Positions 1 through 64,000 of a stretch of DNA of 64,000 nucleotides are shown here, piece by piece. The notes under the pieces were generated by a model, which was not told where the DNA came from, did not search any database, and saw only the letters and a program-made list of their open reading frames with translations. The stretch is from contig JAEKNX010000008.1 in assembly GCA_016839055.1 (NCBI GenBank), positions 124,001 through 188,000 of the forward strand, written 5' to 3'. Numbering within the stretch: the first letter of the stretch is position 1; the number at the start of each line of letters is the position of its first letter. This DNA is from Spirochaetales bacterium. Lineage in GTDB: Bacteria; Spirochaetota; Spirochaetia; UBA9216. A program made the position numbers and the translations under genes.

Positions 1-518
1 GGGCTGCCGATGGAGAGATAGTTCATCGAGATGAATAGGAAAAAATTCTTCCAGACATTCTCAAACCCGTTAAGATAGATGAACTCCCGGAGGAAATCAT
101 TATCCTTGTTATTCAGGATGAAGTCGAGCGAGGTCTCAAGCGCAAGTTTCGAGACGGCATCCTCATCAGTCCTGAATGCCGACGGAAGGCCGAAGAGAGT
201 GCTGCAGTCACGGGCGATTCGGGAACAAAAGCTGTCCAGGGTCGAGATATTGGCCTTCTCGAACTCCGCTACTGCCTTTGAAACATTCGGCCTGTCTCGA
301 TTAGCAAGAAGGATACCGTAGATTCTCTCATACATCTCCGCCGAAGCTTTTCTTGTGAATGTCAGAGTAAGAATCTCGGATACATCGGCTCGACCTTCAT
401 CGACAAGCCTCAAAAACCTTGCCGCGAGTACTGTTGTCTTCCCTGAGCCGGCGCCGGCCGAAACAACAGCGTTTTTATTGCAGTCTACTACTGATTGCTG
501 ATATTCATCGAGTCTCAT
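1..518 (-). CDS. UvrD/AddA-like DNA helicase, N-terminal part (cut by window start)
   Basis: First about 172 codons of a superfamily 1 helicase; the rest lies beyond base 1. The translation begins MRLDEYQQSVVD, a Q-motif-like start, followed by the Walker A loop SAGAGSGKT (about residues 20-28) that binds ATP, and helicase motif Ia (LTLTFTRKASAEM). The sequence LDSFCSRI after it is typical of UvrD/RecB/AddA proteins. The start ATG overlaps the stop of the upstream nuclease gene by 4 bases (ATGA), so the two are translationally coupled. With an AddB-like partner this is most likely AddA, which unwinds double-strand ends for recombinational repair. The C-terminal nuclease domain that would prove AddA is not visible, so UvrD or a plain RecB-type helicase remains possible. 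Confidence 0.88.
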   Translation of the reverse strand, partial: MRLDEYQQSVVDCNKNAVVSAGAGSGKTTVLAARFLRLVDEGRADVSEILTLTFTRKASAEMYERIYGILLANRDRPNVSKAVAEFEKANISTLDSFCSRIARDCSTLFGLPSAFRTDEDAVSKLALETSLDFILNNKDNDFLREFIYLNGFENVWKNFFLFISMNYLSIGS

Positions 519-3226
519 CCTCTCCACCTGATATTAAATCTTTTCCTGCATACTCCCCTGAGTCCGCAGCCTCCGCAGCGCTCGGCTGCCTGAAACAGCC
601 CGCTCCGGACAGCCTCCGCCATCTTCTTAATCTCCGATACCGTCAGGTTTTTCAGGAGTTCGACATCCTCATCACTAAGGACTCCGAAAGCTCCGGATAC
701 GGGATAATGCCGCCCGGCTGTAATACTGTAATAGGACGCAGCGACCTCGGTAAGGCCTTCGGCTTCGGCAAGCAGGAGATAAAACGGAAGCTGGTAGCCG
801 GAAACCGGCCTCATGAGAACACCCTCTTCATCGCTCTGGATAAATTTCGCCCTCGTAGTCTTTAACCAGTTCTTCTTGTAATCTATTATTACCGAGCCCT
901 CATTTCCGGTTGAAATCCGGTCAATGAATCCTCCCGCCTTTATCCTCTGCTCATCAAATATCAGCTCAAGCCACTGTTCAAGATGGGTAGGCAGAAGTCC
1001 GTCATAAAGCTCAGCTTCGGCTGAGGGAAACAGCAGGAGAGACTTCACCGCGCGGCGCTTTTGAGCATCCCAGGCGGGCCCGTAAAAATAATTCTCCTCC
1101 TTCTCCCACCTCTGGAAGACCTGTTCCGACTTCAGCTCTATTTCAGCCTCATACTGCTCAACCTTTGAGGATGAAAACTTCTCTCCCCGGGCCTTGAGCT
1201 CCTCAAAAAACTCAAAAAGGATCTCGTGCATAATTGTGCCGGCTGTCATTGGGTCTTCGGGTTTAAGAATGTACTCATCCTCACGAACCTTAAGGACATC
1301 ACTCAGCAGATACAGAAAGGGGCAGTCCGACCAGCGGTTGAGCGCCGATGCCGAAACCCTCAACAGGCCTTCATCATCACTCATTGTGGTAATCAAAGCT
1401 TCAAGCAGATCGCCCGGAGGAAGGGAAGAAGCGGACGCGTCAAAGCCTCCTTCACCCAAATAGGTATCAAGAGCATAGAGAAAACCTTCTTTCTGTATCG
1501 GGGTCAGAACCAGCCCGGATGTAAACGGAAGACGCCGCTCGGCAGCCTGTTCCCACCACAGCGTCTCCGAATAAAACGGATCATTATAATACTCGGCCAG
1601 CCCGACTGTGATCTTATCTACCGAAGAATCCTCAATAAATCTACCCGGAGGCAGGGAGACTCCTCCAGGAGTCTCCGTTGATCCGGAAATCCAGATTTCA
1701 CGGCCCGAAACCGCATAGACATCGATGAAGTCCTCAGTCATATTCAGCTCATCGGCATCTATTTGTTTACGCTGCTGATCGGTCAGAAAGGCGAAAGATT
1801 TTGAAACTATATTTGAGCTGTCATGCGATAATCCTATCAGGAAATGGTAAGCGGGCCTGATTCCGGCAGAAACCCGGTAAGGGTACAGGGCAACCCCCGG
1901 AACGGAACTCTGCTGTACATATACTTTCTCCTTCAGAACCTCAATCCAGAGTCCAAGAGGATCGGAGACAGCGGTATCGATCAATCCGGCTTCAATTTCC
2001 CGGAGTGAACCCAGGACTTCCCTGGTCCGCTGAAAAACCTGTTCACATGCGCTGTCCCAGCTTTCAGCCTCGGTATCGAGAAAGGTGGTGACAAATACCT
2101 GAAATTCAGCCGACAGCTCATCAAACGTACGACTGGCAGTAAAGGCCTCAATCCTTTTCCTGAGTTTTCGGTAAAATGATAGCAGCTCAATCTCTTTTGC
2201 CGCCTTCAATCTCGCGGCCCAGACGTCTCCGTATACCGAGGAAGCGGTATTCTTGAGACATCTGTTCTCGATTCCGAACCGGACAAGTAAGGCGGCAAGA
2301 TTTCGATCTTTCCAGTTGAATGCCTTAAAAAGAAGCAGCCCCTTCAGGGCGGCGATGCTGAAGCCGCTCTGCCTGCACTCTCGAATAAGTTCCGGAAGCC
2401 TGCCCGCGGGATAATCGGCCAGGGGACTGCCCTGCCTTGACGCGATGGGTATACCGCGCAGCCGGGCCTTGGAGATAATGAGGGATGAAGCCTGTTCATC
2501 CGCCGATGTGATTACAATGGAACCGGCTCCCGTACCGCCTTGCAGCAGATCCGAAATACGATTCAGCACAGCATCAGTCTCCACTACTGTATTTTCAAAC
2601 AATCGAAGTGATGCTGCCGGTCTCTCCGGCCTCCCGTGCAGCCTGCATCCGGCTGAAAGGAGAAAGGCTGAATACTCCCTGAAGTCTTCGATCAGTTCCG
2701 GGAAGACAACTATATACCCCATCTCAAGCTTGTTCAGTTGAGAAAACTCCCAAGACGGCTCAAAAAGGCCGTTGCGGCTCAGAAAATCCAAATATTCTCT
2801 ATACAGGAGCAGATAGTCGCCGACAAGACTGTCATTAAACCCCCCGCCGCTGCCAAGCCGGTCAATCAGCGATTTCAGCTCAGGAAGAATCCGAAGGATG
2901 GTCTCGGAGAAGACACCTGATTGTCCGCAGTATTCAGCCGGAATCAGCTTAACAAAGAGCGGACCGGCACTGCTGTTCCGCCGTACAATGTCGGCCGCAA
3001 ACAGACGCCTGACTACCGAATTTACTGGTTTTTCCAGACGTTCATGAGAGGTAATTTTTTCCTTAAAACTGTCCCAGGAGAGGAACCTGTCATTACGCAC
3101 GGCGGCACGATTTAAAATCTGTAAAGATTCTCTGCGCCAAAACTCCGCGGCTGCCTCGGATGGAAAAACAAAAACAGTCTTCCGGTTGTCTCTTTCCATT
3201 TTTATTAAATTGATAAGTGAATTCAT
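515..3226 (-). CDS. AddB-like PD-(D/E)XK nuclease with Fe-S cluster
   Basis: About 903 residues. The C-terminal third carries a RecB/Cas4-type nuclease: a conserved His in GTIMHEILFEFF (about 670), GGFIDRI (about 767) and IIDYKK (about 784-786) supplying the catalytic Asp and Lys. A lone Cys in SDCPFLY (about 636) and the cluster CGGCGLRGVC near the C-terminus (about 886-895) make the four-cysteine iron-sulfur site typical of AddB and Cas4 families. The N-terminal two thirds are diverged, as expected for the inactivated helicase part of AddB, and no intact Walker A is seen. It precedes and is coupled to the AddA-like gene, which supports an AddAB end-processing complex. A GTG two codons earlier is possible, but the ATG at 3226 has AGGG at 5-base spacing. 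Confidence 0.85.
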   Translation of the reverse strand: MNSLINLIKMERDNRKTVFVFPSEAAAEFWRRESLQILNRAAVRNDRFLSWDSFKEKITSHERLEKPVNSVVRRLFAADIVRRNSSAGPLFVKLIPAEYCGQSGVFSETILRILPELKSLIDRLGSGGGFNDSLVGDYLLLYREYLDFLSRNGLFEPSWEFSQLNKLEMGYIVVFPELIEDFREYSAFLLSAGCRLHGRPERPAASLRLFENTVVETDAVLNRISDLLQGGTGAGSIVITSADEQASSLIISKARLRGIPIASRQGSPLADYPAGRLPELIRECRQSGFSIAALKGLLLFKAFNWKDRNLAALLVRFGIENRCLKNTASSVYGDVWAARLKAAKEIELLSFYRKLRKRIEAFTASRTFDELSAEFQVFVTTFLDTEAESWDSACEQVFQRTREVLGSLREIEAGLIDTAVSDPLGLWIEVLKEKVYVQQSSVPGVALYPYRVSAGIRPAYHFLIGLSHDSSNIVSKSFAFLTDQQRKQIDADELNMTEDFIDVYAVSGREIWISGSTETPGGVSLPPGRFIEDSSVDKITVGLAEYYNDPFYSETLWWEQAAERRLPFTSGLVLTPIQKEGFLYALDTYLGEGGFDASASSLPPGDLLEALITTMSDDEGLLRVSASALNRWSDCPFLYLLSDVLKVREDEYILKPEDPMTAGTIMHEILFEFFEELKARGEKFSSSKVEQYEAEIELKSEQVFQRWEKEENYFYGPAWDAQKRRAVKSLLLFPSAEAELYDGLLPTHLEQWLELIFDEQRIKAGGFIDRISTGNEGSVIIDYKKNWLKTTRAKFIQSDEEGVLMRPVSGYQLPFYLLLAEAEGLTEVAASYYSITAGRHYPVSGAFGVLSDEDVELLKNLTVSEIKKMAEAVRSGLFQAAERCGGCGLRGVCRKRFNIRWRG

Positions 3227-3331
3227 AATCACCCTGATTATATAGATCAGTTCTGTTTTTGGCTACGTATTTATTTTCCACCGACAGTTAACCGATTAAA
3301 TTTAAAATAAAAAACCGCTAAAAAAATTTGC

Positions 3332-3360
3332 TTGACGAGGCATTTAATTGGAGTTTTAAT
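3332..3360 (+). promoter_or_regulatory. Predicted sigma-70 promoter of the cyclase-like pair
   Basis: TTGACG at 3332-3337, a 17-base spacer, then TTTAAT at 3355-3360. The start codon ATG is only 5 bases after the -10 box, so a transcript starting at the usual distance would begin at or next to the A of the ATG. A GGAG lies 12 bases before the ATG, inside the promoter spacer, and would not be in such a transcript. Prediction from sequence only. Confidence 0.5.
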
Positions 3361-3365
3361 TAGAT

Positions 3366-4295
3366 ATGCGCATTCCTAGCAGCCTGATAACCCATTGCGT
3401 AAGGGCCCTCTCTCAGTCAATGGATAACCGGACAATGACTATGCTTGCCCGAAGACTTCTTCCCGGTTATGATCTGCATGACAGAACCGGAATCCAGAAA
3501 AGTGTCGCTATACCTAACCAGAATGCCGCAAGACAGGTTGTCCGCGATATAATAGCCTGCCAGATGTTTCTCGAATTTGTAGTCCTGCTGTTTGAGTTCA
3601 GTGACCGAGGAAACGGAATTGCCGGCCGCAAGCTTGCAATCCCTTATCTCAGGCAAATTCTGAATGGCGTGTATCAGCTGGGCTACCTTTACGACAGAAG
3701 TAATAGAATTTTCATTGAAAATCCCTCAGAGCGAAAAACCCGAAACTGGGGAACCCTTAAAAACCATCAGGAATATACAATCTCGTTCCTGAGAATAGAT
3801 ATTGTAGACAATTCAAAGCTTGTGAGAAATAATTCCTCAGGCTGTATCGAAGAAGCCTATAATAATCTTAGAGACATCGTAATTGCTTCAGTGGAAAAGA
3901 GGAACGGGAGAATCTGGGGATGGGACGGCGACGGGGGACTGGCAGCCTTCTGTTTCGGCAACATGCACGAGAGCGCCGTACTCAGCGCCATAGAAGTCCT
4001 TCATGAGCTCTTTATTTTCAACTCCATCTTCTGCTCTATTGAGGATGGAATAGGGGTCAGAATGGCTGTTCATAGCGGGATGTTTGAATATACAACCGAC
4101 ACCGAGCAGCTTCAGGCTTCCGATACAGTCAGAAAAGTCAATGATCTGGAACATAAACATACCGGCCTTAATAAAATAACAATCAGTGAAGTAGTTAAAG
4201 TAATGCTCGAACCGCTGACCTCAAATCAGTTCAAAGATTTCAAGTCATCGGATAAAAGAATCTACTATCAATACGAAGTAAGGGTGCAGGAATAA
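3366..4295 (+). CDS. Class III nucleotide cyclase-like protein (metal-site half)
   Basis: 309 residues. The C-terminal half (about 135-305) resembles an adenylate/guanylate cyclase homology domain. FLRIDIVDNSK (D145) matches the first metal Asp region, GRIWGWDGDGG (D189) the second metal Asp loop, and VRMAVHSGMF the usual R-GIH-G strand. The region that normally reads VN-x-AAR-LE is here VRKVNDLEH, so the transition-state Asn and Arg seem to be lost; this alignment is by eye. The first 130 residues contain no domain I recognise. The stop overlaps the start of the next gene (TAATG), and that gene encodes a second cyclase-like domain that lacks the metal Asps. Either the two form a composite enzyme or both are non-catalytic sensor domains. 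Confidence 0.7.
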   Translation: MRIPSSLITHCVRALSQSMDNRTMTMLARRLLPGYDLHDRTGIQKSVAIPNQNAARQVVRDIIACQMFLEFVVLLFEFSDRGNGIAGRKLAIPYLRQILNGVYQLGYLYDRSNRIFIENPSERKTRNWGTLKNHQEYTISFLRIDIVDNSKLVRNNSSGCIEEAYNNLRDIVIASVEKRNGRIWGWDGDGGLAAFCFGNMHESAVLSAIEVLHELFIFNSIFCSIEDGIGVRMAVHSGMFEYTTDTEQLQASDTVRKVNDLEHKHTGLNKITISEVVKVMLEPLTSNQFKDFKSSDKRIYYQYEVRVQE

Positions 4296-5302
4296 TGAAA
4301 GAGATAGTCCTCTTCTCAGACAGCCCCGCGGTAAGAAAACATTTTATCGGAATAGAGAACTCCCGCAACTGGGACCTGCAGATGCTGCCTCATGCCGAAC
4401 TTCGAAACCGGCTTAAGAATAATAAAGCAGATCTCTACCTTCTCGACTACGCTTCCGTCGATGAGGAAAATAAGAAGAAAGACCTTGATTTCCTTCTCCG
4501 AAAGACTGGAGTGATATCGGGTATTATCGACAGAAAATCAGAAATTGCAGACCCCGCGGGAATCTTGATGAGAGGGGCCGATTATTTCGGAAACAGCCTG
4601 CTTAAGAAAGGTATTAAACCGGAGAGACTCAATAGATCGGTGGAGTTTCTAATGAAGTCGGTTGAAAAAAACATCAGCTCGTCCTCTGCCGCTCCCGCGG
4701 AACAGACGGAGAATACGAATACCCGGTATATTATTCCAGAGAATGGCTGGAGGGGAGTTAAAAGCGGAATGGATTACTCATTCCTGATGCTGTTTACCGA
4801 AATATCCTTTCCTGCCGAATGGAAGAAAAAATCCGGCCAGGCACATCTTGATAAGCTGAAATATATTTTCCACATGGTTGTGGAGCGTGAGATTGAGAAG
4901 TACGACGGAAAGGTCTGGATATGGAATGAATACGGAGGCCTCATTCTTTTTCCATTCAACGGAGAATCCGCTGCGGCCGTAATTTCTGCGGTCAAACTCC
5001 TTCTGAACAGGGTTCTCATCAGTATTGAAGATTTCCAGCTTCATTCATCAATAAATATGCGGGCGGCAATGCATCTGGGGACAACAACTTATAAAACAAG
5101 GGGAAAAACAGGTACAATTATATCCGATTCCATAAATTCCATCTTTCACCTCGGAACCCAATTTACTCCGCTCGACAACCTGGATATTACGGAAGAAGTT
5201 TATCATCATCTGACCCCGCGGATTAAAAACCTCTTTAGAAAGACTGGATTTTTTGAAGATCGTAATATTTTCCGGCTCAACCATTTCGAAGTTAACGGAT
5301 AG
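4295..5302 (+). CDS. Receiver-like plus diverged cyclase-like protein
   Basis: 335 residues, coupled to the preceding gene by a one-base TAATG overlap. Residues 1-120 look like a degenerate response-regulator fold: EIVLFSDS as first strand and DLYLLDY with an Asp at 51 as third strand. A polar linker (125-145, Ser/Ala/Glu rich) leads to a cyclase-like domain (about 160-325). There the first metal Asp is Glu (LFTEISF, E169) and the second loop reads IWNEYGGL without the GD pair, so the metal site is gone. The transition-state Asn is kept in SDSINSIFHLG (N281), with His at the Arg position. This mirrors the C2 half of mammalian adenylate cyclase. Catalysis alone is unlikely; pairing with the upstream protein is an inference. 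Confidence 0.6.
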   Translation: MKEIVLFSDSPAVRKHFIGIENSRNWDLQMLPHAELRNRLKNNKADLYLLDYASVDEENKKKDLDFLLRKTGVISGIIDRKSEIADPAGILMRGADYFGNSLLKKGIKPERLNRSVEFLMKSVEKNISSSSAAPAEQTENTNTRYIIPENGWRGVKSGMDYSFLMLFTEISFPAEWKKKSGQAHLDKLKYIFHMVVEREIEKYDGKVWIWNEYGGLILFPFNGESAAAVISAVKLLLNRVLISIEDFQLHSSINMRAAMHLGTTTYKTRGKTGTIISDSINSIFHLGTQFTPLDNLDITEEVYHHLTPRIKNLFRKTGFFEDRNIFRLNHFEVNG

Positions 5303-5343
5303 TATTGACAGCAGACAGATGTTCCGGTATATTACGATTGATC

Positions 5344-5417
5344 GGGGGTGTAGCTCAGTTGGCTAGAGCGCGTGAATGGCATTCACGAGGTCAGGGGTTC
5401 GATTCCCCTCACCTCCA
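5344..5417 (+). tRNA. tRNA-Ala (anticodon GGC)
   Basis: A complete cloverleaf can be folded: acceptor arm GGGGGTG/CACCTCC including the G3-U70 pair that marks alanine tRNAs, D arm with AGCTCAGTTGGCTAGAGC, anticodon stem CGTGA/TCACG with loop ATGGCAT (anticodon GGC, reads GCC), and T arm with GGTTCGATTCC. The CCA end is not encoded; A at 5417 is the discriminator base. The start codon of the next gene is only 9 bases downstream. Confidence 0.97.
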
Positions 5418-5426
5418 ATATAAAAA

Positions 5427-7073
5427 ATGGAAGAAAACCAGGTTAAAAACGATAATATCTTCTCTGGCGATGTAGATCCGGAGATTGCCGACCTTTTCGG
5501 TATAAATGATGACGACGGACCATCCTTCGATCTGCTTTTTAATACAGACGGGGGACATGTGTCTGAAGTTGAAAAGGACGCCGTCGACCTTTCAAGGACA
5601 ACTTTCACCCCGATAAGTAAATTCTTCGAAGACACTCCTTCAATGTTCCTTCGTGATAAAAATTTTTATCAGAAAACACTCTCGGGCGAGGGGGAAGCCT
5701 CTCAGCGGTTTCATAAACTCTTAAGTCAATATCTCAATATTGAAGATCCGAAAGAAAGATCATCGATGAGAATGAAGCTCACTTCGGCATACTGGGAGCT
5801 TGCAGAGAATATTTCAAAAAAAATCCATGAAGGCCTCTCTGATCCGAAACAGATGACCCTGCGTTTCGGTTCGATACTGCCGAACCTTATCTCCCCCGAA
5901 ACAAGAAATCTCCTTTCGAGGGTGGTTGTTGACAATAATACGGGAGAACCCGTCCACTACGTGGATGAATGGCTCAATAAAATTTCCACCGGCAATATTA
6001 CAGCCTCTACAACTGACGAAATTAAACCTGCAAAACTCAAGAGTTCGGAAAACATAAGACCCCAGATAGAAAAACAGGAAGGACAACATCAGGCACTTCT
6101 TGGACTCATTCAGCGAAAACAATTGACCCTGTCAGATTATGAGCAGGTTCTGATTGAAAAGATCAAAATATTATCGACACGACATAAGCATCCGAACTTT
6201 CCCAATTTGAACGACGGCTATTCAGCAGAGCAGAAGAGGGCGTTTTACGATATAGGGCAGACTCTTAAAGATCTTCAAAAGGTTGACAAGGAAATTACCG
6301 GCCTGTTTTTTGATCTGGAGAACAACGACAAGCTTCTTTCAGGATTAAAAGAAAAGGCGGAGCGGCTGGGTGAGGTCATGCATGTTGATACATCGATCAT
6401 AATCAAGGAATTCAACTCACTCAGACAGATGGCTAAAATGTGTGTAGGCAAACAAGGAAACCACCTTCCTATCCTGATGAAACAGTATTTCAACGCGGAC
6501 AAGAGCAATCTTGGAACCCGTGAAAACATCCTGAACGAACTGCAGAGGATTGAACAGCTCGATCCGGGCCTCTTTCTCAGGACCTTCAAGCGGGAAACAA
6601 GCAGAATTGTTCCTTATTTTATATTAATCCCCTGCTATGGCGAGCGGGGAATCTGCTGGGAACCCTTCGAAAAGTACAACCGGGGAACAAGCCGGGGACG
6701 AGTTGCCATTCCGATGTACTCAAAAGATCTGAAACAAGCAGTAATCACAGCCCTAGCTGACCTCAGATGGCAGATTGCCAAAGAAAAAGCTCAACATTAC
6801 TGGATGGAAGAAGGGCTTACCGGCCACTACTATCAATGGTTTTCAGAGAAGCACATGAAGGGTGACGTCCGGGAAAGGTTTATCGGTGATTACATTCTCT
6901 GGATCATGAAAGAGAGCGAGGGGGTCCAGAAACTTGACCGTGAAGTCCGTGGTATTTTCTGGCGCGACATCCCCTTCCCTGACGATATCAGAGATAAACT
7001 CAAGAACCGCGGATTCGTCTACAACGAGCTCTATAAAAAAGATATCAACCGCTCGATGTCAGACGGGTATTAA
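5427..7073 (+). CDS. Conserved-looking protein of unknown function
   Basis: 548 residues, no family recognised. It starts with an acidic, low-complexity stretch (about 1-60), continues as a mostly helical protein with charged helices around 230-330 (many Lys, Glu and Leu, possible coiled coil), and ends with an aromatic-rich region (390-540) containing FILIPCYGERGICWEPF and HYWMEEGLTGHYYQWF. There is no signal peptide or membrane segment, so it should be cytoplasmic. No ribosome binding site is visible: the ATG sits 9 bases after the tRNA-Ala, and the mRNA may be produced by processing at the tRNA 3' end. Its stop codon overlaps that of lspA on the other strand. Composition matches its neighbours. 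Confidence 0.85.
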   Translation: MEENQVKNDNIFSGDVDPEIADLFGINDDDGPSFDLLFNTDGGHVSEVEKDAVDLSRTTFTPISKFFEDTPSMFLRDKNFYQKTLSGEGEASQRFHKLLSQYLNIEDPKERSSMRMKLTSAYWELAENISKKIHEGLSDPKQMTLRFGSILPNLISPETRNLLSRVVVDNNTGEPVHYVDEWLNKISTGNITASTTDEIKPAKLKSSENIRPQIEKQEGQHQALLGLIQRKQLTLSDYEQVLIEKIKILSTRHKHPNFPNLNDGYSAEQKRAFYDIGQTLKDLQKVDKEITGLFFDLENNDKLLSGLKEKAERLGEVMHVDTSIIIKEFNSLRQMAKMCVGKQGNHLPILMKQYFNADKSNLGTRENILNELQRIEQLDPGLFLRTFKRETSRIVPYFILIPCYGERGICWEPFEKYNRGTSRGRVAIPMYSKDLKQAVITALADLRWQIAKEKAQHYWMEEGLTGHYYQWFSEKHMKGDVRERFIGDYILWIMKESEGVQKLDREVRGIFWRDIPFPDDIRDKLKNRGFVYNELYKKDINRSMSDGY

Positions 7074-7612
7074 GCATCCTTCAGATCACGTTTTTTAAGC
7101 TTCTCCTCATCTTTTATCTGAATAAGCATCGAGACAACCAGTAATATTCCGCAGATAACTACGGCCGAATCTGCGATATTGAAGGTAGGCCAGCGCTGCA
7201 TTCCAAATATACCGAAAAACTTAACATCAAGAAAATCAACGACTCCCATAGGCCGGAATATCCGATCAATCAGATTCCCCAGACCTCCGCCTATGATTCC
7301 AGCCGCCGCCCACCGCTGAAGTCCTGACAGATCGTCACTTTTAATAAAATAAACAACTGCCGCGGTAAGAATCAGAAGCGGTATGATAATAAACAATACC
7401 GATCGAACCTCCTCGGGAAGAGAACTGCCTATGCTGAATGCTATTGCCGGATTTCTCGTGTGTATTATCCTGAAAAAGTCACCGAAAAAACTCGGGCCGA
7501 TAGTATGATATGCGATATTACCGACGACAATCGCCTTAGTAATCTGATCCGCACCTATAATAAAAACTGACAAAATCAAGGGTATAAGCCCTGTCCTTTT
7601 ACTGCTGCTCAC
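7070..7612 (-). CDS. lspA: Lipoprotein signal peptidase (signal peptidase II)
   Basis: 180 residues, the usual size. Cleaves the signal peptide of prolipoproteins in the inner membrane after the lipobox Cys has been diacylated. Four membrane segments are evident (about 9-25, 65-88, 100-115, 148-165). The two catalytic Asps lie in the conserved blocks GVVDFLD (D126) and FNIADSA (D148), and the family's HTRNPAIAFS block is present (HTxNxGxAFS in most members). The start is GTG at 7612 with AAGGAG 5 bases upstream. It follows the NIF3 gene by 9 bases and ends with a 4-base overlap of stop codons with the convergent gene. Several lipoproteins in this window are likely substrates. Confidence 0.96.
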   Translation of the reverse strand: MSSSKRTGLIPLILSVFIIGADQITKAIVVGNIAYHTIGPSFFGDFFRIIHTRNPAIAFSIGSSLPEEVRSVLFIIIPLLILTAAVVYFIKSDDLSGLQRWAAAGIIGGGLGNLIDRIFRPMGVVDFLDVKFFGIFGMQRWPTFNIADSAVVICGILLVVSMLIQIKDEEKLKKRDLKDA

Positions 7613-7621
7613 TTGAACTCC

Positions 7622-8392
7622 TTATAGCCCTGTCGGGACATCGAGAAAAACTGTCTGGATACCCAGATCCGATGCAGCCCTCTCAGAAAGAAGCCGGACC
7701 CCCCAGGTTTCGGTATGATAATGTCCTCCGCAGATAAGATTAATACCGCGCTCGAGGCAGGGGTGATATATCTGATGAGAGGAATCTCCGGTAATGTAAA
7801 GATCCGCCTCCTCATCCATAGCCTGATAAACATCATCGGCGGCGCCGCCGGAGACGACAGCCACCCTTTTAATCTTGTCCGGCCCGAAGGGCAGTACCGA
7901 GAGTGCCCGATCACGGCTGAGCCCAAGATCCTCGAGGATCTCATCCAGGCCTTTCGGGCTCTCCAGCTCACCTTTGAAACCAATCTTGATTCCGTGATAT
8001 TCACCGAAGGGTTCCGGATTCCTGACGCCGAGAGAACTGCAGATCCCGGCATTATTTCCGAATTCAGGGTGCATATCAAGCGGGAGATGCGCCGCGTAAA
8101 GCGCGATATTGTTTTCAATCAGATACCGCAGTCTCCTGTAATGAAAACCTGTAACCGGAACCGGCTTACCCCAATACAGTCCGTGGTGAACAAAGATCAG
8201 ATCCGCGCCAGCCTCGGCGGCCCTTTCAAAACTTTCCATGCATGCGTCAACGGCGAAGGCTATTTTTTTTACATCAAAATCCGCTGAATCGGCGGCTCCG
8301 ACCTGAATACCGTTCATGGATATATCAATTGCCGACAATTCATCAATTTTAAGATTTTTCCTGAAATAACTGTCTATTTCATTCAATCTCAC
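7622..8392 (-). CDS. NIF3-like dinuclear metal protein (YbgI/DUF34 family)
   Basis: About 256 residues. Family hallmarks are FVHHGLYWG (metal-binding His pair, near residue 68), the ALYAAHLPLDMHPEFGNNAGI block, and the C-terminal DLYITGDSSHQIYH and LICGGHYHTE motifs that complete the dinuclear metal site. Family members form toroidal hexamers; some were once annotated as GTP cyclohydrolase I type 2 homologues, but the role is still unsettled. I chose the GTG at 8392, which has GAGGAGG 5 bases upstream and lies just after the stop of the aldehyde dehydrogenase gene; an ATG at 8431 would overlap that gene and has no ribosome binding site. Same operon as the aldehyde dehydrogenase and lspA. Confidence 0.9.
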   Translation of the reverse strand: MRLNEIDSYFRKNLKIDELSAIDISMNGIQVGAADSADFDVKKIAFAVDACMESFERAAEAGADLIFVHHGLYWGKPVPVTGFHYRRLRYLIENNIALYAAHLPLDMHPEFGNNAGICSSLGVRNPEPFGEYHGIKIGFKGELESPKGLDEILEDLGLSRDRALSVLPFGPDKIKRVAVVSGGAADDVYQAMDEEADLYITGDSSHQIYHPCLERGINLICGGHYHTETWGVRLLSERAASDLGIQTVFLDVPTGL

Positions 8393-8408
8393 AACATCCT
8401 CCTCTTCC

Positions 8409-9770
8409 CTAACTCCATAGTTCAGCCTCATCAGGGACCTTATTGCCTGCCATATAATATCCGATTCTCGAGATATTGATCAGGTGTCTGTAGGAAAGGT
8501 TTTCCGAAATGCTGTTATTTCCCCACGACCCGCAGCCGAGGGTTGTAGTCGGACTGAAACCGTTGAAAAAACTGCCGCCAGCGGAAGTTGAGCTTGTCTG
8601 ATTGATGACAAATCTACTGGCTTTAAGACGGAGGGCAGCAGATTCTATATCGGAGATATTATCAGAATGGATTGAGACCGAATGTCCGGCCCCCTCATAC
8701 TCGAGATTTGCCTCGGCGATATCAACAGCATCACTAAAGTCAGTATATCTGTAAATCGACATGACAGGACACATCTTCTCTTTCGAGAGCAAATCAACCC
8801 TACCCCGGCCGTCCGCCTCAAGCAGGATGAGGAGGGTATCATCCGGAACTTTAATCCCGGCCATGGCAGCGACTTTTAGAGCAGACTGTCCGACGAGATC
8901 AGGATTCATCTTTCCTTCAGGAAAAACGGCTTTTCTGAAAGCCGGAATTTCAGAGGCGGGAGAGCGGTAGGTTCTGTTTCTTCCAAACTCCGCCATTACC
9001 AGATCATAGTCATCCTCATGAACAATAACGGACTGTTCAGCCGAACAGATTATCCCGTTGTCAAAACAGCGTCCGGTCACAATCTTCGGAACTGCAGCCT
9101 TAAAATCAGCATCCCGCCCGATGATGCACTGTACATTCCCGGCACCGACGCCGAAGGCCGGCTTTCCGCTTGAATATGCAGCCTTCACCATGCCCATTCC
9201 TCCGGTGGCAACGACCACATCTGCCTGGGCTAAAAGCTCTCGGGTGTTCTCACGGGACTGCTGCCCGAGAATCTGAATAATGTCGGCTGGGGCGCCGATG
9301 GCGGCGAGTTCCTTATTGATCAGATTGACCGTGTAGCTGCTGCTGTTAATCGCACGGTGATGAGGAGTGAAAATTATTGCGTTTCCACCTTTCAGGGCAA
9401 ACATCGCATTACACATGGGAGTTACAATCGGATTAGTACAGGGAGTTACCGCCGCTATTACTCCCACAGGTTTAGCAATTTCGACAACTCCCTCGACCTC
9501 ATTTCGAGCGATTATCCCGCGGGATTTTCTGCCCTTCAGACTGCTCCATATAATGCTGGGTTTTCCGCGATTTTTTAGTGTTTTATCAGGAACATTTCCC
9601 ATCCCGGTTTCCGCAACGGCCATCTCTGCAAGCGTTTCCGCATTGTCGTACACAACCTTGCCAATCAGCCTGACGGCCTCATCTACCTTCTCCTGCGGCC
9701 AGGTTTCAAAAACCCGTTGCGCCGCAGCCGCTCTATTAATATAAGCCTTGATATACTCTGTTGATTCCAT
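8409..9770 (-). CDS. CoA-acylating aldehyde dehydrogenase
   Basis: 453 residues. Resembles the acetaldehyde dehydrogenase domain of AdhE and the EutE/PduP/sulfoacetaldehyde dehydrogenase group: aldehyde + CoA + NAD+ to acyl-CoA + NADH, reversible, used in ethanol fermentation or aldehyde disposal. Evidence is the block PVGVIAAVTPCTNPIVTPM (about 100-118), the NAD-binding stretch VVATGGMGMVKAAYSSGKPAFGVGAGN, and the catalytic Cys in NGIICSAEQSVI. The C-terminal iron-dependent alcohol dehydrogenase half of AdhE is absent; a separate alcohol-dehydrogenase-like gene at 14050-15198 has lost its metal ligands. No shell-targeting extension or microcompartment gene is seen, so a cytosolic enzyme is likely. 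No ribosome binding site; a TATAAT lies 6 bases upstream. Confidence 0.88.
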   Translation of the reverse strand: MESTEYIKAYINRAAAAQRVFETWPQEKVDEAVRLIGKVVYDNAETLAEMAVAETGMGNVPDKTLKNRGKPSIIWSSLKGRKSRGIIARNEVEGVVEIAKPVGVIAAVTPCTNPIVTPMCNAMFALKGGNAIIFTPHHRAINSSSYTVNLINKELAAIGAPADIIQILGQQSRENTRELLAQADVVVATGGMGMVKAAYSSGKPAFGVGAGNVQCIIGRDADFKAAVPKIVTGRCFDNGIICSAEQSVIVHEDDYDLVMAEFGRNRTYRSPASEIPAFRKAVFPEGKMNPDLVGQSALKVAAMAGIKVPDDTLLILLEADGRGRVDLLSKEKMCPVMSIYRYTDFSDAVDIAEANLEYEGAGHSVSIHSDNISDIESAALRLKASRFVINQTSSTSAGGSFFNGFSPTTTLGCGSWGNNSISENLSYRHLINISRIGYYMAGNKVPDEAELWS

Positions 9771-9776
9771 GTAAAG

Positions 9777-9805
9777 ATTATAGTAATATCATAGATAAAT
9801 GAAAA
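9777..9805 (-). promoter_or_regulatory. Predicted promoter of the aldehyde dehydrogenase gene
   Basis: On the minus strand a perfect TATAAT (9777-9782) with TTTTCA (9800-9805) 17 bases upstream. Only 6 bases separate TATAAT from the ATG at 9770, which implies a leaderless transcript. The -35 box is weak (4 of 6 matches) and overlaps the start of the divergent Lon-like gene. Confidence 0.45.
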
Positions 9806-11652
9806 GCCGAAAACTGACAGCCAGCGAAGTAAGTATAACATTATCCGAGGCTGATATAAAAACTATCCCGTTCAATAGAACTCACGACCTCCCTGCCGAC
9901 GAAGCCGCTCTCGAAGCAATCGGCTCAGGGCTCGAAATGCGCGGCAGAGGAATGAATATATTCGTCTGCGGACCGTCATCAGCCGAAAGGACGATGATCA
10001 CAACAACAGCAGCGCAAAAGGCCGCCGCCTCGGCTCCGAAAGCCCCGGATCTGGTACTCTGCGCTTCTGCCGGCGGCGGGAGTGAACCCGTCCTGCTCAA
10101 ACTTCCCTCCGGCACCGCGGATAAATTATCCTCCGATCTGGAAAATGAATCAGAGGATGATTTCGTGCGGGAATGGTCCCCGGTCATAGGACCGGAGATT
10201 ACAGGCCTCCTTAAGAATCTGGGAAGTAAGGATTTAAACATTCTTGTTTCAAACAGGAACTCGGCAATGCCTGTTATTTTTGAAAATAATCCGGTGCCCC
10301 GCCGCCTCTTCGGCCGTAACAGTGATAAACTCTCAGGAGTAAAGGCGGGCTCACTCATTAAATCAGGAGGCGGAATCCTGATGCTGAATGCTGACGACCT
10401 AATCGTCGAAGAAGACAGCTGGCACAGGCTGAAGCGCGCCCTCCGGAGCGGCTGCTCTGAAATCGGCGGCGGCCAGGGCGACAGAGAAGAATGGAAGGGC
10501 CTCCTGCTTCCTGAAATTGAACAGGATTTCAAGGTCGTCATCCTCGGGTCAGAACAACATTACGACCATTTCTATAACACTGATGAAGATTTCAGGGAAT
10601 TGTTTCAATTTTTTGCGGAATTCGATTCCGTCATCGAATTGACACCGGAAACCCTATCCTTATCAGTGAATCATTTCCGCACCCATGCAATTGACCAGCA
10701 CAACAGAATCCTCACCGACAGCGGTGCCCTGGAAGTAGTAAAATACAGCATCTCAACGGCGGAAAACAAGACGAAAATGTCCACCTCTCTCTATGATCTC
10801 GATATCATCATCACCGAGGCAGCTGTAGCAGAAGAAACAATCGACGGAAGGTTGATTCGTGACACAATCCAGCGTCAGGCAAACCGATTCGGGCTTCTCG
10901 AGAAGAGGATTCTCGAAGACATGGCCTCCGGTGAAATCAATCTCAAAGTTGAGGGTTCGGAGATAGGCAAGGTCAATGGACTTGCAATAATCGACAAGGG
11001 ACCCTACTCCTTCGGATTCCCAGGTCTAATTTCGGCAAGAATTGCTCCTGGAGAGAGCGGCCTCGTCAATATCGAACATGAAGCAGGACTTTCAGGTGAA
11101 ATTCATGATAAATGGGTATTGATTCTCGAAGGATTTCTGCGAAGCAGATTCGCCCTCGAATTCCCGATTTCCATCTTCGCGAGTCTATGTTTCGAACAGT
11201 CATACAGTGAAATCGACGGAGACAGCGCTTCGTCCTCCGAACTCTACGCCCTCCTCTCCGCCATTTCCGGGATTCCCATCAGACAGGATATCGCGGTTAC
11301 TGGAAGCCTCAGCCAGACCGGCGAAATTCAGGCCGTGGGCGGACTAAGGGAGAAAATCGAAGGCTTTTATAAAACCTGCAAAGCCCTGACTTATACAGGC
11401 AGTCAGGGGGTAATTGTCCCGGAGAAAAACATCAAGAACATCATCCTTCCTGATGAGATAGTCGACGAGGTTGAAGCGGGCAGATTCCATATCTATCCTG
11501 TATCGACAGTCAACGACAGCATGGAAATACTAACAGGAATGGAAGCGGGCAGCAGGAACTCAAGAGGAGTCTTTCCTCATGGAACATTCAACCAGCAGGT
11601 TGAGAAGAGCCTGAAAAAGCTCGCACAGCAGGCTAAGAGTTCAGGAAGCTGA
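9799..11652 (+). CDS. Lon-like protease (AAA_32/LonB type, S16 peptidase)
   Basis: 617 residues. The C-terminal domain (about 400-590) is an S16 peptidase: GDSASSSELYALLSA holds the catalytic Ser and GEIQAVGGLREKIEGF the catalytic Lys of the Lon dyad. The N-terminal part matches the AAA_32-type ATPase seen in LonB-like proteins, with SGGGILMLNADDLIVEEDSWHRLKRALRSG as a typical stretch. The P-loop, however, reads GPSSAERT, without the usual GKT, and the Walker B acidic pair is replaced in LMLNADD, so ATP hydrolysis is doubtful. The protein is shorter than most family members. It probably degrades cytosolic substrates or acts on one specific partner. It is divergently placed 28 bases from the aldehyde dehydrogenase gene, with no clear ribosome binding site. 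Confidence 0.85.
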   Translation: MKSRKLTASEVSITLSEADIKTIPFNRTHDLPADEAALEAIGSGLEMRGRGMNIFVCGPSSAERTMITTTAAQKAAASAPKAPDLVLCASAGGGSEPVLLKLPSGTADKLSSDLENESEDDFVREWSPVIGPEITGLLKNLGSKDLNILVSNRNSAMPVIFENNPVPRRLFGRNSDKLSGVKAGSLIKSGGGILMLNADDLIVEEDSWHRLKRALRSGCSEIGGGQGDREEWKGLLLPEIEQDFKVVILGSEQHYDHFYNTDEDFRELFQFFAEFDSVIELTPETLSLSVNHFRTHAIDQHNRILTDSGALEVVKYSISTAENKTKMSTSLYDLDIIITEAAVAEETIDGRLIRDTIQRQANRFGLLEKRILEDMASGEINLKVEGSEIGKVNGLAIIDKGPYSFGFPGLISARIAPGESGLVNIEHEAGLSGEIHDKWVLILEGFLRSRFALEFPISIFASLCFEQSYSEIDGDSASSSELYALLSAISGIPIRQDIAVTGSLSQTGEIQAVGGLREKIEGFYKTCKALTYTGSQGVIVPEKNIKNIILPDEIVDEVEAGRFHIYPVSTVNDSMEILTGMEAGSRNSRGVFPHGTFNQQVEKSLKKLAQQAKSSGS

Positions 11653-11659
11653 CAGCCGG

Positions 11660-11698
11660 GCCGTAATTCCGCGAGCAGCGGAATTACGGCTTTGTCTT
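11660..11698 (+). terminator. Intrinsic terminator after the Lon-like gene
   Basis: A 13-base-pair perfect stem (GCCGTAATTCCGC / GCGGAATTACGGC) with a 5-base loop, 11660-11690, followed by TTTGTCTT. The U tract is interrupted, so termination may be partial. Its tail overlaps the -35 box of the next promoter. Confidence 0.8.
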
Positions 11699-11726
11699 GA
11701 CAGAATTGAATGTAGAAAACTATACT
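11697..11726 (+). promoter_or_regulatory. Predicted sigma-70 promoter of the HDOD gene
   Basis: TTGACA (perfect, 11697-11702), 18-base spacer, TATACT (11721-11726). The leader would be about 33 bases and contains TTGGAG 5 bases before the ATG at 11766. A TATAAT at 11750-11755 without a good -35 box is a weaker alternative. Confidence 0.65.
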
Positions 11727-11765
11727 GAGGCTTGAAACAAGCTTGTGTTATAATTTGGAGTTAAA

Positions 11766-13253
11766 ATGGCTAAAATAGTTGATGTTGCCCAGATAAATAA
11801 AGCGTTCGTCGCTTCAGTTCCTGTTACAATAAAGACCTTCACCCTTCCGCACGAGACAGAGAACTACATAGAAGATGTCCTTGGAGTATACCTGAACAAA
11901 TTCGGCCAGGGCGAATTGAAGGACAGGATTGGCTACTGCATGAGGGAACTTGCCGTCAATGCAAAAAAAGCCAATACCAAGAGAGTATATTTCTCCGAGA
12001 AAAATCTTGATATTAATAACTCCGACGATTACGCGGAGGGAATGAAAACTTTCAAACAGGAAACCCTCGACAATATAAACTACTGGCTTGAAAAACAGAA
12101 AGATGCCGGACTATATATAAAGGTCGTCTTTCACTCAAAAAACAACTCCTTTTCCATGGCCATTAAAAACAACGTCCTGATTTCACAGAAAGAGCAGATG
12201 AGAGTCTATGACCGCATAGCCCGTTCAAGGGCTTTTGAGTCGATGGAGGAGGCGCTGACTTCGGTTCTCGATGATTCCGAAGGCGCAGGTCTGGGAATAG
12301 TAATTCTCGTTCTCATGCTTAAGAAGATAGGACTCGATGAGGACGCCTTTGATATTGATGTCATCGATAATGAAACAGTAGCCACAATCACCATCCCTTT
12401 TGATAAACTTCACCTTGAAAACCTCGACCTTCTTTCAAAAGAAATTGTTGAAGAAATAGAGGATCTACCGCAATTTCCCGAAAATGTTGTGTTTATTCAG
12501 AAACTGATTAACGATCCTGAGTCCGAACTCACCGATATAGCCCGGCAGATTAGCATGGATCCGTCCCTCACCGCAGATCTTCTGAAAGTTGTCAACTCGG
12601 CCCAGTTCATGCTTCCGAAAAAGGTAGATAATATTGTCGAAGCGGTAAAGCTTGTCGGCCTGCGGGGCATCAGTAACATGCTGTTCTCATACGGAACCCA
12701 GAAAGTATTAAAAACTGACCAGAGAGCGCTGTGGGACCATTCATACCGGGTTGCCTTTTACTCTTATAATCTCGCTAAAAACTTCAAGAGAAAGAAAGAC
12801 CTTCTCGATGATGCTTATGTAGGCGGAATTCTTCATGATATAGGAAAGATTATTTTCTCGACGGTACATCCGGAACTGCTGGAGAAGATCTCCAGATTCT
12901 GTAATGAGAAAGAATTACATCATGATATTCTTGAAGAACTCTCAGCAGGACTCAACCATGCGATGATCGGTGGGATGATTGCGGAAAAATGGAACTTTCC
13001 GCCGTCTTTAATCTCGGCAATCAAATTTCACCATGTTCCGGAGCAGAGCCCCAAAGAGCATAAGGATGTAGTCAATACAGTCTATCTTGCCAATGCAATG
13101 AGTAATCTCGAATCCGGCAAGATAACCTTTGACCAGATAAATACAAAGATAATGCTTGATTTTGGAATTCAGACCGAAGAACAGTTCATGATGATTCAGC
13201 AAAGACTATCAGGCGCTTTTGATTCCGACTCTGGAGCAGCAGGCGATTATTAA
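11766..13253 (+). CDS. HDOD signalling protein with N-terminal kinase-type ATPase-like domain
   Basis: 495 residues in two parts. The N-terminal 215 residues have features of the histidine-kinase/GHKL ATP-binding fold: an N-box-like RELAVNAKKAN (60-70) and a G-box-like SEGAGLGIVI (171-180). There is no phospho-acceptor His domain. Residues about 233-430 are an HDOD domain (LPQFPENVVFIQKLINDPESELTDIARQISMDPSLTADLLKVVNSAQF), followed by HD-like motifs GGILHDIGKIIFS and NHAMIGGMIAEKW. HDOD proteins act as non-enzymatic scaffolds or regulators in motility and stress signalling. The ATPase-HDOD combination suggests nucleotide-controlled regulation, which is an inference. It has its own promoter, and its stop codon overlaps that of the convergent methyltransferase gene by 4 bases. 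Confidence 0.85.
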   Translation: MAKIVDVAQINKAFVASVPVTIKTFTLPHETENYIEDVLGVYLNKFGQGELKDRIGYCMRELAVNAKKANTKRVYFSEKNLDINNSDDYAEGMKTFKQETLDNINYWLEKQKDAGLYIKVVFHSKNNSFSMAIKNNVLISQKEQMRVYDRIARSRAFESMEEALTSVLDDSEGAGLGIVILVLMLKKIGLDEDAFDIDVIDNETVATITIPFDKLHLENLDLLSKEIVEEIEDLPQFPENVVFIQKLINDPESELTDIARQISMDPSLTADLLKVVNSAQFMLPKKVDNIVEAVKLVGLRGISNMLFSYGTQKVLKTDQRALWDHSYRVAFYSYNLAKNFKRKKDLLDDAYVGGILHDIGKIIFSTVHPELLEKISRFCNEKELHHDILEELSAGLNHAMIGGMIAEKWNFPPSLISAIKFHHVPEQSPKEHKDVVNTVYLANAMSNLESGKITFDQINTKIMLDFGIQTEEQFMMIQQRLSGAFDSDSGAAGDY

Positions 13254-14047
13254 GATTCAGCCCAGCGCTGCATCATTATACCGAAGGCAACCGAAACATT
13301 AATCGAGCCTTTCAAACCGATAACAGGAATGGAAACGAGTCCCATACTGTTTTCCGCCGCAGCTCTTGCACCGGGGCTGATCCCCAGTTCTTCTGAGCCT
13401 ATTACTGCTATTCCTTCCCGGGGAAAATTGAACCTGCTTATTTCAGTGCCGCCCAACTCCAGAGCAAAAATGTTTCCATAATCCGCTCTATCCGTTTTCC
13501 CGAAGACCTCATCCTTCCCGGCCCTTTCCCAGGGAACAAGTTCGGTACAACCCATCGAAGAACGCTGCGCACGGCGGTGCTGCGGCGAGGGACAATCCGG
13601 TGAAAGCAGAATCCTCGAAACCCCGAAGGCTTCGGCAGTACGGAAAATTGATCCAAGATTAAAAGGGGATCTGATATCGTCCAGATAAAGCTCAACCTTC
13701 CGGCCTTCACCCCCGCGCTCTCCGACAACCGGACTATGATAGCGCTGAATATCCCAGTCGGCTGGTTCGGTTCCGAGCACAGTCAGAACCGCATGCCTGA
13801 GGCTGTTCAGCTGATAAACCAGATTGCCGGAAGCCTGGTTATCAAGCGTTTTACCGATTTCCTTCGCGGCGCTCGACACTTCGGTCTCGGAAAATTCTTC
13901 AATCATGAGAAATAGCAGTTCCCTAAGATAGGCTAGGTCAATTTCATCCTCAACTACAAGATTATTTTCGAAGGCCTGAAGCAGGACTGCGGTTTTCCTT
14001 CTCAGAGTCCCGGTTTTGAGTGTCCTCAGCTTTTTAATTGTAATCAT
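13250..14047 (-). CDS. TrmH/SpoU-family RNA 2'-O-methyltransferase
   Basis: 265 residues. The C-terminal 150 residues have the three SPOUT signatures: motif 1 SPFNLGSIFRTAEAFG, motif 2 GIAVIGSEELGISPGA, and motif 3 SIPVIGLKGSINVSVAFGI, which build the trefoil-knot S-adenosylmethionine site. The target could be a tRNA or rRNA ribose and cannot be told from sequence. An N-terminal helical extension of about 110 residues precedes the knot domain and is not one I recognise; it may bind RNA. It lies 2 bases downstream of the alcohol-dehydrogenase homologue in the same transcription unit. The stop codon overlaps the convergent HDOD gene. Confidence 0.9.
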   Translation of the reverse strand: MITIKKLRTLKTGTLRRKTAVLLQAFENNLVVEDEIDLAYLRELLFLMIEEFSETEVSSAAKEIGKTLDNQASGNLVYQLNSLRHAVLTVLGTEPADWDIQRYHSPVVGERGGEGRKVELYLDDIRSPFNLGSIFRTAEAFGVSRILLSPDCPSPQHRRAQRSSMGCTELVPWERAGKDEVFGKTDRADYGNIFALELGGTEISRFNFPREGIAVIGSEELGISPGARAAAENSMGLVSIPVIGLKGSINVSVAFGIMMQRWAES

Positions 14048-14049
14048 TT

Positions 14050-15198
14050 CTAAAGGGCTTTACGAAGCAGCCGAATTAGATCTTCGGTTGACACCGGGGA
14101 TGGCAGTTGGGACGTGAATTCAAATTTTCTTGCGGATTCGGCTATTCCGCTTAAATCATCTATCGTGATACCGAACTCACTTAGCCGAACATGAACACGC
14201 TTGAGGCCTATCCGATGCCGAATCTTCTCTATAACCCTCTCGGCCGCTTCCACAGACGGAAGCCCCTGGACATCTTCATTCAGGATGGGACCCAACCTTG
14301 CAACCTTTTCAGGACAGATTTTCAGACAATGCTCAAGTGAAAGCGGAAACATTACCGCAGCCGCGAGAACCCTCGGAACCCGGAATCTTCCGGATATCGC
14401 CATCGAGGTAGCCGCGCCTATTCCGGGCCCAGCCATCGATAGCCCCATAGCCGTTACAAGTCCGGCTCTAGCGGCTTTTTGAAACGCTTCCCTGTCTGCG
14501 GTATTTTCTCCAAGCCGCTGTTCCGAGGTCACCACCGCGGAGATAGCCTTGAGAAAAAGATTTTCAGATAGAAAATTCCCCTGATCAGACATATATCCTT
14601 CTACCGCATACATAAGGGTCTCCATGATTGAAAACGAAAATGTAGAAGCGGGAATTGTTGAAGCGGTATCAGGATCGATAAATACAGCCTCGGGATAACC
14701 TCCGAAGGTACCAGGAAGGCTGCAGCTTCGGTTTCTGCCGTCAGTGAGCATCAGAGCATCGGTGAACATAAACGGGTCCCTGCATGCTGTCGGCACATTA
14801 AAATAAGGCAGAGCCTCTCCGACAGGCCTCTGTCCGTCAAGAAAATCGTCAACCCTGAGTCCGGACAACGCCAGTAATGCCGCGGCTCTGGCTATTGAAA
14901 GAGTTTTTACTCCCCCAAGCCCTATAACCATCTGAACTTTTCCCGATGCCGCCAGTTTTCCGGCGGTATCGGCGGCTTCGGCTGTAGTATCAGGACCAAT
15001 GCCGCTGAAGACTATTGTCGAAATTCCCCGGCCCGACAATATCTGCTCAATTCTCGCAGGCAGACCCGTATCGGTTACATTTGTTCCGGTTATAAGCAGA
15101 GCACGGCTTCCCGCGGCCGAGGCTTCCACGCCCAATCTTCCTAGTGCGTCAGAGCCCATGTAAGTTCTTACTGGTATATTAAAAACAACCTGCTGCAT
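14050..15198 (-). CDS. Iron-alcohol-dehydrogenase family protein lacking all metal ligands
   Basis: 382 residues, normal length for the family. The overall pattern is clear (ALLITGTNVTDTG near the N-terminus, VEGYMSDQGNFLSENLFLKAI in the middle), but the active site is not. Aligning by eye with FucO, the metal ligands Asp196, His200, His263 and His277 correspond to E193, Y197, A262 and R276. The catalytic His267 is M266. The NAD motif GGGSxxD reads GLGGVKT (93-99). It is therefore probably not an iron-dependent dehydrogenase; a structural, regulatory or new catalytic role is possible. I chose the ATG at 15198 over a TTG at 15210 because GGGAG is correctly spaced. A hairpin precedes the ribosome binding site. 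Confidence 0.82.
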   Translation of the reverse strand: MQQVVFNIPVRTYMGSDALGRLGVEASAAGSRALLITGTNVTDTGLPARIEQILSGRGISTIVFSGIGPDTTAEAADTAGKLAASGKVQMVIGLGGVKTLSIARAAALLALSGLRVDDFLDGQRPVGEALPYFNVPTACRDPFMFTDALMLTDGRNRSCSLPGTFGGYPEAVFIDPDTASTIPASTFSFSIMETLMYAVEGYMSDQGNFLSENLFLKAISAVVTSEQRLGENTADREAFQKAARAGLVTAMGLSMAGPGIGAATSMAISGRFRVPRVLAAAVMFPLSLEHCLKICPEKVARLGPILNEDVQGLPSVEAAERVIEKIRHRIGLKRVHVRLSEFGITIDDLSGIAESARKFEFTSQLPSPVSTEDLIRLLRKAL

Positions 15199-15203
15199 AG
15201 TAT

Positions 15204-15228
15204 CTCCCAAAGGGAGGTTCCACCTCCC
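15204..15228 (-). promoter_or_regulatory. Hairpin competing for the ribosome binding site
   Basis: On the minus strand GGGAGGT-GGA-ACCTCCC (15212-15228) forms a 7-base-pair hairpin just before the ribosome binding site GGGAG (15204-15208). The central CTCCC could pair either with the upstream GGGAG or with the ribosome binding site. This is a possible translational switch, predicted from complementarity only. Confidence 0.4.
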
Positions 15229-15250
15229 AAACAGATGATTAATCCTTCCT

Positions 15251-15287
15251 AAAAAAAAAGCAGAAAGCGCTACTTAACACTCTCTGC
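15251..15287 (-). terminator. Intrinsic terminator after flgM
   Basis: Reading the minus strand: GCAGAGAG / CTTTCTGC stem of 8 pairs with one G-U (15260-15287), then nine U residues (15251-15259). It separates flgM from the alcohol-dehydrogenase homologue. Confidence 0.88.
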
Positions 15288-15311
15288 CGTTACTATCTAC
15301 CTACTGCTCTT

Positions 15312-15596
15312 TTATGATAAACCGAATGCATCCATCAATCGATCGGCTACTTCTTCTATTTTGCTGTCGATATAGCCGGGATCCTGAAGTTTCTGCCTGA
15401 CCTCTTCCACCCTGTCCATCCGGATATCGGGGGAGGCTTTCACAAGCTCGGTAGCTCTGTAAATTTCGCCCAGATTTTTGGCCTCATCAGATACGGAAAT
15501 AGTATCCTTGCTTTCAGGTTTTACAGCCTTTCCTGCTTTCTCGGTTTTATTAATCTTTGATAATGGATCTATTGGTCCAAGTCTATCTATTGTCAT
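15312..15596 (-). CDS. flgM: Anti-sigma-28 factor FlgM
   Basis: 94 residues. Matches the FlgM family: an unstructured N-terminus rich in Lys, Asp and Ser (1-45) with DTISVSDEAKNL, then the sigma-binding helical part RMDRVEEVRQKLQDPGYIDSKIEEVADRLMDAFG (60-93), including the typical xxVExxRxxIxxGxY spacing. FlgM holds the flagellar sigma factor FliA inactive in the cytoplasm until the hook is complete and it is exported. A sigma-28-like promoter lies upstream and a strong terminator downstream, so the gene is an independent, autoregulated unit. This is the only flagellar gene in the window. Confidence 0.9.
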   Translation of the reverse strand: MTIDRLGPIDPLSKINKTEKAGKAVKPESKDTISVSDEAKNLGEIYRATELVKASPDIRMDRVEEVRQKLQDPGYIDSKIEEVADRLMDAFGLS

Positions 15597-15620
15597 TTCA
15601 GAACCTGCCTCTCAATTAGA

Positions 15621-15648
15621 ATATCGGCACTCCTTGATTATTATTTTA
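15621..15648 (-). promoter_or_regulatory. Sigma-28 (FliA) type promoter of flgM
   Basis: On the minus strand TAAA (15645-15648), a 16-base spacer, then GCCGATAT (15621-15628). The consensus is TAAA-N15-GCCGATAA, so the -10 element matches 7 of 8. It lies over the last codons of rsmI and about 25 bases before the flgM start. Known biology (flgM transcribed by its own target sigma factor) supports the call. Confidence 0.7.
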
Positions 15649-16338
15649 ACTCTTTTTCTTCCCGGAAACAAGTACTGAAAACTCCCCTTTCACCTTTTCT
15701 CGGTTATTCAGAATCTCAAGCACCTCATTTGCCGTTCCTTCAAGGAATTCCTCATGAATCTTTGTCATCTCACGTCCAATAAGAATTTCCCTGTCAGGAA
15801 ACAAATCGGCAATATCAGTCAAAAGCTTGATAATTCTAAATGGAGATTCATAAATAACGACAGCATCCTGTCTTTCAAGTAGTTCTTTCAGCCTTTTCCG
15901 TCGTTTTCCCGGCTTGGGAGAGAGGAAGCCTTCAAAAATAACAGCCTTTCCGGCAAAGGCCCCGACACTGACCAGGGCAGCAAAAGCTGACGGTCCCGGC
16001 ATCGGAACGATGTCAAAGCCTGCATCCCGGACCATGCGGACAAGCCTGCTACCGGGATCACTTACACCCGGAGTACCTGCATCTGAGGCATAGGCCACGT
16101 TCTTGCCTTCTCTGAGAATAGAAATGATTCGCTCGGCTGCCTTTTCCTCATTTCCGGAACGGCAGGAAAGGAGTCTTTTACTTATCGAATACGCATTCAA
16201 TAGTTTCAGGGTATGCCTCGTATCCTCACACGCGATAGTATCTACTTCACGCAGAGTATCGAGGGCTCTGAGAGTAATATCCTTCAAATTCCCTATAGGG
16301 GTTGCAACTATATATAAACAGCCGTTATCTCCGCTCAA
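15646..16338 (-). CDS. rsmI: 16S rRNA (cytidine1402-2'-O)-methyltransferase
   Basis: 230 residues. RsmI ribose-methylates C1402 in the decoding centre of 16S rRNA using S-adenosylmethionine. Signature blocks are LYIVATPIGNLKDITLRAL at the N-terminus, TIACEDTRHTLKLL, YASDAGTPGVSDPGSRLV, MPGPSAFAALVSVG and ESPFRI, all typical of this tetrapyrrole-methylase-fold enzyme. It is slightly short at the C-terminus, which in longer homologues carries an extra helical part. The start is TTG at 16338 with GAGGAAGG upstream. The flgM promoter lies at its 3' end. Confidence 0.95.
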   Translation of the reverse strand: MSGDNGCLYIVATPIGNLKDITLRALDTLREVDTIACEDTRHTLKLLNAYSISKRLLSCRSGNEEKAAERIISILREGKNVAYASDAGTPGVSDPGSRLVRMVRDAGFDIVPMPGPSAFAALVSVGAFAGKAVIFEGFLSPKPGKRRKRLKELLERQDAVVIYESPFRIIKLLTDIADLFPDREILIGREMTKIHEEFLEGTANEVLEILNNREKVKGEFSVLVSGKKKS

Positions 16339-16426
16339 ATTCCTTCCTCATCTTATATGATAATCCAGTTTCCACCTGTAATCGCTTAATGTCAACCCTA
16401 GGGTGATTTTTCCCGATACTATTAGA

Positions 16427-16882
16427 ATGGACAACTCAGACAGCTTTCACATCATAGTTCTTGTACTTTCGGCAATCATAGCCCTCCTGCTGCTTTATTA
16501 CCTTTTCAGCTCGAGGGAGCATTCCGATGAAGAAAATAAACAGAGAAAAGGGAAAACAGGACAGGACAGGACCATAGAAAAAAATACGGACAGGTCAGTC
16601 GGAAAACCATGCCCGCTCTGCGGCGAACTGCTGATGCGCGGAGAGCGAGTACATTCTGTTATATATCCGGGAAAATCGGATAAACTGATGGAAATCTTCG
16701 GCTGCCCCTACTGCGAAAAACCATCAGCCCCAAATAAACGAAAGTGCCCGGTCTGCGGCAACCAGATGGAAGATGGAAATGTTCTCATAGCCAGGGTCTT
16801 CGATAAACCCGGCAAGACCCACGTTCACGTCCTCGGCTGCAGCACCTGCTACAGCGGCAGGACACGAATCAGGAAACAATAA
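16427..16882 (+). CDS. Membrane-anchored double zinc-ribbon protein
   Basis: About 151 residues. One membrane segment (about 7-25, IIVLVLSAIIALLLLYYLF) is followed by a charged linker and two zinc ribbons: CPLCGELL...CPYC and CPVCGNQ...CSTC, eight cysteines in all. The topology is probably N-out with the ribbons in the cytoplasm. The function is unknown; such ribbons often bind nucleic acid or another protein. No clear ribosome binding site is present. A GTG at 16403 would add 8 residues, but I prefer the ATG because it directly precedes the hydrophobic segment. Confidence 0.8.
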   Translation: MDNSDSFHIIVLVLSAIIALLLLYYLFSSREHSDEENKQRKGKTGQDRTIEKNTDRSVGKPCPLCGELLMRGERVHSVIYPGKSDKLMEIFGCPYCEKPSAPNKRKCPVCGNQMEDGNVLIARVFDKPGKTHVHVLGCSTCYSGRTRIRKQ

Positions 16883-16918
16883 AAAGGTGGCAGCAATTCT
16901 GAACAGATGAAAGATCTC

Positions 16919-16947
16919 TTGAAATATGACTAATAAAATCGTATTTT
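16919..16947 (+). promoter_or_regulatory. Predicted promoter of the HD-GYP gene
   Basis: TTGAAA (16919-16924), 17-base spacer, TATTTT (16942-16947). Six bases separate the -10 box from the ATG at 16954 and no ribosome binding site is present, so the mRNA may be leaderless. Confidence 0.45.
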
Positions 16948-16953
16948 TTAGAT

Positions 16954-18825
16954 ATGTATACTGATAGAAGAATAAAAAGATCTCTAAAACCAAAAACCTC
17001 ATTGTCATACAGACTCACCGCCTATTTCGTAATATTCGGCCTAATCATCGGTTACACGGTTTTTGTATTTTCAACAGCCTATAACGGCTGGCATATCCTT
17101 AATGACATGACCGGCATTGTCAGCAATGAAATTAGAATCAACGAGGAACTTCTTGGAGAGTTCAATGAAGCCCATTTCAGAAAGATGCTGACAAATGTTC
17201 TCGTGAAGATCAATGATCAGAACATTCCGCTCAAGGGGGTTGGTGCATTTATTGAAACTAATGACGGCTGGACCAAGTATACATATGTTGATAACGTCAT
17301 CAGATCCGAACCCTTCTACATCAGCGACAATAAACTTTTCAATAAGGCCCTAGAGAAAGGAGCGGCCTTCTCGAATATTCCATTCTTCGGAAAGGCTGAT
17401 TCAACCTCGGTCTATTTTCTAATACCGCTGGCTAACGGCCCGAGAATTGTCGCCTCGGCCGTGATAAAACGAGAAGGGCTCGACAGCATGGTCAGGAGCC
17501 GCAAAGAGGAACTCATGGGGTTCGGAATAATACTGATTGTTTTTTCCTTTCTCCTTGGGAAGATCTTTTCATCAAGAATAACCCGTCCAATTACCAAACT
17601 AGCTGCAAATGCATTCAGAATTTCAGAGGGTGAGGATGATCGGACCCTGGTCTTAAAACGAAGCGATGAGATTGGAGTACTCTCCAGAGCGCTCGGCAAG
17701 ATGAGAGGGGATCTGAACGAACGCCTCAAAGCCATGGAAATAATGAATAAAATAGACAAGGTGGTTCTCTCCTCGATTTCAAGAAACGATCTGCTCAATA
17801 GGGTTATCGGCTTTGTCTGTGATTACATAGATCAGAGCACAGTCGTCATGGCTCTCAGAGATGAGACCGGGGGCGGATTCGAGCTGATTTCGGCCGTCAG
17901 ACAGTCGGAGCCCGCCATAATGATCGACAACCCCTATATTCCGGATGAGCTCCTGAGTAATGACACCAAGGGACTGTTTAGGATTCCGGGGGTTTTTTCT
18001 GAAGAGAGAAATCTCAACGAGGTTCTCATAAAACAGCTGAACCTGCCGGAAAAAACCAGACGGTTCTATAATGTCCCGCTTTATCTCAAGGAAAGTTATC
18101 TCGGCTCCCTCCTCATAATCAGGGCGGACCAACAGAATTTCACCGAGGAACAGCAACAGACCCTCCGAAAACTCGGCGACCAGGTAGGAGTAGCACTGCA
18201 GTCCGTAATGGCAGTCGAGGAGATGAACTCTCTCCAGATAGGCTCCATCAGGGCGCTCAGCCGGGCAATTGACGCCAAATCCAAATGGACAGCAGGACAC
18301 AGCGAAAGGGTAGCCGAGCTCAGCGAACAGCTTGGAAATGCGGCAGGTCTTGGTGAGCAGGAAATCAGGAGACTGGTAATATCGGCTCTTCTCCATGACA
18401 TCGGCAAAATAGGGGTCTCCGAAAACATTCTCGATAAGCCAGCAAAGCTAACTAAGGAAGAGTTTGATCTTATCAAGCAGCACCCGGATATGGGCCATAA
18501 AATCATCGCTAATTTGCCAAATTATGAGGACATCAGTGACGGCATCCGGTATCACCATGAAAGGTGGAACGGCGCGGGTTACCCAATGGCGCTAAAAGGG
18601 GATGACATTCCTCTTTTCGGCCGGATTATCGCGATTGCCGACGTATTCGATGCCCTTTCGGCAGACCGTCCCTATAGGGACGGAATGTGTGTTGATGATT
18701 GCATCCAGTTCATCTTCGATAAAAAAGGAATAGATTTTGATGAGGTTCTCGCGAAGAAATTCATCGAGCTGATGAAAAGCTCAAAGAATCATTTGCATAA
18801 TTCAGACGGTAGTATTAAAGTATAG
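16954..18825 (+). CDS. Membrane HD-GYP cyclic-di-GMP phosphodiesterase with HAMP and GAF
   Basis: 623 residues. Layout: membrane helix (about 22-45), periplasmic sensor part (46-185), second helix (188-206), HAMP linker (207-260), GAF-like domain (about 265-420), HD-GYP domain (435-610). The catalytic signatures are intact: HSERVAELSEQL, SALLHDIGKIGV, KQHPDMGHKI, YHHERWNGAGYP and IIAIADVFDALSADRPYR. HD-GYP enzymes hydrolyse cyclic di-GMP to GMP or pGpG. This protein should lower cyclic di-GMP in response to a periplasmic or cytosolic ligand. The next gene, adenosine deaminase, starts one base after its stop, so they are one transcription unit. Confidence 0.93.
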   Translation: MYTDRRIKRSLKPKTSLSYRLTAYFVIFGLIIGYTVFVFSTAYNGWHILNDMTGIVSNEIRINEELLGEFNEAHFRKMLTNVLVKINDQNIPLKGVGAFIETNDGWTKYTYVDNVIRSEPFYISDNKLFNKALEKGAAFSNIPFFGKADSTSVYFLIPLANGPRIVASAVIKREGLDSMVRSRKEELMGFGIILIVFSFLLGKIFSSRITRPITKLAANAFRISEGEDDRTLVLKRSDEIGVLSRALGKMRGDLNERLKAMEIMNKIDKVVLSSISRNDLLNRVIGFVCDYIDQSTVVMALRDETGGGFELISAVRQSEPAIMIDNPYIPDELLSNDTKGLFRIPGVFSEERNLNEVLIKQLNLPEKTRRFYNVPLYLKESYLGSLLIIRADQQNFTEEQQQTLRKLGDQVGVALQSVMAVEEMNSLQIGSIRALSRAIDAKSKWTAGHSERVAELSEQLGNAAGLGEQEIRRLVISALLHDIGKIGVSENILDKPAKLTKEEFDLIKQHPDMGHKIIANLPNYEDISDGIRYHHERWNGAGYPMALKGDDIPLFGRIIAIADVFDALSADRPYRDGMCVDDCIQFIFDKKGIDFDEVLAKKFIELMKSSKNHLHNSDGSIKV

Positions 18826-18826
18826 T

Positions 18827-19912
18827 ATGGTTACTAACGAAATGATAAAAAAGATTCCCAAGGTTGAACTTCACCACCACCTAGACGGCGGTGTAAGACC
18901 CGGGACAATAGTAGAGCTGGCCGAACAGGGCAATATCGAAATACCTGAGCACGATCCGGAAAAACTGGCGGATTGGATTCACAGAGGCGCCGACAGAAAA
19001 AACCTGGCTCTCTACCTTGAAGGCTTCGCCGTCACCTGCGGGGTAATGCAGACAAAGGAGGCACTCATCCGGATTGCTAGAGAGACACTCGAAGATCTTG
19101 CAATTCAGAATATAAAATATGCCGAGATCAGGTTTGCACCCATTCTTCTGACCGAACAGGGACTCAATCTTGAAGAAATTGTAAAGGCTGTACTTACGGG
19201 CCTTAAAGAAGGCCGGCAGCAGTTCGGAACCGATTACGGATTAATCCTCTGCGCTATGAGGCATCAGCCGGCAGCGGCCTCGCTGGAAATGGCCGAGCTT
19301 GCGGTATCCTTCAGGGAACTGGGTGTTGTAGGATTCGACATTGCCGGAGACGAGCATGGTCATCCGCCGAAACGTCATCTTGACGCTTTCCAACACATCA
19401 GAAACAAGAATTTCAATATTACTATTCACGCGGGCGAGGCCTTCGGGGTCGAGTCAATATGGCAGGCGCTTCAGATCTGCGGTGCTCACCGAATAGGACA
19501 TGCAACCAGACTTCTTGATGATATGGTTGTTCAGGGAACAAGGATTGAAAAACTCGGCTCTCTGGCGGACTTCATCCGCGACAAGCGGATACCGCTTGAG
19601 ATGTGTCTTTCATCCAACATACAGACCGGAGCGGCGCCGTCACTGGATGTTCACCCCTTCAATGTGTATTACAAGAATGACTTCAGGGTAAGTCTATGCA
19701 CCGACAATCCGCTGATGAGCAATACGGATCTCGTTAAAGAAATGAGTCTCGCATCCGAGTACTTCAATCTCGGAATTCGTGATTTTGAGAAAATCACTCT
19801 CAACGCCATGAAATCGGCCTTTATTCACTATGATGAGCGACTTAGAATTATCTACGATGTACTTAAACCGGGTTACGCAAAAATTCGGCAGGAGACAAAC
19901 CCTACCGAATAG
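18827..19912 (+). CDS. add: Adenosine deaminase
   Basis: 361 residues. Converts adenosine or deoxyadenosine to inosine and ammonia in the cytosol. Zinc ligands and catalytic residues are visible: VELHHHLDGG (His16 and His18), NITIHAGEAF (metal His and catalytic Glu block), HRIGHATRL, LEMCLSSNIQTG, and SLCTDNPLMSNT with the metal Asp. Length is typical. It pairs logically with the purine nucleoside transporter at 58-63 kb as salvage. It is translated from the same transcript as the HD-GYP gene and is followed after 9 bases by the CsgG-like gene. Confidence 0.95.
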   Translation: MVTNEMIKKIPKVELHHHLDGGVRPGTIVELAEQGNIEIPEHDPEKLADWIHRGADRKNLALYLEGFAVTCGVMQTKEALIRIARETLEDLAIQNIKYAEIRFAPILLTEQGLNLEEIVKAVLTGLKEGRQQFGTDYGLILCAMRHQPAAASLEMAELAVSFRELGVVGFDIAGDEHGHPPKRHLDAFQHIRNKNFNITIHAGEAFGVESIWQALQICGAHRIGHATRLLDDMVVQGTRIEKLGSLADFIRDKRIPLEMCLSSNIQTGAAPSLDVHPFNVYYKNDFRVSLCTDNPLMSNTDLVKEMSLASEYFNLGIRDFEKITLNAMKSAFIHYDERLRIIYDVLKPGYAKIRQETNPTE

Positions 19913-19921
19913 GTCCGGCTC

Positions 19922-21118
19922 ATGAAAAGACTACTGCTGCTGAAACTTGTTCTATTCTCACTAATTTTAATCTCGGCCTCGACGCCTCTTTTTTCAGAGG
20001 CTCGCAGGGTCTCCGTCCTCTATTTCAGTAATAACAGCAGCGATGACAAGCTTGACTGGCTCAGTAAGGGCCTGGCCGACATGCTTTTAACCGATCTTGC
20101 GTTATCTGATGAGATCAAAGTAATAGAGAGGGAAGAGCTCGAGAAGATAATTTCCGAGCAGAAGTTCTCATTATCAGGTATGTCCGATGACAACCAGAGC
20201 CTTGAGATTGGAAAACTCCTGAGCGCGGAGCTGCTTGTAACAGGAAGCTTCATTTCCTCAGGCGGCCGGCTGAGGATTGACGGGAAAATTCTCAACACTG
20301 AAACGGGAGAGCTCCTAGGCGCGGCAAAAACAGAGGGAGACCTTGACAGCTTATTTGCGCTGGAAGCCGAAATAGCCGCTCTTATCTTTGAAAATCTCGC
20401 TCTATCACAGCCTGAAGGACTCCGACTAACCTCCGCGGCGGCTCTGCCCGCTGCGGAAGCTTATTACAAGGGGCTTCAGTCGTTCGACAGGGGCGAATAC
20501 GACAAGGCAATTGAGTTCTACAAAGCATCCGCCCTGGCGGATCCCCAGTACCAGAAGCCCCGGGAGGGCCTCGAGGCGTCATATAAATTCCTTAAGGACT
20601 TCAGGCGGATGCGGCAGCAGCGGGAAATAAATCAACTGCTTTCCAAGGCAGCCGTGCTTCGAAGCCGACTCGGAAAGGAAAAATGGATTACCTACGCCGA
20701 CTTTCTCATGCAGGCATACCAGAACGGAAATACCGACAATACAGAATTGAACAAAACGGCCGAAGAGCAGGGTCTTTTCAGCGGGGAAACACCGGCGGTT
20801 TGTTCATGGAACCTTCAGAATACATTGATGGAGATTGCCGATCTGGCAATTGAAAATTTCGATGACGGGGAACTTGCCGCCTATTCCCGGAATGAAATTA
20901 TTAGTATTGCCGAAAAAGGCAGAACCCAATATGCCGATGATCCGTTTCTACCTGAAATCATCTACCAGCAGCTGCTTATCGCCTATTACGAGGACGAATA
21001 CGAGGCAAGCCTTGCCCTCTGCGAGGAGCTTATGCTGAATTATCCAGATTACCGGATGATGTGGGCAGTTGAAGACTTTTATGAGACAGCACTCGAAGAG
21101 CTATCAGAGGATCAGTAA
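19922..21118 (+). CDS. Exported CsgG/FlgO-like protein with TPR region
   Basis: 398 residues. A signal peptide (1-25, ending STPLFSEA) directs export. Residues 28-165 resemble a CsgG-type domain: VSVLYFSNNSSDDKLDWLSKGLADML, IKVIEREELEKIISEQKFSLSG, and AELLVTGSFISSGGRLRIDGKIL, the pattern shared by CsgG, FlgO and related curli/assembly lipoproteins. The rest is helical with a TPR-like unit around 178-215 (AEAYYKGLQSFDRGEYDKAIEFYKASALADP). There is no lipobox Cys, so it is probably periplasmic. No curli genes are present. The role may be envelope assembly or stress sensing, and remains unproven. Confidence 0.8.
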   Translation: MKRLLLLKLVLFSLILISASTPLFSEARRVSVLYFSNNSSDDKLDWLSKGLADMLLTDLALSDEIKVIEREELEKIISEQKFSLSGMSDDNQSLEIGKLLSAELLVTGSFISSGGRLRIDGKILNTETGELLGAAKTEGDLDSLFALEAEIAALIFENLALSQPEGLRLTSAAALPAAEAYYKGLQSFDRGEYDKAIEFYKASALADPQYQKPREGLEASYKFLKDFRRMRQQREINQLLSKAAVLRSRLGKEKWITYADFLMQAYQNGNTDNTELNKTAEEQGLFSGETPAVCSWNLQNTLMEIADLAIENFDDGELAAYSRNEIISIAEKGRTQYADDPFLPEIIYQQLLIAYYEDEYEASLALCEELMLNYPDYRMMWAVEDFYETALEELSEDQ

Positions 21119-21233
21119 AAACGGAGCCGTAAACGACGACTCCATACCAAGGTCTCAGCACCAATTAGTTTTTTATTCAATCCTACTCGAAAAAGACTAA
21201 TAAACAGGATCGTAAATACCGATTATAATCATA

Positions 21234-21677
21234 ATGTATAATCAGCAGACTTTAGCAGATACATTTCCCACATCCCCGTTCAGTGCGGATATTTCGAGCC
21301 GGATCATCGATGAACTTCGGGAACTTTATTTTGGACAATTCGATAACCACTGGTTTATTACTCTACTCGATAGCAACGCGTTCAACACGTCACGTCTGAG
21401 ATATATACAAAACATGCTAGTAATTCAGTCAATTTACAGCACTGAGGCTGCAGTATTCAACGACGGCATTGAAACGCTCGAAGAAGTCATCCTCACTGCC
21501 AGGAGATATATACTTCCGGTACTAAGGGACAAACTCAGAATATCGGGCTTCTACAAGAGCCGCGGGAATGACTCAAAAGAGGAACTTGTAATGAGGGATC
21601 TTTTTTCATATACATTTCCATACAATCTCAAGCGACTCGAAGAGCTGACAATCGATCTGAAAGAAAATCTTTTGTAA
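21234..21677 (+). CDS. Small helical protein of unknown function
   Basis: 147 residues, not recognised. Mostly helical with aromatic residues, no signal peptide or membrane helix, no cysteine or metal motif. It lies 14 bases upstream of the SMUG1-like glycosylase and is likely co-transcribed with it. A perfect TATAAT ends 4 bases before the ATG and no ribosome binding site is visible, so the gene probably starts a (leaderless) transcript here. Codon use and composition are like its neighbours, which argues that it is real. Confidence 0.7.
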   Translation: MYNQQTLADTFPTSPFSADISSRIIDELRELYFGQFDNHWFITLLDSNAFNTSRLRYIQNMLVIQSIYSTEAAVFNDGIETLEEVILTARRYILPVLRDKLRISGFYKSRGNDSKEELVMRDLFSYTFPYNLKRLEELTIDLKENLL

Positions 21678-21691
21678 CTACGGACAACAAG

Positions 21692-22426
21692 ATGAATAAA
21701 GCACAACTTATCATTGAGGCGACCCTGAAAATGTCACAGGCGGTTTCCGGTCTCGATTTCATTGAAGAGATAACCCATATTTACAACCCTCTCGTCTACG
21801 CCTGGGACGCTCACAGGGTATATATCGAGCGCTTCGCGGGAAACCGTAAAAAAGTCATCTTTCTAGGCATGAATCCCGGCCCCTGGGGAATGGCGCAGAC
21901 CGGAGTTCCTTTCGGAGAAATAAGCGCGGTTAAAGACTGGCTGAAAATTGAAGAAGAGGTTTCCCGGCCTGCAAAAGAGCACCCCAAACGCCCGGTTGAG
22001 GGTTTCCTCTGCTCCCGCTCCGAGATCAGCGGAAAAAGACTCTGGTCACTGATTGAGAACAGATTCGGAAACCCGGAAAAATTTTTCCAGGAGCATTATG
22101 TTGCTAATTATTGTCCGGTCAGCTTCATGACCGAAACGGGTAAAAACTTCACCCCTGACAAACTACCGAAAGAGCAGCAGAAAGCGCTGTTTGACGTCTG
22201 TGATATTCATCTGAGAGAAATAGCGGAAATATTAGAGGCCGAATGGCTGATCGGAGTCGGGAAATTCGCGGAAAAAAGAATTAATGAAGCTCTTAAAAAA
22301 CAGATAGAATCTAGTAAAATAAAATCAGGAACAATAATCCACCCCAGCCCCGCGAGTCCCGCGGCAAACAAGGGATGGGCAGAAGCCGTAATCATAAAAA
22401 TGGCTGAATACGGCCTCTGGACATAG
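21692..22426 (+). CDS. SMUG1-type uracil-DNA glycosylase
   Basis: 244 residues. Removes uracil (and in known members 5-hydroxymethyluracil) from DNA. Both family motifs are present: GMNPGPWGMAQTGVPFGE (59-76), forming the catalytic pocket, and HPSPASPAANKGW (217-229), the DNA-intercalating loop with the catalytic His. These are closer to animal SMUG1 than to family 1 UNG or MUG. SMUG1 is common in animals but scattered in bacteria, so its presence here is of interest. It is preceded by an unknown small gene and followed by a convergent prenyl synthase gene. Confidence 0.93.
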   Translation: MNKAQLIIEATLKMSQAVSGLDFIEEITHIYNPLVYAWDAHRVYIERFAGNRKKVIFLGMNPGPWGMAQTGVPFGEISAVKDWLKIEEEVSRPAKEHPKRPVEGFLCSRSEISGKRLWSLIENRFGNPEKFFQEHYVANYCPVSFMTETGKNFTPDKLPKEQQKALFDVCDIHLREIAEILEAEWLIGVGKFAEKRINEALKKQIESSKIKSGTIIHPSPASPAANKGWAEAVIIKMAEYGLWT

Positions 22427-22445
22427 AGGGCACCGAGGCTCCTAT

Positions 22446-23507
22446 TTATCTATACTCTTCCGGCAGGAAACCGTCAAACATTGACGACAGCGAGTCGAGC
22501 GCAGACGAATTCTGAAAAGATTTTTCAATCATCCCCTTTGCGCCGCGAATCATCTCAAAGGCCCTGTTTCGGGCCCGCTCGATACTGCCGGAGCCTTCTA
22601 ACAGACTTATTGCTTCCTCAATCTGCACTTTTCCTGCATCAGCCCCGAGTTCGGCCGCCTCATCAAAAAGCTCCACTAGTCTCGGGATGGAATCAGGGTC
22701 TGCCATGGCATGAAAGATTACCGGAAGACTCTTTTTCCCTTCTACAATATCATCGCCCCTATCCTTCCCCGGATTTCCGGTAGTAAGATTGGTTATATCA
22801 TCGATAATCTGGAATGCAACGCCTACTTCCTCAAAGATTTCACCAAGGCTCATACAGGTATTCGGATCGGTTCCCCCGACGGCAAAACCTATTTGGGCCG
22901 CAAGCCTGGTGAGAGAACCGGTCTTGAAACGGCACATCTGCATATACTCTTCAACACTCGGATATGAGTCATGAACATTATGCCACTGAATATCAAGCCC
23001 CTGGCCAAAATGCAGCCGCCGGAGGTTTACATTATAATATCTATAGAGTTTCAGCTTAAGCTCATCGGTAAAATCACTCTCATCAATTAAAAAAGTGGGG
23101 AGAAAATACAGCAGATTTCCGGTATTTATCGACATATCCTCACCGTAAATCTTATGTACGGCAGGCTTGCCGCGCCGGAGCTCAGCCTTATCTTCTATAT
23201 CATCAATAATCAGGCTTCCGTTATGAGGAAACTCGACAAGCGGTGAAAGGGGCAGAACATCTTCAGCCTTGCCGCCTGCGAGCTCGCAGCAGAGAATCAT
23301 CATGACAGGTCTCCAGCGTTTTCCGCCGCGGTTTATCAGCTCCAAGGCCGGTTCATTTATTTTATTGACCGATTCTTCAGAAACCTTGCTCTTGATTGGT
23401 CCGGCAGCCCTGATTAACCAGCCTCTATCCGACATAGTCGGCAAAGCTCTGGAGACAACCCCTTCTACCTTATCAAGTATTTCCATATAATATTTATCCA
23501 TAGCCAC
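22446..23507 (-). CDS. Polyprenyl diphosphate synthase
   Basis: 353 residues. Condenses isopentenyl diphosphate onto an allylic diphosphate to make a linear prenyl chain. The first Asp-rich motif is normal (SLIIDDIEDKAELRRGKPAVH), and GGKRWRPVM near residue 60 is the usual substrate-binding block. The second Asp-rich motif reads FQIIDDITNLT, with Asn for the last Asp of DDxxD. Product length cannot be read reliably. The annotated start is a GTG; an ATG two codons later (23501) is equally possible, and neither has a good ribosome binding site. It lies divergent from rlmE. Confidence 0.88.
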   Translation of the reverse strand: MAMDKYYMEILDKVEGVVSRALPTMSDRGWLIRAAGPIKSKVSEESVNKINEPALELINRGGKRWRPVMMILCCELAGGKAEDVLPLSPLVEFPHNGSLIIDDIEDKAELRRGKPAVHKIYGEDMSINTGNLLYFLPTFLIDESDFTDELKLKLYRYYNVNLRRLHFGQGLDIQWHNVHDSYPSVEEYMQMCRFKTGSLTRLAAQIGFAVGGTDPNTCMSLGEIFEEVGVAFQIIDDITNLTTGNPGKDRGDDIVEGKKSLPVIFHAMADPDSIPRLVELFDEAAELGADAGKVQIEEAISLLEGSGSIERARNRAFEMIRGAKGMIEKSFQNSSALDSLSSMFDGFLPEEYR

Positions 23508-23538
23508 TAGAAAACACGAAGTAGGGAGTTACGTCAAT

Positions 23539-24159
23539 ATGTCAAAGCAAAGTTCTGGAAAAAGAAGTACACCGGATCATTATACACTGAGGGCAAAGAA
23601 GGAAGGATACCCGGCGAGATCGGTTTACAAGCTCGAGGAGCTTAATAATAAGTTCAACCTTTTCGGACACGATGATAGAATTCTCGACATCGGCGCTGCC
23701 CCCGGCAGCTGGAGCATGTACTGTCTACGGAAAATAGGAAAAAATGGCTTTGTAGCCGCGATTGATCTAAATGATCTGACCATAGACATGAGCGATAAGC
23801 GTCTGTTCTTCATTCGAGGTGACTTCTTTGAGGAAAAAAACCTATCCGCGCTGCTTGATAAAGGCCTTTTTAATACGGTTATAAGTGATGCCGCGCCGTC
23901 GACCACCGGAAACAGAACGGTAGATGCCGGCCGTTCATTCACCCTAGCCGCCGGAATAATTGATATTTCAGGGCGAATGCTGGCGTCCGGCGGAAACCTT
24001 GCTATCAAGATCTTTCAGGGCGGTGATGAGAAGGAACTTGTCGGGATGCTGTTAAATCATTTCAAGACGGCGAAAATTCTAAAACCTAAGGCCTGCAGAA
24101 AAGAGTCTTTCGAGACCTATATCGTAGGACTCGATTTTACTCCTGAAGATTCACTATAA
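23539..24159 (+). CDS. rlmE: 23S rRNA (uridine2552-2'-O)-methyltransferase
   Basis: 206 residues, the standard size for RlmE/FtsJ. Methylates the ribose of U2552 in the A-loop of 23S rRNA. The Rossmann SAM-binding motif is ILDIGAAPGSWS (48-59), and the catalytic tetrad K-D-K-E is complete: K31 in SVYKLEEL, D117 in ISDAAPS, K157 in LAIKIFQG and E192 in SFETYIVG. The basic N-terminus fits rRNA binding. GGGAG lies 10 bases before the ATG. It is followed by a TPR gene in the same direction after about 100 bases. Confidence 0.95.
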   Translation: MSKQSSGKRSTPDHYTLRAKKEGYPARSVYKLEELNNKFNLFGHDDRILDIGAAPGSWSMYCLRKIGKNGFVAAIDLNDLTIDMSDKRLFFIRGDFFEEKNLSALLDKGLFNTVISDAAPSTTGNRTVDAGRSFTLAAGIIDISGRMLASGGNLAIKIFQGGDEKELVGMLLNHFKTAKILKPKACRKESFETYIVGLDFTPEDSL

Positions 24160-24258
24160 TAGGCATCCTCAGCCCCGATTGAACGTTTCTGCGTTCTTTG
24201 ATAATTTCTATATCAATTTTATATTCATTAAGGCCGAAATTAGATTGAGAGGTAATTA

Positions 24259-24831
24259 ATGAACGCAAACGCAATAGACATAGCAGAAAACTTAATACTT
24301 ACCGGCTACCTCCGAGAGGCCAAGAAGATACTCTCAACCATTCTCCTTGACGAGCCTGATAACGATAGAGCTGTCTGCTATATGGGTATCATCCTCACCG
24401 AAACCGGAGAAAATGACAAGGCAATAAAAACCCTTGACTACTATATACACAAGCATAAAGATAATCCTGAAGCCTGGGAAGCTCTAGGATGCGCATGGTT
24501 TAAAAAAGGAGACCTGCTCAGAGCCGAGGAATATCTGCATAGGGCGGAATGTCTGGCATCAGAGAGCCCCTCAATTCTTCGGAATATCGGAGTACTCTAC
24601 GGTATTCAAAATAAGATTGAAGAATCCCATAAATATATAATGAGATCATATGACCTTAACCCCTACGATTACCGGACACTGTATGCGCTTTCCTATTCTC
24701 ACCTCAATCAGAAACAGTATGGAGATGCAAAATCTGTGATTGAAGAAGCTTTATATCTCGATTTCCCTGAAGATATCAGAAAAGAACTTCAGCTTATATT
24801 CATTAAAATACAAATCAACTGGATTCAATGA
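24259..24831 (+). CDS. TPR-repeat protein
   Basis: 190 residues, no signal peptide. It is built from about four tetratricopeptide repeats: helices such as AENLILTGYLREAKKILSTIL, AVCYMGIILTETGENDKAIKTLDYYI, PEAWEALGCAWFKKGDLLRAEEYLHRA and RNIGVLYGIQNKIEESHKYIMRSY. TPR proteins are scaffolds for protein contacts, and the partner is unknown. GAGAGG lies before the ATG. The stop overlaps the start of the NlpC/P60-like lipoprotein gene (ATGA), so the two are coupled and could act together in the envelope. Confidence 0.9.
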   Translation: MNANAIDIAENLILTGYLREAKKILSTILLDEPDNDRAVCYMGIILTETGENDKAIKTLDYYIHKHKDNPEAWEALGCAWFKKGDLLRAEEYLHRAECLASESPSILRNIGVLYGIQNKIEESHKYIMRSYDLNPYDYRTLYALSYSHLNQKQYGDAKSVIEEALYLDFPEDIRKELQLIFIKIQINWIQ

Positions 24832-25502
24832 AAAAAATACATACCGCCGTCCTGTTAGCCTTTTTGACTGCCGGACTATCTTTTTTATCTTCATGCTCAA
24901 GCCTCCCGGCACAGGATTATCCGGAACAGTCGCCCGAAGCCCCAGGTGAAAAGACTGAAATTCAACAAAAACTTGTTGAAACCGCCGCGGACTATGTAGG
25001 GACAACATCCGGAAGCCTCACCGCTGACGACAAAAGCTACAACCTCGACTGCTCAGGTGCGATTCTTGCCGTCTATTACAAAGCTGGAATCAATCTGGAG
25101 AAATGCTATGACAACTACTCCGGTAACGGCGTTAAACGAATCTATGCCTGCCTGAGAGACAATAAACTTATTATCAACACTAAGACACCGAAGCCGGGAG
25201 ATCTGATTTTCTGGGACAATACCTGGGACAGAAATAAGGACGGCAAATACAATGATTATTTCACCCACGTAGGCATGGTCATAGACATCGATGAAGACGG
25301 GATTATCAAATACTTTCATCACAATTACAGGAAGGGCCTCATCATCGAAAAGATGAACCTCTTCACCCCTGACGACACGGAGGCGAACTCTCCGATGAGG
25401 ATGAAGGGCTCCCCCCCCGCGCCGGAGGGGCAATACCTGGCCAGCCACCTCATCAGGGTCTTCGGCCGCGCATGGCAGCTGCCCTTCGGGTTTTTCAGGT
25501 AA
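24828..25502 (+). CDS. NlpC/P60-like peptidase lipoprotein
   Basis: 224 residues. A lipoprotein signal peptide ends in the lipobox FLSSC (Cys about 23). Residues 45-200 resemble a cell-wall cysteine peptidase: the nucleophile in NLDCSGAILAVYYKAG, then KPGDLIFWDN, and the His in YFTHVGMVIDID, in the order C...H seen in NlpC/P60 and CHAP domains. It probably cleaves peptidoglycan stem peptides or a related amide in the periplasm. The last 25 residues are Pro- and Gly-rich. Coupled to the TPR gene upstream. Assignment to NlpC/P60 rather than CHAP is by eye. Confidence 0.83.
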   Translation: MKKIHTAVLLAFLTAGLSFLSSCSSLPAQDYPEQSPEAPGEKTEIQQKLVETAADYVGTTSGSLTADDKSYNLDCSGAILAVYYKAGINLEKCYDNYSGNGVKRIYACLRDNKLIINTKTPKPGDLIFWDNTWDRNKDGKYNDYFTHVGMVIDIDEDGIIKYFHHNYRKGLIIEKMNLFTPDDTEANSPMRMKGSPPAPEGQYLASHLIRVFGRAWQLPFGFFR

Positions 25503-25511
25503 GAACTCAAG

Positions 25512-26552
25512 CTACATCAGCTGGATTCCGTTTGCCTTGCAGTCTTTTCTTACATTCTCGGGCCATAGACTCGCTTGAACCTCCCCGACATGAGCCTTCT
25601 TGAGCAGGAACATACAGAGCCTTGACTGGCCTATTCCACCTCCGACAGATTCCGGAAAATCACCCGCAAGAAGACGTTTATGAAACAAAAGCTCTTTCCG
25701 ATTCTCACATCCTCTCATCTCGAGCTGCCTGTTAAGCACTTCCCGGTTAACCCTGATTCCCATCGATGAGAGTTCAAATGTTCGTCCGAGAACGGGATTC
25801 CACAGCAGAATATCACCATTTAGCCCCTTATAGCCGTCTATACTGTCGGAACTCCAGTCATCATAATCGGGGGCCCTTCCATCGTGGGGCTTTCCGTCCG
25901 ACAGCTCTCCTCCGATTCCAATAACAAAGACGGCACCGTATTTTTCCGAGACCTTTGATTCTCGTTCAACCGGACTAAGATTGGGATACATTAGGCAGAG
26001 TTCTTCGGTCTGAATGAAGGTTATTTCCTCAGGAAGAATCGGTTTAATCTCGGGATGGCTCTCATATACAATGAACTCGGTTGCGGTAAGTGTCGAATAA
26101 ATTTTCCGCACTACCGACTTAAGAAAATCAAGGTTACGCTTTTCCTCCGGAATGGCCATCTCCCAGTCCCATTGATCGACATAGTAGGAGTGAAGATTGT
26201 CAGGCTCTTCATCGGGGCGGATGGCGTTCATATCGGTATAGAGGCCGTAACCTAGTTCAATCCCGTAATCGCCGAGCATCATCCGCTTCCATTTCGCCAG
26301 CGACTGCGGAATCTCGGCTGTTACTCCGTCCATTCCTCCGGGCTGAAATGATACCGGCTTCTCAATTCCGTTCAGATCATCGTTTACTCCGGTACCTGCT
26401 TCAATAAAAAGCGGAGCCGTGACCCTGCGAAGCTTCAGCTGGGCGGAAAGATAGGTCTGGAAGAATGTCTTAATGTCCGCTATAGCCTTCTCGGTCTCTT
26501 CGAGAGAGAGGATTGATTTATAATTCTCGGGATAATAGTACTGGGCACACAT
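25512..26552 (-). CDS. asnA: Aspartate-ammonia ligase (asparagine synthetase A)
   Basis: 346 residues, the typical size. Makes asparagine from aspartate, ammonia and ATP. The protein is related to class II aminoacyl-tRNA synthetases and shows the AsnA blocks RVTAPLFIEAGTGVNDDLNG, EIPQSLAKWKRMML, YTDMNAIRPDE, VDQWDWE and GGGIGQSRLCMFLL. The start ATG has AGGA 9 bases upstream. The promoter region contains an inverted repeat that may be an operator. No AsnC gene is adjacent; an Lrp-family regulator lies far away at 44 kb. Confidence 0.95.
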   Translation of the reverse strand: MCAQYYYPENYKSILSLEETEKAIADIKTFFQTYLSAQLKLRRVTAPLFIEAGTGVNDDLNGIEKPVSFQPGGMDGVTAEIPQSLAKWKRMMLGDYGIELGYGLYTDMNAIRPDEEPDNLHSYYVDQWDWEMAIPEEKRNLDFLKSVVRKIYSTLTATEFIVYESHPEIKPILPEEITFIQTEELCLMYPNLSPVERESKVSEKYGAVFVIGIGGELSDGKPHDGRAPDYDDWSSDSIDGYKGLNGDILLWNPVLGRTFELSSMGIRVNREVLNRQLEMRGCENRKELLFHKRLLAGDFPESVGGGIGQSRLCMFLLKKAHVGEVQASLWPENVRKDCKANGIQLM

Positions 26553-26558
26553 AATCTG

Positions 26559-26604
26559 ATACGTCCTTTCGATAAAATTTCCGTTATTATACCGCAGGAC
26601 GTAT
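26559..26604 (-). promoter_or_regulatory. asnA -10 box framed by an 8-base inverted repeat
   Basis: TATAAT on the minus strand (26586-26591), 33 bases before the asnA ATG; no convincing -35 box. The perfect inverted repeat ATACGTCC (26559-26566) and GGACGTAT (26597-26604) flanks the -10 box with centres 38 bases apart, and one arm covers the ribosome binding site. Possible operator; the function is inferred. Confidence 0.4.
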
Positions 26605-26851
26605 TTTTTTGATAGGTAAAAGAAAATGACCCGGCAATTCTGAATTTGACTGCAATTCCCCCGAATATCGGCCCTTGCTGACCCCGGATAGCAAACGGCG
26701 CCTCACCGCCAAGGGCTGATGTGCCGGCTTGAGAGCTCCAGCGCAGTCGGCCGCCTCAATAAACCTCTGTCCGGGAATTGCATGAAAAAAGAAAATCACA
26801 GGAATTGAGGCGGCTATAGAACAGCCGGGCGGCATCATGATATAATTACTG
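26605..26851. other. Non-coding gap with an 11-base inverted repeat
   Basis: About 250 bases between divergent asnA and the DUF1456 gene. It contains the inverted repeat GCCGCCTCAAT (26750-26760) / ATTGAGGCGGC (26804-26814). A perfect TATAAT (26841-26846) lies 5 bases before the ATG of the downstream gene. A 90-codon open frame on the minus strand has no ribosome binding site and unconvincing composition, so it is not called. Confidence 0.5.
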
Positions 26852-27313
26852 ATGACCAATAACGACGTAATGCGGAGAATCCGCTATATTTTTGATTTCA
26901 ATGACAATACAATGATGAAGCTCTTTCAGGAGGGCGGTTATGAAGCAACCCGGGCCGAGATAAGTGACTGGCTGAAGCAGGAAGACGATCCCGATTTCAA
27001 GAATTGCGCAGACAACCGAATGGCGGCCTTCCTGAACGGACTGATAATAGAGAAACGCGGCAAACGCGACGGCGAGCAGCCCAAACCCGAAAACAAGCTG
27101 ACCAACAACATGATCTTCATGAAGCTCAAGATAGCACTGAACATGAAAGCTGAAGAGGTACTTGAAATGCTCAAGCTCTCAGAGATGACCATCAGTAATC
27201 ACGAGCTGAGCGCCTTATTCCGAAAACCCGGTCACAAGCACTATCGTGAGTGCAAGGACCAGATCCTCCGGAATTTTCTTAAAGGCCTGCAGTCGAAGGA
27301 AAGACCGGAATAA
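26852..27313 (+). CDS. DUF1456 family protein (YehS-like)
   Basis: 153 residues made of two similar halves. Each begins with a pattern like MTNNDVMRRIRYIFDFNDNTMM (1-22) and LTNNMIFMKLKIALNMKAEEVLEML (about 85-109), and contains the block ISDWLKQEDDPDFKNC / ELSALFRKPGHKHYREC followed by a final hydrophobic helix. This internal duplication is the signature of DUF1456 (E. coli YehS); the function is unknown. No signal peptide. TATAAT ends 5 bases before the ATG and there is no ribosome binding site, so a leaderless mRNA is likely. Confidence 0.88.
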   Translation: MTNNDVMRRIRYIFDFNDNTMMKLFQEGGYEATRAEISDWLKQEDDPDFKNCADNRMAAFLNGLIIEKRGKRDGEQPKPENKLTNNMIFMKLKIALNMKAEEVLEMLKLSEMTISNHELSALFRKPGHKHYRECKDQILRNFLKGLQSKERPE

Positions 27314-27456
27314 ACCGATCACGGCTCGTACTTGTAAAAGGCCCCTACTCAAAAAAAGTATAGACTTCAATGCCCTCCTGAAACTGCATTACGTTCTGAT
27401 CTTATTACAGAACCCCATACAGGTGAGAGCTTCAACATTACTTTATTAGGCCCTCT

Positions 27457-27484
27457 CCCTTCGGCCGCCATAGAGGCCGAAGGG
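27457..27484. terminator. Strong hairpin between convergent DUF1456 gene and pyrI
   Basis: Perfect 10-base-pair stem CCCTTCGGCC / GGCCGAAGGG with an 8-base loop, located 20 bases after the pyrI stop and about 145 bases after the DUF1456 stop. No U tract follows on either strand, so it may be a weak two-way terminator or an RNA-stabilising 3' end. Confidence 0.5.
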
Positions 27485-27503
27485 ATGGACCGGCAGTATT
27501 AGA

Positions 27504-27959
27504 TTAGCCCACCTTTATCTTCAGCCCTTCAGCCTCATAAACCTTCTCACAATAACGGCACATAAAGCCCGGGCCGCCGTCTGAAAGCACATCGAAGCGA
27601 GTGGGGATTCTCTCGGTGTTAGTTATGCAGTTGGGGTTTGGGCAGTGAGCGATGTTCTCGATAACCTCAGGGATTTCAACCTTCCATTTTTCAGAAGTCT
27701 CATAGTCACGTATTATAGTTATTGTCGCAGTCGGTGCGATTAGCGCAATCCGGTTTACATCATCAACCGAGAGCTCATGATTCTCGATTTTAACGATATC
27801 TTTTTTTCCGAACTTTGCGCTTGGAAGATTCATTCCGATGCTGACAGGATCTCCTGCCGCCTTGCCGTTTAAAATCTTTAATACCTGAACCGCCTTTCCT
27901 CCGGGAATATGGTCAATTACCGTTCCGTTCTTGATGGCATCTACTTTTAATTGTTTCAT
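27504..27959 (-). CDS. pyrI: Aspartate carbamoyltransferase regulatory subunit
   Basis: 151 residues. PyrI binds nucleotide effectors and, through a C-terminal zinc site, holds together the catalytic trimers of PyrB. The N-terminal effector domain begins KQLKVDAIKNGTVIDHIPGGKA, and the four zinc cysteines are in HCPNPNCITNTE and FMCRYCEK. I chose the ATG at 27959, with AGGAG 8 bases upstream; an ATG two codons earlier is too close to it. Last gene of the pyr cluster, separated from pyrB by about 100 bases with three hairpins. Confidence 0.95.
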   Translation of the reverse strand: MKQLKVDAIKNGTVIDHIPGGKAVQVLKILNGKAAGDPVSIGMNLPSAKFGKKDIVKIENHELSVDDVNRIALIAPTATITIIRDYETSEKWKVEIPEVIENIAHCPNPNCITNTERIPTRFDVLSDGGPGFMCRYCEKVYEAEGLKIKVG

Positions 27960-27981
27960 TTTCATTTCTCCTGTTAATCAT

Positions 27982-28072
27982 CCCGCATGGATGCGGGCTC
28001 CTGGAATTGCATGTTTGCAGAAAATCTGCAAACTGCATAATCTCAAAATAGCAAGGAAGCTATTTTGAGATT
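27982..28072 (-). promoter_or_regulatory. Three hairpins between pyrB and pyrI
   Basis: CCCGCAT/ATGCGGG (27982-27997, 7 pairs), GTTTGCAGA/TCTGCAAAC (28013-28033, 9 pairs), and AATCTCAAAATAGC/GCTATTTTGAGATT (28039-28072, 14 pairs, loop of 6). The last covers the pyrB stop codon at 28060. None is followed by a U tract, so a role in mRNA stability or in adjusting the PyrB:PyrI ratio is more likely than termination. Confidence 0.6.
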
Positions 28073-28989
28073 CCTCCTGTAAGAATGGATAATATTGCCT
28101 GGCGAGTGTATACGCCGTTCTCGGCCTGCTCAAAATAGTAGGCATGGGGAGAGGCATCCACCTCTTCGGCTATTTCGTCGACCCTCGGAAGGGGATGGAG
28201 GATCTTCATGTTTTCTTTTGCGTTACGTATAGTTTCAAGATTTATTACGTACGAACCCTTAAGCTTCTCATATTCCTCGGGGTCGGCAAACCGTTCCTTC
28301 TGAATCCTCGTTACATACATGATATCGAGTTCGGAGACGACCTCTTCAACACTCTGGAGTTCGGTAAAGTTAACTCCCAGGCTCCTGAGCCCTGACTTGA
28401 TATGTTCGGGCATAACAAGATGGGATGGCGAGATGAAGTAGAACTCTGGGTTAAAGCCCGCGAGGGCCTGGGAGAGTGAATGAACAGTCCGCCCGAACCG
28501 GAGGTCGCCGACCAGGCCTATTTTCAGATTCTCAAGAGTCCCTTGAGTCTTTCTTATAGAGTAGAGGTCGAGAAGGGCCTGGGTTGGATGCTGGTTGGCG
28601 CCGTCGCCGGCGTTCACCACCGGTAGGCCTATAATCTCGGAGGCAAAACGCGCGGCGCCTTCCACCGCTGTCCGGATTACGATGATGTCCGAATAGCGTT
28701 CAATGGTCTTCAGGGTATCTGCAAAGCTCTCCCCCTTCTGTACCGATGTACTTCCGGTCCCCTTCATAAGAAGGGTTTCGCCGCCGAGCCTCTTCATTGC
28801 GGACTCAAACGAAAAACAAGTCCGGGTTGATGGTTCGAAAAAAAGCAGCGCGGCAATCTTTCCGGCCATATCAGGTTTAATGCTTCCGTCGTGAATACCT
28901 TCGGCGATATCAAGCAGATAAATCATATCCTCGCGGCTCAGGTCCCGCATCGAAATAATATGTTTGTTACTGAATTTTCTTTCCGGCAT
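28060..28989 (-). CDS. pyrB: Aspartate carbamoyltransferase catalytic subunit
   Basis: 309 residues from the chosen start. Joins carbamoyl phosphate and aspartate, the first committed step of pyrimidine synthesis. The carbamoyl phosphate site is FFEPSTRTCFSFESAM (about 50-65). Other signatures are VNAGDGANQHPTQALLDLYSI, VGDLRFGRTVHSL and ILHPLPRVDEI. The ATG at 28989 has GGAAGGAGAG upstream; the open frame extends 29 codons further but those residues are not conserved-looking. The downstream pyrI makes this an E. coli-like two-subunit enzyme. It follows pyrEF by 13 bases. Confidence 0.96.
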   Translation of the reverse strand: MPERKFSNKHIISMRDLSREDMIYLLDIAEGIHDGSIKPDMAGKIAALLFFEPSTRTCFSFESAMKRLGGETLLMKGTGSTSVQKGESFADTLKTIERYSDIIVIRTAVEGAARFASEIIGLPVVNAGDGANQHPTQALLDLYSIRKTQGTLENLKIGLVGDLRFGRTVHSLSQALAGFNPEFYFISPSHLVMPEHIKSGLRSLGVNFTELQSVEEVVSELDIMYVTRIQKERFADPEEYEKLKGSYVINLETIRNAKENMKILHPLPRVDEIAEEVDASPHAYYFEQAENGVYTRQAILSILTGGISK

Positions 28990-29002
28990 CTTCTCTCCTT
29001 CC

Positions 29003-30397
29003 TTATTTGTTTTCATATACGGTCCAGGCTCTCTGCCTGTAGATTTCTGCTGTTTCGGCCGGATTTTCGGCTTCAATTATTCCGCGTCCGACTATTATGC
29101 AGTCGGCGCCGCCGGCTATGGCCTCTTCGGCGGTCAGATACTGCTGTCCCAGCTTGTCACTCCCCCTCTCCAGCTTTACGCCGGGCATCAGGAGAAGCTG
29201 CCCCTCGGGAATCATCGCTCTGAACTTTTTAATGTCATCCACGTCCGAGCCATGTCCGATGTAGCCCGAAACAATGCTGCTGCTGCCTCGGCCGGCATCG
29301 ATTACCCTGCGGCTGTAGTCTTCGGTAATCAGGTTACCCTTGCTCGACATCCGGGCCAGAAGAAAGGCCGCCTGCGGCCGATCCGGATTAGCGCCGTTGG
29401 GGAAAAGGCCCTTAACGGTCCCCTCGCCTGCTATCAGGTGGCTTGTCACACAGTCCGCCCAATCCGCGATATTATAGATGCCGCCGTAAAACTGATGTTT
29501 TACCGTGTTTCCGATGTCGGCAAACTTCCGGTCTTCAAAGATTAAAAAATCTTTTTCACCTGCAAGTTTTACAAGGCGCCTGGTGAAGTCAGGAGTGAAA
29601 TCTTTAATGATGTCGATGTGGGTCTTTACCATTGCGATTTTATCCGCCGAGGCTTCAAGGATGCTGAAAAACTCACCAGCATCCTCGGTATCAAGTGAAA
29701 GGATGAGGTTCGTCTCCTTCCTCTTCATTACCTCTAGAAGCTTAAGCGTCAGCGGATTAGCCTCAACCTTATTTCCTGCTTCCGCCGGTACTACGGCGCT
29801 GAGTCCAGAAGTAAACGCTCTTATCTCCTCTACCTTTTCGATCTTCAGACTACCATCGGCACAGAGGAGGTCAACTATCTCATCAAGCGATATAAGGCTG
29901 TAAAGCTCGAGCCCGCGAGCCTTAAGTTCAGCCTCCGCGCCAGCACTCCGGTCTACAACAACGAGAATGTCCGAAGCTTCAAAACCCTCCGCGCGCAGAC
30001 TGTCGGCCGTTTCGAACTTGCTTGAACCGGTAGTAATCAGGTCATCCACGATGAGGCAGCGCCCTTTAAGTTCCTGGTCGCCCACGATGATTCCGCCGGC
30101 ACCATAGGCCTTCTTTTCCTTCCTCAGCATAAGAAGCGGCTTTTCAAGTTTTTCCGCAATCGAGGCGGCTGAGGGAAGGGCCGTGTACGGGATGCCCATC
30201 ACGATGTCAAAGCTCAGCTCAGCGGCTTTCTCGATGAGCATCTCGCACATAAAGGCGTGCAGTTTCGGATAGGAGATCACCTTCCTTAGGTCAAGATAAA
30301 AGGGTGATTCAAGTCCGCTCTTAAGCGTAAAACTCCCGAACTTCACCGCACCTATTTCATAAAGTCCTCTGATAAAATCTTTCTTCTTATTGTTCAA
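29003..30397 (-). CDS. Bifunctional orotate phosphoribosyltransferase / OMP decarboxylase
   Basis: 464 residues, a natural fusion. Residues 1-195 are OPRT: PRPP-binding loop CLIVDDLITTGSSKFET (about 113-129) and the dimer loop LRKEKKAYGAGG. Residues 215-464 are ODC: NLILSLDTEDA, the catalytic block FEDRKFADIGNTVKHQF, and VSGYIGHG and LLMPGVKLERGSDKLGQQY near the C-terminus. This OPRT-first order and the DRKFADIGNTV form are those of eukaryotic UMP synthase. It carries out the last two steps to UMP. The start is TTG at 30397 with GAGGAAAG upstream, overlapping pyrC by 11 bases. The pyrEF label would describe both activities. Confidence 0.94.
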   Translation of the reverse strand: MNNKKKDFIRGLYEIGAVKFGSFTLKSGLESPFYLDLRKVISYPKLHAFMCEMLIEKAAELSFDIVMGIPYTALPSAASIAEKLEKPLLMLRKEKKAYGAGGIIVGDQELKGRCLIVDDLITTGSSKFETADSLRAEGFEASDILVVVDRSAGAEAELKARGLELYSLISLDEIVDLLCADGSLKIEKVEEIRAFTSGLSAVVPAEAGNKVEANPLTLKLLEVMKRKETNLILSLDTEDAGEFFSILEASADKIAMVKTHIDIIKDFTPDFTRRLVKLAGEKDFLIFEDRKFADIGNTVKHQFYGGIYNIADWADCVTSHLIAGEGTVKGLFPNGANPDRPQAAFLLARMSSKGNLITEDYSRRVIDAGRGSSSIVSGYIGHGSDVDDIKKFRAMIPEGQLLLMPGVKLERGSDKLGQQYLTAEEAIAGGADCIIVGRGIIEAENPAETAEIYRQRAWTVYENK

Positions 30398-31685
30398 TTA
30401 TCTTTCCTCTCAAAATGGTTTTATATACTGATACCTGCAACTCCATCCCGTTAAAGGGTGAGTATGCAGCCTTTGTTTTAAAGTTTCCCGAATCCACAAT
30501 TTTCGGCCCGTCTAAAATTACAAGGTCCGCCCTCTTTCCTTCGGCTATTCCGCAACGGTCTTCAAGACCGAAGATACGAGCGGGATTATGATTAGTCAGC
30601 ATGCTAACCAAATCTCGCCATTCGGCGGATTGCTCTTTTAAAAAACCCGCAACCGCCCCAAGCTCGGTCTCTAGCCCAGGAAAACCGGACGGACAGCCAT
30701 GAAAACCCCCGGCATTCCGCCCATCCTTCTCTGAAAGCAGATGCGGCGCGTGATCGCTGCCGATTAAATCCACAGTCCCATCCAGAAGAGCCCTTAAGGC
30801 TGCGCAATTGTCTCCGGCAGTCCGGAGAGGAGGATTAACCTTTGCCCAGGACTGAGGACCTCCGATAACCTGGTGGTTCTCATTGAGCAGAAGATGATGG
30901 GGCGAAAGTTCCGCGATTACCGATTCCGCACCATAGCGAGCCTTATGACTCCGGACCATTTCAAACTCAGCGGCTGTGGACATATGACAGAGATAGGCTA
31001 TGCAGCCGGTCTCGGCGGCAAGTTCCAGAACAAGTGCTGTTCCTGCCTCAGCGGCCGATTGAGGACGTCTCAGGCCATGCATCGCCAATTCAGGGAGTCC
31101 TACACCCGCGGAAAGTTCAAGGAGCTCAGCAAGCTCGGTATGAACTGCCGCCGGCTTTCCGGCATCCGCAGCGGCTCCGAATACAGCCTTCACGAAAGCC
31201 CTGTCGCTGCTGCTGTTATTGCCGCTGCTCTCCGAGAAAAAGAGCTTCACCCCCGCAACGTCCATCTCCCCAAGAAGCCCCGGAAGCTCTCCTAGGGTGT
31301 CCGGCGAACAGCCCACCCAGAAAAGTCTCCCGAGAGGATAGCCTGCCGCATCGGTTTTCGAGGCTGCTGCCCGTTTCAGATCAAGCGCACTGGCAGTCTC
31401 GGTTGCGGGCTTTGTATTAGGCATATCAATTACAGTCGTCACTCCTCCGGCAAGCGCCGCCCGGGCGCCAGTTGCCCAGTCTTCCTTCATCTCCATCCCG
31501 GGGCACCTGAGGTGAACGTGAGGGTCGATGAGCCCTGGAAGAACGGTTCTTCCTCCGGCATCCATCTCATGCTCTCCGGCCAGCCGTCCCGAAAGCGCCC
31601 CGGCGGCGGCTATCTGAATAATCAGCTCTCCAGAGATGAGAATATCGGAGACCTTCCCGAAAATATCCGCATTCCGGATAATCAC
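30387..31685 (-). CDS. pyrC: Dihydroorotase
   Basis: 432 residues, class I (long) type. Cyclises carbamoyl aspartate to dihydroorotate. Metal-binding HxH is in GLIDPHVHLRCPGMEMKED (about 53-71). Further ligands and substrate residues occur in CHMSTAAEFEMV, ELSPHHLLLNENH and the metal Asp block LIGSDHAPHLLSEKD. GVTTVIDMPNTKPAT is the usual central strand. The start is GTG at 31685, with GGAG 7 bases upstream, overlapping the pyrK stop by 4 bases (GTGA). Next gene pyrEF overlaps its end, so pyrK, C and EF are tightly coupled. Confidence 0.96.
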   Translation of the reverse strand: MIIRNADIFGKVSDILISGELIIQIAAAGALSGRLAGEHEMDAGGRTVLPGLIDPHVHLRCPGMEMKEDWATGARAALAGGVTTVIDMPNTKPATETASALDLKRAAASKTDAAGYPLGRLFWVGCSPDTLGELPGLLGEMDVAGVKLFFSESSGNNSSSDRAFVKAVFGAAADAGKPAAVHTELAELLELSAGVGLPELAMHGLRRPQSAAEAGTALVLELAAETGCIAYLCHMSTAAEFEMVRSHKARYGAESVIAELSPHHLLLNENHQVIGGPQSWAKVNPPLRTAGDNCAALRALLDGTVDLIGSDHAPHLLSEKDGRNAGGFHGCPSGFPGLETELGAVAGFLKEQSAEWRDLVSMLTNHNPARIFGLEDRCGIAEGKRADLVILDGPKIVDSGNFKTKAAYSPFNGMELQVSVYKTILRGKIIEQ

Positions 31686-32572
31686 TCCCCGGCTCCTTCA
31701 GCTTTAACGGCCATCCTGTCGGTGAAGTAATCTATACTGCCGCTCGCCTTCCGCCTGTAGACCCCGAAGTCCTTCAGCTGCTCCACCTGAGCCTTCCACA
31801 GGGCCGGGCCTTCCTTGCAGATTCTTATCCCGGAGGGGTCAACAACACAGGAGCCGCAGATACCGATTGCGCATTTCATATACCTCTCAAAGAGAAACTG
31901 GTACTCAAGCTCCTCCGAAAAATGCGGCATCAGACTCTTCATCATCAGGTCGGGACCTGATGCATAAACGAAATTACAGAGGCCTGTCACTCCTTTCGCA
32001 ATTTCAGCAAAGGCCCCGGCTGCTGTACCTTTAAACCTGCCCGGCGACATTAACGCTACAGATTCTGCCGCACCAGTATAATCTACTCCGAGACCTCCGA
32101 ACTGCTTCTCGAAGAGCAGATCATTCTCAGTCCTTCCCGCGGAGATCACCTTGATGTTCCCGGCCGGAACTCCGGCCTTGAGAAGCTTTTTTGCAAGCAG
32201 ATAGAGGGGCGGCAGCCCAAATCCCCCGCCGCAGAGAGCGGGGCGAAAATTCGCGGCGTCGATATTCGGCCCCGAGTTCTTTCCGGGTATAAAAAAAGAG
32301 GAACCATAAGCGCCTCTGATGCTGACAATATCTCCGATTCTTTTCTCAAAAAGTCGCGCGGTAAATTGTCCAACCCGCTTTATCGTTACAGAAAGAGACT
32401 TCCCGTCAGTATCCGATATTGAAAACGGCTTCTCTCCGCCGTTAAAATCAGTCAGCATAATAAACTGTCCGGGCGAAGCCTCTATTCCCGCGTCGAATTT
32501 AAATGTTCGAACCTCGGCGGTCTCTTCTATAATTTCCGCAATCGGCAGGGTAATCCTTTTATCTTTTATCAT
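31682..32572 (-). CDS. pyrK: Dihydroorotate dehydrogenase electron transfer subunit
   Basis: About 296 residues. PyrK carries FAD and a 2Fe-2S cluster and passes electrons from class 1B PyrD to NAD+. The FAD-binding part contains EKPFSISDTDG; the NAD-binding part ALCGGGFGLPPLYLLAKKLL; the cluster cysteines are in MKCAIGICGSCVVDPSGIRICKEGP. I chose the ATG at 32572 (MIKDKRITLP) because AGGAG lies 6 bases upstream; the open frame runs 36 codons further into a hairpin-rich region. Works with pyrD upstream, although a terminator lies between them. Confidence 0.95.
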   Translation of the reverse strand: MIKDKRITLPIAEIIEETAEVRTFKFDAGIEASPGQFIMLTDFNGGEKPFSISDTDGKSLSVTIKRVGQFTARLFEKRIGDIVSIRGAYGSSFFIPGKNSGPNIDAANFRPALCGGGFGLPPLYLLAKKLLKAGVPAGNIKVISAGRTENDLLFEKQFGGLGVDYTGAAESVALMSPGRFKGTAAGAFAEIAKGVTGLCNFVYASGPDLMMKSLMPHFSEELEYQFLFERYMKCAIGICGSCVVDPSGIRICKEGPALWKAQVEQLKDFGVYRRKASGSIDYFTDRMAVKAEGAGE

Positions 32573-32635
32573 ATCTATCTCCTGCAAATTTCTGCCTGGC
32601 CTGCACAGCAGCACCGATGGCAGATAGTTGTGAGT

Positions 32636-32697
32636 GAAGTTTGGACGTAAACGTTCAAACTTCAAAATGATAAAAAGCATGAATGCTTTTTATCATT
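32636..32697 (-). promoter_or_regulatory. Two long hairpins in the pyrK leader
   Basis: AATGATAAAAAGCAT/ATGCTTTTTATCATT (32666-32697, 15 perfect pairs, 2-base loop) and GAAGTTTGGACGT/ACGTTCAAACTTC (32636-32663, 13 pairs with one wobble or mismatch). They sit between the pyrD terminator and the pyrK ribosome binding site. They may control readthrough, mRNA ends or translation; no known pyrimidine RNA motif (PyrR site) is recognised. Confidence 0.6.
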
Positions 32698-32705
32698 ACT
32701 CCTTT

Positions 32706-32740
32706 AAAAAAAAACCGAACCATTAAAAAATGATCCGGTT
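32706..32740 (-). terminator. Intrinsic terminator overlapping the pyrD stop codon
   Basis: On the minus strand AACCGGATCATT / AATGGTTCGGTT (12 pairs including G-U pairs, 4-base loop, 32713-32740) followed by a run of U (32706-32714). It lies between pyrD and pyrK. Confidence 0.8.
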
Positions 32741-33653
32741 AAATAATTCGTTTTATATCACTGATAAAGTGATAATCTTTCCGCTCAAGAAATGACAATA
32801 TCTCATCATTAATCTTTTCGAAGACTTCAGGTCCACGATAATAGACGGCCGTCCCGACACCGACAAGATCGGCTCCGGCCATCAGCATCTGAACAGCGTC
32901 TTCACCGGAGGTTATGCCGCCCATACCAATAATTGGAATGGTTATCCCCGCCTTCCGAGACTCATAAACAAGCCGCAGCGCGATGGGCTTTATACAGGGC
33001 CCCGACAAACCTCCGCTTACATTAAATAGAACAGGGCGCCCCGCCTCTATATCTATATCAATACCAGGCCCAAGGGTGTTTATCATGCAGAGCGCGTCGG
33101 CTCCCGCATCGGCGGCCGCGAGAGCAACCCTGGTAAAACTCGTTACATTCGGTGAGAGTTTGGCAATAACCGGAAGTCTGCATACAGATTTCACGCTAGA
33201 GATAATCTCGGCAACCGTTTTCTCTGATGCCGCAAGAGGCACTCCAAACTCGTCGCTAACATTGGGACAAGATAGATTCAATTCGAGAAAATCGGCCTTG
33301 GATGAGTTTGCCTCTTTCGCCAGCTCGGTAAAGCCTTCCGCGTCGGTAGCAAAGATACTGAGATTTACAGGTACATTAGAAATTTCTCGGAACCTCTTAA
33401 TTTCTTCAAGACCTTCGAATATCCCCGGATTACAAAGCCCCATGCAGTTCAGCATGCCGCCTTCAACCTCGGTGACTACCGGCCCCTCATGTCCTTTGCG
33501 TGCTTCTTTTGTCAGTGATTTTGTTGTGATAAGACCGGCGCCGTAGCCGGAAACAAGCTTATAACTTGAAAAAGAAATATCAAGGACACCTGCCGGAAGC
33601 ACCAGCGGGGAACTCAGTTTTACACCAAGAAAATCCGTCCTCAACTCTTTCAT
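32739..33653 (-). CDS. pyrD: Dihydroorotate dehydrogenase, catalytic subunit (class 1B)
   Basis: 304 residues from the chosen start. Oxidises dihydroorotate to orotate using FMN. Blocks seen: MKELRTDFLGVKLSSPLVLPAG at the N-terminus, the catalytic Cys in FLELNLSCPNVSDEFG, PVIAKLSPNV, GLSGPCIKPIAL, PIIGMGGITSGEDAVQMLMAGADLVGVGTA. A catalytic Cys (not Ser) and the presence of pyrK indicate class 1B. The ATG at 33653 has GGTGG 7 bases upstream; the open frame upstream overlaps the promoter. First gene of the pyr cluster. Confidence 0.95.
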   Translation of the reverse strand: MKELRTDFLGVKLSSPLVLPAGVLDISFSSYKLVSGYGAGLITTKSLTKEARKGHEGPVVTEVEGGMLNCMGLCNPGIFEGLEEIKRFREISNVPVNLSIFATDAEGFTELAKEANSSKADFLELNLSCPNVSDEFGVPLAASEKTVAEIISSVKSVCRLPVIAKLSPNVTSFTRVALAAADAGADALCMINTLGPGIDIDIEAGRPVLFNVSGGLSGPCIKPIALRLVYESRKAGITIPIIGMGGITSGEDAVQMLMAGADLVGVGTAVYYRGPEVFEKINDEILSFLERKDYHFISDIKRII

Positions 33654-33682
33654 TATAATCCACCAGTAATGATTTTCGTGAG

Positions 33683-33710
33683 AATATAATAATTGGCCCT
33701 CATCTGTCAA
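33683..33710 (-). promoter_or_regulatory. Sigma-70 promoter of the pyr cluster
   Basis: On the minus strand TTGACA (perfect, 33705-33710), 16-base spacer, TATATT (33683-33688). Gives a leader of about 22 bases before pyrD. Confidence 0.7.
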
Positions 33711-33820
33711 TGGCCGACAAGGGGTTTTCAGAGCGATTTTTGATGTTTAGGTAAACGGTTCTATTGTAGTTTATCGATTGCCTGACTCAAGATAAAATAT
33801 TTATAAAATGGAGATTAAAA

Positions 33821-34543
33821 ATGTATAAAATAAAAACACTTTTACTAATCGTCCTAATAGTTTCAATACCATTATTATTTTCGTGCGAAGACACAGGGGC
33901 AAACCCGCAGACTCCGGACGGTGAAAAAGAGGAAAGTACACAAGACAGCAGTCAGGATGATAACAACTTCTGACACAGCGCCTGCGGCTGATTCAGAATC
34001 ATGGCTTTCGGAGAAACCTTCTACGCATACTTTAAGCTCTTAAGGAATCTTCAATTTATATGCCTGGGCAAAAAACACAGCAGGAACAGTGAGCCCTACA
34101 GCAGGTCCAATATCTGCCGAGTATGTTGCCTGCCCCGCAGCTGGAGAAATAATAATTACGGAAATAATGGCGGATCCCTACGCTGTTGACGATGTAATTG
34201 GAGAATGATTTGAGATATACAATACCTCCTCCGGGACAATTAATCTGAAAGGATGCGTATTCAGCGACGATGGCTCAGATAGTTTTTCAATCGATACAGA
34301 GCTCTCGATTTCCGCGGGAGACTTTCTTATCTTTGCCCGCTCAGATGTCGGAACTTCACTGCTGCCGACTGTCGATTTTATCTCCAACGGTTTTAACCTT
34401 TCAAACTCATCCGATAAAATTATCATCGCTTCTCTGAGCGGAATCAATATTGACGAAGACGGTTACACAGATCCATAGTTCCGACAAGATATGGAGATGA
34501 TGGATTAGCTATCCCGATAACAGCAAGAAAAGCAGCCCAGTGA
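33821..34543 (+). pseudogene. Decayed lipoprotein gene with lamin-tail domain
   Basis: The first 50 codons (33821-33973) still read as a lipoprotein: GGAG before the ATG, hydrophobic signal and lipobox PLLFSC. Then the frame shifts: in another frame the sequence reads ITTSDTAPAADSESW, LYAWAKNTAGTVSPTAG, EIIITEIMADPYAVDDVIGE-stop-FEIYN, and INLKGCVFSDDG. The last part matches a lamin-tail (LTD) domain, where the consensus GEWxEL/IYN has Trp at the stop (TGA 34206-34208). Another stop (TAA) is at 34041-34043 and a third (TAG) at 34476-34478, after which YGDDGLAIPITARKAAQ continues in the first frame to a TGA at 34541. Several independent lesions show a dead gene. It probably encoded a surface lipoprotein. 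Confidence 0.8.
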
Positions 34544-34627
34544 AGAATTTTAACAGTGAATTAGCACCGGAATTTTCACTGATATTGCCTTTTTCCATTT
34601 CTTAACTCAATTTATCCAATAGTTCTG

Positions 34628-37546
34628 TTAAAAATCAACCTTATACAATCCACGAAACTCAATAACATAGAGATCATTGCCGTCGACAAGCAGATCTTGA
34701 AACCCACTCTCACATACAGCATCCAAATCGATTTTATTCACTTCAAAAATTCCAGAGGGATCGGAGACATCCAACATGACAATCCCTGATCCGGGGGATG
34801 TATAAGCTCCAGTTCCGAGTACACTTGTTATGCAGAAAAGCAGATGGCCTGAGACCGTAAACTTTCCCATAGCACATTGATTTCCTAAAGTCAGATAGCT
34901 GTAGTCGTAACGGCTGATCACAACAGGAGCCGCTGGATCTGATAGAGAAAAGACAACGACTCCGGTCATTTTCACAGAAAGCCCGGGATCATCATAAAGG
35001 ACATAAAGATAATCCCCGATAGTAAGTGAATCATAAAGGCTCACCCGGGTACCTGTTGAAAAAACAGAAGACTGAACCGTATTAATAAGGTTCATCTGCA
35101 GATCATCCTCAATTTCAAACACTGCCAACCCGCCGGATTTCCCCATCGGTACATAAATATACTCATCTTTAAATGATAGATCTCCCACAATTTCTTCATC
35201 GAGCATAGCAAAAGAACTGCTGCCAACAACTTCGGCAGAGGGAGATTCAAACAAACTTATCTTCTGCTTAGAAGCGCCAAAAAGTCTCTCTCCCTGAAAA
35301 GCCATATAATTGAAACCTTCAGTCCCGGAATATTCAGTATCAACATTCCCGCCTGATACCGTATTCATATAAAGACCGATCTCGGGACTGTTGTATGTAT
35401 TTGACACAGCCAGCCTGCTGCCCTGTACGGCAAATGAATGGCCCTTTGGCGTGAAAACCTGACTTGCCGATGCAGGACTTGCACTGCTTACATCCCAAAT
35501 ATCACAGGATATAATTGTCGAAGAATCCTGTCGTCCCAGAAGCAGAGTATCATCTGCAACAACTCCGCCTTTATAGCTCAAGTCAGTTCCTCCGGACCCG
35601 GTATATTTTGATGAAACAATAAAATCATTCGGAACCCTTATCGAGAACTCTTCTATACATGAGCTGGTTACAGCAAACAACCTGCTTCCGAACGAAACAA
35701 CATCTACAGCTAAATCTGATGTTTGAAACTGACCTATAAGTGACTGAACCTGAGTTTCCAGATTGATAATCTGGACGCCCCTGGACTCTGAGGGGATCAA
35801 GAGGAAGTTACCTGTTATTTCAATTTTTCGCGGGTCGCCCGACAAGTCTATCTTCCTAACAAAGGAAGAGCCTGAAGCTATGTCGAAGATTTCAACGCAA
35901 TCATCCTTTAGCAGGGCGGCATAGATTCCGTTTGAGGCCATCCCCCTTCCGCTGTCGCGGCTGCCGTCATTATGTTCGCAGGCCGTGAAGTTGTCCCAGC
36001 CCGACGGAAGAGATACATTAGAATAATAAAACCCTTCACTCTCACTGCCGGAGGCATCATTCTTATAACTGGCATAAAAAACTTTATTTACATCGTCCAG
36101 AAAAAGAGAACCTATTGTTATATCCGCTCCGAAATTTTTTCGATCGGTAATAATTCTCTGTCCATCTGAATTATATTTAAGACTGACAACCTCATGCTCT
36201 GTTCTGGCATAGAGATAATTGCTGCCGCCGTATTTCTGTAGAACAATATCAAACAGAGTGGCCTCAGTAAGTCCAAAAAGCTCTCCGACCCCGCTATTCT
36301 GAATAACAGGGGAACCAGGATCTGAAATATCAAAAACAAATAAGCCGTAAATACCCGTGGTAAGAAACAGCAAATCATTAGCCTGATCTACTTTAAGGGT
36401 GCAGAGGTCCTCTCCTGAAAAATCATCACTATCGATTAAAATGCCGAGGCTGCTCATATTTCCCGCGGAATCCATTACTACACACTCAACACGCGTCGAG
36501 TCATAGAATGAATAAAAATAGGCTGAGCCTTCTTTTGAATAAACAGCATTTTCTCTGTAAATGAAAGATTCCGAGTAATTATAACGGGCTGTTTCCGCAA
36601 TGGTCCAGCCTTCATAATAGGACAGCGGTTTTATCCGGACTGCATCGCTTTTCACGGTTTCATAACCTTCGGGATAGACACGGTAATAATAAGCCTTGTC
36701 CGGACTTATTAAGGAGGTGTCAACCGCTTCGGTCGCCGCGGTAATAAACTTTATCTCATAAGTGCCGTCTCGCGATTCTGATCGTTCAACAACATAGCGT
36801 ATCGCATCCTTAAGCTCAGGCCAGGAGATGCTGACGCCTTCGAGACTGCCGTATACTTCAGGACACAGTGTGTAGGGCGACATAGGCATGGATGATACAA
36901 TTTCCGAAACATTGCTATTGCCAAAACTGTCTTCCGCCGTAAGCTGAAAAAAAGCCAAGTCCCCATTAGCAAGACCGTTCCATGAATACGACTCTGCCGA
37001 TGCATCAAGAACTCTCGTTTCACCTGACAGGATATTATTAAGCCGGAATTCTGTTGTTTCAGGCGGAATAGCCCAGGATAGTGAGGCAGAGCCGTTGCCG
37101 GGTAGTATTGAAAACGAATCGATATCGCTGTTCTGATATATCAGATTAAGAGTTTCAATCGTTTTATTTCCGTTTTGATCTTCGGCAGTTAAATTAATTG
37201 TAATGTTGTTACCGGTAAAACTGCTCGATTGGATAAGAAAAGAAAAACCACCGCCTTCAGAAGCAGGGACCACAGTACCCGATAAAGCCGTTCCGAGAAT
37301 TTCATATTTAATAGAGACAACTTTCCCGGTATCTCCAAGTATTGTCATGGAATCGGATGCTGTTCCAGTAATTAATATTGTTTTAGAATATGCGCAATTA
37401 TCTTCAGGATAGGTGATTGAAATTACCGGGGCGATTTCATCCTTTACCTGATTGACAACTTGGGAATCAAATGGAACGAGCTCATTGGGGCAGGCCGTTA
37501 AAAACAAGACTGCAGCTATGCAAATAAGCATTAATACTTTTTTCAT
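34628..37546 (-). CDS. Large surface lipoprotein with Ig-like/FnIII and beta-propeller repeats
   Basis: 972 residues. A lipoprotein signal (KKVLMLICIAAVLFLTAC) is followed by Ig-like or cadherin-like sequence (about 35-145, ISITYPEDNCAY, VSIKYEI, LTAEDQNGNKT) and fibronectin-III-like parts (to about 320, FQLTAEDSFGNSNVSEIV, YYYRVYPEGYETV). From about 340 to the end it has many short strands with a recurring LFVFDISDPGSPV / VVVFSLSDPAAPVVISRYD / IVMLDVSDPSGIFEV pattern, resembling LVIVD-type beta-propeller repeats. It should be exposed on the outer membrane or in the periplasm. GAGG lies 9 bases before the ATG, and the upstream gene stops only 4 bases before it, so the two are co-translated. 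Function unknown; ligand binding is inferred. Confidence 0.82.
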   Translation of the reverse strand: MKKVLMLICIAAVLFLTACPNELVPFDSQVVNQVKDEIAPVISITYPEDNCAYSKTILITGTASDSMTILGDTGKVVSIKYEILGTALSGTVVPASEGGGFSFLIQSSSFTGNNITINLTAEDQNGNKTIETLNLIYQNSDIDSFSILPGNGSASLSWAIPPETTEFRLNNILSGETRVLDASAESYSWNGLANGDLAFFQLTAEDSFGNSNVSEIVSSMPMSPYTLCPEVYGSLEGVSISWPELKDAIRYVVERSESRDGTYEIKFITAATEAVDTSLISPDKAYYYRVYPEGYETVKSDAVRIKPLSYYEGWTIAETARYNYSESFIYRENAVYSKEGSAYFYSFYDSTRVECVVMDSAGNMSSLGILIDSDDFSGEDLCTLKVDQANDLLFLTTGIYGLFVFDISDPGSPVIQNSGVGELFGLTEATLFDIVLQKYGGSNYLYARTEHEVVSLKYNSDGQRIITDRKNFGADITIGSLFLDDVNKVFYASYKNDASGSESEGFYYSNVSLPSGWDNFTACEHNDGSRDSGRGMASNGIYAALLKDDCVEIFDIASGSSFVRKIDLSGDPRKIEITGNFLLIPSESRGVQIINLETQVQSLIGQFQTSDLAVDVVSFGSRLFAVTSSCIEEFSIRVPNDFIVSSKYTGSGGTDLSYKGGVVADDTLLLGRQDSSTIISCDIWDVSSASPASASQVFTPKGHSFAVQGSRLAVSNTYNSPEIGLYMNTVSGGNVDTEYSGTEGFNYMAFQGERLFGASKQKISLFESPSAEVVGSSSFAMLDEEIVGDLSFKDEYIYVPMGKSGGLAVFEIEDDLQMNLINTVQSSVFSTGTRVSLYDSLTIGDYLYVLYDDPGLSVKMTGVVVFSLSDPAAPVVISRYDYSYLTLGNQCAMGKFTVSGHLLFCITSVLGTGAYTSPGSGIVMLDVSDPSGIFEVNKIDLDAVCESGFQDLLVDGNDLYVIEFRGLYKVDF

Positions 37547-37550
37547 TATT

Positions 37551-39734
37551 CTATTCCTCGTCATCTATAAAAAGCAGATTATTTGAATAATCAGACTGCG
37601 AAGCCCGTACTCCCTCATCGGCACCCGCAATATATGAAAATGCAAGGCTGTCATCCGGTGCAAGGACTTCAGCCCTTTTGAAATTTTCGCCGGCAGATTT
37701 TATCTCGCCGGTATTGTATTCTATACGGGCGATGTTCAATAGGATTTTTCCATAAACAGCTGAATTGTCTTTCCCGGTGTTTTCCATCGTTTCAAGTATA
37801 TTGTAATATATACCAAGAGACTGATCTTCACGGCCCCTGAGTGTTTCGATATTAGCCAGATTTACAAGGGCCGGGATATAATTTTTATCCTGCCGCACAG
37901 CCTTGTTAAACACCGTTTCCGCTGAGGCATAGTCCGAAAACCTGGAATAAGCTACTCCAAGGCGGTTATAGTCCTGCTTTTTCCCTCGGCTGCTTGCTCT
38001 GTCTTTATAAAACGCTATAGATTCGGTTCTGATTAAGTTGATATCTTTGGAGATTAAATCGACAAGCGCCTGTGGATTGCCGTATTGCAGCCCAAGATCA
38101 CTTTCTTTAAGTCCTACAGGCCTGAATACTGTCTGCGCCTCATGAGTAAGGGTAAACCCCCTCTTTTCAGGTTCTTTATCCCATGCAAGCCATTCGCTCG
38201 CACCCTTCTTCCATGCTTCATTGAAGGTGGAGACTCCTATCAACGTTATCTCAACCGGTACCCAGATCTCCCCATCAAGATTGATCATCAGATCACGGGA
38301 AGGGTGCAGTTCCATATATTTTGATGACGGAAGCTTTGTATTAAAGGCCGCATAGATATGGCCCGGAACCGTTATGTATGCCGTCTCTATCCCTACGGTC
38401 TCAAGCAGACTGCAATAGAGAACTGTTAAATCGTCGCAGTCACCGGTAATCCGCTTTAATGTATCGCGGGGAAGGCTGACCGAGTCGACAGCTTCAAGAT
38501 TACTTTGAACAGAGGTGAAGGGAGACGTCGGGTCACTCTGGTAAATACAACCTATTACTGTGAGTGCGTTGAATATATTAACTGCATCCTGAACGCGAGA
38601 GTTGTAACCCGGAAGAGCTTCTTCCTTGACAGTTTGACGTATATAACTTGTATAGTTTCGAAGCGCGCTGTCAGCGGGAGTGATAAAAGCTGCAACCTTT
38701 CGCTCATCATCCCAGGTAAGAGCTGTTTTATCATGTAGATCAAAGGAAATTGTCTGTCGCTGCTCAACAGGCCTGCTGCCGTATTCATATGAAGCGATAA
38801 GCTCACCGGTATATGGTGTAATGCCCTCGGCAAGAAAAACCTTCTCATTGAATGAGGCAAAAACAGGAATCTCAATTGTCTCACCAGGTGCCAGTTCATC
38901 AATTGAAAAACATGAGGTCGGAGCATCCATCAATGCCGACTGGAAAAAGGAAATCTCCAGGTCCTCTATGGGTTGATCTTCTTTGTTGGTAATCGTAAAA
39001 GTTCCCGCAGGTTTTTTTACATAATAGCTCTGCATCGCAGCAAAGACAGCGGGCAGTCTAATATGACCGAACTTAAGACTTCGAATGAGTGAGGCCGCTG
39101 AATCAGGATCTTCACCGAAACGGTAATTAATAGAGACCCCGACTCCCATAACTAAACCATCGAAGTCATTGAGAACAACACCTTCAGGAGGAAGGGCGGA
39201 CTGATACTTTAGCCTAGGTTTAATTTCTATACTCATATTATATGACGGGTCGAGGGCCAGGCTTCCGAAAAGCTCGGCGTATAGATAGGGAATAGTATAA
39301 GTTTTTGCGGTTTCTAATCCGGCAAAAAAAGCCTGAGAGTATCCTCCGCTAAGCCCCAGACCTACTTCAAAATCACTCGAAAAACGTTGCGCGTAGACAG
39401 CTCCTAGCCCCCCGAAAACCTGGGTAAAATCCCATTTGTCTCCATCTCCTAGATAGTTTCTGGAATCATACTGCCCAATACCCAGCTGCAGCATCGGCTG
39501 AACTGAGGGCAAGCCCGGTAGAGGAATACGAAAAGCGGCAGAAGCTTCAAATATATTAAAATCTGCTCCGTAGGCACCGAATGGTGATATAGCCTGATAT
39601 TCAACTGCCATGGAAAATGGAAACTGATAATATTTATTATAATCTGTTCTTTCGGATTCGGCATGGACGCCAGATAAAAAAAAACACAGCAACACAAAAA
39701 GGATTGTGCCGCACTTCGAGCGCAATTCAAACAT
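37551..39734 (-). CDS. Outer-membrane-type protein with transglutaminase-like and TPR domains
   Basis: 727 residues. A signal peptide (about 1-25, FVLLCFFLSGVHA) is followed by about 180 residues of alternating strands with Tyr, Phe and Gly (GGLGAVYAQRFSSDFEVGLGLSGGYSQAFFAG, VMGVGVSINYRFGE) that look like a small beta-barrel. Next comes an Ig-like region (230-340), then a transglutaminase-like cysteine-peptidase fold with GDCDDLTVLYCSLLETVGI (catalytic Cys), PGHIYAAFNT (His) and WVPVEITL (Glu at the usual Asp position). TPR-like helices fill 570-700. The combination in one chain is unusual. It may process or crosslink a surface protein; the lipoprotein encoded just downstream is the obvious candidate partner, which is inference. 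Confidence 0.78.
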   Translation of the reverse strand: MFELRSKCGTILFVLLCFFLSGVHAESERTDYNKYYQFPFSMAVEYQAISPFGAYGADFNIFEASAAFRIPLPGLPSVQPMLQLGIGQYDSRNYLGDGDKWDFTQVFGGLGAVYAQRFSSDFEVGLGLSGGYSQAFFAGLETAKTYTIPYLYAELFGSLALDPSYNMSIEIKPRLKYQSALPPEGVVLNDFDGLVMGVGVSINYRFGEDPDSAASLIRSLKFGHIRLPAVFAAMQSYYVKKPAGTFTITNKEDQPIEDLEISFFQSALMDAPTSCFSIDELAPGETIEIPVFASFNEKVFLAEGITPYTGELIASYEYGSRPVEQRQTISFDLHDKTALTWDDERKVAAFITPADSALRNYTSYIRQTVKEEALPGYNSRVQDAVNIFNALTVIGCIYQSDPTSPFTSVQSNLEAVDSVSLPRDTLKRITGDCDDLTVLYCSLLETVGIETAYITVPGHIYAAFNTKLPSSKYMELHPSRDLMINLDGEIWVPVEITLIGVSTFNEAWKKGASEWLAWDKEPEKRGFTLTHEAQTVFRPVGLKESDLGLQYGNPQALVDLISKDINLIRTESIAFYKDRASSRGKKQDYNRLGVAYSRFSDYASAETVFNKAVRQDKNYIPALVNLANIETLRGREDQSLGIYYNILETMENTGKDNSAVYGKILLNIARIEYNTGEIKSAGENFKRAEVLAPDDSLAFSYIAGADEGVRASQSDYSNNLLFIDDEE

Positions 39735-39821
39735 TTTTCCCCACAGTCTTAATTATTGTTTTATATAACATAGACTATAACACAGTCATAATTAAATTCA
39801 AATTTATTATTTATTAGTCTC

Positions 39822-39894
39822 AGGTCAATGTTTAGGTCAACATTAGACGATTACTCATATTTTATTTGACAGCAGAAAAATTCCATGGGAAAAT
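39822..39894 (+). promoter_or_regulatory. Direct repeats and possible promoter before the nhaC-type operon
   Basis: AGGTCAA occurs twice (39822-39828 and 39834-39840) 12 bases apart, within AATGTT-TAGGTC-AACATT, a 6-base inverted repeat. TTGACA (39866-39871), 17-base spacer and GAAAAT (39889-39894) give a moderate promoter with a leader of about 110 bases. The remaining gap 39735-40010 holds no gene that I can support. Confidence 0.4.
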
Positions 39895-40010
39895 ATTTCT
39901 AGCTGTTGAAACTTCCGTTTCGGAAGCCATCAGGGCCTTTTCGGCATTGAACAATACTACTTCAGCCTTACTGCCTGCCGATATATCGAATAGTATAGGA
40001 GAAATAAATT

Positions 40011-41384
40011 ATGGAAGAAGTTGTTCACTACGGAATTATCAGCCTGCTGCCTGTTGTCAGCGTAATAATTCTTGCAGTAATCACAAAGAGAACCTTTGAA
40101 CCACTGCTTTTCGGCTCATTTTTTGGCTTTCTACTTTTAAAAGGAAAGGGATTTTTCCCCGCGTGGATGGATGCTGTCTACGAGGTATTGATGGACGGAA
40201 CGACAGTCTGGATCATCCTGGTCTGCGGTCTTTTCGGAAGCCTGATCATGTTGCTCGAAAAATCCGGCGGAGCCTTCGGATTCTCCGACATGGCTAAAAA
40301 ACTGACCAAGAAGAGGGGTGCATCCCTCATCACTACATGGATTCTCGGAATTGTTATCTTTGTTGACGACTACCTTAACGCCCTTGCGGTAGGGTCGGCC
40401 ATGAGAAAGGTTACCGATAGCCACAGAGTTCCGCGTGAACTCCTGGCTTATGTCATCAATTCGACCGGTGCAGCTGTCTGCGTTCTGATTCCGTTCTCTA
40501 CCTGGGCAGCCTTTATGGCCGGCCAGCTCGAGGCCAACGGCGTCACAGTTAACGGCTCTGCAACCGCAGCATTTATCAGGATTATTCCATACATCTTTTA
40601 CGGCTGGGCCGCAGTATTAGTAGTACCATTCTTCGCATGCAAGATTCTTCCGCTCTTCGGGCCAATGAGGAAGGCTGTAAAAAGAGCAGAGACCACCGGA
40701 GAAGTATTTCCCGACAGTACAAAGAACAAGAAAGAAGAGTACGACAGCCTTGAAACCAGCTTCAAGGGTAAGCCGAAGGTTCTGAATTTCCTGATACCGA
40801 TGGTGGCCCTGGCAGTAATTACAGTTATCACCCAGGACATGCTGTTAGGAGTTATTATTTCGATAGTAATATGTGCAGTCCTGTTCCTGCCGCAGAAACT
40901 AATGAGTTTCAATGAGTTCTTTGACAACATCCTTGGAGGATTCAAGGACATGCTGCTGGTTCTCTGGATAATCGTGGCAGCCTTCTTCCTTCAGAAAGCA
41001 AACGAAGGCCTGGGGCTTACACCCTTTGTCATTGAAGCGGTTGAGCCGATACTCAGCGCAAACCTCCTGCCGGTAGCAAGCTTTATAATTATTGGCTTTC
41101 TGGCCTTTGCCACCGGAAGCTTCTGGGGCGTTGCCGCTATTGCCTTTCCAATTATAATTCCGCTGGCAGGCGCCATGGATGTAAATATTTACCTTGTTTG
41201 CGGAGCCATTGTCTCGGCTGCAGCCCTTGGTAGCCACACCTGCTTCTACGGAGATGCAGTCACCCTGAGCTGTGCATCATCCCAGATTCAGAACTCTGAT
41301 TACGCAAAAACGAGCTTACCTATTATCGCTGTGCCATTTGCGATAGCAATCATTCTCTACCTGGTTTTCGGATTCATAGGGTAA
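40011..41384 (+). CDS. NhaC-family Na+/H+ antiporter-like membrane transporter
   Basis: 457 residues with about 11-12 membrane helices. Family blocks include ITTWILGIVIFVDDYLNALAVGSAMRKVTD (charged DD in the middle of a helix), YVINSTGAAVCVLIPFSTWAAFMAGQLE, FATGSFWGVAAIAFPIIIPLA, and AAALGSHTCFYGDAVTLSCASSQ. NhaC-like proteins exchange protons or sodium for cations or small organic solutes. Co-transcription with a carbon-nitrogen hydrolase and an amidohydrolase suggests that here it imports or exports an amide or carbamoyl compound; that is inference. AGGAG lies 9 bases before the ATG. Confidence 0.88.
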   Translation: MEEVVHYGIISLLPVVSVIILAVITKRTFEPLLFGSFFGFLLLKGKGFFPAWMDAVYEVLMDGTTVWIILVCGLFGSLIMLLEKSGGAFGFSDMAKKLTKKRGASLITTWILGIVIFVDDYLNALAVGSAMRKVTDSHRVPRELLAYVINSTGAAVCVLIPFSTWAAFMAGQLEANGVTVNGSATAAFIRIIPYIFYGWAAVLVVPFFACKILPLFGPMRKAVKRAETTGEVFPDSTKNKKEEYDSLETSFKGKPKVLNFLIPMVALAVITVITQDMLLGVIISIVICAVLFLPQKLMSFNEFFDNILGGFKDMLLVLWIIVAAFFLQKANEGLGLTPFVIEAVEPILSANLLPVASFIIIGFLAFATGSFWGVAAIAFPIIIPLAGAMDVNIYLVCGAIVSAAALGSHTCFYGDAVTLSCASSQIQNSDYAKTSLPIIAVPFAIAIILYLVFGFIG

Positions 41385-41412
41385 ACAAATTTAATATGAC
41401 ATGGAGTATAAA

Positions 41413-42288
41413 ATGAATAAAGGGAAAATCAACATTGCATTAATTCAGCATGCCTGCACAACTGATCAGGATGCTAATGTCGAAGAGGCGGTCAGGCTCA
41501 TCAGGAAAGCTGCCGCCGGCGGAGCTCAGGTCATCTGCACACAGGAGCTGTTTAAAGGTCAGTATTTCCCCCAGACCATCGATTTTACAAAGTATGACTG
41601 GGCCGAACCAATTCCCGGCCCGACTACAGACCGGATGCAGGCCCTTGCAAAGGAACTATGCGTAGTAATTCTCACGTCAGTCTATGAATATGCAATGGAC
41701 GGGGTATACTTCAATACAATGGTTGTCTTCGACGCCGACGGAACAAATCTGGGAAAATACAGGAAGACCCATATTCCAGAAGGTCCGCAGTACATAGAAA
41801 AATACTACTTCACACCCGGAGATCTGGGATATCCGGTATTCAAAACGAAATTCGGAACAGTTGGCGTACTGATATGCTGGGACGAATGGTTCCCGGAACC
41901 AAGCAGAATCCTCGCTCTTAAAGGCGCAGACATCGTATTCTACCCGTCAGCGATAGGCTCAGAGCCCGACAACCCGGATCTTGACACATCCCAGACCTGG
42001 GTTGATGCAGTAAAAGCCCACGGAATTCATAATAATATGTACATTGCCGCAGTTAACCGGGTAGGACGGGAAAACAGCACGGAGGGGCATATGGATTTCT
42101 ACGGCCGAAGCTTCATCAGTGACCCCTGGGGAAACATAGTAACTCAATCGAAAACCAAGGGCAGCGAGGTAATCTCGGCAGAAATTGATCTTGATGAAAT
42201 AAAACGATCTCGCGACATTCTTCAGTTCCACAGGGACAGGAGGGTCGATCTTTATGGCGAGATTCTTAAAATGGTAATAAGAGATTAA
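41413..42288 (+). CDS. Carbon-nitrogen hydrolase (N-carbamoylputrescine amidase-like)
   Basis: 291 residues. The nitrilase catalytic triad is complete: Glu in VICTQELFKGQYF, Lys in YRKTHIPEGPQYIEKYYF, and Cys in VGVLICWDEWFPEPSRILAL. The HIPEGPxxxEKYYFTPGD and WDEWFPEP sequences are those of the AguB/N-carbamoylputrescine amidase branch, which splits a carbamoyl amine to ammonia and CO2. The substrate could instead be another N-carbamoyl or amide compound given its transporter and amidohydrolase neighbours. I chose the ATG at 41413 because GGAG is 6 bases upstream; an ATG 4 codons earlier has none. Confidence 0.9.
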   Translation: MNKGKINIALIQHACTTDQDANVEEAVRLIRKAAAGGAQVICTQELFKGQYFPQTIDFTKYDWAEPIPGPTTDRMQALAKELCVVILTSVYEYAMDGVYFNTMVVFDADGTNLGKYRKTHIPEGPQYIEKYYFTPGDLGYPVFKTKFGTVGVLICWDEWFPEPSRILALKGADIVFYPSAIGSEPDNPDLDTSQTWVDAVKAHGIHNNMYIAAVNRVGRENSTEGHMDFYGRSFISDPWGNIVTQSKTKGSEVISAEIDLDEIKRSRDILQFHRDRRVDLYGEILKMVIRD

Positions 42289-42301
42289 AAGGAGGATTAT
42301 T

Positions 42302-43915
42302 ATGTACGCTGATTTAATCATGACTGGTAATATTTTTACCGGTTATTCTTCCGAACCCGAGCGTGGGGCAGTAATAATAATAAATGATACAATTCAAACT
42401 GTATCAGGCCCTGATGACTATCATAAGTGGAAAGGCCCAGAGACAAAGCTCTTTCAATTTAATGAAGAGCTGATTATTCCCGGTTTCCATGATTTTCATA
42501 CTCACACTTATGCGGGAGGACTCTCACAGAACAGCGCTTCTCTCTTTTCGGCACGCTCTGAAGATGAAGCCGCGCAGATGACAGCAGATTTCGCGGCAGA
42601 AAATCCTGATTCACAATGGGTTCTCGGCCTGGGATGGCACCATATATTCTGGGGAAAAAAGGAACTGCCTACGAAGGAGAGTCTGGACAGACTTATTCCC
42701 GACCGGCCTGTATTTCTATTCAATGTTGAATACCATGGAGCCTGGGTCAACTCAAAAGCACTTGAACTGACAGGAATCAACAGGACTTCTAAAGACCCCG
42801 AGTTCGGCAGAATTGAGAGGGACGGGAACGGGGAGCCTACAGGTTTCCTCTATGAAGATGCACTCGGTCTTGTTGCCGAAAAAGCATTATATCTGCCGGA
42901 TAAAGCCCGAGACCTGCAGTTTAGTAAGCTGCTTACAATGACGGCATCACTTGGTGTTACTTCGCTTAACGATATGATGCCTCTCCCCGGGATTCAGCTG
43001 GACGATACTGCCACATACCGGCGTTTTGAGCAGAATGGAGAGTTAACTCTTCGAATATATCTTGAAGGAGCTCTCAATGGTGATCTCAAGCATGCTAAGC
43101 AGCTTAGAAGTGATTACTCCTCCGGATTAATTCGGCTTTCAGGGCTAAAAGCCTTTCTCGATGGCGTTGCAACCACTTATACTGCTTCAGTTGTAGAACC
43201 CTACTCCGACCGGCCTGAGGCTACAGGAATAACACTTCTTCCTCCGAATTTAGTCGAGGATTGGGTCGTAGCAGCAGATAGGGATGGATTCAGGGTAAGG
43301 CTGCATGCATGTGGTGACGGCGGTGTCAGGCTCGGCCTGAATTGCTATGAGGCCGCGCAAAAAGCCAACGGCAGCAGAGATTCAAGGCATACGATTGAAC
43401 ATATCGAAACCCTCCATCCGGACGACTTCCCCCGTTTCAAGGAGCTTGATGTAATTGCATCAATACAGCCCGAACATCTTGCAATGACAGAAACATACAG
43501 CGAGACTCCCTATCTTGAGAGATTCAAAGGAGATAGACTGAAAAATATGTTTATAAACAATAGCTTCATCCAATCTGGTGTACATGTGGCCTACTCAAGT
43601 GATTTCCCTATAGTAGAAATGAATCCCATGAACGGAATTCATCGTGCGGTAACGAGGCTGCATAACGACGGAGAACCAAAGGGCGGATGGAATCCTGAAG
43701 AAAAGGTCAGCATAGGTGATGCACTTAAATGTTATACAAGCGGCGGCGCATTCGGCGTTTTCAGGGAAAATGAGATTGGGAAGCTCGGCCCAGGGATGAA
43801 AGCCGATATTGCAGTATTAAAGAAAAATCTTTTCAAACTTGACTGTCCGGAAGAGATAAGAGATGTCAAAATCAGAATGACGATTTTTAACGGAAAAATT
43901 ATTTATGAAAATTAA
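42302..43915 (+). CDS. Amidohydrolase family protein (YtcJ-like)
   Basis: 537 residues. Metal-dependent hydrolase of the amidohydrolase superfamily: the HxH site is in IIPGFHDFHTHTYAGG (about 60-75), other ligands in LHACGDGGVRLGL and HTIEHIETLHPDDFPRF, and the Asp in VAYSSDFPIVEMNPM. The C-terminal YTSGGAFGVFRENEIGKLGPGMKADIAVL closes the beta-sandwich. YtcJ-like enzymes are poorly defined; the actual substrate is unknown. AGGAGG is well placed before the ATG, 13 bases after the hydrolase gene, so it is the third gene of the operon, which ends in a terminator. Confidence 0.9.
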   Translation: MYADLIMTGNIFTGYSSEPERGAVIIINDTIQTVSGPDDYHKWKGPETKLFQFNEELIIPGFHDFHTHTYAGGLSQNSASLFSARSEDEAAQMTADFAAENPDSQWVLGLGWHHIFWGKKELPTKESLDRLIPDRPVFLFNVEYHGAWVNSKALELTGINRTSKDPEFGRIERDGNGEPTGFLYEDALGLVAEKALYLPDKARDLQFSKLLTMTASLGVTSLNDMMPLPGIQLDDTATYRRFEQNGELTLRIYLEGALNGDLKHAKQLRSDYSSGLIRLSGLKAFLDGVATTYTASVVEPYSDRPEATGITLLPPNLVEDWVVAADRDGFRVRLHACGDGGVRLGLNCYEAAQKANGSRDSRHTIEHIETLHPDDFPRFKELDVIASIQPEHLAMTETYSETPYLERFKGDRLKNMFINNSFIQSGVHVAYSSDFPIVEMNPMNGIHRAVTRLHNDGEPKGGWNPEEKVSIGDALKCYTSGGAFGVFRENEIGKLGPGMKADIAVLKKNLFKLDCPEEIRDVKIRMTIFNGKIIYEN

Positions 43916-43943
43916 TTAAGCAGGGCTTGGTCCACAATCCTCC

Positions 43944-43983
43944 GGACGGTTGTTTCAATCAGAGACAGCCGTCCTTTTTTCTT
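43944..43983 (+). terminator. Intrinsic terminator of the nhaC-hydrolase operon
   Basis: GGACGG / CCGTCC stem (43944-43974) extended by TGT/ACA, followed by TTTTTTCTT. Lies 28 bases after the amidohydrolase stop, in front of the convergent Lrp gene. Confidence 0.8.
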
Positions 43984-43993
43984 CAGACTATTA

Positions 43994-44482
43994 CTAATTG
44001 CCAAAGTCAGATTTATCAGGATGCCATTCATACTGGCTGCGGAGCACCTTTGGAACCAGCGCGACACTCTCAACTCGAACTCCTTCGTAAGCAGGAAGTT
44101 TCTGATAAATGAATTCATCCATCTCTTCAAGATTTTTAAAAAGGCCTTCTATCGACATCGTTTCCTTTCCGTTTCCAAAAGCCAGATAATTAACCTGAGG
44201 ATCATTTATCAAATCATGGCATATCACGTCCGCAGCCGATTCAGTTTCAATTTTAAGAAATATATCAACTGAAATAACATATCCGAACACTTTAGGTTCA
44301 AAAACCCAATGAGCACGCGCTGCTCCAAGTTCGACAATTCTGTCGATCCTGTTTCTTACTGTCCTGGGATTAAGATCGAGTTTTCTGGCAATTTCTGATG
44401 CGGGCATCCGTGCGTCGTTTCTAAGCTCCTGCGAAATCCGCCAATCAATCTCATCCAATGGTGAATACTTGCTATCTTTCAT
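43994..44482 (-). CDS. Lrp/AsnC-family transcriptional regulator
   Basis: 162 residues. The N-terminal winged helix-turn-helix reads LDEIDWRISQELRNDARMPASEIARKLDLNPRTVRNRIDRIVELG (9-53). The C-terminal half is the alpha-beta RAM effector domain, with VNYLAFGNGKETMSIEG as part of the ligand pocket. Such regulators respond to amino acids or related small molecules. It lies convergent to the transporter-hydrolase operon and next to it, so it is a candidate regulator of that operon; repeats near 39.82 kb could be its site. GGAG precedes the ATG. Confidence 0.92.
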   Translation of the reverse strand: MKDSKYSPLDEIDWRISQELRNDARMPASEIARKLDLNPRTVRNRIDRIVELGAARAHWVFEPKVFGYVISVDIFLKIETESAADVICHDLINDPQVNYLAFGNGKETMSIEGLFKNLEEMDEFIYQKLPAYEGVRVESVALVPKVLRSQYEWHPDKSDFGN

Positions 44483-44551
44483 CTTTACTCCGCTGTATTA
44501 CCCTTTTTTTCATCTTATATCAAAACATTAAGAAATTCCACAAATCTGTCT

Positions 44552-45421
44552 CTAATTATTCTCCAAGAATGTTCCATTTTCAAGCGCCTCGAAGGCCTCA
44601 TCCAGTTCTTTCTGAGTATTCATGACAATGGGTCCCCTCCATGCAACCGGCTCCTTCAGTGGAAGGCCTGAAATCAGCAGCAGTCCGGTACCGCTATCAC
44701 CGCTTTTTATTCGGATAGCATCGCCCTCTCCAAGAAGAACGAGTTCCCTGTTTTTGGCTATCTTCCCCTGGTATTCCGGCTTATCCTCAAAAGGAAATTC
44801 AAGCTCCCCACGGTAAATATAGAGAAGAACATTATCTTCGCTGTTAACATTTATTATTTTCTCTGTTTCCGGAGGAAGGCGCAAATCAATATAGGCAGGA
44901 TCAGTTCCGGAAACTATAACAGGACCGGCTACACCCGAGAATTCTCCGCAAATTATTTTAACAATGGAACCATCCGACTCGACTATCTCGGGTATTTGAT
45001 CAGCAGCAAACTCCTGGTACTCCGGGCCCGACATCTTTAATCCTTTAGGAAGATTAACCCAGAGCTGAAAGCCATACATTCTTCCGCCCGCGTCCCCCTT
45101 AGGCATCTCCTGGTGAATGATTCCGCTGCCCGAGGTCATCCACTGAACCCCGCCGGGACCGATAACTCCCTTATTGCCGAGGCTGTCTTGATGCTCAACC
45201 CGGCCCTCCATCATATAGGTAACTGTCTGTATACCCCTATGCGGATGCGTGGGAAAACCGGCAAGATAATCATCCGGCTTATCACTTCGAAAATCATCAA
45301 GCAGAAGGAAGGGATCATAATCCTCAGTATTGTAAAATCCAAAGGCCCTGTTCAGGCGGACGCCGGCTCCCTCAATAGTCGGGACTGCTTTCGATATTCT
45401 TTTTACTTTTCTAATCCTCAT
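44552..45421 (-). CDS. Pirin-family bicupin protein
   Basis: 289 residues, typical size. The N-terminal cupin holds the metal ligands of pirin: FPTHPHRGIQTVTYMMEG (two His), VEHQDSLGNKG (His) and IIHQEMP (Glu). The C-terminal half is the second cupin without a full metal site. Pirins are iron-binding redox sensors or quercetinase-like dioxygenases; the role in bacteria varies. Gene order and direction suggest it may be co-transcribed with the Lrp regulator downstream. Confidence 0.92.
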   Translation of the reverse strand: MRIRKVKRISKAVPTIEGAGVRLNRAFGFYNTEDYDPFLLLDDFRSDKPDDYLAGFPTHPHRGIQTVTYMMEGRVEHQDSLGNKGVIGPGGVQWMTSGSGIIHQEMPKGDAGGRMYGFQLWVNLPKGLKMSGPEYQEFAADQIPEIVESDGSIVKIICGEFSGVAGPVIVSGTDPAYIDLRLPPETEKIINVNSEDNVLLYIYRGELEFPFEDKPEYQGKIAKNRELVLLGEGDAIRIKSGDSGTGLLLISGLPLKEPVAWRGPIVMNTQKELDEAFEALENGTFLENN

Positions 45422-45514
45422 AAGGCCCTCCAGTCTGAGATAAGTATATCATGGGTTCCTGGAACTTTGTTTTTTCTGCTTTACATCCGACATACTGAAT
45501 GATTAAAATGGATC

Positions 45515-46099
45515 ATGAGAAAAAGATATAAATTGCTGATTCTACTCATGATGCCTTCTCTAATGCTTGTACTCAGCTGCGACCGTCCGGACCCCCGTAC
45601 TGCCGACTCGCTTGAACTGTCGATCCGGAATATCCTCGAAATGCCGACCTGCGAACAGATATACCGGGACATAGTCTATATAGGGGAGCAGCAGAAAGTC
45701 CTGTTTATAAAAACCATAGACAAGCGCCTTCTCTTCTCTATCGACATTAGAATTCAGGCAGGAATACAAGAGACAGATAAAATCCGAATCAGCCTTGCAG
45801 GTGCTGATAAAAACGGCAGGGCGCGGGCCATAGTTACAATGCCTAAGGCTGTTGTTCTCTACGCGGATGCTGATGAGAAAACTATCGAGCAGTATTTCAT
45901 CAAGGAATGGGGCGGTGAGATTGCTCGGCTTGATTATTATGATGAGATAAACCGAAAGAAAGAAGAGATAATAGCGGCCGCCCAGTCTTCAGGACTGATT
46001 GAGAAAGCGGAGGCTAACGCCGAAAAGCTGATTCGCAACTTCCTCCTGCTCGCCGGTATCGAAGTGATAGAGTTCAGGAAGGCTGCCGATGAAATCTGA
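45515..46099 (+). CDS. DUF4230-like lipoprotein
   Basis: 194 residues. Lipoprotein signal with lipobox LMLVLSC (Cys about 22). The mature part has a strand-rich centre (KVLFIKTIDKRLLFSIDIRIQAGIQ, RAIVTMPKAVVLYADADEKTIEQYF) and a charged helical end, as in DUF4230 proteins, whose function is not known. The stop overlaps the start of the next gene, which encodes a similar domain behind a membrane helix. The pair probably forms an envelope complex; this is inference from coupling. Confidence 0.72.
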   Translation: MRKRYKLLILLMMPSLMLVLSCDRPDPRTADSLELSIRNILEMPTCEQIYRDIVYIGEQQKVLFIKTIDKRLLFSIDIRIQAGIQETDKIRISLAGADKNGRARAIVTMPKAVVLYADADEKTIEQYFIKEWGGEIARLDYYDEINRKKEEIIAAAQSSGLIEKAEANAEKLIRNFLLLAGIEVIEFRKAADEI

Positions 46100-46853
46100 A
46101 AATAAAAAAAGAAAAAGAGGCAGGTTTCCCACAAGGCTCATCCTGGTGCTGTTAATCCTGATAGCGGCCGCTGCTCTGATAATCCTGTCTGAAGATATTT
46201 TCAAAATAAATATTCCAAACCCATTCATGCAAACCGACAAGACAGCATATTCAAATGCAATCCTGAAACAGGTGAAAGATATCAGCCGTATTAATACTAT
46301 AGAATTCATCTACAAATCGGTTTTCCCGTATGATCTGATAGACGGGAAGACCGACTGGAAACTCCTTGTAAGCCGCTTTAAAAATGGAGAAAAGCTGAGC
46401 TTCAAAGAGATAGAGATGCTTTCTATTCTCGGCATAGCCTCGCAGGCCGGAATAGACTTACTTGATGAGAATTATTCTTTCGCGGTTATTACTGCAAGAA
46501 TCAAGGCGGGGTTCGATTTCACCGGTACGGTATTTGATTCTCCGGAGACAGACCCTGAAAGAGCCGCCGAAGCAGTGATAATCAACAAAAAAGAAGGTAT
46601 CATTCAGATAAGACTGCCGGAGGCGGTGATCACCGAGGTGATAATTGAGGACGCGGACAGCTCATCCTATGATTATCCTGATCTCGACATCAGCCCGCAG
46701 CAGTGGAAGACCCTGACATCAATTTTAACGGGAATGCTGAAGGCGGAGGCAAAAAAAAGGGATATAACCGGAATAGCCGAGCGCCGGGGGCAGGAGCTCA
46801 TCAGAGAGCTTCTGGAAAACTCAGGATACAGCCAAGTGATATTTATTAAATAA
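46089..46853 (+). CDS. Membrane-anchored DUF4230-like protein
   Basis: 254 residues. A very basic N-terminus (KSENKKRKRGRFPTR) precedes one membrane helix (about 18-36), so the bulk is periplasmic. The region ISRINTIEFIYKSVFPYDLID... SFAVITARIKAGFDFTGTVF ... IIQIRLPEAVITEVIIEDADSS has the same strand order as the preceding lipoprotein and fits DUF4230. The two genes overlap by 11 bases and look like diverged duplicates, one lipid-anchored and one membrane-anchored. Function unknown. Confidence 0.72.
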   Translation: MKSENKKRKRGRFPTRLILVLLILIAAAALIILSEDIFKINIPNPFMQTDKTAYSNAILKQVKDISRINTIEFIYKSVFPYDLIDGKTDWKLLVSRFKNGEKLSFKEIEMLSILGIASQAGIDLLDENYSFAVITARIKAGFDFTGTVFDSPETDPERAAEAVIINKKEGIIQIRLPEAVITEVIIEDADSSSYDYPDLDISPQQWKTLTSILTGMLKAEAKKRDITGIAERRGQELIRELLENSGYSQVIFIK

Positions 46854-46871
46854 TTCTGGGCAGCAAGCCTC

Positions 46872-49370
46872 TTACGAAAGCAGACCCTCTGCCTCGATGT
46901 AGATTTTCAATTCTTCGAAGGCCGTTCTTACTGCAAGAAGATTTCCCTCAGAGGCTTCAAGTTCGCCGTCCCGAGATGAATATTCCAAATTCTTGGCAGC
47001 TTCGCCTAGATTATTCATGCTTAAGTTCAGTGCGCTACCCTTAATTGAATGGGCGATCTCCCTGCATCCCTCGGTATCACCACCGGAAAGACATTTTTCG
47101 ATTTCAGGAATCTGCCCCTCAACCTTCACCAGATACTCTTTGAGAACCCGTTTAACCACATCGGTATTCCCGAGGAAGGTCTCAACCGCATCATTAAAAT
47201 CAAAGGCTGCACGAGCTTCATTTACATTGTCCGATTCGTACTCCAATCCCTCAAGTTCTTCGATTTCCTCGATTTCCTCGATTTCCTCGATTTCCTCGAT
47301 TTCCTCGATTTCCTCGATTTCCTCGATTTCCTCGATTTCTTCGATTTCTTCGATAGAGACCAAGTCGGCACCAGACTCATGTATAGCGGCGGCACTACCG
47401 TCGTGACTAAGCCCTTTCCACTTTAGCAGAACAGGCTGGATGTCTTTCTTTTTAAAGGGCTTAGTCAGAAAATCGGACATTCCGCTTCCCATACATTTTT
47501 CCCGTTCACCCTTTATGGCACTCGCGGTAACTGCGACAATCGGGATATTAAGTCCGATACGGCGAATCTCGATTGAAGCCTCATAACCGTTCATTTCAGG
47601 CATCTGACAGTCCATGAAGATTATATCCGGGGCCGAATCTTCTGCCCTTGCCACGGCTTCAAGACCGTTAGCTGCAAGAACAACATCACAGCCTAGGTTC
47701 TGCAGGATTGACTTGAACAACTGCTGGTTTACCTCATGATCTTCCGCGACGAGGGCGGTTATGCGGCCTGCGGATTCATCATCAAGGGGAAGCAGTTCGG
47801 CGACTTCCTCTTCACTTACAGATTTCCGCATTCCTGCAAAAACCGAGAAGAGCTGATTTTTTTTAAGCGGTTTGTTTAAATATCCGCTAAACCATTTAAG
47901 CAGCTTCATCTTGGCTTCTTCAGCACTCCGTCCGGCCGGGCTGACCATATACATCTTGAGGTCCTTGAGACTCTGGTGTTCCGACTCATCTTTCATCGAA
48001 TTCACTTCACTCGCAAGGTACCAGCCGTCCATCCCCGGCATTATCTGGTCGATAATACAGGAAGTAAACGGAGACTCTGAGACAGCTGAATCCTTGATTA
48101 ATTCAAGTGCCTGTTTTCCGCCGGAGGCTTCCACAACCGAACATCCGAGTTCACTCAAATAGAGTGAGAGAATCTCACGGGCAGTCGGATTATCATCCAC
48201 AATGAGGACATTCTCGTCAGAATATTTCCCCCTGAAGGCCAAGTAAGGACTGGTTTCATTCTGCTTTCGAAATCTCGCGGTGAACCAGAAACTTGAACCC
48301 TCGCCGTACTTACTTTCCACTCCTATTTCCCCATTCATGAGATGGGTCAGGTTTCTTGATATTATGAGTCCCAGCCCCGTTCCGCCGAATTTCCTCGTTG
48401 TTGAAGAATCTACCTGGGAAAACTCCTTGAAAAGTTTTCCCATCTTTTCTTTGGCTACACCGATTCCTGTATCCCTGACACGGAACAGAATAAGAGCCTC
48501 TTCATCAGTTTCTTCCGCGGTGCTTATTCTGACTTCTATTTCGCCCTCAGAGGTGAATTTCATTGCGTTATTTACAAGATTCACGATTATCTGACGAAGC
48601 CTTGTCGGATCACCATAGACAAGATGTGGAACATCCGGTTCTATGTAAAGGGCTGTTTCAAGATTCTTCTCATGAGCCTTGAGTGCAATGAGATCTACTG
48701 CGCCCTGGGCTACTTCAAGAAGATCCATCTCTATTTCCTCGAGCTTCAGTTTTCCGGCTTCAATTTTCTCAACATCGAGGATGTCATTAATCAAACTAAG
48801 AAGGACCTCGGCTGAAAACTCCACCTGTCCGGCATATTCTTTCTGTTCCTCATCAAGATGAGTGTCCATAAGAAGCTCGGTCATTCCAATAATTGTATGT
48901 ATCGGAGTCCTGATTTCGTGACTCATATTTGCGAGAAATTCAGATTTTGTTTTTGTTGCCTGTTCTGCAATCTGCCGGGCTTTTTTCATTTGCTTCTCAA
49001 GCAGTATCTGCCGGGTAATGTCTTCAACTATTGCAAGCAGACAGAAGGGGGCATTCTTCTGGTAATTTATTCCTGATATATTTAACCTGCACCATCCGGT
49101 TCGGCCGTCCGGCTTTTTAAAACAGGCTTCAACCTTTATCCGTTTTCCACTGCCCTGCCGCAGCATAACGAACTTGCTCAAAATAAGCTCAGTATTGTCC
49201 GAAACAATAAGACCTATGATACTCTTTTTTTTAATTTCCGAAGCGCTGAGCCCGAAGATTCGGGACACGCCGCTATTGCACATGAGAATTTCACCATTAT
49301 CTTTGAAGAGCAGCATTCCCAGTGACGAATCCAGAAAAACTGATCTAAACAGATGTTCACTCTTGTCCAA
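46872..49370 (-). CDS. Hybrid sensor histidine kinase (PAS, HK, two receivers, HPt)
   Basis: About 832 residues, cytosolic. PAS domain (about 1-130), kinase with H-box ANMSHEIRTPIHTIIGM, N-box NLVNNAMKF, DTGIGV and GGTGLGL; first receiver (about 390-520, VLIVDDN...SCIIDQIMPGMDGW); second receiver (about 545-665, ALVAEDHEVN...IIFMDCQMPEMNGY); a repetitive Glu-Glu-Ile linker (about 680-715); HPt domain with phosphorylatable His in IAHSIKGSALNLSM near 785. This is a full internal phosphorelay. I chose the TTG at 49370 because GGGGGAGG sits 5 bases upstream; a TTG at 49385 has no site. It follows the double-receiver gene by 17 bases, a likely partner. Confidence 0.93.
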   Translation of the reverse strand: MDKSEHLFRSVFLDSSLGMLLFKDNGEILMCNSGVSRIFGLSASEIKKKSIIGLIVSDNTELILSKFVMLRQGSGKRIKVEACFKKPDGRTGWCRLNISGINYQKNAPFCLLAIVEDITRQILLEKQMKKARQIAEQATKTKSEFLANMSHEIRTPIHTIIGMTELLMDTHLDEEQKEYAGQVEFSAEVLLSLINDILDVEKIEAGKLKLEEIEMDLLEVAQGAVDLIALKAHEKNLETALYIEPDVPHLVYGDPTRLRQIIVNLVNNAMKFTSEGEIEVRISTAEETDEEALILFRVRDTGIGVAKEKMGKLFKEFSQVDSSTTRKFGGTGLGLIISRNLTHLMNGEIGVESKYGEGSSFWFTARFRKQNETSPYLAFRGKYSDENVLIVDDNPTAREILSLYLSELGCSVVEASGGKQALELIKDSAVSESPFTSCIIDQIMPGMDGWYLASEVNSMKDESEHQSLKDLKMYMVSPAGRSAEEAKMKLLKWFSGYLNKPLKKNQLFSVFAGMRKSVSEEEVAELLPLDDESAGRITALVAEDHEVNQQLFKSILQNLGCDVVLAANGLEAVARAEDSAPDIIFMDCQMPEMNGYEASIEIRRIGLNIPIVAVTASAIKGEREKCMGSGMSDFLTKPFKKKDIQPVLLKWKGLSHDGSAAAIHESGADLVSIEEIEEIEEIEEIEEIEEIEEIEEIEEIEEIEELEGLEYESDNVNEARAAFDFNDAVETFLGNTDVVKRVLKEYLVKVEGQIPEIEKCLSGGDTEGCREIAHSIKGSALNLSMNNLGEAAKNLEYSSRDGELEASEGNLLAVRTAFEELKIYIEAEGLLS
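47261..47350 (-). repeat. Nine-base tandem repeat inside the kinase gene
   Basis: On the plus strand CGATTTCCT is repeated 8 times exactly, followed by two CGATTTCTT copies. Translated on the minus strand it gives repeated Glu-Glu-Ile units between the second receiver and the HPt domain. Copy number changes would keep the frame and alter linker length by 3 residues each. Confidence 0.95.
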
Positions 49371-49387
49371 TAGATCCTCCCCCAAAA

Positions 49388-50638
49388 TCAGAAATCAGAG
49401 ACAAGAATCTCAAGAGCCTTCTGCTTGAGAGCCTCAGGCTTGAGTGGTTTTATTATATAACTCTTTACTCCAAAGCTCATAGCTTTTCCAACAGTTTCCT
49501 TTCTTGTGAGTGCTGAAAATACTATTGTGGGAATGTCAATTTTCTGCTGTTTCATGAACTGAAGCACCTGGAATCCATTCATCTCAGGCATCATCAAATC
49601 AAGGAAAACAAGGTCGAAGGTGCTGGATGCCAGATCCCTGACAAATTCCTTACCGTTATTGAAGATTGCCAGATCCCAGCCGGTATCAGCGAGTACGGTT
49701 TTAACCAGTTCCTGAATAACAATATCATCATCGACTACCGCTATTCTCGCTTCCGGATACATACGTTCCGCTTCGGTTGAATGCGACTCACTCTCAAACC
49801 TGAGGTCTATTGATTCTTCAGTATCCCTGACCGGAGCAGTTCTCGAAAGAATCCGTTCTGAGGCTACCTGGTCATGGGCGATCTGATCAGGCTTGAGCCC
49901 TAATAGATCATCCATAGCCAGATCGAGGCTCTCTTTAATATCTATACCGAAATAATCTGGTGATGATCTTATAAATTCATTAAGATACTCACTCGAAGCC
50001 AGGACTTTCACAGCCTTAGGCCGGGCCCCGGTTTGTCCAATGATAGTATCAAAAAGCTGGGCAAGTTTACCTCTGTCTCCCTCTGATAAATCGATATTGG
50101 ACATCATCATGAGAACCTTCGGCGTAACAACTTCATAGAGCTGCATTAATTCCGTGATTTTAAACTTCAGAAGTTCAATTTTTTCAGTGTTAAGCCCCAG
50201 TGCTATCTCAATAAATAGAATTTCATCATTAAAGTGTGCCTCAATTATGCACGGAGAATTATCGATTTCTACCTTAACCTTGAGAAAACCGGATATTGTC
50301 TGCAGGAGGGCATCAAGCTTAATCGGCTTTGAGAAAAATTTCTTTACATCGAAACTGGCCACACTGAGGATCTTTTCTCTATCTATCTTGGTGGAAACCA
50401 TGATAACAGGAACTGCGGCAATATTTGGATTTCCGACTTTCTCTCTGAGAATTTCGATACAGGATTTCCTGGACAGATAATATTCCATGATAATGAGATC
50501 TGGCAGCTCATTGCGCATTTTCAGCGCACCTTCAAGCCCGTTCCTGGCTTCAACTACCTCAAATCCGTTTTCACTCAGCTTGTTTGCCAAATATTCCCTG
50601 AAAAGATTCGAGTCATCAATAAGCAATACTTTCTTCAT
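49388..50638 (-). CDS. Double-receiver response regulator
   Basis: 416 residues. The N-terminal receiver (1-120) has the acidic pair in LLIDDSNLFR and Lys in FFSKPIK, but the phospho-acceptor position reads LIIMEYYLS, Glu instead of Asp, so it may be locked in a phosphorylated-like state. The middle (130-270) is helical with no recognised family. The C-terminal receiver (about 295-416) is canonical: AVVDDDI, LVFLDLMMPEMNG, YIIKPLKP. No DNA-binding or catalytic output domain is present. It directly precedes the hybrid kinase. GGGAG lies before the ATG. Confidence 0.9.
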   Translation of the reverse strand: MKKVLLIDDSNLFREYLANKLSENGFEVVEARNGLEGALKMRNELPDLIIMEYYLSRKSCIEILREKVGNPNIAAVPVIMVSTKIDREKILSVASFDVKKFFSKPIKLDALLQTISGFLKVKVEIDNSPCIIEAHFNDEILFIEIALGLNTEKIELLKFKITELMQLYEVVTPKVLMMMSNIDLSEGDRGKLAQLFDTIIGQTGARPKAVKVLASSEYLNEFIRSSPDYFGIDIKESLDLAMDDLLGLKPDQIAHDQVASERILSRTAPVRDTEESIDLRFESESHSTEAERMYPEARIAVVDDDIVIQELVKTVLADTGWDLAIFNNGKEFVRDLASSTFDLVFLDLMMPEMNGFQVLQFMKQQKIDIPTIVFSALTRKETVGKAMSFGVKSYIIKPLKPEALKQKALEILVSDF

Positions 50639-50660
50639 TCCGCTCTCCCATTATAAAACG

Positions 50661-50686
50661 GGGAACATCAAACGGACGATGTTCCC
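50661..50686 (-). other. Hairpin upstream of the double-receiver gene
   Basis: GGGAACATC / GATGTTCCC, 9 perfect pairs with an 8-base loop, 23 bases before the ATG. No U tract; a TATAAT follows on the minus strand between the hairpin and the ribosome binding site. Role unclear. Confidence 0.5.
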
Positions 50687-50750
50687 GGATAATTTTATTA
50701 TCGACAGAAAGATGGAATAATTGAGAAATGGATAAAAAGGCCAAATTCTT

Positions 50751-50791
50751 AAAAGAAAGTGCGGTTCCGGAAATCCGGCCGGCACTTTTTT
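50751..50791 (-). terminator. Intrinsic terminator after pheT
   Basis: On the minus strand AAAGTGC / GCACTTT (with further GG/CC pairing) enclosing an inner CCGG hairpin, followed by CTTTT. Located about 20 bases after the pheT stop. It also has a T run in the plus direction, but no plus-strand gene ends here. Confidence 0.75.
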
Positions 50792-50812
50792 AATTAGCTA
50801 ATCATTACCGCC

Positions 50813-53233
50813 TTACCCCTGTTTCAATGGGTATCCCGCATTCTCTAGTGATGCTACAATCTGAGCCTCGACGCTTCGAAGGAATTCCGGCGACAGGGTT
50901 TTTTCCCTGTCCAGCAGCCAGGAACGCAAAGTGACGGTCTTCTGCTGCTCAGAGAGAGGGTAAACATCAGCTATACGAACGTCCTCTATTTCTTTAATCT
51001 TGACCTTTTTCAGTACAGAGAGTACATCCGCTACAGGAACACCGGTCTCGACAACTACTGTACAGTCGAAGGTTGAACCGGGGAATTTTGCCAAAGGCTT
51101 ATATTTGGTCTGATCCTTAATCGGACGATCCATAAAATCGGTGATATCCAGGACTGCCATAACCAGGTTACCCTTGATTTTAAAGTTCTTAGCCATTACA
51201 GGATGAATGCTGCCGATAAATCCGCAGCTTTTTCCCATGACCCGGATATCTAAAATTTCATGCGGGTGTTTTCCTGTCCAGAGCGCCGGGATGAGCGGGT
51301 TGGGAAATTTCTGATTCGGGGGCTGAATTTGTGCATTCAGCCTGAGGCTGTCGAGAAGATCACCCATCAGGTTGAGAACTTCCATGAATGGTGAGTCCTG
51401 CTTGTCAAAGTAGATGATGCCCAGCTGGTGCCGATCCTCACTAAAATCCTTCTCCGACTCGAGATAACTTCGGCCCAGTTCGAAGAGCCTGAACTTATTA
51501 TGGTACTTCTGGTTCAGCGCGGCCTTTTCGAGCAGGGAAGGGACGAGGGACGGCCGCATGCGGTCGGTCTCGGGGCTCAAGGAATTTGCCAGCACAAGAT
51601 TTTCATTCATCACATCCCAGCCGGCCTGCTCAAGGAGCTTCGCCCCGATTAGCGGATAGGAGTAAATCTCAAGAGCCCGGCCGCGGTAAACAAGAAAATC
51701 CTGAATCTTTCGCTCAAGAATCTTGGCCGCACTGAGGCTGATAGCGGTTATCTCGTTATGAGGGGCAACCGGAACGAGCCTGTCATATCCGTAAATCCGA
51801 CCGATGTCCTCAATAAGGTCGGCATCTACCTCAACATCCTTGGTGGCACGGTAGGTGGGAACTGTTACCTTAAGTATTCCGCCCGCGGGCGTCACACTAT
51901 ATTCAAGCGATTCGAGGAGCCTTATAACCTCGTCTTCATTCAGGCTGGTGCCAAGGATGGAATTGACCCGACTGAGGGTCAGATCAATTACAAGTGGAGG
52001 ATTTAACCTTAAGCCGTCAGAGACAAGAGGTCCTACGACTACAGCCTCAGGGCAGCTGTCCAGAATGAGCTCCAGGATGCGCAGAACCGTCCTCTCGAGC
52101 TGATGGCTGTCGAGGGATTTTTCATACCGCTGCGACGCGTCGGTCCGAAGCCCCAGCCTCGTGGATGTACGACGAACAAGTTCCGGCTTCCAGTTGGCTA
52201 CTTCGATGAAGATTCGAGTAGTGCTAGCCTTTACGCTGCTGGTGAGTCCGCCCATAATTCCGCCGATTGAGGAAGGCCCGTCAAGGTCACAGACCATTGT
52301 GTCCGAGGGAATCATCTTCCGCTCCATCTCATCAAGGGTGACAAAGATGGACTGCTCACCATTTTCCCGGACTATTATCTTATTTCCCCGGATTGTATCA
52401 CGATCGAAGAGGTGGTTTGGCATGCCCTGCTCAAGCATTACATAGTTGGAAATATCTACAATATTGTTTATGGGCCGCATGCCGCAGGCGGAGAGCCTCT
52501 GCTGCATCCACAGGGGACTCGGTTTTACAGTAACATTATCAACGCTCAATCCCAGGAATCCAAGACAGGCGGTTCCTTCCTGAACATCAATGGAAACCGG
52601 TGCAGCATCTGAGTTGTAATGCTTTCGCATTTTCTCTATCCACTTTTCATCGAAGGGCCTTGCCAGGGGCTTGCCGAAGGCTGCGGCAAACTCACGCGCC
52701 ATACCGTAATGACCCCAGAGGTCGGGCCGGTGGGTAATGGATTTATTATCGACGTCAAGCAGTACATCACGCTTTAACTTCATATGCTCAGCCAGGCTCA
52801 TTCCGACAATTGCATCGGCCGGCAGTTCCAGCAGCCCTTCGTGTCCGTCGCCCAGGCCGAGTTCATCTTCGGCGCAGAGCATACCTTCGCTCATCACACC
52901 GCGAATAGCCTTGGGAACAAGGGTAAAACCGCCGGGAAGCGTTGTGCCGATGGGCGCAAAGGCAACCTTCATTCCGGGCGCAACATTCGGAGCGCCGCAG
53001 ACGACTCTTCGTTCTCCGCTTCCTGTCTTGAAGCTGACAAGATTCAGCTTATCCGCTTCGGGATGAGGTTCAACATTTATAATTTCAGCAACCGTAACCT
53101 GCTCCATATGGGCGTTGGTTTCCTCAACCCCTTCTACCTCACAGGTGGAGAGTGTAAATCTTACTCCCATCTCCTGGGGTGTCAGGTCCGGCAGCTGCAC
53201 AAAATCTTTTATCCAATCTAAACTAATTTTCAT
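50813..53233 (-). CDS. pheT: Phenylalanine-tRNA ligase beta subunit
   Basis: 806 residues, full length. With PheS it charges tRNA-Phe. Domains in order: N-terminal start MKISLDWIKDFVQLPDLTP, EMAP/tRNA-binding domain (about 40-150, VTVAEIINVEPHPEADKLNLVSF), B3/4 editing region (210-380, containing RPINNIVDISNYVMLEQGMPNHLFD), B5 domain (400-475), catalytic-like core (FRLFELGRSYLE), and C-terminal anticodon-binding domain (KFPGSTFDCTVVVETGVPVADV, VRIADVYPLSEQQKTVTLRSWLLDREKTLS). Follows pheS by 9 bases; both depend on the attenuated promoter at 54.6 kb. Confidence 0.97.
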   Translation of the reverse strand: MKISLDWIKDFVQLPDLTPQEMGVRFTLSTCEVEGVEETNAHMEQVTVAEIINVEPHPEADKLNLVSFKTGSGERRVVCGAPNVAPGMKVAFAPIGTTLPGGFTLVPKAIRGVMSEGMLCAEDELGLGDGHEGLLELPADAIVGMSLAEHMKLKRDVLLDVDNKSITHRPDLWGHYGMAREFAAAFGKPLARPFDEKWIEKMRKHYNSDAAPVSIDVQEGTACLGFLGLSVDNVTVKPSPLWMQQRLSACGMRPINNIVDISNYVMLEQGMPNHLFDRDTIRGNKIIVRENGEQSIFVTLDEMERKMIPSDTMVCDLDGPSSIGGIMGGLTSSVKASTTRIFIEVANWKPELVRRTSTRLGLRTDASQRYEKSLDSHQLERTVLRILELILDSCPEAVVVGPLVSDGLRLNPPLVIDLTLSRVNSILGTSLNEDEVIRLLESLEYSVTPAGGILKVTVPTYRATKDVEVDADLIEDIGRIYGYDRLVPVAPHNEITAISLSAAKILERKIQDFLVYRGRALEIYSYPLIGAKLLEQAGWDVMNENLVLANSLSPETDRMRPSLVPSLLEKAALNQKYHNKFRLFELGRSYLESEKDFSEDRHQLGIIYFDKQDSPFMEVLNLMGDLLDSLRLNAQIQPPNQKFPNPLIPALWTGKHPHEILDIRVMGKSCGFIGSIHPVMAKNFKIKGNLVMAVLDITDFMDRPIKDQTKYKPLAKFPGSTFDCTVVVETGVPVADVLSVLKKVKIKEIEDVRIADVYPLSEQQKTVTLRSWLLDREKTLSPEFLRSVEAQIVASLENAGYPLKQG

Positions 53234-53242
53234 GTCTATCTC

Positions 53243-54286
53243 CTAGTAGGTCTTGAACTGTTCGGAAAACTGAAGATTCCCGCTGTGAAGATGCCTTACA
53301 TCATCGATGTGATATCTCATCATGGCAAGCCGGTCGATGCCAAGACCGAAGGCGAATCCATTCCACTTATTAGGATCAATTCCTCCGCCGGACAGTACAT
53401 TGGGATGAACCATTCCGCAGCCGAGGCCCTCAACCCAGCCTACCTGCTTGCAGACCGAACAACCCTTGCCGCCGCAAAGCAGGCATTCATAATCGAGTTC
53501 AAATCCGGGTTCGACAAAGGGGAAAAATCCAGGACGAAGTCGAACCTTGATCTCCCGTTTAAAAATTTCAGAGAGAAGAGTTCGCAGAAAGTGAATCATA
53601 TGCGGCACGGCAATATCCTTGCCGACCATCATACCTTCGAGCTGGTGAAAGGCCGCTTCATGACTTGCGTCCAGGGTTTCACAACGAAAAACCTTTCCGG
53701 GACCAACGAATTTAAATGGTGGTTTTTTCTGCTCCATTCCGCGAATCTGAATGTTGGATGTATGAGTACGCAGCAGATGCTTCTTATCCTTAAACCAGAA
53801 GGTGTCCTGCATGTCACGTGCGGGATGAGATTCAGGAATATTCAGGGCCTCGAAATTGTGATATTCATCTTCTATGTGAGGGCCGTCTAGGATGTCAAAG
53901 CCCATCGAGAGAAAAATATCCTCGAGCTCACGGGTAACCTGGGTTAAAGGATGCAGCCCCGCAGCCTGTTGGCCGAGGTCTTTAATCTTATCAGTCCAGC
54001 TGATGTCAAGCTTGTTCTTTGCAAGCTTTGCGTTGATTGCTTCCAGCTCTATATCCTGGCTGCGCTTATCAATTGCATCCGTCATTTCCTGCTTGACCTC
54101 ATTGGCCCTGGCTCCGAAGGATTTTTTTTCTTCTACCGAGAGGTCCCTCATTCCGCCCATAAGAGCATTCAGCTTTCCCTTCTTACCCAGGAAATCCGCC
54201 TTGAACTGGGCCATATCGGGCATAGACCCTACCAAGCCTACTCCGGAATCAAATTCCTTTTTCACCTCTTCCAATTTCTGAAGCAT
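53243..54286 (-). CDS. pheS: Phenylalanine-tRNA ligase alpha subunit
   Basis: 347 residues. The N-terminal coiled-coil arm (1-85) contains FKADFLGKKGKLNALMGGM. The class II catalytic core follows: HPLTQVTRELEDIFLSMGFDI, motif 2 LLRTHTSNIQIRGM...GKVFRCETLDASHEAAFHQLEGMMVG, and motif 3 GFAFGLGIDRLAMMRY near the C-terminus. ECLLCGGKGCSVCKQVGW is a small Cys-rich insertion usual in bacterial PheS. AGGAG precedes the ATG. The gene is preceded by 320 bases of leader with a Phe-rich peptide, a terminator and three hairpins. Confidence 0.97.
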   Translation of the reverse strand: MLQKLEEVKKEFDSGVGLVGSMPDMAQFKADFLGKKGKLNALMGGMRDLSVEEKKSFGARANEVKQEMTDAIDKRSQDIELEAINAKLAKNKLDISWTDKIKDLGQQAAGLHPLTQVTRELEDIFLSMGFDILDGPHIEDEYHNFEALNIPESHPARDMQDTFWFKDKKHLLRTHTSNIQIRGMEQKKPPFKFVGPGKVFRCETLDASHEAAFHQLEGMMVGKDIAVPHMIHFLRTLLSEIFKREIKVRLRPGFFPFVEPGFELDYECLLCGGKGCSVCKQVGWVEGLGCGMVHPNVLSGGGIDPNKWNGFAFGLGIDRLAMMRYHIDDVRHLHSGNLQFSEQFKTY

Positions 54287-54307
54287 TGTCTGTCTCCTTT
54301 TATCGCA

Positions 54308-54453
54308 GATTTATCACAAATCAGTGATTTATGATAAATCATCTTTATATGTAATTGGAGTTTTTTGACAATGATCTACATATATAAATTTCAGACAATT
54401 GTCAAAAATACTCCGAAGAAGATTTCGAAAATAACCGATTTTTGAAATCTTCT
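54308..54453 (-). promoter_or_regulatory. Three long hairpins in the pheS leader downstream of the attenuator
   Basis: (1) GATTTATCACAAATCA / TGATTTATGATAAATC, 54308-54340, 16 positions with one wobble. (2) GGAGTTTTTTGACAAT / ATTGTCAAAAATACTCC, 54357-54414, 16 pairs and one bulge. (3) GAAGATTTCGAAAAT / ATTTTTGAAATCTTC, 54418-54452. None has a U tract. They lie between the attenuator and the pheS ribosome binding site and would be transcribed only after readthrough. Confidence 0.65.
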
Positions 54454-54466
54454 CATAGGCTTAACC

Positions 54467-54500
54467 AAAAAAAAACGGATTCCCCGGTTAGAGGAACCCG
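54467..54500 (-). terminator. Attenuator terminator of pheST
   Basis: On the minus strand CGGGTTCC / GGAATCCG (8 pairs with one G-U, 54476-54500) followed by nine U (54467-54475). It begins 19 bases after the stop codon of the Phe-rich leader peptide and lies before pheS, so it must be read through to express pheST. Confidence 0.85.
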
Positions 54501-54519
54501 CTGTTAAGCCCTGTTATTA

Positions 54520-54603
54520 CTATTTCAGGGAAAACCGTTGGCCCTCATCAGCAGAGTTGCTAAAAAAGAAAAAAAAGCTAAAAAATCTTGACCGGTTTTC
54601 CAT
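54520..54603 (-). CDS. Phenylalanine-rich leader peptide of pheST
   Basis: 27 codons on the minus strand starting ATG at 54603 and ending TAG at 54520. The peptide contains RFFSFFFFFS at positions 6-15 (seven Phe codons in nine codons) and one more Phe near the end. It lies between a good promoter and an intrinsic terminator upstream of phenylalanyl-tRNA synthetase genes, the same arrangement as attenuation-controlled pheST of enteric bacteria. Slow Phe-tRNA supply would stall the ribosome on the Phe run and favour readthrough. The start of the frame (54593-54601) is complementary over 9 bases to its end (54529-54537), a possible protector hairpin. No ribosome binding site is seen; translation may be leaderless. 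Confidence 0.85.
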   Translation of the reverse strand: MENRSRFFSFFFFFSNSADEGQRFSLK

Positions 54604-54613
54604 AGTAATTTCT

Positions 54614-54641
54614 ATTATAATTGCGAGGTGGATTTAGTCAA
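54614..54641 (-). promoter_or_regulatory. Sigma-70 promoter of pheST
   Basis: On the minus strand TTGACT (54636-54641), 16-base spacer, perfect TATAAT (54614-54619). The predicted start is a few bases before the leader-peptide ATG at 54603. Confidence 0.75.
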
Positions 54642-54693
54642 TACAGAGCTTGCAGGCCGGACTTACTACTTTGAGTCTATAGTTGGCCGTTGA

Positions 54694-54800
54694 CAGCCCT
54701 CTTCCGCGTCAGGGACAGTAAGGGCGCCGAAGGCGGTCGGAGATGTAGCTCCGACAGCACCCCTGAATGGCCCGGCCGGGGCTTCGATAGAAGCCCCGGA
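54694..54800. other. GC-rich palindromic stretch between pheST promoter and patatin gene
   Basis: About 107 bases, clearly richer in G+C than its surroundings, with two strong hairpins: GTCGGAG / CTCCGAC (about 54735-54755, 7 pairs) and CCGGGGCTTC / GAAGCCCCGG (about 54776-54799, 10 pairs, 4-base loop). In the frame of the patatin gene it is open from 54694 and would encode Ala/Pro/Thr-rich sequence, but no start codon is evident. It could be a structured leader, a small repeat element, or a missed N-terminal extension. Confidence 0.5.
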
Positions 54801-54861
54801 GACGCCCGGAACATCCTTGACAAGCTATAGCCCCGCAAATACATTTAAACCTGAGGTGATT

Positions 54862-56163
54862 ATGTTCAGAGAGAAACCGGGGTATGCGCTTGTGTTTGCA
54901 GGCGGAGGTGCGAGAGGCGCATATGAGCTTGGAGCATGGAAGGCTCTTCGTGAGCTTAAAATAAAAATTGATGCGGTCTGTGGAGCATCGGTTGGAGCAC
55001 TGAATGCTGCAATTGTCGCTCAGGATGATTTCGATCTTGGGCTGAAGATTTGGACGGAACTGAGCCTGGACAAGGTAGTCAAGGTTCCCGACGGTATGAT
55101 AAAAAACGGCAAGCTGAAGTTCAGCCTGAAAAACTTCGCAAGAATAGGCGAATTTAATCTGGACATCAGAAATCTGGGCCTGGATTCGGAACCTCTCCAC
55201 AATATGCTGAAAGCCGAAATAAAGGAAGAACGGATTAGAAAACTCGGGATGGACCTCGGCATCGTAACTATAAATCTGAACAACCTGCAGCCTTGTGAGA
55301 TCTTCCTTGATGATATGCCTGAAGGCAGTCTTCCGGATTATCTGCTTGCCAGCGCTTCATTTCCGGCCTTCAAGCGGGCGGAGATAAACGGCAAACAGTT
55401 TACCGACGGAGGAATGTACGACAATATTCCGCACGCAATGATGAAAAACCGCGGATACAAGAAGATGATTGTCGTTGATATTTCCGGACTAGGGGTGAAT
55501 AAAAGACCTGACATTACCGGCACCGAGACAATTTATATAAAAAACTCGATGCCGCTTGGCCATATTCTGGACTTCTCGCCCGAGACCGTAACTCCTGCCA
55601 TCAGTCTAGGGTATCTTGATACGATGAAGGTCTTCAACCGTAACAGCGGACTGAAATATTTCATTCTGCCCGATCATAAGATAGAGCGGTATTACAGAGG
55701 GAAACTATTGTCACAGAAGAGCATTGACCGGTATTCCGCTCATCTCAATCTTTCGGGAAGAAAATGTTCTCCAGATATTGCCGAAACGCTTATCAGGGCG
55801 AGTCTGCCCTCTGATCAGAAAAGCAATAAAGATCTGATTCTCTGCCTAATCGAGGCCGCTGCTATTTCGCTTGATATTGAGAAGAACAAGCTCTACAAAC
55901 TGTCTGAATTGATTGAAGAAATAAGAGAAAAGTACTATAAGATCAAACTTTCAGCGAACATTCCCAGCAAGAAGCAATCTGAATCATTCTTCGAAATACT
56001 CGGAGATACCCTGACAGATACGCTGAACATGCTTAAGAGTGAGCGTAAGCTCGGGGATTACTGTCCCTATGAATATGCAAAAATTATGCGGGGCCATAAG
56101 GCAGCAGGGAGCATCTTTCCCGAATTGGCCGCTGCCGAGATTTTCCTGTCGCTCCTGGATTAA
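54862..56163 (+). CDS. Patatin-like phospholipase (RssA type)
   Basis: 433 residues. The N-terminal 210 residues are a patatin domain: oxyanion-hole loop FAGGGARGAYELG, nucleophile GASVGALNAA (GxSxG), and the catalytic Asp in FTDGGMYDNIPH. Such enzymes hydrolyse acyl esters of phospholipids; the fold has no signal peptide here, so it is cytosolic or secreted by other means. The C-terminal 200 residues are helical and not recognised. I chose the ATG at 54862 with GAGGTG just upstream; the frame is open further upstream with TTG at 54817. Ends close to the convergent glucosidase gene. Confidence 0.92.
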   Translation: MFREKPGYALVFAGGGARGAYELGAWKALRELKIKIDAVCGASVGALNAAIVAQDDFDLGLKIWTELSLDKVVKVPDGMIKNGKLKFSLKNFARIGEFNLDIRNLGLDSEPLHNMLKAEIKEERIRKLGMDLGIVTINLNNLQPCEIFLDDMPEGSLPDYLLASASFPAFKRAEINGKQFTDGGMYDNIPHAMMKNRGYKKMIVVDISGLGVNKRPDITGTETIYIKNSMPLGHILDFSPETVTPAISLGYLDTMKVFNRNSGLKYFILPDHKIERYYRGKLLSQKSIDRYSAHLNLSGRKCSPDIAETLIRASLPSDQKSNKDLILCLIEAAAISLDIEKNKLYKLSELIEEIREKYYKIKLSANIPSKKQSESFFEILGDTLTDTLNMLKSERKLGDYCPYEYAKIMRGHKAAGSIFPELAAAEIFLSLLD

Positions 56164-56200
56164 CGGCAGCCGGTCCACTTCTGCCGCAATCCCGGAGGGC

Positions 56201-57610
56201 CTACCTGCGGTTGGCCAGGATTAGATCTTTATACCAGTAGCCGCTGTCTTTTATGTAGCGGCGCTGGGTCTCAAAATCTACATAGACTATGCCGAAGCGT
56301 TTCCGGTAGCCTTCAGACCACTCAAAGTTATCTAGCAGCGACCAGAGAAAATAGCCTCTAAGATCACAGCCTTCATCGGCCGCTCGGCAGGCTTGGGCTG
56401 TATATTCGGCCAAGTAGCCGACACGGGCGGGGTCATGAACACGGTAGTCCTTAAGCTCATCATTAAATGCGGCCCCATTCTCGGTAATGTAAACCGGAAC
56501 GTTGCCGTAATTGTCTCTGAGCATCACCAGGGTCTCATAGACTGACGGAGAGTAGACTTCCCATCCCATCGAGGTATACCGGCTGCCCCCGCGTTCATAC
56601 TCTTTAAACGGGATTCTATTTGAATGCAGCCATGTGCCGAGAAGAGGGACGCCGGGCGCATACATTGCCTTGATTCGGGAGTATAAGTTTATTCCGAGAA
56701 AGTTCATCGGACGGCTAATTTTATCCATGTCGGAGGATTTTATTTCCGGCCATACAATTCCGAGCCGCTTAAGGAGCTGTTCGGGGTACTCTCCTTTGAA
56801 GAGGGGATCAAGAAAAACCCTGTTTACCATCTGATCGGCGAAATCAACCACTGATCTGTCGGAGGCATTATCCTTACGCGGGTGAACGGGAGACAAATTA
56901 AGGCTTATTCCAACACGAGCCGCCGGCTGAATGGATTTTATCCGCTCGAGCGCATAAGCGTGGGCCAGCAGCTGGTTGTGAACAACCCTTCCCCAGTATA
57001 TGGGCTTCATCAGCCCCGGCGCGTGAACACCGAGAAGATAACCCATGACCGAGTGGCTCCACGGCTCATTAAGGGTTATCCAGTCTTTAATCCTGTCGCC
57101 AAGCCGGCGGACTACAACTTCAGTATAGTCAGCAAAATGATGGGCGCTCTCTCTTTTTAAAAAACCGCCGGTTTCTCGGAACAGCTGGGAGGGAAAATCC
57201 CAATGAAAAAGAGTGGCATAGGGTCTTATACCGGCCTTCAGGAGCTCGTCTGTGAGCCGGTCATAAAAATCCAGACCCTTCTTATTCACGGCCCCGCGGC
57301 CTTCGGGCATTACCCTCGGCCATGATATTGAAAACCGGTATGCGTCAAGACCGAGCCTGCTCATGATAGAGACGTCTTCGGCATAGCGGTTATAGTGATC
57401 ACAGGCGTCGACGCCCGTGTCGTTATTACGTATTTTCCCTTTCTTCTGACTGAAGGTATCCCAGATGGAAGGGCCCCGGCCGTCTTCACCTGCCGCGCCT
57501 TCTATCTGATAGGCCGACGAGGCAGCCCCGAAAAGCATTCCTTCAGGGAAAAGCGGCATTTTCCGCTTAACACCCTCCGGCTCTGCTCTATATTCGTTCT
57601 TTCGCCCCAT
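56201..57610 (-). CDS. Family GH1 beta-glucosidase
   Basis: 469 residues. Retaining glycosidase of family 1. Acid/base Glu is in WITLNEPWSHSVMGY and nucleophile Glu in VYITENGAAFND; other marks are FGAASSAYQIEGAAGEDGRGPSIWDTF at the N-terminus, the sugar-binding NHYNRY-like DHYNRYAEDV, and GYFLWSLLDNFEWSEGY at the C-terminus. No signal peptide, so it acts on imported beta-glucosides. The start ATG overlaps the stop of the HAD phosphatase gene by one base (TGATG), so both are coupled. Residues 1-18 precede the usual GH1 start and MPLFPEGM at about 19 may be an alternative. Confidence 0.94.
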   Translation of the reverse strand: MGRKNEYRAEPEGVKRKMPLFPEGMLFGAASSAYQIEGAAGEDGRGPSIWDTFSQKKGKIRNNDTGVDACDHYNRYAEDVSIMSRLGLDAYRFSISWPRVMPEGRGAVNKKGLDFYDRLTDELLKAGIRPYATLFHWDFPSQLFRETGGFLKRESAHHFADYTEVVVRRLGDRIKDWITLNEPWSHSVMGYLLGVHAPGLMKPIYWGRVVHNQLLAHAYALERIKSIQPAARVGISLNLSPVHPRKDNASDRSVVDFADQMVNRVFLDPLFKGEYPEQLLKRLGIVWPEIKSSDMDKISRPMNFLGINLYSRIKAMYAPGVPLLGTWLHSNRIPFKEYERGGSRYTSMGWEVYSPSVYETLVMLRDNYGNVPVYITENGAAFNDELKDYRVHDPARVGYLAEYTAQACRAADEGCDLRGYFLWSLLDNFEWSEGYRKRFGIVYVDFETQRRYIKDSGYWYKDLILANRR

Positions 57611-58269
57611 CACCCGATAAGCTCTCCAAGTCTGTCACAGACCGCATCGAGTGAACCGATTTCACTGTAGCATTTCGAGCGGACAGCATCGTCTATATGC
57701 TGAAGGTCAGGCACCCAGACAACCCTGGCCCCAGCGGCGGCGGCAGAGATTATTCCGTGGGACGAATCTTCAAAAACAAGGATATCTTCTGCCTTAAATC
57801 CCAGATTTTTGGCGACTTTATAGTAGATTTCAGGATGAGGTTTATTATTCTCAACCTCATCTCCACAGACTATACTTGCAAAATTATCTATTATTCCGGC
57901 CGCAGTCAGAAGCTCGACAACCTCACTGCGCTTTGTTGTCGTGGCAAGTCCCATTGGAATTTTTCTATCGTTCAGACAGTTAAGTAGCCGGAGAACACCA
58001 GACTTGAACGGAATTCCGTTTTTCTCGGCATGCCGGCGAAAAAGATCTATGCTCATTCGCCTTATTTTCTCATATGGAAAATCTTTACCCATAGCCTTCA
58101 TCAACAGCCGCTCAGTTTCTTCGTAGGTTGTTCCAATACAGCTGATAATAGTATCCCATTCTAGGGTCCAGCCTTCTTTTGCAGAAGCTTCAATAAAACA
58201 TTCCGAGAGGAGTCTCTCAGTATCAAACAGAGTTCCATCCATGTCAAAAATTACGGCTTTTATTTTCAT
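57610..58269 (-). CDS. HAD-family sugar-phosphate phosphatase or beta-phosphoglucomutase-like
   Basis: 219 residues. HAD motif I FDMDGTLFDTERL (8-20), motif II LATTTKR, motif III KPHPEIYYKVAKNLGF, motif IV LVFEDSSHGIISAAAAGARVVWV; the cap domain is helical as in beta-phosphoglucomutase and sugar phosphatases. With the GH1 enzyme downstream, it may act on glucose phosphates from disaccharide use. A true phosphoglucomutase is possible, and sequence does not decide between them. The transcript continues into the glucosidase gene. Confidence 0.92.
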   Translation of the reverse strand: MKIKAVIFDMDGTLFDTERLLSECFIEASAKEGWTLEWDTIISCIGTTYEETERLLMKAMGKDFPYEKIRRMSIDLFRRHAEKNGIPFKSGVLRLLNCLNDRKIPMGLATTTKRSEVVELLTAAGIIDNFASIVCGDEVENNKPHPEIYYKVAKNLGFKAEDILVFEDSSHGIISAAAAGARVVWVPDLQHIDDAVRSKCYSEIGSLDAVCDRLGELIG

Positions 58270-58341
58270 TCGGTTACTCTATCGCTTTATACTGATTTAT
58301 GCAATAAAAGTGTCATAACCCTCTTCAAACTATGTCGACAT

Positions 58342-58377
58342 AAAAAAAAGGAGCCCTGCCGCGGGGGCAGGGCTCCT
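58342..58377 (-). terminator. Strong intrinsic terminator after the nucleoside-binding lipoprotein gene
   Basis: On the minus strand AGGAGCCCTGCC / GGCAGGGCTCCT, 12 perfect pairs with a 5-base loop, then eight U. It closes the transporter operon 45 bases after its last gene. Confidence 0.95.
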
Positions 58378-58421
58378 GTAAATTACTTGCAAATCAGATT
58401 ACCGAGGTATCAGTGTTCTGA

Positions 58422-59504
58422 TTACATAGCCTCAAGTTCTGCTCTGTTTGTGGGAACTTTTATTTTTCCGGCCTTCATGTCAGCGGTTGCTTTTGCAACT
58501 GCGTCTTTTACAGCCTGAGGAACGATGGAGTCGAAACTATGAAATCCAGAGATTCCAACTGCGTCATCTTTGATGTCAAAGACTCTTGTTCCACCCTTAA
58601 AAGTACCGTTAACAGCAGATTCAACTGCGAGGTAAGTTGCCTGAACAATTTTCTTCTCGGCAGAAGTAAGAACTGTATTAGGAGCTACAGAGTTCTGGTC
58701 TACATCAACACCGATGGCAAGAACGCCTTCTTCCTTACATGCGTTAATAGCGCCGAGACCGGTAAGTCCTGCAGCATGAAAAATAATGTCAGCGCCCTGC
58801 TCGATCATAGCAAGAGCTGCTTCTTTTCCCTTCGCCTGATCGACAAATGAACCGGATGTAACACTTATGATTTTAACATCGGGATTCACACTCTTAGCGC
58901 CGGCAATAAATCCAACTTCATATTTTTCGACAGGAGGGATGAACATACCAAGGACAATTCCGATTACGTTCTTGTCGTTAAGTTTATCAGTTGATGATGC
59001 GTATTCTTTTGTCATGAGACCCGCGACTATGCCTGCGAGGTATCCAGCTTCATGCTCATTAAAAACAACTCCCATGAAATTTTCAGGGGAAGCATCTGAG
59101 GCCCAGATATCGATTCCGGCAAAATAGGTGTCAGGATTATTTCTTGCGGCTTCGTTGATGGCTTCTTCCATAAGAAAACCGACTGCGAAGACTATATCAG
59201 ATCCGTCTTCGGCAAGACCTGAGAGATTTGGAACATAGTCAGTCTGCTGCTTTGACTCTACAACTCTGACTTCGAGGCCTAGTTCTTTTTCAGCCATTTT
59301 CAGGCCGTTCCATGCGCCGTCATTGAAAGACTTGTCACCCAGGCCTCCAACGTCGGTAGCCATAGAACCGATCATTCCTTCACCAGGAAGCGCAGCTTTT
59401 TCAGCAGCAGGTTCTGCAGCTTTCTCTTCTTTTTCACAGGACATACTGCCAAATGCAACAAGTGCAATGATCAGCAGCAATGCAATGATTCTAGCTTTTT
59501 TCAT
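58422..59504 (-). CDS. BMP-family purine nucleoside-binding lipoprotein (PnrA/TmpC-like)
   Basis: 360 residues. Lipobox AFGSMSC (Cys about 23), then an Ala/Glu linker and a BMP-type periplasmic binding domain: VGGLGDKSFNDGAWNG, SDIVFAVGFLMEEAINEAA, FNEHEAGYLAGIVAGLM, and GVLAIGVDVDQNSVAPNTVLTS. The treponemal homologue PnrA (TmpC) binds purine nucleosides. The ATPase and two permeases lie upstream in the same direction, giving the order ATPase, permease, permease, binding protein. Good ribosome binding site (GGAGG). Adenosine deaminase at 18.8 kb would process imported adenosine. Confidence 0.95.
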   Translation of the reverse strand: MKKARIIALLLIIALVAFGSMSCEKEEKAAEPAAEKAALPGEGMIGSMATDVGGLGDKSFNDGAWNGLKMAEKELGLEVRVVESKQQTDYVPNLSGLAEDGSDIVFAVGFLMEEAINEAARNNPDTYFAGIDIWASDASPENFMGVVFNEHEAGYLAGIVAGLMTKEYASSTDKLNDKNVIGIVLGMFIPPVEKYEVGFIAGAKSVNPDVKIISVTSGSFVDQAKGKEAALAMIEQGADIIFHAAGLTGLGAINACKEEGVLAIGVDVDQNSVAPNTVLTSAEKKIVQATYLAVESAVNGTFKGGTRVFDIKDDAVGISGFHSFDSIVPQAVKDAVAKATADMKAGKIKVPTNRAELEAM

Positions 59505-59578
59505 TTTGATTTCCTCCGTTTAAATTAGATTAATGTTATCGCTATTAACCTCTATAGTCAACGATTATTTCTATTCCG

Positions 59579-60532
59579 TTACTCCGGCCGTTCAATCATG
59601 AAATCAGTACCGTCGGCCTTTGGCGGCCTCGAGCGCTTAACAAGTCCTGCTACGGCGGCAACGGTCAGAACATAGGGCAGTATTATAAACAGTTCTGATG
59701 GTATCGGCAGATTAACGGCAATCTGCAGCCTTACCTGGAGGGCATCAGCAAAACCGAAAAACAACGACGCTATAAATGCCCCCACAGGAGTCCATCCGCC
59801 TGAAATCATCGCGGCCATTGCAATAAAACCCTTTCCCCCGCTCATTCCTTCGGTAAAAGAAACGGCATTCTCGATTGAAAGATAAGCTCCGGCAAGTCCA
59901 GCCATCATTCCGGAAATCAGAACACCGATATACCTCATCCTGTAAACCGACACGCCGATAGTCTCGAGGGCCAGCGGATGCTCTCCTGCAGCCTTTATAT
60001 GCAGGCCTAGCTTCGTCTTCTTCAGGAAAAAGGTGAAGAAGATTACCAGGATAAAACTGAAATATATTATCGGTGTCTGGTTAAAAAAGATGGGACCGAG
60101 AACCGGGATTTTCGATAGCCCGGGAATTGCCCACTGAAAGTTCTTGAGTGAGAACTGGATGGGATCTGTTGTTCCCGGATGGCCGAAAAACATCACCATG
60201 AGGTAGCGGACAACACCGAATGCCAGAATATTAAGAACCGCACCCGAGACAGTATGATCAAGGTGCAGGCTTACCGTCGCAAACGCATGAAGAAGTGAAA
60301 AAATTCCGCCCGCTATAACAGCTAAAACCAAACCAATCCATGGATTCCCGGTAAACATAGCGCCTATGAGACCGAAGAAAGCGCCGACAATCATCATTCC
60401 TTCCATGGCAATGTTGACGATACCTGAACGTTCACAGATAGTCGCGCCTATTGCGGCGAGCGTTATAGGTGTTGAGAGTCTGACAGTTGCAACGAGAAGA
60501 TCCGTATTAAAAATCTGAAGTAGAGTTTCCAT
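59579..60532 (-). CDS. Nucleoside ABC transporter permease (second)
   Basis: 317 residues, about 8-9 membrane helices. Belongs to the branched-chain-type permease family that includes nucleoside importers NupQ/PnrE: RLSTPITLAAIGATICERSGIVNIAMEGMM, AFATVSLHLDHTVSGAVLNILAFGVVRYLM, and the cytosolic coupling region AAGEHPLALETIGVSVYRMRYIGVLISGMMAGLAGAYLS. Starts one base after the first permease ends. GGAGGGAGG precedes the ATG. Confidence 0.93.
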   Translation of the reverse strand: METLLQIFNTDLLVATVRLSTPITLAAIGATICERSGIVNIAMEGMMIVGAFFGLIGAMFTGNPWIGLVLAVIAGGIFSLLHAFATVSLHLDHTVSGAVLNILAFGVVRYLMVMFFGHPGTTDPIQFSLKNFQWAIPGLSKIPVLGPIFFNQTPIIYFSFILVIFFTFFLKKTKLGLHIKAAGEHPLALETIGVSVYRMRYIGVLISGMMAGLAGAYLSIENAVSFTEGMSGGKGFIAMAAMISGGWTPVGAFIASLFFGFADALQVRLQIAVNLPIPSELFIILPYVLTVAAVAGLVKRSRPPKADGTDFMIERPE

Positions 60533-60533
60533 C

Positions 60534-61781
60534 CTAGGCCTCCCTCCTTATGTTCTTCTTCCGCCGTTTTGACAGCTTTCTGCCGAAAAATGAGTAGATA
60601 TATTTGGCAACAATCAGAAAAAGGATAATGCCCTTGACTATCTCGACAATCGACGCGGGAATCTGGGTGGTCCTTGTCATATACTGTCCTCCGGCATCGA
60701 GTGCACCCCAGAGAATAGAGGTGAAGATAACGCCTATTGGGTTGTTTGCCGCCAGGAGGGCTACTGAGATACCATTCCAGCCGTAGCCTGCGTTGAGGTT
60801 TTCAAACATCTTGTGATCGAGACCGAGAACCTGGTTAACACCGGCAAGACCGGAAAGAAAGCCCGCGAACAGAAGGGCTATCATAATATTCTTCCCTATT
60901 GATATCCCCTGCGCCCTGGCAGCGTTCTTGTTCTGCCCGACCGCACGAACCTCATAACCTATTCTGGTATAAAAAAGGATGTAATAAACAAAGACTGCCA
61001 CCGCTATCGCAATCAGAATACCGATATGAAGCCGGTAGTTCGATTTGGGCAGAAGATCCTTGAAAAAAGGAAGGAAGTTAGTTTCCCTGATGGCGTCTGT
61101 TACATAGGCGTGGCTGGATGTTGCCGGATCCCCGCCATTTCCTCTGATAAAAATCGGCGACAGGAATTTCGCGGTATGGGCGAGCATCATCGTCGTTATA
61201 ACCTCATGAGCCCCGGTTTTCACCTTCAGAACAGCCGGAATTATATTGTAGGCCGCAGCCGCGGCGCCTGCTATCACAAAGATCAGAATTATCGACAGAA
61301 CGGGCGGCATTCCAAGCCTGATGCCCAGCCATGTTGCGGCCATCGAGCCGATATAGAACTGGCCTTCGGCGCCGATATTAAAAAGCCCGGCCTGAAAAGC
61401 GAAGGCAATTGAGAGTCCCGTGAAGATAAGAGGGACGGCATTGAGTACCGAAATATGCCAATTCTTTACAAATCCGCCGTAAAACAGAGCCTTGTAGGCA
61501 ATAACGGGATTATATCCGGTGGCAAGCATTATCAGCCCCCCAAGAAGGATTGCGGCCGCTATTCCAATCACCGGTATATAAAGTTTTTTTATGAACGATT
61601 TAGCCCAAACTCCCGCTGCTTCACTTCCTTCGCCTACTCTCTTGTAAAAATAGTAAAGGACAAGCGCGGCAGCTATCAAAAGTAGTCCGAAAAAATATGC
61701 CGCCACATAAAGGACTATTCCTATAATTCCGGAAGCTAATATCAGTACAATAAGCGCTATCTTAAGATTTTTATTCTGCAT
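60534..61781 (-). CDS. Nucleoside ABC transporter permease (first)
   Basis: 415 residues with about 10 membrane helices. NupP/PnrD type: LNAVPLIFTGLSIAFAFQAGLFNIGAEGQFYIG, KVKTGAHEVITTMMLAHTAKFLSP, and RAVGQNKNAARAQGISIGKNIMIALLFAGFLSGLAGVNQVLG, the coupling motif. A basic stretch (KRRKKNIRR) closes the C-terminus. The start overlaps the end of the ATPase gene by 11 bases. Together with the next permease it should form the heterodimeric channel. Confidence 0.93.
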   Translation of the reverse strand: MQNKNLKIALIVLILASGIIGIVLYVAAYFFGLLLIAAALVLYYFYKRVGEGSEAAGVWAKSFIKKLYIPVIGIAAAILLGGLIMLATGYNPVIAYKALFYGGFVKNWHISVLNAVPLIFTGLSIAFAFQAGLFNIGAEGQFYIGSMAATWLGIRLGMPPVLSIILIFVIAGAAAAAYNIIPAVLKVKTGAHEVITTMMLAHTAKFLSPIFIRGNGGDPATSSHAYVTDAIRETNFLPFFKDLLPKSNYRLHIGILIAIAVAVFVYYILFYTRIGYEVRAVGQNKNAARAQGISIGKNIMIALLFAGFLSGLAGVNQVLGLDHKMFENLNAGYGWNGISVALLAANNPIGVIFTSILWGALDAGGQYMTRTTQIPASIVEIVKGIILFLIVAKYIYSFFGRKLSKRRKKNIRREA

Positions 61782-63327
61782 CAGACACGCCCCCCTTTCC
61801 TCCGGTCATATACAGACCGACTTCTTTCTCATCTGTTTCTTCAGGCAGGAATTCCTGCACCAGCTTTCCTTCAAACATTACCTCTATTCGGTCAGAGAGT
61901 GCGAAAATCTCTTCAAGTTCGAGAGATAAAAGCAGTATAGCAACTCCCTTGTCCCGAATCTTGAGAATTTGTGAATGGATGTATTCTATAGCGCCGACAT
62001 CAAGGCCTCTCGTCGGCTGTGTCACAAGAAGGAATTCGGGTTCACGGCTTAATTCTCGGGCCAGAATAACCTTTTGCTGGTTACCTCCTGAGAGGTTGCC
62101 GGCAGGAACCTGGACTCCAGGAGTCCGGATATCGAATTGCCGGACCAATGCTTCAGATGCGGTAGCTATTCGTCCGAGATTCATTTTAAATCCATGTGCC
62201 GAATTGATTGCCGGAACCTTATCATGATACCCAAGCACAGAGTTCTCGGCCACGGTCATGGAAAGGATGAGTCCGAATCGGTGCCTGTCCGCCGGCACAT
62301 AAGCCATCTTTCGCTCAATGAGTTCTTTGGTTTTCAAATGGGTTATATTCTCACCCTTGAACTCAATCACTCCCGATTCGACCTTTCGGAGACTCCTTAT
62401 TGCCTCGGCGAGTTCAGTCTGGCCGTTTCCGTCTACACCGGCAATTCCGACTATCTCACCAGGTTTTATATCAAGATTGAGATTCTTCACTGCAAGAAGA
62501 TTCTTATCATCTTTTACATTCAGGTTCCGAATTTTCAGTACCGGCGGTTTATCGGAGTTCTTACCGGTTTTAACAACTGTAAGGACAACATCACGTCCAA
62601 CCATCAGATTCGCAAGCTCAGCCTTGGTAACATCCGCGGTATTGCATTCACCGGAAACCTCTCCACGCCTTAGGATATAAGTTCGGTCGGAGAGTTCCTT
62701 TACCTCCTCCAGCTTGTGAGTGATGATAATCACGGAGACTCCGGTAGCCACCAGGGTTTTAATAACCTCAAACAGCTCATCAACTTCCTGCGGAGTAAGA
62801 ACTGCTGTTGGTTCATCGAGAATTAGGACATTAGCTTTGCGGTAGAGGGCCTTCAGGATTTCCACCCGCTGCTGAAGACCTACGCCAAGATTATCAATAA
62901 TCTCATCAGGATCTACTTGCAGTTTGTATTTCTTGGAGAGTTTCCGCACTTCCTCACGAGCGGTCTTGTAATCGATAAGGCCTCCGCGTCCCGGTTCACT
63001 TCCTAAGATAATATTTTCGGTTACTGTTAAATTTCCTACCAGCATGAAATGCTGATGAACCATCCCCAGACCTTTACTAATGGCATCTTTAGGCGATGAG
63101 AATACCACCTCCTTGCCATCCAGAAGGATTTCTCCGGAGGTGGGCTTGTACAATCCATAGAGAACATTCATGAGGGTAGATTTTCCCGCTCCGTTTTCGC
63201 CGAGAAGAGAAAGAATTTCCCCCTCATAAAGCTTAATGTTTATATTGTTATTCGCGAGTACTTTAGGAAATTGTTTTACAATGTTTCTCATTTCAAGAAC
63301 GACGTTTCCGCCGGGGATTGCAGACAT
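61771..63327 (-). CDS. Nucleoside ABC transporter ATPase with two nucleotide-binding domains
   Basis: 518 residues. First cassette: Walker A LLGENGAGKSTLMN (about 42-55), Q-loop GMVHQHFMLV, signature-like VGLQQRVEILKAL, Walker B ANVLILDEPTAVLTPQE. Second cassette (from about 265): IVGIAGVDGNGQTELA in place of a standard Walker A, LSGGNQQKVILARELS signature and FLLVTQPTRGLDVGAIE. The degenerate second P-loop is usual for this sugar/nucleoside-type tandem ATPase (NupO, PnrC). First gene of the operon, with AGGAGAG before the ATG. Confidence 0.95.
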   Translation of the reverse strand: MSAIPGGNVVLEMRNIVKQFPKVLANNNINIKLYEGEILSLLGENGAGKSTLMNVLYGLYKPTSGEILLDGKEVVFSSPKDAISKGLGMVHQHFMLVGNLTVTENIILGSEPGRGGLIDYKTAREEVRKLSKKYKLQVDPDEIIDNLGVGLQQRVEILKALYRKANVLILDEPTAVLTPQEVDELFEVIKTLVATGVSVIIITHKLEEVKELSDRTYILRRGEVSGECNTADVTKAELANLMVGRDVVLTVVKTGKNSDKPPVLKIRNLNVKDDKNLLAVKNLNLDIKPGEIVGIAGVDGNGQTELAEAIRSLRKVESGVIEFKGENITHLKTKELIERKMAYVPADRHRFGLILSMTVAENSVLGYHDKVPAINSAHGFKMNLGRIATASEALVRQFDIRTPGVQVPAGNLSGGNQQKVILARELSREPEFLLVTQPTRGLDVGAIEYIHSQILKIRDKGVAILLLSLELEEIFALSDRIEVMFEGKLVQEFLPEETDEKEVGLYMTGGKGGVSDAE

Positions 63328-63338
63328 AGGCTCTCCTG

Positions 63339-63384
63339 TAAAGTTAAAAAACTTTATCAGAAGAAATGATTTCCATCATTTCTT
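63339..63384 (-). promoter_or_regulatory. Two hairpins before the nucleoside transporter operon
   Basis: TAAAGTT / AACTTTA (63339-63356, 7 pairs, AAAA loop) just before the ribosome binding site, and AAGAAATGAT / ATCATTTCTT (63361-63384, 10 pairs, 4-base loop). A third imperfect one follows near 63388-63410. Same kind of structure as in the pyrK, pyrI and pheS leaders. No -10/-35 pair could be assigned with confidence. Confidence 0.55.
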
Positions 63385-63439
63385 CCCATATTTTGGCTCC
63401 AAATATTTTATCATAGAAACGCCGGATTTTTATTTTTTT

Positions 63440-64000
63440 TTAATATGCTTTTCTAAAAGAAAGAAGAAATATCAAAATACCGACCCAGACTGCGGCAAAT
63501 CCGGCAAGATCGAAGGCAGTCAAAGTTTCATGATACATGAAAATCCCGAAAACCATCATCAGCGTCGGCGCAATAAACTGCAAAAACCCAATCCAGATCA
63601 GGGGAATCCTGCCAGTTCCCTTGGAAAAAAGGAACAGGGGCACAACCGTAACCACACCGGTTGTGGCAAATAAAAGCTTCATCCACACCGAAGCCTCAAC
63701 GAAATGTGCCGGGCCGGTAATTTCAGAAAAGAGGAGATATGCCGCTGCAAAGGGCAGCACAACGAGGGTCTCAGACGCGACTCCGATAAAACTCCCTTCG
63801 GTGCTCTTTTTTTTCATTAGGCCGTACAATCCAAAGCTGAACGCAAGTACTACGGCGATAACCGGAAACATTCCCACCAGGATGGTTTTCAGGGCTACTC
63901 CGGCTATTGCAAACCCGACGGCCGCCCACTGCAACTTTGAGAGTCTCTCCTGAAGGAAGATGAGACCGAGGAAGATGCTGACAAGGGGATTAAGATAGTA
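63440..64000 (-). CDS. RarD-like EamA-family permease, C-terminal part (cut by window end)
   Basis: The last 186 codons of a 10-helix EamA/DMT-type transporter; the start is beyond base 64000. The first visible residues, YYLNPLVSIFLGLIFLQERLSKLQWAAVGFAIAGV, match the RarD pattern (YxxNPLVxVLxGxxFLxERL). Six further membrane helices follow, with GLYGLMKKKS between the third and fourth visible and IAPTLMMVFGIFMYHETL near the end. RarD was named for chloramphenicol sensitivity, but its true substrate is unknown. It lies upstream of the nucleoside operon in the same direction, about 110 bases away. Confidence 0.88.
   Translation of the reverse strand, partial: YYLNPLVSIFLGLIFLQERLSKLQWAAVGFAIAGVALKTILVGMFPVIAVVLAFSFGLYGLMKKKSTEGSFIGVASETLVVLPFAAAYLLFSEITGPAHFVEASVWMKLLFATTGVVTVVPLFLFSKGTGRIPLIWIGFLQFIAPTLMMVFGIFMYHETLTAFDLAGFAAVWVGILIFLLSFRKAY

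Follow-up and report, generated by a model that had tools for sequence, protein, structure and literature searches.

A candidate phenylalanine attenuator, probably leaderless, in front of pheST in a spirochaete

Organization of the pheST Locus

The window, as we call the whole stretch of 64,000 nucleotides that was analyzed, encodes on its minus strand both chains of a bacterial-type phenylalanine–tRNA ligase. The source genome, from a marine spirochaete, lies near Candidatus Thalassospirochaeta and a group of related metagenome-assembled genomes. The leader in front of pheS was compared with those of its six nearest relatives (L002–L007) and of 17 further spirochaete loci, several of them from other families. 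The elements of the locus are given below in the direction of transcription.

54614–54641, minus strand: sigma-70-type promoter, TTGACT-N16-TATAAT; 24 leaders have this consensus promoter in the same position
54604–54613, minus strand: ten bases between the -10 box and the ATG; spacing 8–12 nt in 24 leaders
54593–54606, minus strand: 5' arm of the closing helix P1, covering the start codon; duplex of -16.2 kcal/mol with 54519–54537
54520–54603, minus strand: leader peptide ORF, MENRSRFFSFFFFFSNSADEGQRFSLK, 27 codons plus TAG; conserved in L002–L007, L083 and L116
54562–54585, minus strand: Phe control codons (codons 7–14), TTT TTT AGC TTT TTT TTC TTT TTT; the only stretch in the window with at least six Phe in nine codons
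54554–54556, minus strand: candidate region 1 (CTC), able to pair with GAG of region 2; weak, 3–5 pairs, by inspection of relatives
54540–54546, minus strand: region 2 (GAGGGCC), which forms the 5' side of the antiterminator; L007, L083 and L116 show covariation with region 3
54519–54537, minus strand: 3' arm of P1, formed by the ORF end and stop codon; duplex with 54593–54606
54509–54530, minus strand: inner hairpin of the antiterminator, CCCTG...CAGGG (CCTG/CAGG in L005, CTCTG/CAGGG in L006)
54491–54502, minus strand: region 3, shared by the terminator (as its 5' arm) and the antiterminator (as its 3' arm), from sequence and folding
54467–54485, minus strand: region 4, which holds the 3' side of the terminator stem together with the nine-T tract; near-identical in L002–L006
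54310–54448, minus strand: copy of a dispersed genomic repeat (about 140 bp, three hairpins) between terminator and pheS; 24 full or partial matches in the genome
53243–54286, minus strand: pheS, phenylalanine–tRNA ligase alpha, bacterial type, the putatively regulated gene (TIGR00468, 303 bits, cut-off 237)
50813–53233, minus strand: pheT, phenylalanine–tRNA ligase beta, bacterial type, separated from pheS by 9 bp (TIGR00472, 630 bits, cut-off 403)

The promoter consists of TTGACT (54641–54636) and TATAAT (54619–54614), separated by a 16-bp spacer, and matches 11 of the 12 consensus bases. The leader ORF opens with the ATG at 54603, ends with the stop codon at 54522–54520, and carries seven Phe codons within nine. 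A gap of 17–18 nt leads from the stop to the terminator stem (54502–54474), which has 12 pairs and a loop of 5 nt and runs into nine T (54475–54467). The pheS ATG lies at 54286. An earlier note on this DNA had listed the promoter, the ATG, the 27-codon peptide with its Phe codons, the stop and the terminator with nine U, all upstream of pheS. These were correct to the base; the distance from stop to terminator, put there at 19 bases, is slightly shorter. Among 87,987 stop-free nine-codon windows in the six frames of the 64 kb, the leader locus is the only one with at least six Phe codons, and a chance origin of the run was therefore rejected. The two ends of the peptide frame, also said to be complementary, match perfectly: GGAAAACCG (54601–54593) pairs with CGGTTTTCC (54537–54529), and the helix extends further through ACTAT (54606–54602) and ATAGT (54523–54519), so that the stop codon is paired along with the opening bases of the ATG. 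P1 thus brings the two ends of the ORF together, with the AUG in one arm and the stop codon in the other.

The interval between the leader stop and pheS measures 233 bp in the window versus 84–152 bp in the nearest relatives. It was considered as a component of the switch and rejected, since it contains the dispersed repeat. The form of this repeat suggests a MITE- or REP-like element or else a structured RNA repeat, and it could have an effect of its own on expression. The arms of its first hairpin vary in a compensating way among the copies, which include L185–L191. A separate 8-bp inverted repeat, perfect and absent from the nearest relatives, surrounds the terminator (GGCTTAAC and GTTAAGCC, at 54503–54510 and 54458–54465). 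Elsewhere in the window, a hybrid histidine kinase (46872–49385, minus strand) carries about a dozen Ile-Glu-Glu repeats between its receiver and Hpt domains.

Conservation of the Leader in Spirochaetes

In all 24 leaders, which belong to several families, a consensus promoter is followed by an ATG that opens a short, Phe-rich ORF immediately 5' of pheS; nearly all of them have a terminator. The alignment of related genomes, proposed in the earlier note as a check, shows that the Phe run, the frame and the terminator are kept in L002–L007, nearly all of which carry the run AGC TTT TTT TTC TTT TTT; the PheS proteins of L002–L006 are 86–90% identical. In more distant leaders, the peptide remains rich in Phe, as in MKGTFFFSGFFFFFFGFFTREKPGMS (L020), MLYAADSFFSFFFFFFGVREYPRKP (L049), MRKPEFYFFNFFFFFFIGGETPGLV (L019) and MTGTTFFFSFFFSFFFFGKGC (L117). 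Of these, L049 belongs to a cultured organism, Candidatus Marispirochaeta associata JC231. A covariance model (R1) that was built from nine close leaders only finds many or most of the other leaders at the expected position, including those of other families (L020, 1.9e-8; L132, 2.8e-6; L117, 1.2e-5; L049, 1e-4; L017, 1.6e-4). No leader was found before the bacterial-type pheS of the spirochaetes L011, L014 and L085.

Relatives that keep pheST and the spacing but lose the Phe run had been counted in advance against attenuation. One small subclade goes part of the way. Its Phe codons stand apart, with Tyr among them: two plus a late one in L069, and four each in L071 and L076. Promoter and terminator are retained. 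Judged from the sequences, this pattern reads as erosion in one lineage rather than as a refutation. As an experiment of nature, the subclade could show how small a number of control codons is enough.

Other leaders of this kind were searched for in the same genome. A five-Phe-codon pattern returned mostly antisense GAA repeats and no second promoter-ATG-Phe run, and no convincing leader for another amino acid was found among the leaderless promoter-ATG pairs. An Ile-rich leaderless ORF candidate was observed at L205.

Covariation and Ribosome-Masked Folding

The arms of the antiterminator differ among families, being GAGGGA/UUCCUC in the genus of the window, GAGGGAG/CUCCCUC in L009 and L117, and GGGGAAACCCC/GGGUUUCC in L019, and occupy the same place in each. 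Compensatory changes are found in L007 and L083, where GAGGGAC/GUUCCUC is replaced by GAGGGAU/AUUCCUC, and in L116, where the first pair changes from G-C to C-G. P1 covaries as well. Its core GGAAAA/UUUUCC becomes GGGAAA/UUUCCC in L007, its extension ACUAU/AUAGU becomes UUAU/AUAA in L006, and arms from the same species pair more strongly than arms combined across species (mean -14.3 versus -11.3).

The nascent leader was folded with a ribosome at each codon in turn, leaving out of the fold all RNA to a point 12 nt beyond the first base of the A-site codon. While the ribosome occupies the Phe codons, the terminator's 5' arm is predicted to pair mostly with upstream RNA (mean 0.77), compared with 0.21 when the ribosome stands at the stop codon. 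In most leaders, the upstream pairing is lost two to three codons past the last Phe. The mean difference between the two positions is 0.56 for the real leaders and 0.24 for shuffled sequences (100 shuffles per leader), and at most three of 100 shuffles perform as well in nine leaders (L005, L083, L009, L117, L010, L086, L130, L132 and L012). A clear switch is absent in L013, L016, L121, L049 and L008, and L116 switches only if the late Phe codon after its run is ignored.

The comparison of folds with and without a ribosome, which had also been suggested, thus bears out a switch for the family beyond shuffled sequences, and does not do so for the leader of the window taken by itself: 40 of its 100 shuffles switch equally well. 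Its fold alone was accordingly rejected as proof, and the case for the switch rests on the family.

Without a ribosome, P1 is predicted to be in place by the time region 3 is transcribed, with the AUG paired at 0.7–0.9 in L001–L004. The antiterminator can displace P1 at equilibrium once region 3 has emerged, so that the P1 step depends on kinetics. A protector hairpin had been proposed for these arms. The proposal agrees with their covariation and with the predicted formation of P1 ahead of the second antiterminator arm, and has to be qualified in that the helix also buries the AUG.

Probable Leaderless Initiation

The distance from the end of the -10 box to the ATG is 8–12 nt in 24 of 24 leaders (two rows were re-read by eye). 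Because this spacing is fixed, the transcript is predicted to start only a few bases from the ATG, at about 54606–54607 in the window, which would leave a 5' UTR of some 3–4 nt. A Shine-Dalgarno site has no room, since the promoter occupies its place. The leader peptide is thus probably leaderless, and the suggestion of translation from a leaderless transcript, made originally from the window alone, fits the conserved spacing and the lack of room for such a site.

Such an arrangement is plausible for the source organism. A consensus promoter followed by an ATG within 5–13 nt occurs 72 times in its genome, versus 17 times for a reversed-pattern control, and about half of the 72 pairs open long frames. 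These include what we take to be alaS, metG and ispE, their N-termini having been recognized by inspection and not by family search. Going by these promoter-ATG pairs, leaderless messages may be common in the genus. Candidates in the source genome include L160, L222, L192, L173, L164 and L180.

Proposed Mechanism and Alternative Readings

Two features of the attenuator class are present in the window, namely a run of Phe codons before pheST and an intrinsic terminator between the ORF and pheS. A third, the antiterminator, is found for the leader family, the window sequence alone not rising above its shuffles. We consider it very likely that the leader is a ribosome-mediated transcription attenuator coupling pheST expression to charged tRNA-Phe, as the earlier note had proposed; the Phe run, the spacing and the terminator recur in the 24 leaders, most of which are predicted to switch as the ribosome moves. 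RNA polymerase would start 3–4 nt 5' of the ATG, and a ribosome would load on the leaderless 5' end. When Phe-tRNA is plentiful, the ribosome would pass the seven Phe codons, reach the stop and cover region 2 (GAGGGCC), leaving region 3 to pair with region 4 and transcription to end at the nine-U tract. When Phe-tRNA is short, the ribosome would stall on the Phe run, and region 2 would be free to pair with region 3, which would block the terminator and allow transcription of pheST. If no ribosome loads, P1 would form first, bury the AUG and favor termination by default. Most likely, the switch would raise the synthetase when Phe-loaded tRNA is short.

A constitutive partial terminator that merely sets the basal level of pheST, with the U-rich ORF as an incidental product of T-rich DNA, would fit both the chance-level antiterminator of the window (40 of 100 shuffles) and the persistence of the terminator in L069 despite its few Phe codons. 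We judge it improbable, as species whose DNA has diverged outside the run still share the Phe frame, the ATG and the stop, the insertions in the ORFs of L002, L004 and L005 are multiples of three, and the Phe run and the antiterminator occur together in about 20 leaders. A second alternative is control at the level of translation or coupled to it, in which the leader ORF would act through reinitiation or through unmasking of the pheS ribosome-binding site instead of termination. Precedents come from mycobacteria, where an attenuator role has been reported for leaderless Cys-rich leader ORFs (Canestrari et al. 2020, cited through PMC13236596) and the cys leaders lack obvious terminators, according to PMC1262725. 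Against it stand the strong U-tract terminator between ORF and pheS in nearly all homologues and the distance from leader stop to pheS, which varies from 72 to 252 nt and is hard to reconcile with coupled initiation; this reading is very improbable.

A leader of this length with alternative structures might likewise be sensed by a protein factor or by phenylalanine binding to the RNA, or be a T-box, which we regard as extremely improbable. Searches of the leader region with covariance models returned no T-box, riboswitch or other Rfam family at threshold, and the sole conserved sensing feature is the run of Phe codons in a frame from start to stop. The attenuator coupled to charged tRNA-Phe remains the preferred reading.

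Distribution and Probable Transfer of the Switch

An archaeal-type PheRS is a known trait of Spirochaetaceae (PMC3191353). Among 395 Spirochaetia genomes, archaeal PheT is present in 325 and a bacterial-type PheS of the kind found in the window in 46, and the genus of the window has the bacterial type only. The archaeal enzyme is therefore not a character of the whole class. The distributions of the two types are nearly complementary.

Desulfogranum (L008) and the cultured Desulfopila sp. IMCC35008 (L012) group with the spirochaetes L009, L010 and L117 in a fully supported clade of the PheS tree. These two are the only ones among 243 sampled Desulfobulbia genomes in which the match to this PheS reaches an E value of 1e-120. 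L012 retains the Phe leader with the antiterminator and terminator laid out as in L009 and L010. L008 has no clearly identifiable leader ATG. The simplest reading of the tree and the leaders is that pheS moved with its switch from a spirochaete into Desulfobulbia, synthetase and switch probably moving together. More tentatively, and rather doubtfully, the leader and its genes may travel as one mobile cassette. In this view, a leaderless Phe attenuator would accompany bacterial-type pheST in a minority of Spirochaetia without the archaeal-type PheRS typical of the class, and would have passed with pheST into Desulfobulbia. With the ORF fully transcribed, its AUG would lie buried in the closing helix, and Phe-tRNA could be reported on solely by a ribosome that loads promptly.

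Comparison with Known Attenuators

Attenuation as a mechanism is textbook knowledge, and in classical attenuators a protector stem favors termination. The prototype at the same genes is the pheM (pheMST) attenuator of Escherichia coli, which works through mutually exclusive structures. The pheM peptide is rich in Phe, and the operon is regulated by attenuation (PMC5371410). The window leader shares with it the Phe-rich peptide, the mutually exclusive structures (here predicted) and the regulated genes, but lacks a ribosome-binding site, has a promoter that abuts the ATG and a start codon inside the closing helix, and belongs to a different phylum. The best Rfam match of the leader region is RF01859 (Phe_leader), at 23.4 bits, far below the gathering threshold of 55; the leader would work like this family and is not filed in it.

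The trpL leader of Sinorhizobium meliloti (rnTrpL/peTrpL), whose transcript begins with the start codon of its leader ORF (PMC7298713), resembles the window leader in this start, predicted for the latter, and in ribosome-mediated attenuation, but concerns Trp and trpE(G) in an alphaproteobacterium. The mycobacterial ORFs mentioned above are leaderless, as is predicted for the window, and short with a codon run for one amino acid; they differ in encoding Cys and, as candidate leaders, in lacking obvious terminators. The accessible part of PMC1262725 describes actinobacterial attenuators at trp, ilvB and leuS that combine a leader peptide with an antiterminator and a terminator, as here, for other amino acids; it mentions no leader-peptide attenuator at pheST.

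A survey of 2010 stated that such systems were known only in Proteobacteria and Actinobacteria and added Firmicutes (PMC2965389). No spirochaete case was found in the open-access literature, most subscription papers lying outside it, so that the earlier description of the leader as unexpected in spirochaetes was fair. The leaders analyzed here would bring Spirochaetota into the range of phyla in which leader peptides control an aminoacyl-tRNA synthetase by attenuation, and the homologues are numerous enough to test the balance of leaderless initiation, control codons and RNA structure. A regulatory switch that apparently crosses phyla with its gene bears on whether attenuators originate by transfer or anew. 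The mechanism is already known; what is new is the phylum, the probable leaderless design of a pheST leader and the apparent transfer.
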